Shown here: positions 1-43,964 of the stretch, in pieces
How positions within the stretch are numbered: position 1 is the first letter of the stretch
Layout of the letters: the number at the start of each line of letters is the position of its first letter
From: Microcystis viridis FACHB-1342
GTDB lineage: Bacteria > Cyanobacteriota > Cyanobacteriia > Cyanobacteriales > Microcystaceae
NCBI RefSeq assembly: GCF_014698335.1
Contig: NZ_JACJSV010000041.1
Span: 1-43,964 of the forward strand
Direction of reading: 5' to 3'
Length of the DNA: 43,964 nucleotides
Notes under the pieces: generated by a model
Seen by the model: only the letters and a program-made list of their open reading frames with translations
Told to the model about the DNA's origin: nothing
Database searches by the model: none
Made by a program: the position numbers and the translations under genes

Positions 1-1
1 G

Positions 2-247
2 AAACTAGGAGCAGATTTTTATTTTGCTACTCCTTATCATTCGTGGGAGAGGGGATTAAACGAGCATACCAATGGACTGTTAAGACAATTTTTCCCCAAG
101 GGAACGAATTTTAAAATCGTTAAGCCAGAGGAGGTGGAAAGAGCCGTAAACTTGATTAACAATCGTCCTCGAAAATGTCTTGACTATCGTACCCCGAATG
201 AGGTATTCTATAAAGGTAGATCAGACAGTGATGCAATTCAGACTTGA
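2..247 (+). CDS. IS30-type transposase, C-terminal part (cut by window edge)
   Basis: An open frame runs from the window edge to a TGA at 245-247 and gives the last 81 residues of a transposase. Visible motifs are ATPYHSWERGLNEHTNGLLRQ and the downstream NNRPRKCLDYRTPNEVF, which are the typical catalytic-domain end of IS30-family DDE transposases; the Glu of 'WERG..E' lies in the expected DDE glutamate region. The family excises and inserts an insertion sequence through short inverted terminal repeats. The N-terminal part lies outside the window, so I cannot say whether the gene is whole. No clear inverted repeat was identified just downstream. Confidence 0.85.
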   Translation, partial: KLGADFYFATPYHSWERGLNEHTNGLLRQFFPKGTNFKIVKPEEVERAVNLINNRPRKCLDYRTPNEVFYKGRSDSDAIQT

Positions 248-623
248 ATTGGCCAAGCTAAAACCAATTTTTTCCCATTATCTCACCTTATTAGCTCCTA
301 ATCCCACGAAATGCCGTGAGGAAAATCCCTAGCTTTAGGTTGTCCGCGACTTTATAATCGTCTCGTCGCTAACGGTTTTGACTTTACCGATGACAAGTTA
401 ATCCGGTCAAGATTAGCTTAGAAGACTAAGAAGAAGCGAATTTTTGGGGTGAGAATTTACTTTTGTCAAAAATTATTACATATTCGCAACAAAATAAACT
501 TTTTTGAGCAAATTAATGTACCCTAATTAGACAAGGCGATCAATTATTTTGGCCGCCGAGATTTTTAATCATTATAAGATTGTTTCCCTAATCGCCAAAT
601 TAACAATTACATACCGAAAAACA
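248..623. other. intergenic region with possible gene remnant
   Basis: No complete gene is visible between the transposase and the DUF1350 gene. On the plus strand 320-421 is open without a start codon and ends in TAG; it encodes 33 residues (including LGCPRLYNRLVANGFDF) that read like the tail of a protein I do not recognise. It may be a gene end stranded by the neighbouring insertion sequence. AT-rich sequence at 465-545 probably holds the promoter of the next gene. Confidence 0.4.
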
Positions 624-1553
624 ATGACAGCAGAATTTAAGTTTATTCCCCTGCAATTTCACTGGGTTGCTATCAATCCTAAACCGATTGGGGTTGTCTA
701 TTTTATCGGTGGTGCTTTCTTCGGCACTTTTCCCAATCTGTTCTATCGTTATCTGCTCAAACAAGTCTTTAAACGAGGCTATACCCTTATTGCTATTCCC
801 TATCGTTTTACTTTTCGTCATTGGAATGTTTCCCTAGAAATGGTCAAAGATTTGATTGGATTGAGAAAGGCTATTTATGAAGAAGCTAAGTTTTTGGGCT
901 ATGAAGATAACCTTGAGTTGTATTTAGAAGATCCCACTGCTGGTAATCCTAATTATTTTTGGATGGGCCATAGTTTAGGGTGTAAATATATCTCCCTTTT
1001 AGAGGTTTTAAGTGATGTGGAAAACACAGAACTAGAACAGGTTTTGAGTGGTTGTGTCGGCAAAAATCAAGCCGAAGATATCCAAAAATCGCTGAATAAT
1101 ACCGATATTCATGCCGTATCTCTGAAAAATCAACCCTCGCTTTTACTGGCTCCTGTAATTGCTGGCATAGATAGCGCAATTCCCATAGCTGCCCTAGCTA
1201 AATTAGTGCAAAGTTTGGGTTTAGACGTACAGCCAAACGTGCAGGAAACCCGTTGTTTAATTAGCAATAGTAACCTATTTCGACTCTTGGAAATTATCGC
1301 CTTTGCTAAGGATATACAGGCTAAAGATACAGTAGCTTGGTTCATTAAAGAACTAAGTCAACAACTCTTAAAACCAGTAGTTCCCTTAGCCAATCGCACC
1401 CATCTAGCACCCCTTGGCTGGCGCAATGGCGACCAAGAATTAGCCGATAATGTGATTAAATCAATTCAGGAATTACGCGCTAAACTTATCTCCTGTTATC
1501 CCCAAAGTCAGGAAAAAGAGGAAGTCTTAATGAAGATGATTTCTGAACATTAA
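624..1553 (+). CDS. DUF1350 family protein, predicted alpha/beta hydrolase
   Basis: A 309-residue protein of the DUF1350 family, which is common in cyanobacteria and plastid-bearing plants and has no proven reaction. The core has an alpha/beta-hydrolase look: a hydrophobic strand followed by IGGAFFGTFPNLFY near residues 27-42, and a nucleophile-elbow motif GHSLG with the candidate serine near residue 117. No signal peptide is seen, so it is probably cytoplasmic. The frame can be extended to a TTG at 549, but the ATG at 624 fits the family start better. The 3' end overlaps the convergent phosphorylase gene by four bases. Specific substrate unknown. Confidence 0.8.
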   Translation: MTAEFKFIPLQFHWVAINPKPIGVVYFIGGAFFGTFPNLFYRYLLKQVFKRGYTLIAIPYRFTFRHWNVSLEMVKDLIGLRKAIYEEAKFLGYEDNLELYLEDPTAGNPNYFWMGHSLGCKYISLLEVLSDVENTELEQVLSGCVGKNQAEDIQKSLNNTDIHAVSLKNQPSLLLAPVIAGIDSAIPIAALAKLVQSLGLDVQPNVQETRCLISNSNLFRLLEIIAFAKDIQAKDTVAWFIKELSQQLLKPVVPLANRTHLAPLGWRNGDQELADNVIKSIQELRAKLISCYPQSQEKEEVLMKMISEH

Positions 1554-2353
1554 TCAATTGAGGATAGGGAGAGGTTGCTAACAGTCAATATTGCCACCTG
1601 AATCGCTTTTTCGATGGCTTGTTGTTTGCTTTCTAAACTAATCCCTTCCTCTTTGTTTCTCTCGGCAATCACAGCACAAATACAAGCGGCAGTAAATCCA
1701 TAAACCCCCGCCATTTTAAATAAAGTTCCCGCTTCCATTTCATAATTGAGAATATTTAAACGTCGATATTCTTCCGTAATTCCCTCTAAATGGCGCTGAA
1801 GATAAGGGTTAGCAGAAGACACAATTCTTTCCTGTCCTTCATAAAAACTATCCACAGAAGCGGTAATACCTAAATGATAATTTACTCCCAAAAATTGAGC
1901 CGATTTGACTAGAGCAACTGTCAAAAAAGGATCCGCCACTGCGGGATATTCCGGAGGAGCAATATCATTAGCTGCACCTTGCCTACATAAAGCCGCTTGC
2001 GAGATAATAATATCACCAATTTTTATTCTATTTTGAATTGCGCCACAAGTACCGATACGAATAATAGTTTTAATTCCCACCTGTATTAATTCATTAACCA
2101 CAATACTCAAAGATGGCGCACCCATGCCACTGGTAGCCAGAAGAATTGGGGTAGAATTATCTAGATAGCCAAGATAACTATTTAATCCCCGATAATCCGA
2201 TAGTAAACGTGCATTTTGTAAATAAGTTTCAGCAATATAGCGCGAGCGTTCTGGTTCCCCCGATAATAGGGTGATAGTCGGTTTTGCCGTGCCTAAATCC
2301 TCACTGCTAAAGTTGAGATGATAGGGTTTTTGGTGAGATAAGTTATTGGACAT
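1550..2353 (-). CDS. nucleoside phosphorylase (uridine phosphorylase-like)
   Basis: A 267-residue PNP/UDP-family enzyme that would cleave a nucleoside with phosphate to a free base and ribose-1-phosphate in salvage. Family signs are an early LLSGEPERSRYIAE phosphate-loop region, the central strand and loop SGMGAPSLSIVVNELI, the motif IRIGTCGAIQ, and NYEMEAGTLF near residues 204-213, which carries the Met-Glu pair that binds ribose. Length fits uridine phosphorylase. The ATG start lies only 77 bases past the chlN stop, but a strong terminator at 2373-2402 separates them, so it is probably a separate transcription unit. Base preference (uridine or purine) cannot be read with certainty. Confidence 0.85.
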   Translation of the reverse strand: MSNNLSHQKPYHLNFSSEDLGTAKPTITLLSGEPERSRYIAETYLQNARLLSDYRGLNSYLGYLDNSTPILLATSGMGAPSLSIVVNELIQVGIKTIIRIGTCGAIQNRIKIGDIIISQAALCRQGAANDIAPPEYPAVADPFLTVALVKSAQFLGVNYHLGITASVDSFYEGQERIVSSANPYLQRHLEGITEEYRRLNILNYEMEAGTLFKMAGVYGFTAACICAVIAERNKEEGISLESKQQAIEKAIQVAILTVSNLSLSSID

Positions 2354-2372
2354 TGAAGTGAACTAAATACAG

Positions 2373-2402
2373 AAAAAAGGTAAGGAATTGATTTTCCTTA
2401 CC
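2373..2402 (-). terminator. rho-independent terminator after chlN
   Basis: A perfect nine-base stem (GGTAAGGAA at 2379-2387 with TTCCTTACC at 2394-2402) lies 28 bases past the chlN stop. Read on the minus strand it is followed at once by six T residues (2378-2373). This is a textbook intrinsic terminator for the chlL-DUF5331-chlN transcript. Confidence 0.85.
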
Positions 2403-2430
2403 TGATGATTGTACACTTTTGACAACAGAA

Positions 2431-4612
<2,182 letters not shown>

Positions 4613-4706
4613 TTTGTCCCCTTGACTGAATAATAATGTTCTCTCTATTAGAATTCCCAATGAGAGGGAAAAATTATCATCATCAAGTCCTCGATAAAAT
4701 TCGTGG

Positions 4707-4832
4707 GTAGGGTGGGTTAGGTGACGATAAGTTAGGCTATTAACTAATAAGTTAATTCTTCGCCGTAACCCACCCAGAAAAAGAGTTTATTGGTGATTAT
4801 TGGTGGGTTACGCTGTCCCTAACCCACCCTAC
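4707..4832. repeat. small inverted-repeat element (MITE-like)
   Basis: A 126-base element is bounded by perfect 15-base inverted ends (GTAGGGTGGGTTAGG at 4707-4721 and its complement at 4818-4832). A second, inner inverted pair (GTAACCCACC near 4765 with GGTGGGTTAC near 4802) would let the whole unit fold. It lies in the gap between chlL and the DUF5331 gene. A 14-base half-copy of the end occurs at 15982-15995 upstream of phaE, so this is a dispersed family. Confidence 0.7.
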
Positions 4833-4840
4833 AAAATAAT

Positions 4841-5710
4841 CTAAACCATCATTAGATCTAATTCCGCCTCGGCGTTAACTTTGGGTTTATCAGCATTAAG
4901 ATAGAAATCCGATAATAAAGTGAATAATTCCCGGTCGGCAGATTCTTTGGGAATAACTCCTTCTGGTTTGGCTAAAATCTGATCGGCAATGTTGAGATAA
5001 TAGTCACAAACGTAACTTAACATCGGATCTTTGTCGGCCATTTCAAAGAGAGTTTGACCTTTAACTCTGGAGACGCGAATATCTTCAATTAAGGGTAAAA
5101 CCTCTAACACTGGCATGGGAACATGATCCACATATTTATTAATTAAATCGCGTTTTGAGGTGCGATTACCAATTAATCCGGCTAGTCGCAGGGGATGGGT
5201 GCGCGCTTTTTCCCGGACGGAAGCGGCGATGCGATTGGCGGCAAAAAGAGCATCAAAGCCGTTATCTGTGACAATTATGCAGTAATCGGCGTAATTTAAG
5301 GGTGCGGCAAATCCTCCACAGACTACATCCCCCAAAACATCAAACAAAATCACGTCAAATTCATCAAAAGCGTTCAATTCTTTTAATAATTTCACCGTTT
5401 CTCCGACGACGTAACCGCCACAACCAGCACCGGCCGGGGGTCCACCCGCTTCCACACATTTGACTCCACCGTAACCTTCATAGATAACGTCTTCGGGCCA
5501 GATGTCTTCGTAGTGAAAATCTTTTTCTTGTAGGGTATCGATGATTGTGGGAATAAGAAAGCCTGTCAGGGTGAAAGTGCTATCATGCTTGGGGTCACAG
5601 CCTATTTGTAGGACTTTTTTGCCTCTTTTGGCTAAAGCAGCCGAAATATTACAGCTTGTTGTCGATTTACCGATGCCACCTTTTCCGTAGACTGCGAGTG
5701 TTAAAGGCAT
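4841..5710 (-). CDS. chlL: light-independent protochlorophyllide reductase iron-sulfur ATP-binding protein
   Basis: ChlL (289 residues) is the NifH-like ATPase homodimer that passes electrons from ferredoxin to ChlN-ChlB for dark chlorophyll synthesis. The P-loop GKGGIGKS is at residues 9-16. The two cysteines that hold the inter-subunit 4Fe-4S cluster are Cys97 (GAGCGGY) and Cys131 (DVVCGGF), and the switch region DVLGD precedes the latter. A good ribosome binding site (AGGAG) lies just upstream of the ATG. It is the first gene of the minus-strand cluster with the DUF5331 gene and chlN. The 228-base gap to the next gene holds a MITE-like element. Such clusters are oxygen-sensitive, but no regulatory site is obvious upstream. 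Confidence 0.97.
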
Positions 5711-6168
5711 GGAAGTTCTCCTAAATGTACGCTTGAATGGTGAGTTTGTTTATCAGTGCTTTGATCGCAATTATTGACCATCTCCCCACCCCTTGGCAAG
5801 AGGCTCAATTTTTATCTGCTATAGCTAGAGTGAGAATAAAAGCTTAAAAATTAGATTAACAATTTTTTACAGCCTATAAAGTCTCTGAAATCGACAAAAA
5901 CTTATAAAAACAGTTTTATTTATATATTTAATTTAAATACAAACAATAAACAAAAAACCGCCAAAGCTTTACAAAAACTCGATAAACAGGGTTTTACCGT
6001 GCCAAATCCAGATAAAAAAGGTCAAGATAGAGCCAGTCTAGAGACCGATGTCAGATTTTCGTGAATAATCATTACAATTTTCCTGGTCAGCAGATTAAAT
6101 AAATCGATCCTGAGAAGGATGCCGAAAGGCTGTAGTACAATTAGAACAAAGTACCTGTAGGGTTTCCT
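5711..6168. other. divergent intergenic region between chlL and a membrane-protein gene
   Basis: This 458-base stretch must hold the promoters for chlL (minus) and the gene at 6169 (plus). The middle (about 5860-5945) is very AT-rich. An open plus frame without a start codon at about 5931-6063 encodes a short Lys/Gln-rich peptide; I do not recognise it and treat it as chance or a remnant. No convincing operator or riboswitch is visible. Confidence 0.4.
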
Positions 6169-7014
6169 ATGCGAGTTAAGCAAAAAACGCTGACTACACT
6201 CTTATTAGAGAATAAAGCTCCTAAATATCGTCCTTTTCTGGGTTTTTTTCTGGCTGGGTTTCCTTTTCTGTTTTTAGCCTATGTAGTTTTTTCCCAGCGC
6301 GCTTATCTCGACTGCATTCGGTTAGGTACAAAAAGGATAGATTGTCAATATGTCCAAGAGTATAATTTTCCTATTTCTAGTCGGGAAAATTTTTCTTTAA
6401 CTCACATTAAAGCTACGGCTGTCTATCAAGAAGTTTTTATCAGTGTTGAGCAGGAAAAAACTGTTAATAACACGGTTTTATTGGTCGGAAGAAATAACCA
6501 TCTCTACATCGAGAATTTTCTAGATGTGCAGTCAGCTAGTGATTTTAAAACTCGATTTGAGAATTTTGTGAATAGATATCAAGCTCGGGAAATTATTTCC
6601 AAAAGTCCCCTAGATACCTTGTCAGCACTGCTAGAACAGCATCATAATTATCCCTATTATCTCTGGGGTATGTTATGCTTATTCTCTGGTCTATTGTTAC
6701 TTTATGATGCCAGCTATCGGGAGAGTTATGTCTTTAATCAGGGTACCGCCACCCTAACCCGTAGGCGACAACATTTAATTTTTAGAAGTGAAAGCGATTA
6801 TCTTCTAAAGAGAATTGTTGAGGCAAAGATAGAAGATTACAATGGCTTTTTAGAGTCTAATTACCGAGGGATTATTTTAATCTTATCCAACGGGGAAAAA
6901 ATTATTCTCAATCGCCGGTTACTGGAATCTATCAGTAACGGAAAAAGGGAAGAAAAAATCCTAGCAATGATTGCCGAAAAGTTAAACTTAACTCAAGAAG
7001 ACCTGTTAATCTAA
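6169..7014 (+). CDS. conserved two-helix membrane protein, function unknown
   Basis: A 281-residue protein with two clear membrane segments, at about residues 23-43 (FLGFFLAGFPFLFLAYVVF) and 163-181 (YYLWGMLCLFSGLLLLYD). Between them lies a roughly 120-residue region that is probably outside the cytoplasm, and the C-terminal 100 residues (including ILILSNGEKIILNRRLLESI) look like a small beta-rich cytoplasmic domain. This architecture is seen in uncharacterised cyanobacterial proteins; I do not know a function. The gene is followed four bases later by a second small membrane-protein gene, so the two are probably co-transcribed. A TACAAT-like box at about 6135 lies 30 bases before the ATG. Confidence 0.7.
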   Translation: MRVKQKTLTTLLLENKAPKYRPFLGFFLAGFPFLFLAYVVFSQRAYLDCIRLGTKRIDCQYVQEYNFPISSRENFSLTHIKATAVYQEVFISVEQEKTVNNTVLLVGRNNHLYIENFLDVQSASDFKTRFENFVNRYQAREIISKSPLDTLSALLEQHHNYPYYLWGMLCLFSGLLLLYDASYRESYVFNQGTATLTRRRQHLIFRSESDYLLKRIVEAKIEDYNGFLESNYRGIILILSNGEKIILNRRLLESISNGKREEKILAMIAEKLNLTQEDLLI

Positions 7015-7018
7015 GTAA

Positions 7019-7204
7019 ATGCGCTCAAATTCTAGTTATTTAAAGTCTCTTTTTTTCGGTTTCCTATTGGTGACTGTGTTAGTTTATGTATTACGCGGCA
7101 TGGGAATATTATCCTTTTTACCCGGAGGATTAATTTTGTTATTAATTCTCTCTTCCGTGGTGACGGGAATCCTCTACGGAATCGATAAAACCCGCCGTTT
7201 TTAG
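7019..7204 (+). CDS. small membrane protein (61 residues)
   Basis: A 61-residue protein made almost wholly of two hydrophobic stretches (about residues 9-26 and 33-53) joined by a short GMGILSFLPGG turn and ending in the basic tail DKTRRF. The ATG follows the upstream stop by four bases, which supports translation as part of one transcript. Function unknown. It may be a partner of the upstream membrane protein; that is inference from spacing only. Confidence 0.65.
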   Translation: MRSNSSYLKSLFFGFLLVTVLVYVLRGMGILSFLPGGLILLLILSSVVTGILYGIDKTRRF

Positions 7205-7272
7205 GAAAATATTGGCTCTTCCTTCCAGTCGAGATACTGGAATCACTTCAACAGAATTAAAATACAAATTAT

Positions 7273-7536
7273 TTGGAGATAGACTTGGCTAATTATATTC
7301 TACTCAGACAAGCAGAACGCTCCTTAGAAAGGATGCCTAAAAATGATCAAATTCCTATTCTTGAAGCTTTAGATACTTTGATTTCGGATTCTACAAAATT
7401 AGATATTAAACCCCTTTACGGAAGAGATGAACTAAGATTGCGAGTAGATAAATATCGAGTGTGATTTTTTGAAGATAGAGATAACAATCTATAGGTCATT
7501 ACAACTATTAAACCTCGCGGCGATGTCTATAAATAA
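7273..7536 (+). pseudogene. broken RelE/ParE-type toxin gene
   Basis: Conceptual translation gives about 87 residues that look like a RelE-family toxin: a helical start (LLRQAERSLERMPKNDQIPILEALDTL), then KPLYGRDELRLRVDKYRV, then FFEDRDNN and VITTIKPRGDVYK. The frame is interrupted by TGA at 7462-7464, exactly where the central strand continues, and by TAG ten codons later, before a final TAA at 7534-7536. The only start available is a TTG at 7273. An intact family member would read through both stops. No antitoxin gene is seen next to it, so this is a decayed toxin-antitoxin remnant. Confidence 0.65.
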
Positions 7537-7753
7537 TACCAGAACTCTTTTCTAGAGTGCTGTTTCTCCTTTCGCCATAAGACAGTGATTCACAGAAGTA
7601 AGGAGTTTCTGGTGTTTTCCACTGTTTTACCGCTTCTCATGCTTAATATCGTCTTCCATAATGTCGAGGTTATAGCTCGTCTAGTAATTCTGGTGAAACC
7701 GTCTATTCGTGATATCATAGAGTTAGACTTCGACCATTTGGGAGAGGCAAACT

Positions 7754-8122
7754 ATGATAGATTATAATTTAGACGCGGCGCATAGCATTCTCTGTATGCG
7801 ACCTACATCTGCACTTGCGGCAGAAGATTTTGTCAAGATTGCAGAGGCAGTGGATCCCCACATTGAAGCCACTGGTGGCCTTGCTGGCGTGATCATTGAA
7901 GTTCCCGAGTTCACTGGTTGGGATAGTTTTGGTGCCTTGGTCGCCCATTTCCAGCTGATACGCGACCATCACAAGTACGTCAGTAAAGTTGCAGTGGTGA
8001 CTGATTCCACTCTGGTTAAACTCATCGAAAGTCTGGCTTCCCACTTTGTCTCAGCTGAAGTTAGGCAGTTCCCTTGGGGGGAAACCGAGGTAGCGACCCA
8101 ATGGATCTTGGGCGGTTCCTGA
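7754..8122 (+). CDS. SpoIIAA-like (STAS-fold) protein
   Basis: A 122-residue protein of the SpoIIAA-like family. The alternation of short strands and helices fits the STAS fold: an early strand (HSILCMRP), DFVKIAEAVDPHIEA, LAGVIIEVPEFTGWDSFGALVAHFQLIRDHHKYVSK split over two units, then VAVVTDSTLVK and VRQFPWGETEVATQWIL. The ATG is preceded by GGGAGAGG. Family members are small cytoplasmic proteins, and some bind lipids or regulators; no precise role can be given. The upstream 200 bases hold no convincing gene, so it appears to be transcribed alone. Confidence 0.8.
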   Translation: MIDYNLDAAHSILCMRPTSALAAEDFVKIAEAVDPHIEATGGLAGVIIEVPEFTGWDSFGALVAHFQLIRDHHKYVSKVAVVTDSTLVKLIESLASHFVSAEVRQFPWGETEVATQWILGGS

Positions 8123-8548
8123 TTCCCTTGCAGTACATTGACATCTCCAGCAATTAACCTCAATCTAGCCTGAATTTTGGAGATGTCTAATAAGTAGTCG
8201 TGCAAAATTAATTTCCTAGTCGAGACAGGAGACTCCGAGACGGGAGACGGGAGACAGCTATTAGGGATCGGATTTGAGTTTTCAGTTCACTGTTTCCTCA
8301 CACCAGAAGTCTGACGGAGTAGTGGCTTAGATGTGTAATTAATTTTGCTTAGGTACTTACCAAATCGGTTTTTAATAGTATGATTGACTGCCAAGTTATG
8401 AATTGTTTTTCGCTTCTCCCTGCTCTTCTATGCCTTTTAACAGGATTTAGCCATAATCGGTGGAGTTGTTAGGTTTCCTTCCGAGGGACTAACCTACGAA
8501 ACTCACCCCATCACCGGCCAATTGATTTTTTTAGAAAACCCTAATCAA
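8123..8548. other. intergenic region with gene remnant and purine-rich repeat
   Basis: No intact gene is visible. At 8221-8257 there is a short GAGAC/GGGAGAC repeat. At 8444-8562 the plus strand is open for about 39 codons without a start (including PSEGLTYETHPITGQLIFLE) and ends in TAA; this looks like the tail of a lost gene that I cannot name. Confidence 0.4.
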
Positions 8549-8576
8549 AAAATCTCCCCGTAATAAGGGAGATTTT
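8549..8576 (-). terminator. rho-independent terminator after the DUF1517 gene
   Basis: A perfect ten-base stem (AAAATCTCCC at 8549-8558 with GGGAGATTTT at 8567-8576) lies 30 bases past the stop of the minus-strand DUF1517 gene. On that strand it is followed by a run of T, as expected of an intrinsic terminator. Confidence 0.8.
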
Positions 8577-8606
8577 AGCCAATATCTAGAGTTATTCCCC
8601 GACAAA

Positions 8607-9548
8607 TTACACTAATTTCAGATCGGGATAATTGGCGAGAATGTCATCTTGACTGAGAATATCACCCTCGCTTTGGGGGGTCCAAATCACTTCTACTGCT
8701 AAAAGTCGATCGCCTCCCATACTACCAATTTGTTGCAGGGCCTGTTTCAAGTCTTGGGAGTCATTAATTTTCGGTAGAGAAAATTTACCAACAATGCCGG
8801 CTAAAATAGTCACCAAAATATAGCCTTCCGGTGCGGTTTTAGCTAATTCCCCAGCCGATTCGGGTAAAATATTTTCTTGAGAACCTTGACGCAGTTGATT
8901 ATTGTAATTAGTTAAGGTTTCCGCCGTTAGTTTACCGCGTTCGTTGAGAGACCACTGATTAAACTTCGCTTCTGCACTGCTGAGGCTGGTTTGTTGGCAA
9001 TCGACGTTACCATAAACCCAGTATTCTGGATGACGTAACAGGGCGAGGGCCGATTCTTGTAAGACTTCGACTCGTCCCTCGGAGGTGCTAGTATCGACAG
9101 TTAGGGCGATTTGATTTAATTCTTGTTGCAGATAACGGGCATTAGCCAACAAACCCACCTGTACTTTAGCCACGGAGACGGTTTCATAACCGGATTCTAT
9201 CGTCATACCATTCTCGTCACTGCCTCCACCATTACGGAAAGCATTAACGAGGAAGTTGGCAATAGCAAAAAAGATTAACAGAGAAATTAAGCCACCGCCA
9301 CCACCACCCCAAAAGAAGGGTAAGAGGAAGGGAAAACCAATACCTCCACCGTAACCCGGGGAACTGTAACCACCACCTCTAGAAGGGCTAATACTGCGAC
9401 TAGGGGCGCGAAAACTACCGCCACCCATTCTACCCCCCGATGCCGCCAAAGCACTGGGAATAGAACCGAAAATCAGCGTTGTCACTAATCCTAGAACTAA
9501 TAACGGCTTGGCAAGCGATCGAACTTTAGTTAAAATTTTGTCAATCAT
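8607..9548 (-). CDS. DUF1517 family secreted or membrane-anchored protein
   Basis: A 313-residue protein of the DUF1517 family, which is shared by cyanobacteria and chloroplasts and has no established biochemical role. The N-terminus is a signal peptide with a probable cut after ALA near residue 36. Then come a glycine/serine/arginine-rich stretch (about 38-70), a hydrophobic segment split by glycines (about 71-104, with FFWGGGGGGL and LISLLIFFAIANFLVNAF) and a soluble C-terminal domain of about 190 residues that begins at VSVAKVQVGLLANARYLQQEL. Location is probably the thylakoid or plasma membrane facing the lumen or periplasm. It is a single-gene unit with its own terminator. Confidence 0.85.
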   Translation of the reverse strand: MIDKILTKVRSLAKPLLVLGLVTTLIFGSIPSALAASGGRMGGGSFRAPSRSISPSRGGGYSSPGYGGGIGFPFLLPFFWGGGGGGLISLLIFFAIANFLVNAFRNGGGSDENGMTIESGYETVSVAKVQVGLLANARYLQQELNQIALTVDTSTSEGRVEVLQESALALLRHPEYWVYGNVDCQQTSLSSAEAKFNQWSLNERGKLTAETLTNYNNQLRQGSQENILPESAGELAKTAPEGYILVTILAGIVGKFSLPKINDSQDLKQALQQIGSMGGDRLLAVEVIWTPQSEGDILSQDDILANYPDLKLV

Positions 9549-9632
9549 AAGAACACCGAAGCAACCCTTTATTTACTAGCATAACCAGTTTATCGGTCAG
9601 GGATAGACAAATCTTGAATAGGGATAACCGAA

Positions 9633-9667
9633 TCAGTTATCAGTGATCAGTTATCAGTTATCAGTTA
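9633..9667. repeat. heptamer tandem repeat (CAGTTAT family)
   Basis: Imperfect tandem copies of CAGTTAT, one of them changed to CAGTGAT. This is one of many such short tandemly repeated arrays in the window's intergenic DNA. Confidence 0.7.
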
Positions 9668-9718
9668 GAAGGTGTTGGGTATTGAGATTTTAGGGTTTTG
9701 GGGTTTTTTAGTTGAATT

Positions 9719-9771
9719 CCCCCATTTCCCCATTTCCCCATTCCCCCATTCCCCCATTCCCCCATTTCCCC
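9719..9771. repeat. C-rich tandem repeat (CCCCCATT) before the CoaBC-like gene
   Basis: Eight or so runs of four to five C residues are separated by ATT or A-T-T-T. The tract ends seven bases before the ATG at 9778. The opposite strand carries regularly spaced G4-G5 runs that could form a G-quadruplex. Confidence 0.75.
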
Positions 9772-9777
9772 AAATTT

Positions 9778-11037
9778 ATGACTTGGAATTTCTCCGCTCC
9801 CACGGATTCGGACTTAGGCGATCGCGAAGTACCCTTAGAAAATCATCATCTCTGGGGTAAAAGGATTGCTTTACTGGTGACAGGAGGGATTGCGGCCATG
9901 AAAGCGCCGCTAATTGCCCGATCTTTGCGGAAATTCGGGGCCACAGTCGTGGCTTTTGTCTCGGAAGAAGCTTTAAGATACGTCACTAAGGAAGCTTTGG
10001 AATGGAGTACGCTTAATCCCGTAATTAGCCAATTAACGGCAAAAGCAGAACATTTAAGCGATCAATCTCCCTTTGATCTTTATTTAGTCGCCCCTGCTAC
10101 CTATAACACGATTAATAAGTTTCGTTACGGAATCGCTGACGGAGTGATCACTTCATGCTTGGCCTCGGCCTTGGGACGACTGGAAAAGGGAAAAACTAAA
10201 ATTCTGCTCGTCCCCACCATGCACGGCAGTTTACATAATGCTATTCTGAGCGAATCTTTGCAAACTCTTGATCGCTTGGGAGTCGAGATTATGCCACCCC
10301 GGGATGATTACGGTAAACACAATCTCCCCGGGGAAAAAGAGATTACCGTGGCAGCCTGTGGGATTCTCAGTGATTCTGTCCTGAAAAATATGCCGATTTT
10401 AGTCACCGGTGGACCCACACCCGTGATTATCGATAATATTCGTCGTTTAACCAATCGTTTTACTGGACAATTAGGGGCCGCTATTGCAGAAGAATTATAC
10501 CTGCGCGGGGCCAAGGTGCAGTTAATCCACGGACGGGGCAGCTATACACCCCCCGCTTATTTACCCCACGAAATTATTGAAACTTATGACGAGTATCTAG
10601 GGAAGGTTATGGGAGAATTAGAGAGTAAAGATTATAAATTTGGGATTTTTTCGGCGGCAGTGGCAGATTATCGCTTAGAAAGCCCTTTTTCTGGTAAGAT
10701 TCCCAGTGGAGGGCAGTTAAATCTTAATTTTGTGCCGACGGAAAAAGTGATTGACAAGGTGAGAGAAAATTTTCCCGATTTAGAGATGGTGACTTTCAAG
10801 TATCAGGAGGGAGTCAGTCAGGAGGAGTTACTGGAAATCGCCCGTAAACGCCTAGAAAAGGGCTATCAGGCCGTCATTGCTAATAGGGGTGAGGAAAAGG
10901 GCGATCACGGGGAACAGGTGGCTTATTTGGTCACAAAAGCGGCATTGAGGAAATTTATCGGCAAAAAAGCGATCGCTATTGGTATCGCCGAATATTTAGA
11001 AGAGCGAGCCAAAAATGTTACAATCAAAAAAATTTAA
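9778..11037 (+). CDS. divergent CoaBC-like flavoprotein (phosphopantothenoylcysteine decarboxylase/synthase family)
   Basis: A 419-residue two-domain protein. Residues about 25-195 resemble the flavin-binding decarboxylase (CoaC) half: RIALLVTGGIAAMKAP, LYLVAPATYNTINKFRYGIAD and VPTMHGSLHNAIL stand where CoaC has its PASANT and PAMN motifs. Residues about 205-410 resemble the CoaB synthase half: VTGGPTPVIIDNIRRLTNRFTGQLG, FSAAVADY and VIANR. CoaBC makes 4'-phosphopantetheine during CoA synthesis. Key motifs are altered, so this could be a second, specialised family member. The frame extends to 9712 through the C-rich repeat, but those residues are low-complexity; the ATG at 9778 is preferred. 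The ferredoxin gene follows 43 bases later on the same strand. Confidence 0.7.
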   Translation: MTWNFSAPTDSDLGDREVPLENHHLWGKRIALLVTGGIAAMKAPLIARSLRKFGATVVAFVSEEALRYVTKEALEWSTLNPVISQLTAKAEHLSDQSPFDLYLVAPATYNTINKFRYGIADGVITSCLASALGRLEKGKTKILLVPTMHGSLHNAILSESLQTLDRLGVEIMPPRDDYGKHNLPGEKEITVAACGILSDSVLKNMPILVTGGPTPVIIDNIRRLTNRFTGQLGAAIAEELYLRGAKVQLIHGRGSYTPPAYLPHEIIETYDEYLGKVMGELESKDYKFGIFSAAVADYRLESPFSGKIPSGGQLNLNFVPTEKVIDKVRENFPDLEMVTFKYQEGVSQEELLEIARKRLEKGYQAVIANRGEEKGDHGEQVAYLVTKAALRKFIGKKAIAIGIAEYLEERAKNVTIKKI

Positions 11038-11080
11038 TATTTTTTAATATTAATTTGCAAAAATTTAGGGTAATACAGTC

Positions 11081-11380
11081 ATGGGTAACATCAACTTCGT
11101 CAAAGAGAATAAGATCGTGGTAGCGGCAGATGGAGCGAATTTACGAGAGAAAGCAATCCAGAATGGCGTTGATATCTACACTTTTGGCGGTAAATTGATG
11201 AATTGTGGCGGTTACGGTCAGTGTGGTACTTGTATAGTGGCAATTGTCGAGGGGATGGAAAATCTCTCCGCTAGAACCGACTTTGAGCAGCGCTGTCTGA
11301 AGAAAAAACCCGAAAATTATCGTTTAGCCTGTCAAACCATGGTTAATGGCCCTATTAGCGTCCAAACTAAACCAAAATAG
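11081..11380 (+). CDS. 2Fe-2S ferredoxin-type protein
   Basis: A 99-residue protein with a ferredoxin beta-grasp fold. Cluster ligands are seen in [15 protein letters not shown], which gives Cys-x5-Cys-x2-Cys, and in RLACQT for the fourth cysteine. The [10 protein letters not shown] spacing is that of adrenodoxin/bacterial-type and some cyanobacterial ferredoxins rather than the main photosynthetic PetF. It carries electrons in the cytoplasm; the partner is unknown. It lies 43 bases after the CoaBC-like flavoprotein on the same strand, so the two might share a transcript, but the gap is AT-rich and could hold its own promoter. Confidence 0.85.
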
Positions 11381-11410
11381 CATTTATCGGTTTTTTAGCT
11401 GCGGCCTGGT

Positions 11411-11429
11411 CGGTGATCACTGATCACCG
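11411..11429. repeat. short perfect palindrome between convergent genes
   Basis: CGGTGATCA and TGATCACCG flank a single base. It lies between the ferredoxin and psbQ stops and belongs to the GTGATCA/CAGTTAT class of short repeats. No T-run follows, so it is not called a terminator. Confidence 0.5.
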
Positions 11430-11443
11430 ATCACTAATACAAA

Positions 11444-11884
11444 CTAACTAGGAACAATATTTAAGAAAGCATCGAAGTCTTTTAATGCTTCTTGGAATTG
11501 ATTAGCAGCGAGACTAGCATCTTTTTCTTTGGCTGCCGCATCGATACGTTCAAAGTGAACGAAAAGATTTTTCGCTAACTGCTTGGCTTTTTCTTGGTCT
11601 TTGGGCAGTAAATTACGCGATAATCCTACCATTTCCTGACGCAATTGCCCCAAAGGGCCGTGGATATAGGTGCGAGTATCTACCCAATTTTTGTCAGCGA
11701 TGAGGTCTTGCAAAACGCTCATTTTTTGGCGAAATCCTTCTATGGGTTGGATGTAAACCTGTAACTGTTCGATTTTTTGCGGACTATAGACGGTGGGGAT
11801 AGTTGCTTGGGGACCACTGCAGCTAACCAGCAGCGTAGTAACTAGGACTAAAACTAGGGAAATAATCGAGCGAAGACGTGGCAT
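11444..11884 (-). CDS. psbQ: photosystem II lipoprotein PsbQ (CyanoQ)
   Basis: A 146-residue lipoprotein bound to the lumenal face of photosystem II, where it helps stabilise the oxygen-evolving complex. Residues 1-22 form a lipoprotein signal with lipobox LLVSC, with lipidation at Cys22. The mature part is helical and fits the PsbQ four-helix bundle (YSPQKIEQLQVYIQPIEGF, WVDTRTYIHGPLGQLRQEM, FVHFERIDAAAKEKD, FQEALKDFDAFL). The frame could start at a TTG at 11908, but the ATG at 11884 places the basic residues and hydrophobic core correctly. It is a monocistronic-looking gene, convergent with the ferredoxin gene. Confidence 0.92.
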   Translation of the reverse strand: MPRLRSIISLVLVLVTTLLVSCSGPQATIPTVYSPQKIEQLQVYIQPIEGFRQKMSVLQDLIADKNWVDTRTYIHGPLGQLRQEMVGLSRNLLPKDQEKAKQLAKNLFVHFERIDAAAKEKDASLAANQFQEALKDFDAFLNIVPS

Positions 11885-12055
11885 TGGTTTATATGTACTA
11901 TTTAACAAACTATTGACGTTCTCTCCCGATAACCAGTCAAGCTATCGGGACGATTTTTACTTTATCAGGTTGTGGGATTCCCAAATCAGATTTTACTCCC
12001 AACGACCTTGACAGTAACTCGGTGCTATTGGACGATAATCAGCAATTTTGCCTCT

Positions 12056-12119
12056 GATCCCCCCTTAATCCCCCCTTGATAAGGGGGGTGTCTGATAATT
12101 TTTAACACCTACCTACTTA
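12056..12119. repeat. C6/G6 hairpin repeat unit, copy 1
   Basis: Contains CCCCCCTTGATAAGGGGGG (12070-12088), which is a perfect eight-base stem, preceded by another C-run and followed by a tail TCTGATAATTTTTAAC-CCTACCTACTTA. The tail ends four bases from the stop of the minus-strand oxidoreductase gene, so on that strand the hairpin could act as a 3' end structure. A related double copy with the same tail lies at 41438-41538. Confidence 0.75.
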
Positions 12120-12123
12120 TTAA

Positions 12124-13257
12124 CTAGAGCTTATCAAATTGTCTCATAAAAGCTCGATCGATCCGATCTTTCCATAACCATAATAACGGTGATTGCCAGC
12201 CAAAACCGCCCCAAGATGCGATCGCTTTTTGGTCTCCTGTGCCGATTAAACTCAGATAATTTTTCTGGGGAAAATAGGGTTTTAGGGGCTGATTTTGCAG
12301 AATTCTTGCTAAATTATCGAACAGGGGTTTTCCTTGTCGGACGGCAAAAACTCCCGCTTTCGGACGGGGATAATCTGGAATCGTGGCAATATCTCCCACG
12401 GCAAAAATATGGGGATGGGAAAGAGATTGCAGATAATTATTCACTAAAATAAACCCTTTTTCATCTGTCTGTAATCCTGACGCTTTAATCCAACTAGGGG
12501 CCGAGGCAGCCGTTACCCAAATTGTATAATCCGTGGGCAAAACTAACCCCGATGAACAGATAATCTGATCTGCTTGCACTGCCGTCACATCCGTTGATAA
12601 ATATAATCTAATTCCCCTTTGTTTAAAAATATTCTCTAAACGTTGACCGACCCAATTATTATGGTTCGGTAGTAGTTTTTTTCCTCGATGAATTAGAGAC
12701 AAATTCAAATTACCGCTAGAGTTGAGAATTTTGGCCAAACGGGACTGCATATTTAAAGCTAATTCGACTCCGCCCGCGCCTCCACCAACAATGACGATAT
12801 TTAGAGGATTATTCGGGTTATTAACCGCTTTTTTCAGGATTTCTTGCCATCCTTCCCGAAAAATCGGCACTGGTTTGGCGGGGATAGCGTACTCTTTAGC
12901 ACCGATAACATTATCCACTGCTGGGATGCTGCCGATATCAATCGAGAGATAATCAAAGGGAATCGGTGAAGAATCATTACAAATTACTTGACATTTTTCC
13001 GTATCTATGAAACTAGCTTTAGCCAAACAGAATTGCGCTTGAGAATACCTAGCTAGAGAAGGTAAATCGATATGAGTCTCGGCAAAATCATAAAAACCGG
13101 CGATGTGGCCAGGTAACATTCCCGAATAGGGGGTATGGGTGACATCGCTAATTAAAGTTAATTGAACGTTTTTTAGGGGTGATTGCCCCCAAAGACGAAG
13201 CGCGATCGCATGACTATGGCCACCACCGATAAAAACTAGACGCTTGACTAAATCCAT
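12124..13257 (-). CDS. NDH-2-like FAD/NAD(P) oxidoreductase, SelD-associated type without the SelD domain
   Basis: A 377-residue flavoprotein. It has an N-terminal FAD-binding glycine motif (FIGGGHSHAIA, about residues 9-19), a second dinucleotide motif (IVIVGGGAGGVELALNM, about 154-170) and a late FAD motif (HIFAVGDIA). The opening GGGHSHA and the motif PYSGMLPGHIAGFY are typical of the oxidoreductase module that in many cyanobacteria is fused in front of selenophosphate synthase (SelD). Here the protein stops at RAFMRQFDKL, about where that module normally ends, and no SelD coding is seen downstream. It may be a natural stand-alone form or a gene cut short; a hairpin repeat begins four bases after the stop. 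Reaction and acceptor are unknown. Confidence 0.75.
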   Translation of the reverse strand: MDLVKRLVFIGGGHSHAIALRLWGQSPLKNVQLTLISDVTHTPYSGMLPGHIAGFYDFAETHIDLPSLARYSQAQFCLAKASFIDTEKCQVICNDSSPIPFDYLSIDIGSIPAVDNVIGAKEYAIPAKPVPIFREGWQEILKKAVNNPNNPLNIVIVGGGAGGVELALNMQSRLAKILNSSGNLNLSLIHRGKKLLPNHNNWVGQRLENIFKQRGIRLYLSTDVTAVQADQIICSSGLVLPTDYTIWVTAASAPSWIKASGLQTDEKGFILVNNYLQSLSHPHIFAVGDIATIPDYPRPKAGVFAVRQGKPLFDNLARILQNQPLKPYFPQKNYLSLIGTGDQKAIASWGGFGWQSPLLWLWKDRIDRAFMRQFDKL

Positions 13258-13476
13258 AAAAAAAGGGGATTGCTGCCGGAAAAGTTAAATTCTAATGAAT
13301 ATATCTTCTGACACAGAAATTCTGTTGCAAGATCGAGGGTAGATAGACAAAAACTCAAGACATCGGGGCCAGGAACTTTTAACCAATGACAGTCAATTGG
13401 GATTTTGATCTTTTCGGACTCGATATTCTTAAGCAAATTCTATCTAGTATCTTCGCTTCCCAATAGAGAGAAGTCT

Positions 13477-14667
13477 ATGCAAGAAGTTTATATCGTGGCC
13501 GCTGTCCGGACTCCAATTGGTCGTTTTGGTGGGGGATTAATGGGATTATCCCCGGCCGATTTAGGGGCAACAGTGATGAAATCCGCCCTAGAAATCGCTA
13601 ATTTGCCCCCAGAAGCCCTAGATTTGTACATTTTCGGCAATGTTTTGGGATCGGGCCACGGCCAACTCATCCCTCGACAAGCGGCGATTAAAGCGGGAAT
13701 TCCCGTAAGCGTGGACGGATATCGGGTGGATATGGTTTGTTCTTCGGGAATGATTGCCGTTAGTAACGCTGCTACCTCGATTCGCGCCGGAGAAGCGGAT
13801 CTCGTCCTCGCTGGTGGTATTGAATCCATGTCCCAAACTGGCTTTTTTCTCTCCCATCGGGCCCGGTGGGGTTATAAATTCCTTATGGGTGCGCCGGAAC
13901 AATTAACCGACCTATTACTGCACGATGGCTTAACCGATGCTACCACGACTGAGGGCATGGGTTCCCAAGTTGATCGCCTCTGTCTAGATCGCGGGGTTTC
14001 TCGGCAAGCATTAGACGAAATTGCCGCCTTATCCCACCAAAGAGCGGCCACAGCCACAGAAAAAGGCTGGTTTAAGGGCGAAATCGTGCCAATTGAGCTT
14101 AAATCTAAGAAAGGTTCCACAATTCTTGATCAAGATGAGGGTATTCGTTCCGATAGTACCCCGGAAGGTTTAGGAAAACTGCGGCCGGCTTTTAATCCGT
14201 CGGGAGTTTTAACCGCAGGGAATAGTAGTCAGATTTCCGATGGGGCCGCCGCTATCCTTTTAGCCAGTCAAAAAGCTGTGGATCAGTACGGTTTAAAACC
14301 AATTGCCAAAATCCTTGGCGGCGCTGTGGGTGCTGGCAAAACCGATCGCTTCCCAGAATTCCCCGTCCTAGCGGTGAAAAAATTGCTGGCATCTTTAGAT
14401 AAAACGATCGAAGATTTCGATTTAGTGGAAAATAACGAAGCTTTTGCCTTAAATAATCTGCTTTTTGAGATGGATCTGGGGTTAGCGAGGGAAAAACAAA
14501 ACGTTCACGGTGGTGCGATCGCCTTGGGTCATCCCATCGGCGCTTCCGGAGCGCGAATTCTGGTGACGTTAATTAACGCGTTGAAAGTACAGGATAAAAC
14601 CCTCGGTATGGGGGCCATCTGTCATGGGACCGGTGGCGGAACAGCGATCGCAATTGAAAGAGTTTAG
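13477..14667 (+). CDS. phaA: acetyl-CoA acetyltransferase (beta-ketothiolase)
   Basis: A 396-residue thiolase that joins two acetyl-CoA to acetoacetyl-CoA, the first step of polyhydroxybutyrate synthesis in the cytoplasm. Catalytic residues are visible: Cys88 in DMVCSSGM, His352 in ALGHPIGASG and Cys382 in GAICHGTGGG. The frame extends to 13405, but the ATG at 13477 has AGAGAGAAG upstream and begins the conserved VYIVAAVRTPIGRF. It is the first gene of the pha cluster. Its stop codon TAG lies inside the AGGAGG ribosome binding site of phaB, so the two are tightly coupled. The 219 bases before it probably hold the cluster promoter. Confidence 0.95.
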   Translation: MQEVYIVAAVRTPIGRFGGGLMGLSPADLGATVMKSALEIANLPPEALDLYIFGNVLGSGHGQLIPRQAAIKAGIPVSVDGYRVDMVCSSGMIAVSNAATSIRAGEADLVLAGGIESMSQTGFFLSHRARWGYKFLMGAPEQLTDLLLHDGLTDATTTEGMGSQVDRLCLDRGVSRQALDEIAALSHQRAATATEKGWFKGEIVPIELKSKKGSTILDQDEGIRSDSTPEGLGKLRPAFNPSGVLTAGNSSQISDGAAAILLASQKAVDQYGLKPIAKILGGAVGAGKTDRFPEFPVLAVKKLLASLDKTIEDFDLVENNEAFALNNLLFEMDLGLAREKQNVHGGAIALGHPIGASGARILVTLINALKVQDKTLGMGAICHGTGGGTAIAIERV

Positions 14668-14679
14668 GAGGAAAAAGCT

Positions 14680-15396
14680 ATGGTATCTCTGGGACTAGAG
14701 GAGAAAGTTATCGTCGTTACCGGCGGAAATCGAGGCATTGGGGCGGCTATTGTCTCTCTTTTGATAGAATTGGGGGCCAAGGTGGCCTACACGGATTTAG
14801 CCACGGATAATCCCCAGGGTTTAGGCATTGTCGCCGACGTGACTAAGTTGGAATCTATGGAAGCGGCAGCTCAACAAATTGAAGCGGAATTGGGACCAGT
14901 GTACGGCATCGTCGCTAACGCGGGGATTACCAGAGATAACTTTTTCGCTAAATTAACGCCGCTAGATTGGGATTTAGTGATTAATGTCAACCTAAAAGGG
15001 GTTAATCACACGATTAAACCGTTTATTGAGGGAATGTATGAACGACAAGCGGGATCGATCGTTTGTATTAGTTCTATTTCCGGTGATCGCGGTAATGCCG
15101 GCCAAACTAATTATGCGGCCACAAAAGCGGCAGTTATCGGTTTAGTCAAATCCTTAGCGCGAGAAGCTGCCCGTTATAATATTCGCGCCAATGCGATTGC
15201 GCCAGGGTTTATTAACACGGAAATGACTTTAGCGATTCCCGATAAAGTTCGCGATAAAATCACCGCCGAAATTCCCTGTCGTCGCTTCGGTGAACCCGCA
15301 GATATCGCCTGGGCAACTGCCTATTTGCTCTCTCCTGTTGCCAGCAGTTATGTCTCTGGAGAAGTCCTCAGAGTTAATGGGGCTCATCACACCTAA
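14680..15396 (+). CDS. phaB: acetoacetyl-CoA reductase
   Basis: A 238-residue short-chain dehydrogenase that reduces acetoacetyl-CoA to (R)-3-hydroxybutyryl-CoA with NADPH, the second step of polyhydroxybutyrate synthesis. Visible family motifs: cofactor loop TGGNRGIG (residues 14-21), NAG (80-82), catalytic Ser132 in ISSISG, and Tyr145 and Lys149 in NYAATKA. A strong AGGAGG overlaps the phaA stop, 12 bases before this ATG. Downstream, a CAGTTAT repeat and a brnT-brnA pair separate it from phaE and phaC. Length is normal for the family. Confidence 0.95.
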   Translation: MVSLGLEEKVIVVTGGNRGIGAAIVSLLIELGAKVAYTDLATDNPQGLGIVADVTKLESMEAAAQQIEAELGPVYGIVANAGITRDNFFAKLTPLDWDLVINVNLKGVNHTIKPFIEGMYERQAGSIVCISSISGDRGNAGQTNYAATKAAVIGLVKSLAREAARYNIRANAIAPGFINTEMTLAIPDKVRDKITAEIPCRRFGEPADIAWATAYLLSPVASSYVSGEVLRVNGAHHT

Positions 15397-15397
15397 T

Positions 15398-15418
15398 CAG
15401 TTATCAGTTATCAGTTAT
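15398..15418. repeat. heptamer tandem repeat (three CAGTTAT units)
   Basis: Three perfect CAGTTAT units start two bases after the phaB stop codon. A second pair of the same unit lies at 15963-15976, just after brnA, so the toxin-antitoxin insert is flanked on both sides by the same repeat. Confidence 0.8.
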
Positions 15419-15476
15419 CTAATTCAAAGATGGAAAATGTGTTGGTTATTGTCCCTGCTAAGTTGCTTGATAGTAG

Positions 15477-15957
<481 letters not shown>

Positions 15958-15962
15958 CTTAT

Positions 15963-15995
15963 CAGTTATCAGTTATCGGGTGTAGGGTGGGTTAG
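15963..15995. repeat. heptamer repeat plus half-copy of an inverted-repeat element
   Basis: Two CAGTTAT units (15963-15976) are followed by GTAGGGTGGGTTAG (15982-15995), which matches the terminal 14 bases of the element at 4707-4832. No matching right end was found before phaE at 16037. Confidence 0.6.
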
Positions 15996-16036
15996 TAAAC
16001 TAGCGAAATCAGCGTTAAAGGAAAAGGGCAAAAATA

Positions 16037-17032
16037 ATGGATAAACCGACACAAGCTTGGAGTGAGATGGCCGCCGATTACGTCAATCTTTGGACGGAAA
16101 CCGGGGCAAAAATGTGGTCAAGTTGGTTTGATATGATGGGGGCGATACCGACTCCTATGGGCAATATTAAACCAGAATTGCAAGAGGCAACCCAGCGCTA
16201 TTTTGATAATCGGGATTTATTGATCAAATTCCTAAAATTATCGATGGAAGCTTGGGAAAGTATCTTTCCGAAAATGCAAACAGGAGAAGACTGGCAAACA
16301 ATTTTAGATAATTATACCCAACAGATGCGCGGTCAACTGAATAGTTTTACTACTACCACTTCCCAAAGTAGTCAAGATGTCAGTCAACTATGGACAATTT
16401 ACCTGCAACAATTACAAAGTCTCAATCATTTATGGTTCGATCCTTTCGTCCTGTCAAATGACACAATAACCAAAGCTTGGTTAGGTAACACTTCTTCCTT
16501 GATCGAACTCAATAATATCTATTGGCAGAAGTTTTATGATGAAACTTTTGGCCAATGGTTACAGATGCCTTTATTGGGATTGCCACGAGAATTTAACCGC
16601 AAATTACTCGATAGTTTTGAAACTTGGCGCGTTCTTTATCAAGCTAGTATTAACTATCAAATTGTGCTGGCTGATATTCAAGTTAAATCCTTTGAAGCTT
16701 TAACTAAAAAATTAGTTTTCCTAGCAGAAAAAGGTCAACCTGTCAAGAATTGGCGAGAATTTCAAGATGTGTGGAGTGTCGTCGCTGATGATATTTTTGA
16801 AAAGGCTTTTTGTCAACCAGAAAACCTAAAAGTAAGGGGAAAATTTATTAATTCCCTCAATGATTATCGCCTCAAACAGCAGGATTTAATGGAAATTTAC
16901 CTGCGATCGATGAATCTGCCTACCCGCAGCGAAGTCGATGAAATTCATCGGACTATCTATGAATTACGCAAAGAGGTAAAAAGTCTCAAAAAAACTTTAG
17001 GAGAAAAAAAAGCAGTAGAAAGTAACAATTAG
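16037..17032 (+). CDS. phaE: class III polyhydroxyalkanoate synthase subunit PhaE
   Basis: A 331-residue PhaE protein, the non-catalytic partner that class III PhaC needs to form active synthase on the granule surface. Family features are the Trp-rich N-terminus (WSEMAADYVNLWTETGAKMWSSWFDMM split over two helices), a long largely helical body, and the C-terminal YLRSMNLPTRSEVDEIHRTIYELRKEVKSL region, a short conserved segment before a Lys-rich coiled-coil end. It lies 90 bases before phaC on the same strand; a CAGTTAT repeat occupies most of that gap. Confidence 0.93.
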   Translation: MDKPTQAWSEMAADYVNLWTETGAKMWSSWFDMMGAIPTPMGNIKPELQEATQRYFDNRDLLIKFLKLSMEAWESIFPKMQTGEDWQTILDNYTQQMRGQLNSFTTTTSQSSQDVSQLWTIYLQQLQSLNHLWFDPFVLSNDTITKAWLGNTSSLIELNNIYWQKFYDETFGQWLQMPLLGLPREFNRKLLDSFETWRVLYQASINYQIVLADIQVKSFEALTKKLVFLAEKGQPVKNWREFQDVWSVVADDIFEKAFCQPENLKVRGKFINSLNDYRLKQQDLMEIYLRSMNLPTRSEVDEIHRTIYELRKEVKSLKKTLGEKKAVESNN

Positions 17033-17051
17033 TTAATTGTGCTTGACAATA

Positions 17052-17085
17052 AGTTATCAGTTATCAGTTATCAGTTATCAGTTAT
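17052..17085. repeat. heptamer tandem repeat between phaE and phaC
   Basis: Four full AGTTATC units plus six more bases lie between the phaE stop and the AGGAG ribosome binding site of phaC (about 17109-17113). The copy number of such arrays is often variable. Confidence 0.85.
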
Positions 17086-17122
17086 AATCCCCACTTCCAC
17101 ACTTTTCTAGGAGAATTAAATT

Positions 17123-18217
17123 ATGTGGCCATTTTTGACGCAAGTAAAACTGGAAGATTTTACCCAAGATTATCTAGAATTAACTCAGAAAAATCTCAAA
17201 GGTTTAGACAATCTCAAACGAGTTAAAGAAGAAGATATTGAGTGTGGAGTCTCGGAAAAAGAAGCAGTTTATCGGGAAGATAAAATCATTCTCTACCACT
17301 TTAAACCCGTGGTCGAAAAACCCTTCGAGATTCCCTTGCTGATGGTTTATGCTTTGGTCAATCGTCCCTACATGGTAGATTTACAGGAAGGGCGTTCTTT
17401 AGTAGCAAATCTGCTGAAATTAGGCTTAGATATCTACTTAATTGATTGGGGATATCCCACCAGAAGCGATCGCTGGTTAACCCTTGATGATTATATCAAT
17501 GGTTATGTGGATAATTGCGTCGATTTTATTCGTCAAAGTCACCATCTCGACAAAATTAATCTGTTAGGAATCTGTCAGGGGGGAACCTTTAGTTTATGCT
17601 ATAGTTCCCTCTATCCCGATAAGGTAAAAAATCTGGTGACAATGGTGACACCGGTGGACTTTTATCAAACCGAGACCCTCTTAAATATGCGCGGGGGGTG
17701 TTCCTTGGGAGCCGAAGCATTAGACATCGATTTAATGGTAGATACCATGGGCAATATTCCGGGAGATTTTCTCAACTTAGAGTTTCTGGAATTGAAACCT
17801 TTACAGTTAGGTTATCAGAAATACCTCGATTTTCCTGACATCATGGAAGACGAATCAAAATTAGTTAATTTTCTGCGTATGGAAAAATGGATTTTTGATA
17901 GTCCCGACCAAGCGGGAGAATCCTACCGACAGTTTCTCAAGGATTTCTATCAGCAAAATAAACTGATTAAAGGGGAAGTGATGTTAGGAGATAAACGGGT
18001 AGATTTACACAATCTGACCATGCCAATTCTCAATCTTTACGCAGATAAAGATCACCTTGTGCCTCCCGCTTCTTCCCTCGCTTTAGGGAATTATATCGGT
18101 ACTTCTGACTATACCGCTTGTGCTTTCCCCGTCGGACATATCGGAATGTATGTCAGTGGCAAAGTGCAACGGGATTTACCCCCCGCTATTAGCGATTGGT
18201 TGAAAGCAAGAGGTTAA
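17123..18217 (+). CDS. phaC: class III polyhydroxyalkanoate synthase subunit PhaC
   Basis: A 364-residue catalytic subunit that polymerises (R)-3-hydroxybutyryl-CoA into polyhydroxybutyrate with release of CoA. The lipase-like box GICQGG puts the nucleophile at Cys151; Asp310 in DKDHLVPP and His339 in PVGHIG complete the triad. Length is typical of class III enzymes, which work with PhaE. A good AGGAG lies nine bases before the ATG. It is the last gene of the cluster. An imperfect CCCC/GGGG stem at about 18234-18258 follows the stop but lacks a clear T-run, so I do not call a terminator there. Confidence 0.96.
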   Translation: MWPFLTQVKLEDFTQDYLELTQKNLKGLDNLKRVKEEDIECGVSEKEAVYREDKIILYHFKPVVEKPFEIPLLMVYALVNRPYMVDLQEGRSLVANLLKLGLDIYLIDWGYPTRSDRWLTLDDYINGYVDNCVDFIRQSHHLDKINLLGICQGGTFSLCYSSLYPDKVKNLVTMVTPVDFYQTETLLNMRGGCSLGAEALDIDLMVDTMGNIPGDFLNLEFLELKPLQLGYQKYLDFPDIMEDESKLVNFLRMEKWIFDSPDQAGESYRQFLKDFYQQNKLIKGEVMLGDKRVDLHNLTMPILNLYADKDHLVPPASSLALGNYIGTSDYTACAFPVGHIGMYVSGKVQRDLPPAISDWLKARG

Positions 18218-18442
18218 CAATCCTCGCAGCTATCCCCTTTTCCCAGTTTGGGAGAGGGGTGTAACACAATACAACACATCGATAAAAAAACATCTACGGG
18301 CAGTAAAATAAACTTTTGTAACAGAGGATGTTAAGCACTGTTGCAAGATCGGGCAGAATCGGAGGATATCGTTCCTTTCGGCTAAACCCCTGTGGTACAC
18401 TGCAAAGCGTACTCGCTCGTAAGTATGTAGGAGAAAACCTGA

Positions 18443-19660
18443 GTGTTAAGAGTCGCTGTTGTGGGTTCAGGGCCGGCCGGTTCTTCGGCGGCAGAAACAT
18501 TAGCTAAAGCAGGCATTGAAACCTATTTATTTGAACGCAAATTAGATAATGCTAAACCCTGTGGTGGAGCGATTCCTCTCTGTATGGTGAGCGAATTTGA
18601 CCTACCTCCTGAAATTATTGATCGCCGGGTGAGAAAAATGAAAATGATCTCCCCCTCGAACGTCGAAGTCGATATTAATCTCGATAATCAAGACGAATAT
18701 ATCGGAATGTGTCGTCGGGAAGTCCTCGACGGTTTTATGAGAGAACGCGCCCATAAATTAGGAGCGCATTTAATCAACGGAACCGTTTACGGTCTCGACA
18801 TTCCCACCAATAGCACCGATCCCTATACCCTACACTACGCCGATCACTCCCACGGCAATTCCCAAGGGGAAATGAAATCTCTGAAGGTGGATATGGTTAT
18901 CGGCGCCGACGGTGCTAATTCTCGCATTGCCAAAGCTATTGATGCCGGGGATTACAACTATGCGATCGCTTTCCAAGAACGCATCCGTCTTCCCCAAGAT
19001 AAAATGGCCTACTACGAAGATCTGGCCGAAATGTATGTAGGAAAAGACGTATCCCCCGACTTCTACGCTTGGGTATTCCCCAAATACGATCACGTCGCCG
19101 TCGGTACTGGCACAATGAAGGTCAATAAAGCCATGATTAAAGACCTACAAGCTGGTATTCGCGCTCGCGCGGCCCATCGTCTGGAAGGAGGCGAAATCAT
19201 CCGCGTGGAGGCTCACCCCATCCCCGAACATCCCCGTCCTCGTCGTGTAGTCGGTCGTGTGGCCCTCGTTGGCGATGCTGCGGGAACAGTTACTAAGTCT
19301 TCGGGAGAAGGCATCTATTTCGCCGCTAAATCAGCGCGGATGTGTGCGGAAACCATTGTCGAAGTCACCAACGGTGGCCAACGTATTCCCACAGAGGACG
19401 AGTTAAAACTCTACCTCAAGCGTTGGGATAAGAAATACGGTATGACCTATCTGGTATTAGATATCCTGCAACGGGTTTTCTACCGTACCGATGCCACCCG
19501 GGAAGCTTTTGTGGAAATGTGTTCCGATAAGGATGTACAGAAGATGACTTTTGACAGTTATCTCTATAAAACCGTTGTTCCCGCTAATCCTCTCGTACAG
19601 ATGAAGATTACTGCTAAAACCATCGGTTCTCTCCTGCGCGGTAACGCTTTGGCCCCTTAA
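18443..19660 (+). CDS. chlP: geranylgeranyl reductase
   Basis: ChlP (405 residues) reduces the geranylgeranyl group to phytyl with NADPH, supplying the side chain of chlorophyll and tocopherol. The N-terminal FAD motif VVGSGPAGSSAAETLAKAG, followed by FERKLDNAKPCGGAIP, and the later VALVGDAAGTVTKSSGEGI are hallmarks of the family. The start is GTG at 18443, preceded by AGGAG at about 18430. The protein is probably a peripheral thylakoid-membrane enzyme. A TACACT box near 18397 could be the -10 element. A terminator follows at 19678, so it is probably transcribed alone. Confidence 0.96.
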   Translation: MLRVAVVGSGPAGSSAAETLAKAGIETYLFERKLDNAKPCGGAIPLCMVSEFDLPPEIIDRRVRKMKMISPSNVEVDINLDNQDEYIGMCRREVLDGFMRERAHKLGAHLINGTVYGLDIPTNSTDPYTLHYADHSHGNSQGEMKSLKVDMVIGADGANSRIAKAIDAGDYNYAIAFQERIRLPQDKMAYYEDLAEMYVGKDVSPDFYAWVFPKYDHVAVGTGTMKVNKAMIKDLQAGIRARAAHRLEGGEIIRVEAHPIPEHPRPRRVVGRVALVGDAAGTVTKSSGEGIYFAAKSARMCAETIVEVTNGGQRIPTEDELKLYLKRWDKKYGMTYLVLDILQRVFYRTDATREAFVEMCSDKDVQKMTFDSYLYKTVVPANPLVQMKITAKTIGSLLRGNALAP

Positions 19661-19677
19661 AATCCATTGATAACCGG

Positions 19678-19718
19678 AAAACCCAATCTCCTCATGGCGG
19701 TGGTTGGGTTTTCTTTTG
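19678..19718 (+). terminator. rho-independent terminator after chlP
   Basis: A nine-base stem (AAAACCCAA at 19678-19686 with TTGGGTTTT at 19704-19712) lies 18 bases past the chlP stop and is followed by a T-rich run. The 17-base loop is long but the structure is otherwise typical. Confidence 0.75.
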
Positions 19719-19922
19719 GGTTGTTTCTTCCTGTCTTCTCTAATTCAAATAAAAATATCGAAAAAATATTTGATAAGCTGTTCATAATTTAAATGCGCGG
19801 GCAGCTGACAGTACAGTTTATGCCCTTTTGTTAAAGGGGAAGTCAAGATATATGGTGTAAATGCGCTACTATTTAATGGCAAAGCCGTCCTCAAGAGACG
19901 GGGTTTCGGACTCAATTTTTCG

Positions 19923-20867
19923 ATGACCAGAGTAAATGCGAAGTTAATTATTCATGGGGGAGCGAGTTCCCTAGAGGATAAAGGTGGTTTAGAATCAGTG
20001 CGCGATTCTCTCCGGGGGATTGTTAAGAATATTTACAACCTCCTTGACAATGGTGCTAGTGCTGTGGAAGCGGTGACAAAAGGATGTATGTTACTGGAGG
20101 ATGAACCGCGATTTAATGCTGGGACCGGTTCGGTGGTGCAATCGGACGGTCAGGTGCGAATGAGTGCAGCCTTGATGGATGGTCGTCACCAGCGTTTAAG
20201 CGGTGTCATTAACGTCTCGCGGGTACAGAATCCCATTAGCCTGGCTCAATTTCTCCAAAGTCAAGAGGATCGCATTCTCTCGGAAATTGGGGCTGCAGAT
20301 CTGGCCCGAGAATTACAAATTCCCCTCTATGATCCCCTAACCGATTATCGGATTCAAGAATGGATGGAAGAAAGAAAGACGAACTTTAATCGCAAAATGG
20401 CCCGTTTATTCGCCGATTCGTCAGCACAACGGGGAACTATCGGGGTGGTGGCCCTTGATCAGCAAGGAGACATCGCCGCCGGAACTTCTACCGGGGGGAA
20501 GGGATTAGAAAGAATCGGTCGCGTTAGTGACAGTGCCATGCCGGCCGGCAATTATGCCAATCCATGGGCCGGAGTAAGTTGTACGGGGGTCGGGGAAGAT
20601 ATTATCGATGAGTGTTTAGCCGCTAAGGTGGTCATTCGCGTCACCGATGGTTTTTCCCTCGCCGCTGCCGTGGAGAAATCGATGCACGAATCCCAAACTA
20701 ATGGTCGGGATCTGGGCATGATTTCCCTTGATCGTCAGGGTAATATTGTTTGGGGGAAAACGGCGGAAATTCTCTTGGCTGCCTATCACGACGGTCAGGC
20801 GATCGGTGATACCCTAGAATGGCACGGTGAAAACGCGGGTTTAATCGGTCATGTCACCGTCGGATAG
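19923..20867 (+). CDS. isoaspartyl peptidase / L-asparaginase (plant-type, Ntn hydrolase)
   Basis: A 314-residue precursor of the Thr-dependent asparaginase family. Such proteins cut themselves into alpha and beta subunits and then hydrolyse isoaspartyl dipeptides and asparagine. The opening LIIHGGAS and the segment DEPRFNAGTGSVVQSDGQVRM are typical. The self-cleavage site is the Gly171-Thr172 bond in QRGTIGVVALD, with Thr172 becoming the nucleophile; GTSTGGKG downstream lies in the substrate site. In cyanobacteria the enzyme probably recycles cyanophycin-derived beta-Asp-Arg dipeptides; that role is from family knowledge. ftsW follows 41 bases later. Confidence 0.93.
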   Translation: MTRVNAKLIIHGGASSLEDKGGLESVRDSLRGIVKNIYNLLDNGASAVEAVTKGCMLLEDEPRFNAGTGSVVQSDGQVRMSAALMDGRHQRLSGVINVSRVQNPISLAQFLQSQEDRILSEIGAADLARELQIPLYDPLTDYRIQEWMEERKTNFNRKMARLFADSSAQRGTIGVVALDQQGDIAAGTSTGGKGLERIGRVSDSAMPAGNYANPWAGVSCTGVGEDIIDECLAAKVVIRVTDGFSLAAAVEKSMHESQTNGRDLGMISLDRQGNIVWGKTAEILLAAYHDGQAIGDTLEWHGENAGLIGHVTVG

Positions 20868-20908
20868 TGGAACAAACTGCGATCGAGCCTAGTCCTTTTG
20901 GTTAATCT

Positions 20909-22126
20909 GTGCAAGATACTTCTTTGCGAAAAATCTCCGTGTGGCAATATATTATCCCTATTTTTGACCCCGATGTGAAAAACTGGTCAGCCGAAGCGCG
21001 ATTATTGCGCTGGATGACTTTTTTGTGGCTGTTAGTCGGGTTAGTCGTGCTTTTTTCTGCTTCCTACGCTCTGGCTGACAGTCGCTTTGATAACGGACTA
21101 TACTATTTTGTCCGCCAATTAATCTGGCTTTGGATTGGCCTAATTGGCTTTAATTTCCTGGTGCGATTGCCGATCGAGAAACTCCTCAAAATCGCCCCCT
21201 GGATGATTTTATTAGTTTTAGGATTAATTTTGATCACTCTCATCCCCGGTTTGGGAGCTAATATCAACGGTGCCACCCGTTGGATTAAAATCGGGCCGAT
21301 TCTCTTGCAACCGTCGGAATTTATGAAACCGTTTCTTGTCCTGCAAGGAGCGGCAGTTTTCGGTGGATGGCCGCGTTTAAATGTCAATCAACGGTTAACT
21401 TGGATCGCTATTTTTGGGCTAATTCTAGCCAGCATTCTCTTACAACCTAACTTGAGTACCACTGCTCTGTGTGGTATAACTCTCTGGCTGATCGCTCTTG
21501 CCTCCGGTCTGCCTTTATCCTACATGACCAGCACCGCTTTACTGGGTTTAACTATGGCTGTGGTTAGTGTTACTTTCCGCGAATACCAGAGAAAACGGAT
21601 TTTATCTTTCCTAGACCCCTGGCAGGATCCCCGGGGGGACGGTTATCAATTAGTGCAGAGTTTACTGGCGATCGGTTCTGGCGGAACCACTGGCAGCGGT
21701 TACGGTTTATCCCAACAAAAATTATTTTATCTACCCTTCCCAGATACGGATTTTATTTTCGCTGTCTTTGGCGAGGAATTTGGTTTTATTGGCGGTATTT
21801 TACTGTTAATCATGCTATTTCTCTACGCTACTCTCGCCCTGATCGTGGCGGTTAAATGTCGTCATCGCATCAAAAAATTAGTGGCGATCGGGGCGATGGT
21901 AATTTTAATCGGTCAATCCCTGTTAAATATCGGTGTGGCCACTGGTTCTTTACCCACTACGGGCCTACCTTTCCCTCTCTTTAGCTATGGCGGCAGTTCC
22001 AGTTTAGCCAGTCTCTTTTTAGCCGCCCTCTTAATCCGGGTGGCCAGGGAAGAAAATGACCCCGATCCAGTTCCCACCAGTAAAAAAAGTCCTCAGAAAA
22101 CTGTCTCGGTTTTCAGTCATCAGTGA
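20909..22126 (+). CDS. ftsW: FtsW/RodA/SpoVE family peptidoglycan glycosyltransferase
   Basis: A 405-residue SEDS protein with about ten membrane helices. SEDS proteins polymerise lipid II into glycan strands together with a class B penicillin-binding protein. Visible signature sequences are LLQPSEFMKPFLVLQGA, the extracellular loop QKLFYLPFPDTDFIFAVFGEEFGFIGG (shown by PFPDTDFIFAV..EEFG), and the final PTTGLPFPLFSYGGSS. The start is GTG at 20909. The choice of FtsW (division) over RodA (elongation) rests on general similarity and is not certain. It probably shares a transcript with the upstream isoaspartyl peptidase gene. Confidence 0.88.
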   Translation: MQDTSLRKISVWQYIIPIFDPDVKNWSAEARLLRWMTFLWLLVGLVVLFSASYALADSRFDNGLYYFVRQLIWLWIGLIGFNFLVRLPIEKLLKIAPWMILLVLGLILITLIPGLGANINGATRWIKIGPILLQPSEFMKPFLVLQGAAVFGGWPRLNVNQRLTWIAIFGLILASILLQPNLSTTALCGITLWLIALASGLPLSYMTSTALLGLTMAVVSVTFREYQRKRILSFLDPWQDPRGDGYQLVQSLLAIGSGGTTGSGYGLSQQKLFYLPFPDTDFIFAVFGEEFGFIGGILLLIMLFLYATLALIVAVKCRHRIKKLVAIGAMVILIGQSLLNIGVATGSLPTTGLPFPLFSYGGSSSLASLFLAALLIRVAREENDPDPVPTSKKSPQKTVSVFSHQ

Positions 22127-22650
22127 TGGATTGGGAATTATGAAGTGGGGTGTGGGAAGAATAAATAAAAATAATCTCCTATCTCCTGACTTCTGACTCC
22201 TAACCCGATATTGGTCAAAGATAAGTAAAAATTATTGATTGATACCAAAAACTTGAGAATATTTAAATTAACATTCCGCAATATTTACAAATTCTTAAAA
22301 ATTAATTGAGAAAGATTTTTATTTAACAACGATGTTATCATGGTTACAGCGATTTTACTGAATTTCATAGTGGGCAGTTCTGTGCTTTTTTGGACAGCAA
22401 CGCTTGAAACCCTTGCCACAGCTAGAAGTTAATCCTAATCAAGACGGGTAAATTAGTCAATTTCACCCACAACGATGATCTTTTTTTTGTGTAGTTTTAT
22501 TGCAAAAAAAAAGTTTTTTTGACAAAAAGCACAAAGTATGATGCTGTCAACGGACTTCGTGGGTGTTGAGGGGAGAGAGGGGAGAAGGAGAGCAGAGAGA
22601 ATAAATAAAAACAATCTCCTGATTACTGATCACTGATTACTGATTACTGA
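22127..22650. other. intergenic region with dispersed repeats and a possible tiny ORF
   Basis: No established gene is visible. A 22-base sequence (GAATAAATAAAAATAATC then TCCT) occurs at 22159, again with one change at 22599, and near the window end at 43915. A possible 30-codon ORF at 22340-22432 (plus) encodes a single hydrophobic helix (AILLNFIVGSSVLFWTA) but has no good ribosome binding site and no family I recognise. A poly-A/T stretch lies at 22480-22520. GATTACTGATCACTGATTAC-type repeats fill 22620-22662 up to the stop of the next gene. Confidence 0.5.
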
Positions 22651-23955
22651 TCACTGATTAGGTGTCACCTGATCGATAACCTTGAGAGTGCCGTCATCAT
22701 TAACAGTCCAGACATCGTAACTACCGACCACATCGCCATTTTCATCGATATCCACATTGCCACTGGCCCCCTGATAGTTAATATCTTCGCCTTTGCGAAT
22801 CATTTCCATGGCTTGACAAGCATCGGTTACTTCCGTCCCAGGACCATTAGCCACCTCACGAATCTTGCTTTGAATCCCTTCACCAGTGTTAGATTTAGCC
22901 GCCTCAGCTGCTAACATCAATAAAATCGCCGCGTCCCAAGTATGGGGAACAAAAGCAGTGACATCCTTGCCAGTTTTTTCTTTCCAGAGGCTAGTAAAAG
23001 CGCTTAAAGCTTGACCGTCGGCCCCGGGGACAGTGCCTAGGGCCCCAGCAATAATTGACTTACCATCGGTTCCTTTGCCCACCTGTTTGGTGAAATCTTC
23101 CGAATAAACCCCATCAGTGAGGAGGACGGTAACTCCTTTGGTCAACCCCTGTTTATAGGCCGCTTGTAGCAATAAACTGCCCGTTTCAGCGTAAAGGACT
23201 GCCGCTACAGCATCCGGTTGGTTAGCGAAGGCAGCCGCCGCTTCACTATCGAGAGTGGCAGCTTTCGGGTCATAACGGACGGGATTTTGCTTATTAGTGA
23301 TCGTGCCACCTAATTTATCGAAAGCGCTCACGAATTCCCGTTCAAATCCGACTCCATAATCGTTATTGATCACGACGGTGGCCACATTTTGAAAACCCTT
23401 TTTCTTAGCTAGGACTGCTAAAGCTTGAGCTTGGTAGGTATCAGGGGGAGCCGTCCGCGCCCAAAAACCTTTAAAATCGCCTTTTTTCGCCCTGTCAGTA
23501 AATACAGGACTGGTGCTACCCGGAGAGACTAACATAACTTTATTTCTCACCGCCACATCGACGGCTGCTCCCGAGACGCTACTGGCAAAGGAACCGATCA
23601 CACCAGCTACTTTATCCACCTCCGCTAGTTTGGTCATCGCTGAAGCACCGGCGGCGGGATCGGTTTGGTCATCTTCTTTCACCAGGGTGACGGGTTTGCC
23701 ATTGACTCCACCACAGGCATTGATAGTCTCCACCGCTAGGGCGGCTGCTTCGGGCATATTTTGACCAATAGCGGCTAAATCTCCAGTAATGGGCAGTAAA
23801 GCCCCTAATTTTAGTCCCTCATCACCGGGAGCAGTGGTGGTGGGACTAGAGGCAGTGTTATCGGGGGTTTGGGCATTATTACAAGCGGTTAAAAAATTAG
23901 CTAAGAGGCTGATGCTCAGGGTTAAGGCTAGGGGCGATCGAATATATCTCTGCAT
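22651..23955 (-). CDS. natB: branched-chain/neutral amino-acid ABC transporter substrate-binding lipoprotein (NatB/LivJ type)
   Basis: A 434-residue periplasmic-binding protein of the Leu/Ile/Val-binding class. The signal peptide ends in a lipobox (LTAC, Cys25). It is followed by a Thr/Ser/Pro-rich linker and the domain opening LKLGALLPITGDLAAIGQNM, then GGVNGKPVTLVKEDDQTDP and VAGVIGSFASSVSGAAVDVA. It would capture neutral amino acids at the outer face of the membrane for an ABC permease. No permease or ATPase genes adjoin it; in cyanobacteria the Nat transporter genes are scattered, which fits. The symbol is my best guess: urea-binding UrtA is related, but this one lacks a neighbouring urt cluster. 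Confidence 0.8.
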   Translation of the reverse strand: MQRYIRSPLALTLSISLLANFLTACNNAQTPDNTASSPTTTAPGDEGLKLGALLPITGDLAAIGQNMPEAAALAVETINACGGVNGKPVTLVKEDDQTDPAAGASAMTKLAEVDKVAGVIGSFASSVSGAAVDVAVRNKVMLVSPGSTSPVFTDRAKKGDFKGFWARTAPPDTYQAQALAVLAKKKGFQNVATVVINNDYGVGFEREFVSAFDKLGGTITNKQNPVRYDPKAATLDSEAAAAFANQPDAVAAVLYAETGSLLLQAAYKQGLTKGVTVLLTDGVYSEDFTKQVGKGTDGKSIIAGALGTVPGADGQALSAFTSLWKEKTGKDVTAFVPHTWDAAILLMLAAEAAKSNTGEGIQSKIREVANGPGTEVTDACQAMEMIRKGEDINYQGASGNVDIDENGDVVGSYDVWTVNDDGTLKVIDQVTPNQ

Positions 23956-24459
23956 GGCAGTAAAATCAAGGATGAGTTAAGGTTGCAAGGCTGAAAAACC
24001 CGGACTGGGAAAATTCTAATCGATGTTAGCATTCTCTCCAAATCAAACAGGTTTTCATCTTAATTTAGATATTGATGGAAAAAATGGCTAATTTGTTCGA
24101 TCTATGCCGTCGGGTGTGGGGTGTGGGAAGTTTTTTCAGTGTTGCCAAAGGCACGGCGTAGCCGTCCAGTGATCAGTAAACAGTAAACAGTGAACAGTGA
24201 ACAGTGAACTGAAAACGGTTCTTTTTGTTTGTGTTAGGCAATGGAGAGGGTTATAAGGGATGAAACCCTTATATAGAAAGACATTGATGGGATCTTGGTC
24301 AATTATTTTCCCCCTCTAACGAACTAATCAATTAAGTCTCTTGCCAGATAAGAATTTAGTCGATTTATGCCACCCGATCGAAGCAGACCAAGTAACGAAG
24401 AATCCTGAAAACTCGCATCTGATAACTGGTAACTGATAACTGATAACTGAAAACCCCAC
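23956..24459. other. intergenic region with short tandem repeats
   Basis: No gene is visible. Repeats include AGTAAACAGT/AGTGAACAGT units at about 24168-24212 and TGATAACTGGTAACTGATAACTGATAACTGA-type units at about 24420-24450, just past the ctpA stop. The upstream 100 bases before the NatB-like start probably hold its promoter. Confidence 0.5.
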
Positions 24460-25698
24460 TTAGGAAGCTTTGGCTAAAACGGTCTTCTGGTTTAAAAACT
24501 GAATTGCCGTTTGGTATTGACTATCTTTTTCGGTGCCGATTTCCTGATATGTGATCGGTTCCTGTGCCACCACTTGATCGGGCATAATTCCTAACTTATG
24601 AATATCATGGTGAGCGGGAGTTTCATATTTCGCCACGGTAATCGCTAATCCTGCCCCATCGGGTAACTCGAATAGGGACTGAATTAATCCCTTACCGAAA
24701 GTCTTTTCTCCCACTAAAACCCCTCGTTGATTGTCCTGTAATGCTCCGGCTAAAATCTCGCTGGCACTGGCGGTTCCCTGATTGACTAAAACGACTAAAG
24801 GCGAGTCGGTTAAAGCATTGCCAGAAGCGGCAAAACTATCGGCAATTCCCTCGCGATTAACCGTATAAACGATCGTTCCCTGATTAATCCACATCCGAGC
24901 GATTTCTATGCCCGCTTGCAGTAAACCACCGGGGTTATTTCTTAAATCTAAAATATAACCCTTGGCTCCTTGTTTTTGTAAGTTCGTCACAGCTTCCGAG
25001 ACTTCTTTGGCAGCGTTAGCACTAAATTGATTTAAACGCACATAACCGATGGGCAAGGAACTAGAATTTTTATCTAAAACCGCCACCACTGGACTTAAAG
25101 AAATGCGTTGGCGGGTTAAAGATAGGGTTTTTGGTTGACTTTTTTGATCGGGAAGAATGACTAAGGAAACTTCTGTTCCGGGTGTCCCGCGCATTTTGGA
25201 TGCTGCTGCATCGAGGGTTAAAGTAGTGGTATCGATACCATCAATAAACAAAATGCGATCGTGGCTAGTTAAACCAGCGGCCTCAGCAGGAGAACCAGCA
25301 AGGGGGGCAACCACTTCTAAGTAACCATTGTCAGGATTGATATTAATTTGCAGTCCTACCCCCGATAATTCCCCCGTGGTGCTAATTTGTAGGTTATGGT
25401 ATTGATCCGGTCGCAAGAGACGGGTAAAAGGTTCATCGAGAGTGGCTAACATCTGTTCGATCGCATTATAGGCCGCCGTCCGATCGTTAAGGGGTTTTTT
25501 GATGAATTGTTCCCGCACCTGCCACCAGTTTTGATGATTAAAGGTGTCATCATAATAGGATTGGTTGACTAATCGCCAAGATTGCAGTAATAATTTTTGT
25601 TCTTCGCTAAAGGCGGCTGCTGTGGGTGTCCATGCCATCCAAGTCAGACAAAACCAAAATCCCACCAATAATCCCGCCCACAACGATTTTTTTCTCAT
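24460..25698 (-). CDS. ctpA: carboxyl-terminal processing protease CtpA
   Basis: A 412-residue serine protease of the S41 family that trims the C-terminal extension of the D1 precursor in the thylakoid lumen, a step needed to build the manganese cluster of photosystem II. Order: signal peptide (about 1-29, ending AAA), a helical N-domain (EEQKLLLQSWRLVNQSYYDDTF), a PDZ domain (about 100-185, LSGVGLQI and AGLTSHDRILFIDG), then the catalytic core with the serine in NQGTASASEILAG and the lysine in GEKTFGKGLIQS. The close match in the start and core to cyanobacterial CtpA favours CtpA over CtpB or CtpC. Confidence 0.92.
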   Translation of the reverse strand: MRKKSLWAGLLVGFWFCLTWMAWTPTAAAFSEEQKLLLQSWRLVNQSYYDDTFNHQNWWQVREQFIKKPLNDRTAAYNAIEQMLATLDEPFTRLLRPDQYHNLQISTTGELSGVGLQININPDNGYLEVVAPLAGSPAEAAGLTSHDRILFIDGIDTTTLTLDAAASKMRGTPGTEVSLVILPDQKSQPKTLSLTRQRISLSPVVAVLDKNSSSLPIGYVRLNQFSANAAKEVSEAVTNLQKQGAKGYILDLRNNPGGLLQAGIEIARMWINQGTIVYTVNREGIADSFAASGNALTDSPLVVLVNQGTASASEILAGALQDNQRGVLVGEKTFGKGLIQSLFELPDGAGLAITVAKYETPAHHDIHKLGIMPDQVVAQEPITYQEIGTEKDSQYQTAIQFLNQKTVLAKAS

Positions 25699-25782
25699 CT
25701 TGCTTCTCTTATAAATCCAGTGCTGATCTGCTGATTATTTTCAGTATAGTCTTTTCTCTGAAATCGATTCGGCTCTCCCGGG

Positions 25783-25872
25783 TTTGGTGGATAAAATGTA
25801 TTCTAAGATACAGTCCTGTGGCCGAGCGCGTAGAGCGAACCACAGAGACACAAAGGACACAAAGATCGATCG
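25783..25872. repeat. dispersed repeat, copy A
   Basis: Contains TTGGTGG-TAAAATGTATTCT, AAGATACAGTCCTG and ACACAAAGGACACAAAGATC. Related copies are at 28461-28560 and 43763-43885. All three lie just upstream of, or between, minus-strand genes and in the same orientation. Confidence 0.75.
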
Positions 25873-25880
25873 TTCCTGAT

Positions 25881-25910
25881 AAAAAAGAGGGTAGTTATGG
25901 TTAACTACCC
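25881..25910 (-). terminator. rho-independent terminator after fructose-bisphosphate aldolase
   Basis: A nine-base stem (GGGTAGTTA at 25889-25897 with TAACTACCC at 25902-25910) is followed on the minus strand by TCTTTTTT. It lies about 50 bases past the aldolase stop. Confidence 0.75.
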
Positions 25911-25963
25911 CAAAAAATTCTACTAGATCGGTGCCATTAAGCGATCGCTTAATTGTTCAGCCA

Positions 25964-27043
25964 CTAGACAGCCACAACTTTTTTGCTGACTTGGGTTAAT
26001 TGCCCTTTAGCATATTTGGCTGCGTAGTCATCGAGGGACATTTGTTTGATTTTGCTGGCGTTACCGGCGGTACCAAATTGTTGATAGCGATCGGCACAAA
26101 CTTTCTGCATATAGGTGATCGAGGGTTTCAGGAAGGAACGGGGATCAAACTCTTTCGGGTTGCTGAATAGTGCTTCACGAACTGCGGCAGTAATTGCTAA
26201 ACGGCAGTCGGTGTCGATATTGATTTTACGCACACCACTCTTGATGCCTTTTTGGATTTCTTCCACGGGAACACCGTAGGTTTCAGGGATAGCGCCACCG
26301 AATTGGTTGATTAATTCGAGGAGATCTTCGGGAACCGAGGAAGAACCGTGCATAACCAAGTGAGTATTGGGTAAGCGGTTATGAATTTCTTCAATACGGC
26401 TAATAGCGAGAATTTCGCCGGTGGGTTTGCGGGTAAATTTGTAAGCGCCGTGGCTAGTACCAATGGCTACTGCTAAAGCATCTACTTGGGTTCTTTCGAC
26501 GAAATCCACCGCTTCATCGGGATCGGTTAACAGCATCGAGTGATCTAATTCTCCCTCAAAACCGTGACCGTCTTCTGCTTCTCCTTTACCGGTTTCTAAG
26601 GAACCTAAACAACCGAGTTCCCCTTCCACACTAGCACCGATCGAGTGGGCAACTTTTACTACTTCAGCAGTAACGTTAACGTTATACTCGTAGGTGGCGG
26701 GAGTTTTAGCATCCGCTTCTAAGGAACCATCCATCATGACGCTGGTGAAACCGTTACGGATCGCCGAGTAGCAGGTGGCGGGTTCGTTACCGTGATCTTG
26801 GTGCATCACGATGGGGATATGAGGATAGGTTTCCACCGCGGCGGTGATCAAGTGACGCAGGAAGTTTTCCCCTGCATATTTGCGCGCACCGCGAGAAGCT
26901 TGTAGGATAACGGGGCTGTCGGTGGCTGCCGCCGCTTGCATGATCGCTTGGATCTGCTCCATATTATTTACGTTAAAAGCGGGGATGCCATATCCGTTCT
27001 CAGCCGCGTGATCCAACAATAACCGCATGGGGACGAGTGCCAT
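25964..27043 (-). CDS. fbaA: class II fructose-bisphosphate aldolase
   Basis: A 359-residue zinc-dependent aldolase that interconverts fructose-1,6-bisphosphate with the triose phosphates and, in cyanobacteria, also acts on sedoheptulose bisphosphate in the Calvin cycle. Metal ligands are seen as the His of HQDHGNEP and of GTSHGAYKF and VMHGSSSVP. The phosphate-binding [17 protein letters not shown] region is near the C-terminus. The opening [27 protein letters not shown] (first half [17 protein letters not shown]) is typical of the cyanobacterial CbbA form. It has a good AGGAG upstream and its own terminator downstream. Confidence 0.95.
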
Positions 27044-27175
27044 ATCCTTTACTCCTTAATCTATTTCTTGTTTTTTGTCTCTTTAAATTCAAGAAAGTTA
27101 ATTCTCTTACCTGTTAATCTTAAGATAGTTTTTACACTTTGACGATCCCCAAAAAAAATTTTTCTAGGTTTCGTC

Positions 27176-28303
27176 CTAAGATGACCACAATCTCCGTTGC
27201 GCTGGTCCTTTAAGTAGTTCGTGTGTATCAAATAGCAGTCGGGGAATCGGCAATTTTTCCGGGCAGCGAGGTAAACAATCGCCGCATTCAGTACAATTAT
27301 TCGCCTTGCGTCCGGGGAACCAATGACCGGCATTTTCCAGCATTCGATAGCGATACTGGCCAAAATCGGTCATTTCGTAAGCTACTGCCAGATTCCGCAG
27401 TCTCAACACTTCAGGGATATTAATATTTTCGGGACAGGGTAAACATTGATAACATTGGCTACATAAATCTGTAGCCAATTTATCGGTTAAATGTGCCTCT
27501 AAACGCTTAAAAACGGCAAGTTCTGCCGCATCTAGGGGCTGATCTTCTTCGCATACGTTGATAATTGCCTCTAATTCCTCTGGTATCGCTGCCCCGACGC
27601 TGAGGGTAGTAATGCGCGGATCGCTCAATAAAAAGCGATAATTTAGCTCTAAGGGTGAAAAAGGGGCGCATAATTCCTCTAGCTTCTTGGGAGGTCTGTG
27701 GAGACTACCTCCCTTATCAGCAGGGGAGATAATAAACACACCCATGTCCTTGGCTTGGGCTAAAGCGATCGCCGGTTGCTGTCTTTGCCAAAAAAAATAG
27801 TAATGGATATTGACAAAAGCGAAGAAATCTGTATTGATCGTCTCCAGAATAATTTCTAGGGGTGCATGGGTAGAAAAGCCAATATGACCGATTTTTCCAG
27901 CTTCTTGGGCCATAAAAACGGCTTTCATGCAGCCTTGGGGGTCTTTAATCCAGTTTAAATGCTCGCGGGTGTTAATACCGTGAATTGCTAGACAATCGAG
28001 GTAATTTAATTGTAATCGTTCTAGGGATTCGCCGATCGCTTTTTCCATAGTTTGGCGATCGGGAGTGGGGACTAATTTCGTAGTCAGATAAACCCGCTCC
28101 CGCACCCCTTGACGCTGCAGGTAACGACCGAGAAAAACTTCGCTATTACCGTAACCTCTGGCTGTTTCTAGGTGATTAATCCCCAATTCTAAGGCGCGAT
28201 CGAGTGTTGCGGCAAATACCGACTCTGAGGACAAACAGCGCATTGTCCCCAGAGAAAACAGCGAAAATTGCCAATTAGTACGGCCAAATCGTCGATAACG
28301 CAT
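27176..28303 (-). CDS. aldo/keto reductase with C-terminal 4Fe-4S domain
   Basis: A 375-residue protein made of an aldo/keto reductase barrel (about residues 1-270) and an added ferredoxin-like domain (about 275-375). Barrel catalytic residues appear as Tyr in ETARGYGNSE, Lys in LTTKLVP and His in LAIHGIN. The extra domain has two cysteine clusters, CSQCYQCLPCPENINIP and CTECGDCLPRCPEKLPIP, each followed by Pro as in 4Fe-4S ferredoxins. Such fusions are widespread in cyanobacteria; the substrate is unknown. The ATG lies only five bases from a CAGTTAC repeat array, so no normal ribosome binding site is seen beyond GGTAAC within the repeat. Confidence 0.88.
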   Translation of the reverse strand: MRYRRFGRTNWQFSLFSLGTMRCLSSESVFAATLDRALELGINHLETARGYGNSEVFLGRYLQRQGVRERVYLTTKLVPTPDRQTMEKAIGESLERLQLNYLDCLAIHGINTREHLNWIKDPQGCMKAVFMAQEAGKIGHIGFSTHAPLEIILETINTDFFAFVNIHYYFFWQRQQPAIALAQAKDMGVFIISPADKGGSLHRPPKKLEELCAPFSPLELNYRFLLSDPRITTLSVGAAIPEELEAIINVCEEDQPLDAAELAVFKRLEAHLTDKLATDLCSQCYQCLPCPENINIPEVLRLRNLAVAYEMTDFGQYRYRMLENAGHWFPGRKANNCTECGDCLPRCPEKLPIPRLLFDTHELLKGPAQRRLWSS

Positions 28304-28308
28304 TGATT

Positions 28309-28350
28309 CAGTTACCAGTTACCAGTTACCAGTTACCAGTTACCAGTTAA
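28309..28350. repeat. heptamer tandem repeat (five CAGTTAC plus CAGTTAA)
   Basis: Five exact units and one changed unit. The array occupies the leader of the minus-strand aldo/keto reductase gene, starting five bases before its ATG. Confidence 0.9.
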
Positions 28351-28360
28351 GTAGGTAACC

Positions 28361-28455
28361 TCAGTTCGGGATAAGCTAAAACCCTGATGCTACCGTAGCC
28401 TGAAACTCCTATTCTTTCGTGGAAGCTATGGCAAAATTCCCTTATCCCGAACTGA
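28361..28455. repeat. 95-base inverted-repeat element (MITE-like)
   Basis: Perfect 15-base inverted ends (TCAGTTCGGGATAAG at 28361-28375 and its complement at 28441-28455), with a further imperfect TAAC/GTTA pair outside them. The inside encodes nothing. It is wedged between a heptamer array and dispersed-repeat copy B, in the divergent region before pepA. Confidence 0.8.
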
Positions 28456-28460
28456 CGTTA

Positions 28461-28560
28461 AGATACAGTCTTATGGGCGAGTGAGTGGAACGAACCACTC
28501 CAGACACAAAGGACACAGAGATCGATCACTACTATATAAGTTAAACTTATCACACAAAGA
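28461..28560. repeat. dispersed repeat, copy B
   Basis: Shares AAGATACAGTC, GAACCACTCCAGACACA, AGGACACAGAGATCGATC and the tail TAAGTTAAACTTATCACACA with copy C at 43763-43885, and the central part with copy A at 25783-25872. It lies about 75 bases before the pepA start. Confidence 0.75.
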
Positions 28561-28635
28561 ATAAGACAGCCACTGATAGAGCTTACAGTATAGTGATTAA
28601 TAGAAGCATTTTGCAAAGAATTATCGAGATAAAGA

Positions 28636-30111
28636 ATGGATATTCGATCGACTGACACCTCGCTCCTTACTTGGACAGGAGATACTTTAGCCCTAGGTTT
28701 ACCAGAAGGAGCCATAGAGATTGCAGGAGAATTGGCAGAATTGAACGATAAACTGGGGGGAATCCTAGAGGATCTCATCTCCGAGACGGAATTCGAGGGA
28801 AAATTAGGCAGCAGTGCGGCGACTCGTCTAGGTGGTGGGGGTCCGATTCGCAAATTAATCCTGGTGGGATTGGGAAAAACTGCCGATTTCGACCTGCAAA
28901 CCCTGCGTCTAGCGGCCGCCGCCATCGCTCGTCTGGCCAAACAACAAAAAAGCCAAGCTCTGGCCATCAGTTTACCGGTAGTTGGGGATCAGTCCGCCAC
29001 TGCCGGAGCAATCACGGAAGGGCTGCTGCTGGCCAATCATCAGGATACCCGCTTCAAGTCCACTAAGGAGGAAAAAGGAGCCAAATTAGCAACCGTCGAG
29101 TTATTGGGTTTAGGAGAGCAAGCATCTGCGATCGCCAAGGCCGAGCAGATCTGTTCTGGGGTGATTCTGGCCAGAGAATTAGTCAATGCTCCCGCGAACA
29201 CCGTCACCCCCCTAACCATGGCAGAAACCGCCGAGCAAATTGCCAGCGAATACGGATTAAGTCTTAATATTCTGGAACAGGAAGAATGCGAAAGCTTGGG
29301 TATGGGAGCCTTCCTAGGAGTAGCCAAAGCCTCGGATATTCCCCCGAAATTCATCCATTTAATCTATAAACCCCAAGGAACCCCGAAACGTAAACTAGCA
29401 ATCGTTGGCAAAAGTTTAACCTTTGATTCCGGCGGTTTGAATATTAAAGGGGCCGGCAGTGGCATCGAAACCATGAAAATGGACATGGGGGGTGGTGCCG
29501 CCACCCTAGGCGCGGCCAAGGCGATCGCCCAATTACAGCCAGAAGTGGAAGTACACTTTATCTGTCCGGCTACGGAAAATATGATTAGTGGTCGCGCTAT
29601 GCACCCCGGGGACATTTTAACCGCTTCTAACGGCAAAACTATTGAAGTCAATAACACCGATGCCGAGGGACGATTAACCCTGGCCGATGGCTTGGTTTTT
29701 GCGGAAAAATTAGAGGTAGATGCGATCGTGGATCTAGCCACTTTAACTGGGGCCTGTGTCATCGCTTTGGGGGACGATATTGCCGGTTTATGGAGTAGCG
29801 ATGAGAGTCTCGCTGCTCAACTCCAAGAGGCCGCTAAATTAGCCGGCGAAAAATTCTGGCCAATGCCTCTAGAAGAAAAATATTTCGAGGGTCTGAAGTC
29901 TCCAATTGCCGATATGAAAAACACTGGCCCGCGCCCCGGCGGTTCCATTACAGCCGCTTTATTTTTGAAGCAATTCATTAATAATACTCCCTGGCTCCAC
30001 CTAGATATCGCAGGACCCGTCTGGTCCGACAAAGAAAATGGCGTTAATAATTCCGGGGCCACTGGTTTTCCCGTCCGCACTCTAGTTAATTGGGTAATGG
30101 CCAATAATTAA
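28636..30111 (+). CDS. pepA: leucyl aminopeptidase (cytosol aminopeptidase)
   Basis: A 491-residue M17 metallopeptidase that removes N-terminal amino acids from peptides, acting as a hexamer with two metal ions in each active site. The C-terminal catalytic domain shows [14 protein letters not shown] (about residues 257-270, metal-binding Lys and Asp), [10 protein letters not shown], and the family signature NTDAEGRL (about 340-347) with the catalytic Arg. The N-terminal third (about 1-165) is the usual macro-like domain. Length is normal. The promoter region upstream is crowded with three different repeats. Confidence 0.96.
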
Positions 30112-30279
30112 GTTATCGGTGATCGGTAAGCGGTATTAAGTGAGGAGTATTTTCACTGATTACTGTTTACTGATCCCTGAAAAATCTGCCCCACCCCTGA
30201 CCCCTATCTCAAGGTCGCGAGAGGACTCCCGTTAAACTGCGTAGCGGTTAACGGGAGATGAATCGCGACCAGAATGAAA

Positions 30280-30498
30280 CTAACGCGGTAGCGTTTCCAC
30301 TTTCGGGGAGTTTTGGTTCTCGACGTATTTTTTTAGTTGTTCGACAGTAACGTCGCCACAACTAGCCACGAAATAAGCTCCCGCCCAAAAATAGGGTTTG
30401 TTGTCGAAATACTTTGCCGCCAAATCTGGAAATTCTTGTCTAATTAAGCGACTACTAACTGTTTTAAGGTTAGCGATTAGTTTGGTCCATGATTGTAA
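30280..30498 (-). pseudogene. TnpA (Y1 transposase) C-terminal remnant
   Basis: An open minus-strand frame without a start encodes 72 residues. It includes KLIANLKTVSSRLIRQEFPD, YFWAGAYFVASCGDVTVEQL and KKYVENQ, the usual end of IS200/IS605 Y1 transposases; the final helix normally follows the catalytic tyrosine region. It is preceded by an in-frame stop (30499-30501), and the HUH-bearing N-terminal half is missing. The element therefore cannot move by itself. Confidence 0.8.
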
Positions 30499-30564
30499 TC
30501 AGTTGAAATATTGGGCGGTAAGTGTTACAATTTAACTATACATCACATCACGAAGCTAACGACA

Positions 30565-31779
30565 GTGATAACGCTTACCTATCAGTACAAACTAAAGGTA
30601 AACAAGAAACAGGAACGAGAGATTGTCCACATTCTTGATGTTTGCAAAAGCGTTTATAATTACGCGCTCTCGGAACGGAAAGATTGGTTACACTCTCGAA
30701 AGTGTCTTGCGGATCGTTGTTCGTTAGTTTCCGAGTACATAATTCCTGCGGATGACCCCTATCCAAATTACTTCGTTCAAGCTAAAAATCTAACGGAAGC
30801 TAAAAAAATCTATCCGATATTAAAGACGGTTAACGCTCAAGTCTTACAGCAAGTCTTAAAAACTGTAGATAAAGCTTTTGACCATATAAAATCGAAAGGC
30901 TTCGGCTTTCCTAGATTCAAGAAAAAGATGCGAAGTTTTATTTTTCCCACGCTGTCAAAAAACTTCTTAGGTGACGAATACTTAAATTTTCCACAATTGG
31001 GAAAAATTCGGATTAGGAAATCCAGAAAGTACCCGTCTGGGTTTGAGCCTAAACAAGCTCGAATTATCCAAAAAGCGTCGGGATTTTACGTTTTGGTTTC
31101 TTTCCAATCTACGGAATTAGTTCCCGATATGACAGTAGGGAAGACCTGTTTAGGAATTGACGCGGGAATTGAGAGTTTTGTCGCTACTTCACGGGGAGAT
31201 TTAATCAAAGCCCCTCGATTTTTGTTGAAAGTACAGAGTAAGCTTAAATTGCTACAAAGACGCTTGAAACATCAAGTCAAAGGCTCGAACAATTGGTTAA
31301 AACTCCAAGATAAGATAGCGAGATTACACGAAAAAGTGTCTAATACTCGTAGAGATTGGCATTTTAAGTTAGCTCATTACCTTTGCGATCTCGCTGATAA
31401 TATCTTTGTTGAAGATATTAACTTCGTTTCCTGGTCTAGAGGGATCGTTAGAAAACAATCTCTGGATTCAGGTATCGGTAGTTTTATTAACGAGATATTA
31501 CCGTTTGTCGCTTGGAAACGGGGAAAATATTATCTTAAGGTTGATAAAAACGGAACCTCGCAAGAGTGTCCGAATTGTGGCGCAATTACTGGTAAAAAAG
31601 CGTTATCGGAAAGAGTTCACTGGTGTGATTCTTGCGGCCACATTGAACCGAGAGATACGGCATCAGCGAAGGTAATTGAGAACCGAGGAAAAAACGCGGT
31701 CGGACTGACCGTGTTAGAAAACGCTCGCGGAGGCGATTTGACGGGGATCGACTGGGTTAAACTCGGTCGATCTAGTTAA
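30565..31779 (+). CDS. tnpB: TnpB, RNA-guided nuclease of an IS200/IS605-type element
   Basis: A protein of about 404 residues of the TnpB family, the ancestor group of Cas12. The RuvC catalytic acids are visible in GIDAGIE (Asp), FVEDINF (Glu) and the final RDTASAKVIENRG (Asp). The zinc ribbon CPNCG...CDSCG lies between the last two. The frame extends to a TTG at 30511, but the GTG at 30565 begins the family start VITLTYQYKLKVNKKQE. Characterised TnpBs cut the site left behind after transposon excision, using a guide RNA made from the tnpB 3' end and right element end. The ORF is complete with all catalytic residues, so it may be active although its tnpA is broken. Confidence 0.9.
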   Translation: MITLTYQYKLKVNKKQEREIVHILDVCKSVYNYALSERKDWLHSRKCLADRCSLVSEYIIPADDPYPNYFVQAKNLTEAKKIYPILKTVNAQVLQQVLKTVDKAFDHIKSKGFGFPRFKKKMRSFIFPTLSKNFLGDEYLNFPQLGKIRIRKSRKYPSGFEPKQARIIQKASGFYVLVSFQSTELVPDMTVGKTCLGIDAGIESFVATSRGDLIKAPRFLLKVQSKLKLLQRRLKHQVKGSNNWLKLQDKIARLHEKVSNTRRDWHFKLAHYLCDLADNIFVEDINFVSWSRGIVRKQSLDSGIGSFINEILPFVAWKRGKYYLKVDKNGTSQECPNCGAITGKKALSERVHWCDSCGHIEPRDTASAKVIENRGKNAVGLTVLENARGGDLTGIDWVKLGRSS

Positions 31780-31913
31780 AAGCCTAAGAACCGAGAATCC
31801 CCCGCTACACCGCGCGAGCGGTTAGCGGGGGAGAGTCAATCCCCGATAACTGATAACTGCTAGACTAATTGGGTGATGCTTGCAAGATTAATAAAACCAG
31901 TGTCGAGATTAGA

Positions 31914-33098
31914 ATGCAGGGACTTTTAAGAAAACTTTGGCGTGCGATCGAAAACTTTTTTACCCGACTTTTGGGGGGACAAGGGGGAAAGGGGAAAGTA
32001 CAAGCGATCGAATCTGTTCCCCTAACCGATACAGACTACGAGTTTCTCTATATGGAGTTACTCGATGGGGTGGCCCACGGTTGGCACGAAGGCAGAATTC
32101 TGAGATTTTTTGAGAAATTGGGCGATCGAGGTCGGCAAAAAGATTGGGTAGAATGGTTAGAGCTCTTTGGCACCCGTCTGCAATCCTCCGCTTCCCTTAA
32201 CCAAATTCTCGCCACCAGAATGATCCGTTTGGGAGAATTAGCTCGCGCTTTCCCCGGGATTGAACGTATTGGTGAAGCTTCCTACGAGATCGGTTATCAA
32301 CTCTACAGCAAAGAAACTGCCACTTTAATCTGGGAATACGCCGGGGAAGATGAGGCCCCGGGCAGTTATTCCCTGCCGCAACCCCCAGAAAATCTCTTAT
32401 ATTCCAGTGAAACTAGCGATTTTAACGGTAATGACCCAGAAAATCCCCAATTAGAAACCCTCACCCTCGATGAATTATTTGACCGTCTGCAAAACGATTC
32501 TACCCTAGCGGGCCAAATGGCCGAACAATTGGGCATCGAAAATAAGGACGCAGAAAGCATTATTGATAGTCTCATCGCTCAATTTTCCGCCCAGGAAGGT
32601 AAAAACCCTGAAACTGCCGAAGATTGGTTTCATCAGGGCTTAGAACAGGCAAATTTAGGCAATTGGTCAAATGCGATCGCTGATTGGGAACAGGCCTTAA
32701 AGATCGATCCCCAATTAGCCTCGGCCTGGCATAATCGTGGTAGTGCCTTAGCCATGATCGGTAACTACGAAGAAGCGTTAAGTAGTTATGATCGCGCCCT
32801 AGAAATCACCCCCAACGATCACCAAGTCATTAACGCTAGAGGCAGCGCCCTATACGGACTGCAACGTTGGCAAGAGGCTTTAGAATGTTGGCAACAGGTG
32901 CTAGAAGCGGACGATAATTTTTATCAAGCTTGGTACAATCGCGGCAGTACCCTAGAAAATTTGGGCGAAACCCAAGCAGCGATCGCCTGTTATCAAAAAG
33001 CTTTAGGGATTGCGCCGGATTTTGAGCTTGCCCAAACCCGTCTAGAGGCTTTACTAGAGCAAAAACCGCCCGAAGACGACGGTAATCCCCCTGCCTGA
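31914..33098 (+). CDS. tetratricopeptide-repeat protein
   Basis: A 394-residue protein. The N-terminal 150 residues are helical and include LLDGVAHGWHEGRILRFFEKLG (LLDGVAHGWHEGRILRF), which is specific to cyanobacterial relatives. An acidic linker runs about 160-225. The C-terminal part (about 240-385) has four tetratricopeptide units with the W-LG-Y--A---Y--AL---P pattern (for example AWHNRGSALAMIGNYEEALS and AWYNRGSTLENLGETQAAIA). Such repeats bind partner proteins. The frame reaches a TTG at 31869, but the ATG at 31914 is more likely. No signal peptide. Function unknown. It lies just downstream of the TnpB element and 77 bases before ftsH. Confidence 0.82.
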   Translation: MQGLLRKLWRAIENFFTRLLGGQGGKGKVQAIESVPLTDTDYEFLYMELLDGVAHGWHEGRILRFFEKLGDRGRQKDWVEWLELFGTRLQSSASLNQILATRMIRLGELARAFPGIERIGEASYEIGYQLYSKETATLIWEYAGEDEAPGSYSLPQPPENLLYSSETSDFNGNDPENPQLETLTLDELFDRLQNDSTLAGQMAEQLGIENKDAESIIDSLIAQFSAQEGKNPETAEDWFHQGLEQANLGNWSNAIADWEQALKIDPQLASAWHNRGSALAMIGNYEEALSSYDRALEITPNDHQVINARGSALYGLQRWQEALECWQQVLEADDNFYQAWYNRGSTLENLGETQAAIACYQKALGIAPDFELAQTRLEALLEQKPPEDDGNPPA

Positions 33099-33175
33099 TT
33101 TAATCTGAACTTGAGCAGTCAACAGCCTACAATGAGGAGAGGATAGAGAATAATTTTAATGAATCAGGCCCAGCA

Positions 33176-35053
33176 ATGAGTATAAAAAGCAAACCTCCTT
33201 CACAATCCCGCCTGATCGGTAATGTTTTATTAGCCGTGGGCGGCTTATTTCTGATTGTTAACCTCCTTTTTCCGCAATTATTTGGCCCTAGCGTCCCCAA
33301 AGTTCCCTATAGTCTTTTTATCGACCAAGTGGAAGATGGCAACGTCGCTAGGGTATCCGTGGGACAGAATGAGATTCGTTATCAGCTTAAAAACGACCAA
33401 GAGGGCAACTACGGACGAGTTTTCAGCACTACACCGATTTTTGACCTAGAATTGCCCAAACGTCTAGAAGCCAAGGGCGTAGAATTCGCCGCCGCACCAC
33501 CGCCAAAAAATGGCTGGATTGGTAGTGTCCTTAGTTGGGTGATTCCTCCCCTGATTTTTGTTGGTATTTGGCAATTTTTCCTCGCTCGCAGCGGTGGCGG
33601 TGGTCCAGCTGGGGCTTTATCGATTACCAAAAGTCGCGCTAAAGTCTATGTGGAAGGAGACACCACCAAAACCACTTTTGAAGATGTGGCCGGTGTGGAA
33701 GAAGCGAAAACCGAATTGGCCGAAATCGTCGAATTTCTCAAATATCCCCAACGTTACATTCAAATCGGGGCGCGGATTCCCAAGGGTGTCCTCTTAGTCG
33801 GTCCGCCGGGGACAGGAAAAACCCTGCTGGCAAAAGCAGTCGCAGGAGAAGCGGGGGTTCCTTTCTTTAGTATCTCAGGTTCGGAATTCGTGGAACTCTT
33901 TGTCGGTGCAGGGGCAGCCCGAGTGCGGGATCTGTTTGAACAGGCCAAGAAAAAAGCCCCCTGTATTATTTTTATCGATGAATTAGACGCGATCGGTAAA
34001 TCTCGCGCTAACGGTAATTTTATGGGGGGTAACGATGAACGGGAACAGACTTTAAACCAATTATTGACGGAAATGGACGGTTTTAACGCTGGTGATGCGA
34101 CGGTGATCGTGCTGGCCGCCACTAATCGCCCCGAAACTCTTGATCCCGCCCTTTTACGCCCCGGCCGTTTTGATCGCCAAGTGTTAGTTGATCGCCCCGA
34201 TCTGGCTGGACGCTTAAAAATCCTCGAAATCTACGCAGGTAAGGTAAAATTAGGCTCGGATGCAGATTTAAAACAGATTGCTACCCGTACCCCCGGTTTT
34301 GCTGGTGCTGACTTAGCTAATCTAGTCAATGAGGCCGCTTTATTGGCAGCCCGCAATCAACGCAGCACCGTCGCCCAAGAGGACTTTAATGAGGCAATCG
34401 AGCGGGTAGTGGCCGGTTTAGAGAAGAAAAGCCGGGTTCTCTCGGAAAAAGAGAAGAAAATCGTCGCTTATCACGAAGTTGGTCACGCTCTCGTCGGTGC
34501 AGTTATGCCGGGGGGTGGTAAAGTTGCTAAGATTTCGATCGTGCCTCGCGGCATGGCAGCCCTCGGTTATACCCTGCAAATGCCCACGGAAGACCGTTTC
34601 CTTATGGATGATACGGAATTACGCGACCAAATTGCTACTCTTTTAGGTGGTCGGGCCGCCGAGGAAATTATCTTTGGTAGTATTACTACTGGGGCTGCTA
34701 ATGACCTGCAGCGGGCGACGGACTTGGCCGAACGCATGGTGACGACCTATGGTATGAGTAAGACTCTCGGTCCTCTAGCCTACGAAAAAGGTCAACAGAA
34801 TAGTTTTCTGGGAGATGGTATGATGAATCCTCGGCGTTTGGTGAGCGATGATACGGCCAAAGCGATCGATAATGAAGTGAAAGAGATTGTCGAAAATGGT
34901 CATCAGCAGGCCTTGGATATCCTGGCTCAAAATCGCGATTTGCTCGAAGAAATTGCCCAAGAAATCCTCAGTAAAGAGGTGATTGAAGGGGAACAATTGC
35001 AAGCACTGCTCGAGCGCGTTAAACCCCTCGATCGAGAACCTGTTACTGTTTAG
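33176..35053 (+). CDS. ftsH: ATP-dependent zinc metalloprotease FtsH
   Basis: A 625-residue membrane AAA+ protease. Order: membrane helix at about 14-32, a lumenal or periplasmic segment, a second helix at about 116-136, an AAA domain with Walker A GPPGTGKT (about 208-215), Walker [13 protein letters not shown] and the second region of homology ([11 protein letters not shown]), then the protease domain with the zinc motif HEVGH (about 433-437). Cyanobacteria have four FtsH proteins; the N-terminal [18 protein letters not shown] and [18 protein letters not shown] look most like the FtsH1/FtsH4 side rather than the D1-repair pair FtsH2/FtsH3, but this is from memory. A terminator follows the stop. 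Confidence 0.94.
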
Positions 35054-35075
35054 ATTGATTTGATTTTTGCCTTAC

Positions 35076-35103
35076 CCCATCTTGAACAAAGATGGGTTTT
35101 TTG
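35076..35103 (+). terminator. rho-independent terminator after ftsH
   Basis: An eight-base stem (CCCATCTT at 35076-35083 with AAGATGGG at 35089-35096) with a five-base loop is followed by TTTTTTG. It lies about 22 bases past the ftsH stop. Confidence 0.88.
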
Positions 35104-35181
35104 CCATTATACTAAATCTGATTATTAAAAACTGATTATTCATTCTTCCTTTTGCCTCTCCGCAGTCCCAGAACCCCAAAA

Positions 35182-35289
35182 GTTCCAATTAATCTTAACC
35201 CCTATTAGAGATTAATACTTTGTAGGGTTGATTCATGAATCAACCCTACAGCGTTCCCATTAATCTTAACCCCTATTAGAGATTGAAAC
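35182..35289 (+). CRISPR. two-repeat CRISPR-like relic with a palindromic 34-base spacer
   Basis: Two 37-base repeats (35182-35218 and 35253-35289) match at 34 of 37 positions. They begin GTTCC and share ATTAATCTTAACCCCTATTA; the second ends GATTGAAAC, the usual end of many cyanobacterial CRISPR repeats, while the first ends ATTAATAC. The 34 bases between (35219-35252) are the right length for a spacer but consist mostly of a perfect 28-base palindrome (GTAGGGTTGATTCA and its complement). No cas genes are in the window. It may be a dead array remnant, an orphan mini-array, or a dispersed repeat that only resembles one. Confidence 0.55.
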
Positions 35290-35362
35290 TTGCAGGCAAA
35301 AATCAGCGATACTGATATTGAGATCACGATGGTGAATCCAGAAGAGCTAAAGGAGACAGAAA

Positions 35363-35695
35363 ATGGCTAACGAAACCGTCACTTATTCCCTAGAAGCAGT
35401 TCTGACAAGGATTGAGGGGAAAATCGATTCTCTGGAAAAACGGATCGATGAGAGATTTGATCAGGTAGATGAGAGATTTGATAAGATAGAAGAACGGTTG
35501 ACGAAAGTGGAAATAGGACAAGTCGAACTCAAAGGGGAGATTAAAGCCTTGGATGAGCGACTAACCACAGAAATTAAAGGGTTAACTGCAAGAGTTGCCT
35601 ATCAGGAATTTACCAATCGGGGGATTCTCATCGCTCTGATTGTGGCCATTTTAGGAGGGGCTGCTAAACTTTTTGGTTTTTTCCCCAATCCCTAA
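35363..35695 (+). CDS. small coiled-coil protein with C-terminal membrane anchor
   Basis: A 110-residue protein. Residues about 8-75 form heptad-like repeats rich in Glu, Lys and Asp (IDERFDQVDERFDKIEERL) and should make a coiled coil. Residues about 88-106 (GILIALIVAILGGAAKLFGF) form one membrane helix at the C-terminus. Small proteins of this kind are common and uncharacterised in Microcystis-like genomes. AAGGAGA lies just before the ATG, which supports translation. Function unknown; an oligomeric membrane-bound scaffold is a guess from the shape alone. Confidence 0.7.
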   Translation: MANETVTYSLEAVLTRIEGKIDSLEKRIDERFDQVDERFDKIEERLTKVEIGQVELKGEIKALDERLTTEIKGLTARVAYQEFTNRGILIALIVAILGGAAKLFGFFPNP

Positions 35696-35800
35696 CAGCG
35701 ATCGCCCTAAAATGCTGTAGAATTAACTTGACAAATATTAAAACGCAGCCAAAGACTCTCTGGGAAATGCAGTTAAATAATTGGATGGCGACCTAAAAAT

Positions 35801-37174
35801 ATGAGTGAATTAACTATTCGTCCAGCTAAAATTAGTGGTGTCATCCCAGATTCGATCGCCGCCGAGGTAGGTTTTGAAATCGGGGATTCGCTCGTCTCTA
35901 TTAATGGTAATCGTCCCCGGGACTTAATCGATTATCAATTTTTATGTGCCGATGAATTTTTAACCCTAGAAGTGCTTGATAGTCAGGGCAAAACTCACCA
36001 AGTAAAAATCGAAAAAGATTATCATGAAGACTTAGGTTTAGAGTTTGAAACTGCCCTTTTTGATGGCTTAATTCAGTGTAATAACAAATGTCCTTTTTGC
36101 TTTATCGATCAACAACCAGAGGGCAAAAGAGAAACTTTATACTATAAAGATGATGACTATCGCTTAAGTTTTCTCTATGGCAGTTATTTAACCTTAACTA
36201 ATCTCACCTCAAAAGAATGGCAGCGGATCGAAAAGATGCGGATATCACCGCTTTTTGTGTCCGTTCATGCCACGGAACCCGATCTGAGAATTCGTCTCTT
36301 AAAAAATCACCGCGCTGGTCAAATTTTAGACCATTTAAAGTGGCTACAAGCGAGACAATTACAAATTCATGCACAAGTGGTAGTTTGTCCCAATATTAAT
36401 GATGGAATTCATCTCGAAAGAACTCTGTTAGATCTGGTTTCTTTTCATCGGGGAGATATTCCCTGTGTGGAGTCGATTGCCGTAGTTCCCGTGGGATTAA
36501 CCCGCTTTCGTCCCCAAGAAGATGAATTAATTCCCGTTAGTCAAGAAAAAGCGCGAGAAGTTATTGAACAAGTCCAAACTTTACAGAAAAAATTTCGTCA
36601 AGAATTTGGCAGTAATGTGCTGTGGTTAGCCGATGAATGGTTTTTAATTGCCCGAGTCGATTTACCCCCTCAATCTCACTACGAAGATTATCCCCAAATC
36701 GGTAACGGGGTTGGCTCGATTCGTCAATTTATTAGGGATTTTCAGAAGACAGCCAAGAAGTTATTGCCTGCTCAAATTACTCCCTCTAGACGGTTAATAT
36801 GGGTAGTGGGCAATGCGGTAGAACAAGCTTTTCAACCCCTAGTTAAACAGTTAAATAAGGTGCAGGGTTTAACCGTGGAATTAGTGGCTTTAAATAGTGA
36901 TTATTGGGGGCAGGAAATCACGGTTACGGGTTTATTAACCGGGCAAGATATTCTCAAAGGATTACAAGGTAAAAATCTTGGGGATGGGGTTTTATTACCT
37001 TCTCTCATGCTTAAGCATGGGGAAGCGGTATTTTTAGATGATATCACCCTAGAAACTGTTATTAATCAGTTAAGAGTCCCTATTTATCCAGTCCTGGGAG
37101 TGGAGGAATTAATTAAAACTTGTCTTACTCTCAATCCTTTCTCTGACTTTCTCTCACATATAGGTGAGCAGTAA
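35801..37174 (+). CDS. DUF512 / cyanobacterial Fe-S protein with PDZ and radical-SAM-like domains
   Basis: A 457-residue protein of the family in which an N-terminal PDZ-like domain (about 8-70, ISGVIPDSIAAEVGFEIGDS) precedes an iron-sulfur domain with Cys93, Cys97 and Cys100 in the radical-SAM spacing C-x3-C-x2-C (IQCNNKCPFCFIDQQPEG). The C-terminal half is DUF512. Orthologues occur in cyanobacteria and other bacteria; the reaction is not established. The last ten codons form the start of a 204-base unit that is repeated 239 bases downstream, so the gene's 3' end has been duplicated. Confidence 0.85.
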   Translation: MSELTIRPAKISGVIPDSIAAEVGFEIGDSLVSINGNRPRDLIDYQFLCADEFLTLEVLDSQGKTHQVKIEKDYHEDLGLEFETALFDGLIQCNNKCPFCFIDQQPEGKRETLYYKDDDYRLSFLYGSYLTLTNLTSKEWQRIEKMRISPLFVSVHATEPDLRIRLLKNHRAGQILDHLKWLQARQLQIHAQVVVCPNINDGIHLERTLLDLVSFHRGDIPCVESIAVVPVGLTRFRPQEDELIPVSQEKAREVIEQVQTLQKKFRQEFGSNVLWLADEWFLIARVDLPPQSHYEDYPQIGNGVGSIRQFIRDFQKTAKKLLPAQITPSRRLIWVVGNAVEQAFQPLVKQLNKVQGLTVELVALNSDYWGQEITVTGLLTGQDILKGLQGKNLGDGVLLPSLMLKHGEAVFLDDITLETVINQLRVPIYPVLGVEELIKTCLTLNPFSDFLSHIGEQ

Positions 37175-37587
37175 AAGTTATTAAAAGAGGGCGAATGCAA
37201 TTCGCCCCTACAATAATATTATTGCGCCAATGGTAGGGGCGCATCGCGTGCGCCCAAATATAATATAGATATTTCGACCAAATTGATTTGAGTTTTTACT
37301 GAGCGGTATTAAGTAAAAAATTGCCGTTTTCTTGGCACTGATAACTGTTTATGGTAATCGGATTGGGTGCATCTCCTATCTGTGACTTTCTCTCACATAT
37401 AGGTGAGCAGTAAAAGTGATTAAAAGAGGGCGAATGCAATTCGCCCCTACAATAATATTATTGCGCCAATGGTAGGGGCGCATCGCGTGCGCCCAAAATG
37501 TAATATAGATATTTCGACCAAATTGATTTGAGTTTTTAGTGAGCGTTATTAAGTAGAAAATTGCCGTTTTCTTGGCACTGATAACTG
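37144..37587. repeat. near-exact 204-base direct duplication
   Basis: Copy 1 (37144-37347) begins inside the last ten codons of the DUF512 gene; copy 2 begins at 37383 and runs to 37587. Differences are few (about eight bases). Each copy holds paired palindromic pieces (GGGCGAATGCAATTCGCCC and GGGGCGCATCGCGTGCGCCC) flanked by CCTAC/GTAGG. About 35 bases of unrelated sequence separate the two copies. This fills most of the gap between the DUF512 gene and mlaE. Confidence 0.9.
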
Positions 37588-37643
37588 ATAACTGATAACT
37601 GATAACTGATAACTGATAACTGATAACTGATAACTGATAACTG
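37577..37643. repeat. heptamer tandem repeat (nine ACTGATA units)
   Basis: Nine perfect ACTGATA units plus ACTG, the longest such array in the window. It starts within the end of duplication copy 2 and ends two bases before the stop codon of the minus-strand mlaE gene. Confidence 0.95.
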
Positions 37644-37645
37644 TC

Positions 37646-38440
37646 TTAGCCGATTTCCACATTACCAGTCCCTTGAAACATCAGCCAAGAGAGGAAAAAA
37701 TTAGCCACAAAAATCGCCAATAAAGAAGTTACCACAGCCGTGGTAGTGGATTGACCAACTCCTTTAGCACCGCCGGTGGTGGTTAAACCCCAACTGCAAC
37801 CGATAATGGCAATTAAAATCCCAAAAATTAGGGACTTTAACATAGAACTAATTAAATCCCATGTTTGTAGAAAATTTTGGGCTGATTGTAAGAATAGGGA
37901 ATAGGAAACACCGTAAAGACTATCAGAAATCAATAAACCACCCAGTAATCCCGTGACTAAAGAGATAATAGTGAGCAGGGGTAACATTAAACTACAGGCA
38001 ATCACCCGGGGAATGACCAAATAATCGATCGGATCGGTTTTTAAAATATATAAAGCGTCAATTTGTTCTGTTACTCGCATTGTACCAATTTCGGCGGCAA
38101 AAGCCGAGCCAACTCTCCCCGCCACCACCACCGCAGTTAAAACCGGGGCTAATTCTCTTGTTAAAGCCAAGGAAAGGACTCCCCCAACAAAACTACCCGC
38201 CCCAAAAAAAATAAATTCTCTGGCTACCTGAATAGTGAAAACCATACCCACAAAAGCAGCAGTAATTAGGGCAATTGTCAAGGATTCTGGTCCAACAATG
38301 CTCATTTGTTCGAGAGTATTACGCCGGTGGATTTTGCCATTAAGAATATGCAAAAAAGTTTGTCCCGCTAATAAACTGGCAGCGCCCAAACGCTGAAACC
38401 ATAAACTTAAACCACTGGCAGCATCACTTTTCCTTGGCAT
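37646..38440 (-). CDS. mlaE: MlaE-family lipid ABC transporter permease
   Basis: A 264-residue permease of the MlaE (Ycf63/TGD1-like) family that moves phospholipids between the inner and outer membranes with an ATPase and an MCE-domain protein. Five or so membrane helices are seen. Conserved stretches are SLTIALITAAFVGMVFTIQVA, FVGGVLSLALTRELAPVLTA, VVAGRVGSAFAAEIGTMRVTEQIDAL and GARGVGQ-like TTGGAKGVGQSTTTAVV near the end. The genes for its ATPase and substrate-binding partners are not in the window. The start is ATG at 38440. Confidence 0.9.
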   Translation of the reverse strand: MPRKSDAASGLSLWFQRLGAASLLAGQTFLHILNGKIHRRNTLEQMSIVGPESLTIALITAAFVGMVFTIQVAREFIFFGAGSFVGGVLSLALTRELAPVLTAVVVAGRVGSAFAAEIGTMRVTEQIDALYILKTDPIDYLVIPRVIACSLMLPLLTIISLVTGLLGGLLISDSLYGVSYSLFLQSAQNFLQTWDLISSMLKSLIFGILIAIIGCSWGLTTTGGAKGVGQSTTTAVVTSLLAIFVANFFLSWLMFQGTGNVEIG

Positions 38441-38519
38441 TTGTCGAGGGACTATCGCTAAAATTTAACTTATTATAGGCGAGAATTCCCTATGATACTA
38501 AATCCGTTGAGTAACGCAC

Positions 38520-38552
38520 AGAAAACGGGTTTCTCCGAGAAACCCGTTTTCT
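38520..38552. repeat. perfect 15-base hairpin
   Basis: AGAAAACGGGTTTCT and its exact complement flank a three-base loop. It lies between divergently read mlaE and rlmI, so it is unlikely to be a terminator. The core GGGTTTC/GAAACCC also occurs in the hairpin at 43713-43755. Confidence 0.8.
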
Positions 38553-38694
38553 ACTCATGTATGATTATCCCTCGATTGTGGGGACTTGCTTTGATGCCAC
38601 TCGATCGAGGGATAAGAAACTATGGTTTTGTGCTGCCAGCAGGGGATAATAGAATTTCCAGTAGCCGTCAGCTATCAACCCTGATTCTTTATCC

Positions 38695-39879
38695 ATGCCA
38701 GATTTACCGAAAATTATCCTGAGAAACCATAAAATTGATGCTGTTAAACGATTCCATCCTTGGATATTTTCCGGGGCGATTAAAGAGATGGAGGGGGAAG
38801 TCAAAGAGGGTGCTATCGTGGAGGTTTATAGCGATCGAGGCGAATATCTAGCCACTGGACTGTATAATCCTAGCAATATTGCCGTTAAAATTCTTTCTTT
38901 CCCAAAAGTCAGCGATATTGCTCAATTATTTCTCGAAAAATTCCAGAATGCCTATCAGCTGCGGCAACAAATCGGTTTAGTGGATAACCCGAAAACTAAC
39001 TGTTATCGTTTAATTAACGCTGAAGGAGACGGTTTACCCAGTTTAATCGTCGATTGGTACAATGGCACGGCGGTTATTCAAGCTTATTCCCTAGCTTTAT
39101 ACCAACGTCTCGATCTGATTGTCGATTGTCTGAAAACTATCTACGCTGACAATTTACGGGCAGTTTACGATAAAAGTGCCGCAGTTTTGGCGAAAAGCGC
39201 CCATATTTCCGAAAATAAATACTTATTTGGTCAAAAAACCAGCGATGAGGTGTTAGAATCTGGCCATCGCTTTATTATTGATTGGGAAAAGGGACAAAAA
39301 ACGGGATTTTTCCTCGATCAAAGGGAAAATAGAGCCTTATTATCTCAATATTCCCATAATAAACGGGTTTTAAACACTTTTTCTTATTCTGGTGGCTTTT
39401 CCGTCTATGCTATGCAAGCGGGGGCTGCCCTAGTCGATTCCGTTGATAGTTCCCACGGTGCGATCGATCTTACCGAAAAAAATATCGCCCTGAATAATCT
39501 CGGTGAAGTTCCCCATCAATCCTACAGCGCCGATGTTTTTAACTTCCTGCGCGACTGTCAGGAGGATTACGATCTGATTGTCCTCGATCCCCCCGCTTTT
39601 GCCAAAAGTATCCAATCCCGTCATCAGGCGGTTATGGCTTATAAAAGATTAAATCACCAAGCTTTCCAGAAAATTCGCCCCCAAGGTATTATTTTCACCT
39701 TTTCCTGTTCCCAAGTGGTTAACGAAGAACATTTTCAGGGGGCTGTCATGGCTGCCGCTATTGAATCGGCTCGCCCAGTGCGAATTTTAGCACGTTTAAG
39801 CCAACCGGCAGACCATCCCACCAGTATCTATCACTCGGAAGGTTCCTACCTGAAAGGATTGGTTTTAGCGGTGGATTGA
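38695..39879 (+). CDS. rlmI: 23S rRNA (cytosine-5) methyltransferase, RlmI-like
   Basis: A 394-residue class I S-adenosylmethionine-dependent RNA methyltransferase. The N-terminal PUA domain (about 5-75) shows RFHPWIFSGAI and RGEYLATGLYNPSNIAVKI. The methyltransferase domain has KTGFFLDQRENR (about 202-213), motif I NTFSYSGGFSVYAMQAGA, LIVLDPPAFAKS and the catalytic cysteine region FTFSCSQ. In Escherichia coli the homologue methylates C1962 of 23S rRNA; the site here is assumed. The 3' end overlaps the convergent VOC gene by 34 bases. Confidence 0.88.
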   Translation: MPDLPKIILRNHKIDAVKRFHPWIFSGAIKEMEGEVKEGAIVEVYSDRGEYLATGLYNPSNIAVKILSFPKVSDIAQLFLEKFQNAYQLRQQIGLVDNPKTNCYRLINAEGDGLPSLIVDWYNGTAVIQAYSLALYQRLDLIVDCLKTIYADNLRAVYDKSAAVLAKSAHISENKYLFGQKTSDEVLESGHRFIIDWEKGQKTGFFLDQRENRALLSQYSHNKRVLNTFSYSGGFSVYAMQAGAALVDSVDSSHGAIDLTEKNIALNNLGEVPHQSYSADVFNFLRDCQEDYDLIVLDPPAFAKSIQSRHQAVMAYKRLNHQAFQKIRPQGIIFTFSCSQVVNEEHFQGAVMAAAIESARPVRILARLSQPADHPTSIYHSEGSYLKGLVLAVD

Positions 39880-40256
39880 TGGAAAATTAAACGATTACCA
39901 TCCGGATCATAGATGTAGATTTCCGGACCGTGGGAAGTTTGGCTAATTTCTCCCCTAGCACCATAGCCGATTTCGCTCCAATGCTCGATCGCTTTTTCGA
40001 GGCTCTCCACCTCGAAACAAATGCTCATGCCACTGCCCCTAGAATCGCCAAATTCCTCTCTGTGGGACTCTTTAGGGCAAAAAAGACCTAACTTAAGGTT
40101 AATCAGCCTAAATTCCGCATAAACGTCGGCAAGGTAGGGGTTTGGTTCCTGTTGCAACAGTTGACGATAAAACTGCACCGAGCGATCGAAATTACTCGTG
40201 CCTAGGGCAATAAAAGCCTCTGTGTAATTGAATGGACTATCGGGGGGGTTATTCAT
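39846..40256 (-). CDS. VOC family (glyoxalase/dioxygenase fold) protein
   Basis: A 136-residue single vicinal-oxygen-chelate domain. It has the family's strand pattern: EAFIALGTSNFDRSVQFYRQLL at the start, FEVESLEKAIEHWSEIGYG in the middle, and the ending GPEIYIYDPDGNRLIFHQ, where the Glu and the DPDGN-I-F turn are typical of the metal site region. The reaction is unknown; family members include glyoxalases, dioxygenases and antibiotic-binding proteins. The frame can start four codons earlier at a TTG (40268), but the ATG at 40256 is preferred. Its last 34 bases overlap the convergent rlmI gene. Confidence 0.82.
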   Translation of the reverse strand: MNNPPDSPFNYTEAFIALGTSNFDRSVQFYRQLLQQEPNPYLADVYAEFRLINLKLGLFCPKESHREEFGDSRGSGMSICFEVESLEKAIEHWSEIGYGARGEISQTSHGPEIYIYDPDGNRLIFHQSTAKTNPFR

Positions 40257-40275
40257 TGGAGTTGGCAAGCTTTTT

Positions 40276-40332
40276 CAGTGATCGGTAAACAGTAAACTGA
40301 TAACTGAATAACTGATAACTGTTTACTGATTC
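40276..40332. repeat. degenerate heptamer repeat cluster
   Basis: Mixed units of the type GTAAACA, ACTGATA and ACTGAATA lie just upstream of the VOC gene start. This is a degenerate member of the window-wide short-repeat class. Confidence 0.6.
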
Positions 40333-40419
40333 AAGATTGATGCTGCTACCGTTGTGGTTGACAATCTTTTGGCTAAAGTTCCACAAATGAAAGTATCTTC
40401 GGGTGGACATTGCTACTAT

Positions 40420-41127
40420 TTATTGAATTTTAACATTTAATTTATAGGTGGCATTGCCGCGAGTTCCCCCTACAATTATTTCATAATTTCCAGTAGCAGG
40501 TAATTTTAGACTAGATTGGGTAGCTTCTGTTGTCAATATTTCCCCATTCGGTGCAATCACATCAAATACGGCATTATTTTCTAATGATGTAATTTTCAGA
40601 TCCATTCTCTGTCCTTGATTTGCTCTTAAGAGATAAATATTTCGACTCCCTCGCACAACCGATTGATTGACGGTGGCGCTATTAGTCCCTGGTGCAAACC
40701 AGATTTGAGACAATAAACAAGGTTGTCTTTGATAAACTTCTCGTCCCGTATTCAAAGAATCTGCGGTTAATGTCCAGATTGCTTGAGTTTTTTGGGTGTC
40801 TAACTCAATTTTTGTCGTGATATTTAAGTTTAACTGATTCCCCTTTTTTGTTCCTTGTAAGGTTTGAGTATAGGAACTATAATAAGCTGCTTGTTCATTA
40901 TGAATTGTAGCTTCTACCCGACCCGTGACTTGATTTCCCTGAATATAAATCCTCGCGGTAGCATCCAGATTATCATTAGCGACCGAAAAACAATAACCTT
41001 GAATCGAAGAAGTGCTAGACGCTTGAGCAACTTGTCGGGGGGGATGATTTGCTATCCCTGGTGTAACATTGACTAAACTTGCAAAAATGACTAGACATCC
41101 TAATAATTTCATCATCATCGGAACCAT
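40420..41127 (-). CDS. secreted protein with a C-terminal PPC-like beta domain
   Basis: A protein of up to 235 residues with a signal peptide (hydrophobic LLGCLVIFASLVNV, cut near residue 26-35). A first domain (about 40-140) of beta strands begins SIQGYCFSVANDNLDATARIY and contains two cysteines that could pair. The last 90 residues (RGSRNIYLLRANQGQRMDLK, LPATGNYEIIVGGTRGNATY) resemble the bacterial pre-peptidase C-terminal (PPC) fold. Several in-frame ATGs lie at the start (codons 1, 4, 5, 6), so the exact start is open. Location is probably periplasm or outside. Function unknown. Confidence 0.7.
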   Translation of the reverse strand: MVPMMMKLLGCLVIFASLVNVTPGIANHPPRQVAQASSTSSIQGYCFSVANDNLDATARIYIQGNQVTGRVEATIHNEQAAYYSSYTQTLQGTKKGNQLNLNITTKIELDTQKTQAIWTLTADSLNTGREVYQRQPCLLSQIWFAPGTNSATVNQSVVRGSRNIYLLRANQGQRMDLKITSLENNAVFDVIAPNGEILTTEATQSSLKLPATGNYEIIVGGTRGNATYKLNVKIQ

Positions 41128-41186
41128 TCCAAGTTTTCACTAATACTAAACTAATTATCGCCCTAGCCACCATATTTAGGAGAAGT

Positions 41187-41420
41187 TCATTTATGAACTA
41201 TTTTACCCGATTTTAAAGCATTTTGGTCTGTTTTTTTCCTCCGTTGATTAAGATTCGTCGATCTTACTATTATAGACCCTAACCCTAGAAAAATTAGAGC
41301 GGCTGTTACCGAAGGTTCAAAAACAGTTACCGGTGAATTTTGCATTAGATGTAATGTGCTTTCTATTTGGATGTTATAATCAGCTAAAGTTCGCCCCTCT
41401 TCTAAAACCCGCCAATTCAA
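41187..41420 (-). pseudogene. truncated ubiquitin-like / PEP-CTERM protein gene
   Basis: A 77-residue frame. Residues 8-25 (EGRTLADYNIQIESTLHL) match 15 of 18 residues of eukaryotic ubiquitin 52-69 (DGRTLSDYNIQKESTLHL); the Lys63 position is Ile and there is no LRLRGG tail. Directly after it, residues 34-63 look like a PEP-CTERM sorting signal: FEPS, a hydrophobic helix ALIFLGLGSII, then the basic stretch RRKK. The front half of a ubiquitin fold is missing: upstream in frame there is a stop at about 41436 and then a C/G-rich hairpin repeat (41438-41538). The TTG start is only the first available codon. I read it as the tail of a larger secreted protein gene cut off by that repeat. Confidence 0.6.
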
Positions 41421-41437
41421 AAATGGATTTTAGGTTC

Positions 41438-41538
41438 GATCCCCCCTTAGTCCCCCCTTGATAAGGGGGGTGCCGATCCCCCCTTAGTCCCCCCTTGATA
41501 AGGGGGGCATCTGATAATTTTTAACGCCTACCTACTTA
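41438..41538. repeat. C6/G6 hairpin repeat unit, copies 2 and 3
   Basis: Two tandem units each contain CCCCCCTTGATAAGGGGGG (41452-41470 and 41489-41507). The second is followed by the tail CTGATAATTTTTAAC-CCTACCTACTTA, also found after the copy at 12056-12119. The unit sits between the NACHT gene stop and the truncated ubiquitin-like frame, again just past the end of a minus-strand gene. Confidence 0.85.
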
Positions 41539-41594
41539 ATATTTCGGTAATCTCATCCAATTGGAAAGGCAAGATTTGAGAAAAAAAGTAGAAG

Positions 41595-43676
41595 TTAAGG
41601 AACGCGGAGCATTCGTTCTTCGATTTCTTGCCAAACGGTAGGGGAAATATTAACAGCCACTTTTTGGCAACTTAGCATTAATTCATTAACGTATAGATAA
41701 TTTTGAAATATAATCCAGTCAGGTGTTCTCCAAGAAGAGAACCCAATCGGACTTTGCTTATAAAAATCTAGAATTATTTTTTCATAAAATGCTGAGATTT
41801 GATCAAATTCTAATTGTCCTAGTATTTTTTTTGTAATTGAACTAATCAATGCAAAAATATGTGTTGCTGTTTTTTCACTTTGCATTTGTTCACTGGTTAA
41901 CAAATGTCCATAATGATATTGATACAAAACATCAATACCAACATATTTTTGTCTTAATTTATCTAATTGCTCAAGGAAAGGTTCGTCAAATTGTGGAGTA
42001 TTATCTATGTAATTATTATACATATCTGAATGTATTCGATTATAGCACTTGGTAAAATTAATCCCTTTATTTAATCTGTCAAAAAGAATGATCGAGCGTT
42101 TTGCAGAGGGTTTAACCGATTCTTTTAATTCACCAGTTGCTTGCTCTACCCAAACAAGAAATTTAGATAATTCGGCATTCTTCGCATATTCTTGAGCTTC
42201 TTTCTCCATTGCTAATAACAATTTATCGGCTTTCCCTCGCATCAAACCCGCCACTAACAAAAACACCTCTTGCCAACGAGTTTCTGTTACATAATTCTTA
42301 ACTGTTTCTTCAATCAAATCATTGTCATAGATATACTGAGCCGTGAGGTATTCCTGAAGGGTTAAATGAGAAAAAGAATAGACATCTCTCGCCCGCTCTA
42401 CTAAAATTCCCTGTTCAATTTCAATGGTTTTTAATACTTTTTCTCCGTCCAGATGTTGCGGAGCATTTAAGTTTTGTTTAAGGTGATCTTTAATTTGCTT
42501 AACAACTTCTCGTTTTTCTAAAAAAAGTTTATCTGCTACAAAATTCTGATAAGCAATTTCAGACAGCAAAATTTCTTCTTGCTCAATACTGAGATTTTCA
42601 TAAACTAAACCGCGATTAGGTAAACGTTTTTCGGCTGACCATTTTTCCAATAAAATTCGTAACGCATCTTGATAAAGGCGACTGCGATTTGTGGGAAAAG
42701 ATTGATTTTCATCATAAACTAAACACAAAAAAGTCAACAATAACGGTGTATGGGCTAACTCTTTTGCACTTTTATACTCCTCCTTTTGCAACAGTTCCCA
42801 ACAATTTTTAGCCGTCTCATTTTTCCGATCTAATTCCGAACTAAACCAATGTTCAATAAAACTTTGAATTTGCTGATCATCAAATTCGACAATTTCAATA
42901 TCGGTAAATCGTCGAAGATGAGTTCTAGCAGCAGTGCGACAGGAGAGAATAAAACGATTTTTATGATGCCTATCTACAAAATCTTGAATTTTCTCGATTA
43001 CATTATAAACATTAGCTGTTGGCACTTCATCCAAACCATCTAATAAAATTAGTAATTCCCCTTTTTCTAGTTTATTGCTAATATTTTTTTCCACATTGGG
43101 AAAACCACAGATTTTAAACTCCTCTTCAATTAATACCTGAATATTAATCTCGTTTTCTTTAAAGTTTTTCAACTCCAGTAAAACAGGTGTTAGAGAATGC
43201 TGATAACTGTCTTTATTTCCCTTGAGAGCTTCTAGCCCAACTTTTCGCAAAAATGTAGATTTACCAATACCAGGATCACCAAGTACCATTAAATATTGTT
43301 TTTGATTAGCCAAAAGTAAACCATCTTTTTTACCATCATCCCTAAAGTTAAACCGTCGCTGTTTACTCTCACGATATTTATTTTCTAAATTTTCATCATA
43401 ATAATCCCTGACTAAATTTCCTAAACATTTGACATTAATATAAATTGACTCCAAATCCATCGGCTTAGACATTTTTAAAACCTTAATCATGCCGTGCCGA
43501 TCCCAGTAACGTTGAGTATATTCCCGTAAAAAAAGATACTTTCCCTCTTTGAAAAGCTGTCCGACATCTTTATTCAATAACTCATTTTTATTAATACCCT
43601 CCCACCCCGATTTAATCATTTGACCAATAAAATTATTAGTCAATGCCGTTACAATGGTTGTTTCAATTCCTGTCAT
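41595..43676 (-). CDS. NACHT-domain STAND NTPase
   Basis: A 693-residue protein. Residues 1-110 form a helical N-terminal region without an effector domain I recognise. The NACHT NTPase follows, with Walker A LGDPGIGKST (132-141), Walker B LLILLDGLDEVP (208-219) and sensor motif FILSCRTAA (242-250). A winged-helix part contains FSHLTLQEYLTAQYI. The C-terminal 200 residues are helical and are not leucine-rich or TPR repeats. NACHT proteins act as switches that oligomerise after sensing a ligand; several bacterial ones defend against phage. That role is inference here. AT-content appears higher than in neighbouring housekeeping genes, which hints at transfer. The gene is flanked on both sides by dispersed repeats. 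Confidence 0.88.
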   Translation of the reverse strand: MTGIETTIVTALTNNFIGQMIKSGWEGINKNELLNKDVGQLFKEGKYLFLREYTQRYWDRHGMIKVLKMSKPMDLESIYINVKCLGNLVRDYYDENLENKYRESKQRRFNFRDDGKKDGLLLANQKQYLMVLGDPGIGKSTFLRKVGLEALKGNKDSYQHSLTPVLLELKNFKENEINIQVLIEEEFKICGFPNVEKNISNKLEKGELLILLDGLDEVPTANVYNVIEKIQDFVDRHHKNRFILSCRTAARTHLRRFTDIEIVEFDDQQIQSFIEHWFSSELDRKNETAKNCWELLQKEEYKSAKELAHTPLLLTFLCLVYDENQSFPTNRSRLYQDALRILLEKWSAEKRLPNRGLVYENLSIEQEEILLSEIAYQNFVADKLFLEKREVVKQIKDHLKQNLNAPQHLDGEKVLKTIEIEQGILVERARDVYSFSHLTLQEYLTAQYIYDNDLIEETVKNYVTETRWQEVFLLVAGLMRGKADKLLLAMEKEAQEYAKNAELSKFLVWVEQATGELKESVKPSAKRSIILFDRLNKGINFTKCYNRIHSDMYNNYIDNTPQFDEPFLEQLDKLRQKYVGIDVLYQYHYGHLLTSEQMQSEKTATHIFALISSITKKILGQLEFDQISAFYEKIILDFYKQSPIGFSSWRTPDWIIFQNYLYVNELMLSCQKVAVNISPTVWQEIEERMLRVP

Positions 43677-43712
43677 AACTTAACCCCTGTAAACCCTCTG
43701 AAGTTCAGTATA

Positions 43713-43755
43713 AGCCAGAAAGCGGGTTTCCCAACAACTCAGAAACCCGCTGGCT
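43713..43755. repeat. hairpin upstream of the NACHT gene
   Basis: AGCGGGTTTC (43721-43730) pairs with GAAACCCGCT (43742-43751), and AGCC/GGCT extend it outside a small bulge. It lies about 40 bases before the NACHT gene start and shares the GGGTTTC/GAAACCC core with the hairpin at 38520-38552. Confidence 0.7.
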
Positions 43756-43762
43756 CTTTTGG

Positions 43763-43885
43763 ATTTGGTGGGTAAAATGTATTCTGAGATATAGTCCTGC
43801 TGGCGAGGGAGTGGAGGGAACCACTCCAGACACAGAGGACACAAAGATCGATCGATCATATAGTAAGTTAAACTTATCACACAGA
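43763..43885. repeat. dispersed repeat, copy C
   Basis: The longest copy. It shares TTGGTGGGTAAAATGTATTC with copy A and TAAGTTAAACTTATCACACA with copy B, plus the common centre GGACACAAAGATCGATC. An apparent minus-strand ORF over this sequence is part of the repeat, not a gene. Confidence 0.75.
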
Positions 43886-43964
43886 ACCTAGAAGAGCCCA
43901 GAGAGGGGAGAGGAGAATAAATAAAAATAATCTCCTGAATCCCGACTCCTGAATCCTGATAACT

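Follow-up and report, generated by a model that had tools for sequence, protein, structure and literature searches.

The ubiquitin-like frame and its surroundings

The window analyzed here is a stretch of 43,964 nucleotides from Microcystis viridis FACHB-1342, and its frame of interest is read from the minus strand (Table 1). Translation of 41187–41420 on this strand yields LNWRVLEEGRTLADYNIQIESTLHLMQNSPVTVFEPSVTAALIFLGLGSIIVRSTNLNQRRKKTDQNALKSGKIVHK* (77 residues), and the plus-strand reading contains many stops. Fragment residues 5–26 align with ubiquitin residues 49–70. The first-pass annotation had counted 15 of 18 residues identical to ubiquitin 52–69 and considered this far above chance. 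Translation and alignment reproduce the count (17 of 20, with three differences, for residues 50–69), and the similarity is also found by profile and structure database searches. The Pfam profile PF00240 matched the fragment with E = 1.2e-4 and 22.2 bits, which is a partial match to profile positions 46–70 below the gathering score of 25.4 (located at G000:C75:41337-41411 in the window genome, G000). Single 76-residue ubiquitin chains in the PDB matched with E of about 3.5e-5, the far smaller E values in this search being those of polyubiquitins, which are scored across several repeats.

Table 1 Features of the ubiquitin-like locus, in window positions
Feature	Position	Strand	Evidence or remark
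Gene for a 235-aa protein, 3′ neighbor marking the locus	40420..41127	-	Present in 9/12 Microcystis genomes
77-codon open frame, first codon TTG	41187..41420	-	3′ remnant of exported-ubiquitin gene; first codons belong to the foreign side of the breakpoint
Basic C-terminal tail (RSTNLNQRRKK...) and stop codon	41187..41264	-	Translation
FEPS motif and hydrophobic helix (FEPSVTAALIFLGLGSIIV), C-terminal membrane segment	41265..41321	-	Sequence; no match to PEP-CTERM profile
Ubiquitin-domain remnant, residues 49–70 (V49 to M70)	41343..41408	-	Changes relative to human ubiquitin include D52E, S57A, K63I
Two 34-nt copies of a dispersed repeat	41437-41470 and 41474-41507		37-nt spacing; adjoin the truncation point
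NACHT NTPase gene, 693 aa, now 5′ of the truncated gene and separate from the ubiquitin gene	41595..43676	-	PF05729, E=1.2e-13

The window frame lacks a signal peptide and opens, at its TTG, within foreign sequence. Homology to intact genes of 148 codons begins at fragment residue 4–5, and the nucleotide match to one genome with an intact copy (G004; 95% over 997 bases) starts at the break point, just 5′ of V49. No second copy was found elsewhere in the window genome. Judged by its sequence, the window copy is the dead, 5′-truncated 3′ end of an exported-ubiquitin gene.

The full gene was found at the same locus in two of the 11 other Microcystis genomes, G004 (at about 1.397 Mb of a 5.45-Mb contig) and G005. 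Counting the truncated copy, the gene is present in three of the 12 genomes of the genus and was not found in nine. When the full protein was used to search the window’s family (50 genomes), G000, G004, G005, and G024 were the sole matches; the 4/50 count includes the window fragment as well as G024, which is probably misbinned. The product of 148 residues consists of MLKKSKITIVILLTLTFLALRVTSAMA (or ..GTTSAMA), ubiquitin from MQIFVKT to residue 70, and the tail QNSPVTVFE(T/P)SVTTALIFLGLGAIIVKSTNL.QQRKK... The first-pass annotation had suggested searching related strains for the missing 5′ part and for a whole ubiquitin fold ahead of the same tail, and both are present in G004 and G005. Residues 1–70 match PF00240 with 89.4 and 91.8 bits (cut-off 25.4), which places these proteins in the ubiquitin family, and in both genes cleavage is predicted between ...TSAMA and MQIFVKT, i.e., the signal peptide stops directly before ubiquitin Met1. 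These signal peptides were predicted from hydrophobicity and the −3/−1 rule instead of a trained predictor. The intact homologues rule out a chance match of the fragment, and the full ubiquitin domain in them rules out the unrelated repeat fold that the first-pass annotation had named as a possible refutation. Contamination of the window genome is ruled out as well, because the 235-aa gene and further genes also flank the intact copy in G004.

The intact relatives are identical to human ubiquitin at 83% and 81% of residues 1–70 and differ from it by the signal peptide, the membrane tail, and the lack of RLRGG. In all three Microcystis copies ubiquitin residues 71–76 read QNSPVT. The C-terminal Gly-Gly of conjugating ubiquitin, used in E1/E2/E3 chemistry, is thus missing, in agreement with the earlier view that a domain without this end would not be a conjugating tag. 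L8, R42, V70, and R72 are altered too, and the substitutions V26G (G004) and G53V (G005) are each unique among the 85 sequences compared. The tail extends 45 residues past ubiquitin position 76, with a transmembrane helix and a basic end. In a tree of 70 sites, which is weakly resolved, the two intact copies cluster with bacterial sequences. The intact gene is therefore predicted, from its lack of the RLRGG tail and its flanking segments, to encode an exported, membrane-anchored ubiquitin that would be incapable of tagging other proteins.

The first-pass annotation had also read the tail as PEP-CTERM-like and the protein as secreted and surface-sorted. FEPS, the hydrophobic helix, and RRKK are present, and export is supported by the predicted signal peptide of the two intact genes; a formal PEP-CTERM sorting signal was not recovered. 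TIGR02595 (E up to 1) matched 14, 60, and 41 sites in G000, G004, and G005, respectively, with the ubiquitin tail not among them, and no NCBIfam sorting-signal model matched the window protein or the intact proteins. A profile made from 27 PEP-CTERM tails of the genus gave the ubiquitin tail 2.6–3.2 bits, no more than shuffling can produce (best of 300 shuffled tails, 4.3); the profile’s own members score ≥33 bits, which is a biased comparison. The protein shares with the PEP-CTERM/exosortase surface proteins of the genus a signal peptide, a short C-terminal motif, a transmembrane helix, a basic end, and an exosortase in the genome, and differs from them in its motif (FEPS or FETS) and in lacking a PEP-CTERM profile match. 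The tail is most aptly described as a C-terminal membrane anchor that resembles PEP-CTERM in appearance, and “membrane-anchored” is the safer word. The exosortase (PF09721), which was above cut-off in all seven Microcystis genomes searched of the 12, may still process it.

The truncation had been attributed to a hairpin repeat. The gene does break off beside two copies of a repeat, CGATCCCCCCTTAGTCCCCCCTTGATAAGGGGGG, which occurs in all 12 Microcystis genomes with 3 to 58 copies each at ≤1 mismatch (43 in the window genome), sometimes in tandem, and is perhaps a MITE-like element. Its hairpin character refers to short inverted arms (CCCCCCTT/AAGGGGGG) seen by eye, and no inverted repeat of ≥14 is listed at 41437–41507. 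The window strain may have lost the gene through a rearrangement beside this repeat. The frames listed 5′ of the intact gene, covering about 5 kb in G004 and about 1.3 kb in G005, do not include the NACHT gene. The NACHT NTPase of the window is partly similar to the antiphage protein EruA (E = 5.7e-14, yet far under the model cut-off) and had no PADLOC match.

Other genomes differ at this locus. DUF6883 and DUF4926 genes, which we take to be a toxin–antitoxin pair and which had no PADLOC match, precede the ubiquitin gene on the opposite strand in G004. The DUF4926/DUF6883 stretch is also present in G011 (97.8% over 762 bases), without the ubiquitin gene and with 29 nt of the stretch directly repeated where it joins the region before the 235-aa gene; a similar junction sequence was seen by eye in G002 and G006, again without the ubiquitin gene. 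The 29-nt sequence repeated in G011 includes part of the DUF4926 3′ end and may therefore be left over from a gene instead of being an insertion repeat. G005 contains the ubiquitin gene and matches the DUF-pair region over just 84 bases. G006 lacks the ubiquitin gene, but 126 bases from the non-coding stretch 5′ of it are still matched at 77%, as after a gene loss.

Exported ubiquitins across bacteria

Descriptions of ubiquitin often confine it to eukaryotes, and against this reputation the occurrence of exported ubiquitins in bacteria of many phyla is surprising. Four exported ubiquitins were aligned and used as the query for a scan of prokaryotes, each species represented by one genome, which matched at least 590 stretches, at least 325 of which encode relatives. 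We analyzed the best 80 of these at least 325 relatives; some of the stretches beyond the best 80 may be eukaryotic contamination. By record title, the best 80 span two archaeal MAGs and 13 bacterial phyla (Bacillota, Pseudomonadota, Verrucomicrobiota, Actinomycetota, Bacteroidota, Synergistota, Cyanobacteriota, Acidobacteriota, Chloroflexota, Bdellovibrionota, Planctomycetota, KSB1, and Lindowbacteria). As 16 of the 80 titles carry no MAG or uncultured label, misbinning cannot account for the class, though it may account for single cases. Ruminant-gut labels appear in at least 17 of the 80 titles, seven of which name goat, sheep, or buffalo and ten of which contain RUG codes, presumably also a ruminant-gut label.

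Together with five earlier loci, the best 80 provide 86 domains in 85 loci. Met1 is present in all 86 domains, the preceding residue is Ala in 79, small residues occupy positions −3/−1 in 83, and a hydrophobic, signal-peptide-like stretch ends right before Met1 in 83. G75-G76 is kept in 3/85 and R72 in 53/85 sequences, the duplicate L072 being left out of both counts. L072 is the same contig as L029; it was excluded from the 85-sequence set, the remainder-pair test, and the tree and tail tally, and included in the 86-domain and four-fold counts. What follows the domain varies. Of 76 complete 3′ ends, 18 terminate in a hydrophobic segment, in 17 cases with basic residues after it, and short anchored forms resembling the Microcystis gene were found in L049, L050, L113, and L123. 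Among seven loci picked by eye for sorting signals, IPTL-CTERM was above cut-off in L113, L110, and L099, and VPLPA-CTERM was just under cut-off in L124. Autotransporter-type proteins share with the Microcystis form the signal peptide directly before Met1 and the lack of G75-G76, but carry a PF03797 beta-barrel after ubiquitin (tested for L029, and assigned to L055, L059, and L077 by homology of their remainders), which would display the domain through the outer membrane.

Within single families the domain is scattered. A Pfam profile search of one family found it in 7/150 genomes, the seed genome counted, in a set that is not fully independent because two sequences look the same as L076/L077 and two are 99.8% alike; six of its sequences (of seven loci, L169 left out) have 61–66 of 70 residues identical to human ubiquitin. 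In the cyanobacterial phylum, two of 386 sampled genomes matched at E up to 1e-6, G059 with a signal peptide, ubiquitin, and a long remainder, and G373. The G373 loci (L042, L044), on a small contig, encode a eukaryote-like fusion of ubiquitin with a protein resembling a ubiquitin protease and are probably eukaryotic contamination. L096, on a 48-kb contig of a MAG labeled Prochlorococcus, has a signal peptide, ubiquitin, and a long remainder, perhaps an outer-membrane barrel. L072/L029 (G024:C18, 3,300 bases) was binned as cyanobacterial and encodes a signal peptide, ubiquitin, and an autotransporter barrel; its remainder after ubiquitin is 94% identical to that of a Methylophilaceae MAG gene (L055), and the G024 contig is hence probably misbinned.

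Mobile elements provided few matches. None of 50,697 phage records matched at E up to 1e-3, and three of 72,556 plasmid records matched, none of them covering the tail. H3 and H4, from plasmids of Pseudoalteromonas shioyasakiensis, are annotated as Ig-like and tandem-95 repeat proteins and contain a divergent ubiquitin-like stretch (42–43% identity to the query), which is perhaps an older branch of the exported-ubiquitin class.

A eukaryotic origin, raised in the first-pass annotation for the fragment, is plausible for the entire class. A direct transfer into the window cyanobacterium is not needed, because many bacteria hold exported ubiquitins and the nearest neighbors in the weakly resolved tree are bacterial. 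Protein databases already name some members, e.g., a “ubiquitin family protein” of Ruminococcus albus. Among the best-ranked papers in the literature that could be searched, there was no account of an exported-ubiquitin class apart from BfUbb of Bacteroides fragilis.

Conservation and selection

Residues 1–70 of the 85 proteins are 79–99% identical to human ubiquitin (median 90%), and the seven lysines are retained at 92–100%. The residues that we assign to the F4 face are 98% conserved and those that we assign to the Ile44 face, taken to be the canonical binding face, 83%, compared with a domain mean of 89%. The 80 loci are the best matches to the query alignment and were found via two peptide patterns (residues 26–33 and 57–64), and conservation at these positions is partly built in; mean identity to human ubiquitin was 88.7% outside versus 90.4% inside the pattern positions. 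The family set of 150 genomes was obtained with the Pfam profile instead of the two patterns.

Across 3,403 pairs from 83 gap-free sequences, the median amino-acid difference was 16% and four-fold sites differed by 71%, which is near saturation. The four-fold difference was 72% in the 387 pairs with ≤10% amino-acid difference. Saturated four-fold sites alone could mean many separate acquisitions from eukaryotes. A stronger test is offered by pairs with homologous parts after ubiquitin, in which the whole gene descended inside bacteria. In 54 of 60 such pairs, those with remainders of <60% identity, the medians were 35% identity for the remainder, 86% for ubiquitin, and a four-fold difference of 0.68, from pairs that are not independent (ten related proteins account for 41 of the 54). 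Distant pairs of the profile-found family set behaved similarly, with 36% identity in the remainder, 59–63 of 70 identical ubiquitin residues, and 11/19 to 13/19 four-fold differences. Closer pairs showed a small gap (remainder/ubiquitin identities of 94%/96%, 68%/83%, 83%/90%, and 64%/79%). As ubiquitin remains about 86% identical where the remainder has fallen to about 35% and silent sites are near-saturated, the domain is under purifying selection in exported bacterial proteins.

Possible roles outside the cell

We consider the window fragment, with a probability of roughly 0.6, to be a fossil of a large and hardly described class of tail-less ubiquitins that follow a signal peptide, occur in some 13 phyla, are kept by purifying selection, and would use their surface outside the cell as a ligand directed at rivals or eukaryotes. 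If hundreds of bacterial genomes export a non-conjugable, sequence-conserved ubiquitin, something extracellular probably recognizes its surface, and the existence of the class makes the question of the binding partner testable. The intact Microcystis protein would be exported and then remain in the membrane, at the cell surface, or in the periplasm, where its folded ubiquitin face could act as a non-covalent ligand and not as a conjugating tag.

The single studied case that we found is BfUbb, encoded by ubb, which is secreted, lacks the terminal glycines, and inhibits other B. fragilis strains (PMC5705921, PMC3352274). Mature BfUbb starts at ubiquitin residue 1, and a single chromosomal site harbors ubb in 13 of 97 genomes, the toxin–antitoxin pair higBA with a 52-bp flanking repeat in 73, and is empty in 11 (PMC5705921). 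The Microcystis form resembles BfUbb in a signal peptide ending directly before Met1, the ubiquitin domain, the missing terminal glycines, and a strain-variable chromosomal site. It differs in having a transmembrane segment and a basic tail where BfUbb is a free protein ending with the ubiquitin domain, and in being known from genes alone where BfUbb is a shown antagonist. The target of BfUbb is reportedly a periplasmic isomerase, as stated in a 2024 report. A membrane-anchored form would extend the case of this free toxin to surface display. The DUF pair beside the ubiquitin gene in G004, and the pair only in G011, loosely resemble the ubb site, a likeness weakened by G005, which has the ubiquitin gene with the 84-base DUF match, and by the 29 nt being maybe a gene remnant.

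Because BfUbb is secreted, lacks the glycines, and inhibits other strains, we place first a BfUbb-like use of the domain, in which a non-conjugating ubiquitin ligand would antagonize competing bacteria; our confidence in this reading stays somewhat below even odds. Since the Microcystis protein appears to be anchored, its action would then be contact-dependent. The shared architecture of bacterial exported ubiquitins, with universal Met1 and rare G75-G76, fits such a role, and so do the patchy distribution (7/150 genomes in one family and 4/50 in the window’s) the free BfUbb-like layout of two Dyella loci, and the mature start of BfUbb at residue 1 and its variable site loosely resembling the window locus. 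Toxins aimed at rivals often diversify, whereas the median identity of the bacterial domains to human ubiquitin is still about 90%. Moreover, no immunity gene was identified, and the Microcystis copies show no visible constraint and contain the unique substitutions V26G and G53V.

The strong likeness to human ubiquitin, including its lysines, and the purifying selection inside bacteria would fit mimicry, a less likely second candidate. Here, a displayed non-conjugable ubiquitin would engage receptors of grazing protists or animal hosts, either ubiquitin receptors or those on the surface, or would sequester antimicrobial or proteolytic factors. The at least 17 of 80 titles from the ruminant gut, a protist-rich habitat, agree with this, as do the receptor and antimicrobial activities reported for extracellular ubiquitin (PMC10892293). 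However, the canonical Ile44 face is conserved below the domain average and the F4 face above it, and L8, R42, V70, and R72 are changed in the Microcystis copies.

In Microcystis itself the gene could be a relic that was acquired, was never or is no longer useful, and is being lost, which would be compatible with any role elsewhere and seems to us less likely than not. It is truncated in the window genome, was not found in 9/12 genomes, and has left the upstream non-coding match in G006. Between the intact copies of G004 and G005, 13 nonsynonymous and 3 synonymous changes correspond to a dN of 0.039 and a dS of 0.03, i.e., about equal values from too few changes to decide; the fragment yielded, again from few changes, dN 0.058 and dS 0.091 against G004, and dN 0.084 and dS 0.049 against G005. 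No constraint is visible in these comparisons, and the gene may be decaying in G004 and G005 too. On the other hand, the two intact frames keep the signal peptide and the tail, and the test has low power, as the neighboring 235-aa gene also shows a dN/dS of about 0.54–0.78 at the same short distance.

Compared with the ligand roles, we consider it improbable that ubiquitin, as a very stable fold, does no more than cap the N terminus of surface proteins to aid folding or protease resistance, even though it directly follows the signal peptide in nearly all 86 domains, precedes very different C-terminal parts (autotransporter barrel, IPTL-CTERM, transmembrane tails), and is just slightly more conserved than the remainder in close pairs, which does not speak against a cap. 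UBL domains drift in sequence, and a mere fold should do so, yet the surface residues are near-eukaryotic at saturated silent sites. At two loci ubiquitin stands alone with nothing to cap: both are from Dyella and encode only a signal peptide and a ubiquitin ending at RL, sharing the free layout of BfUbb.
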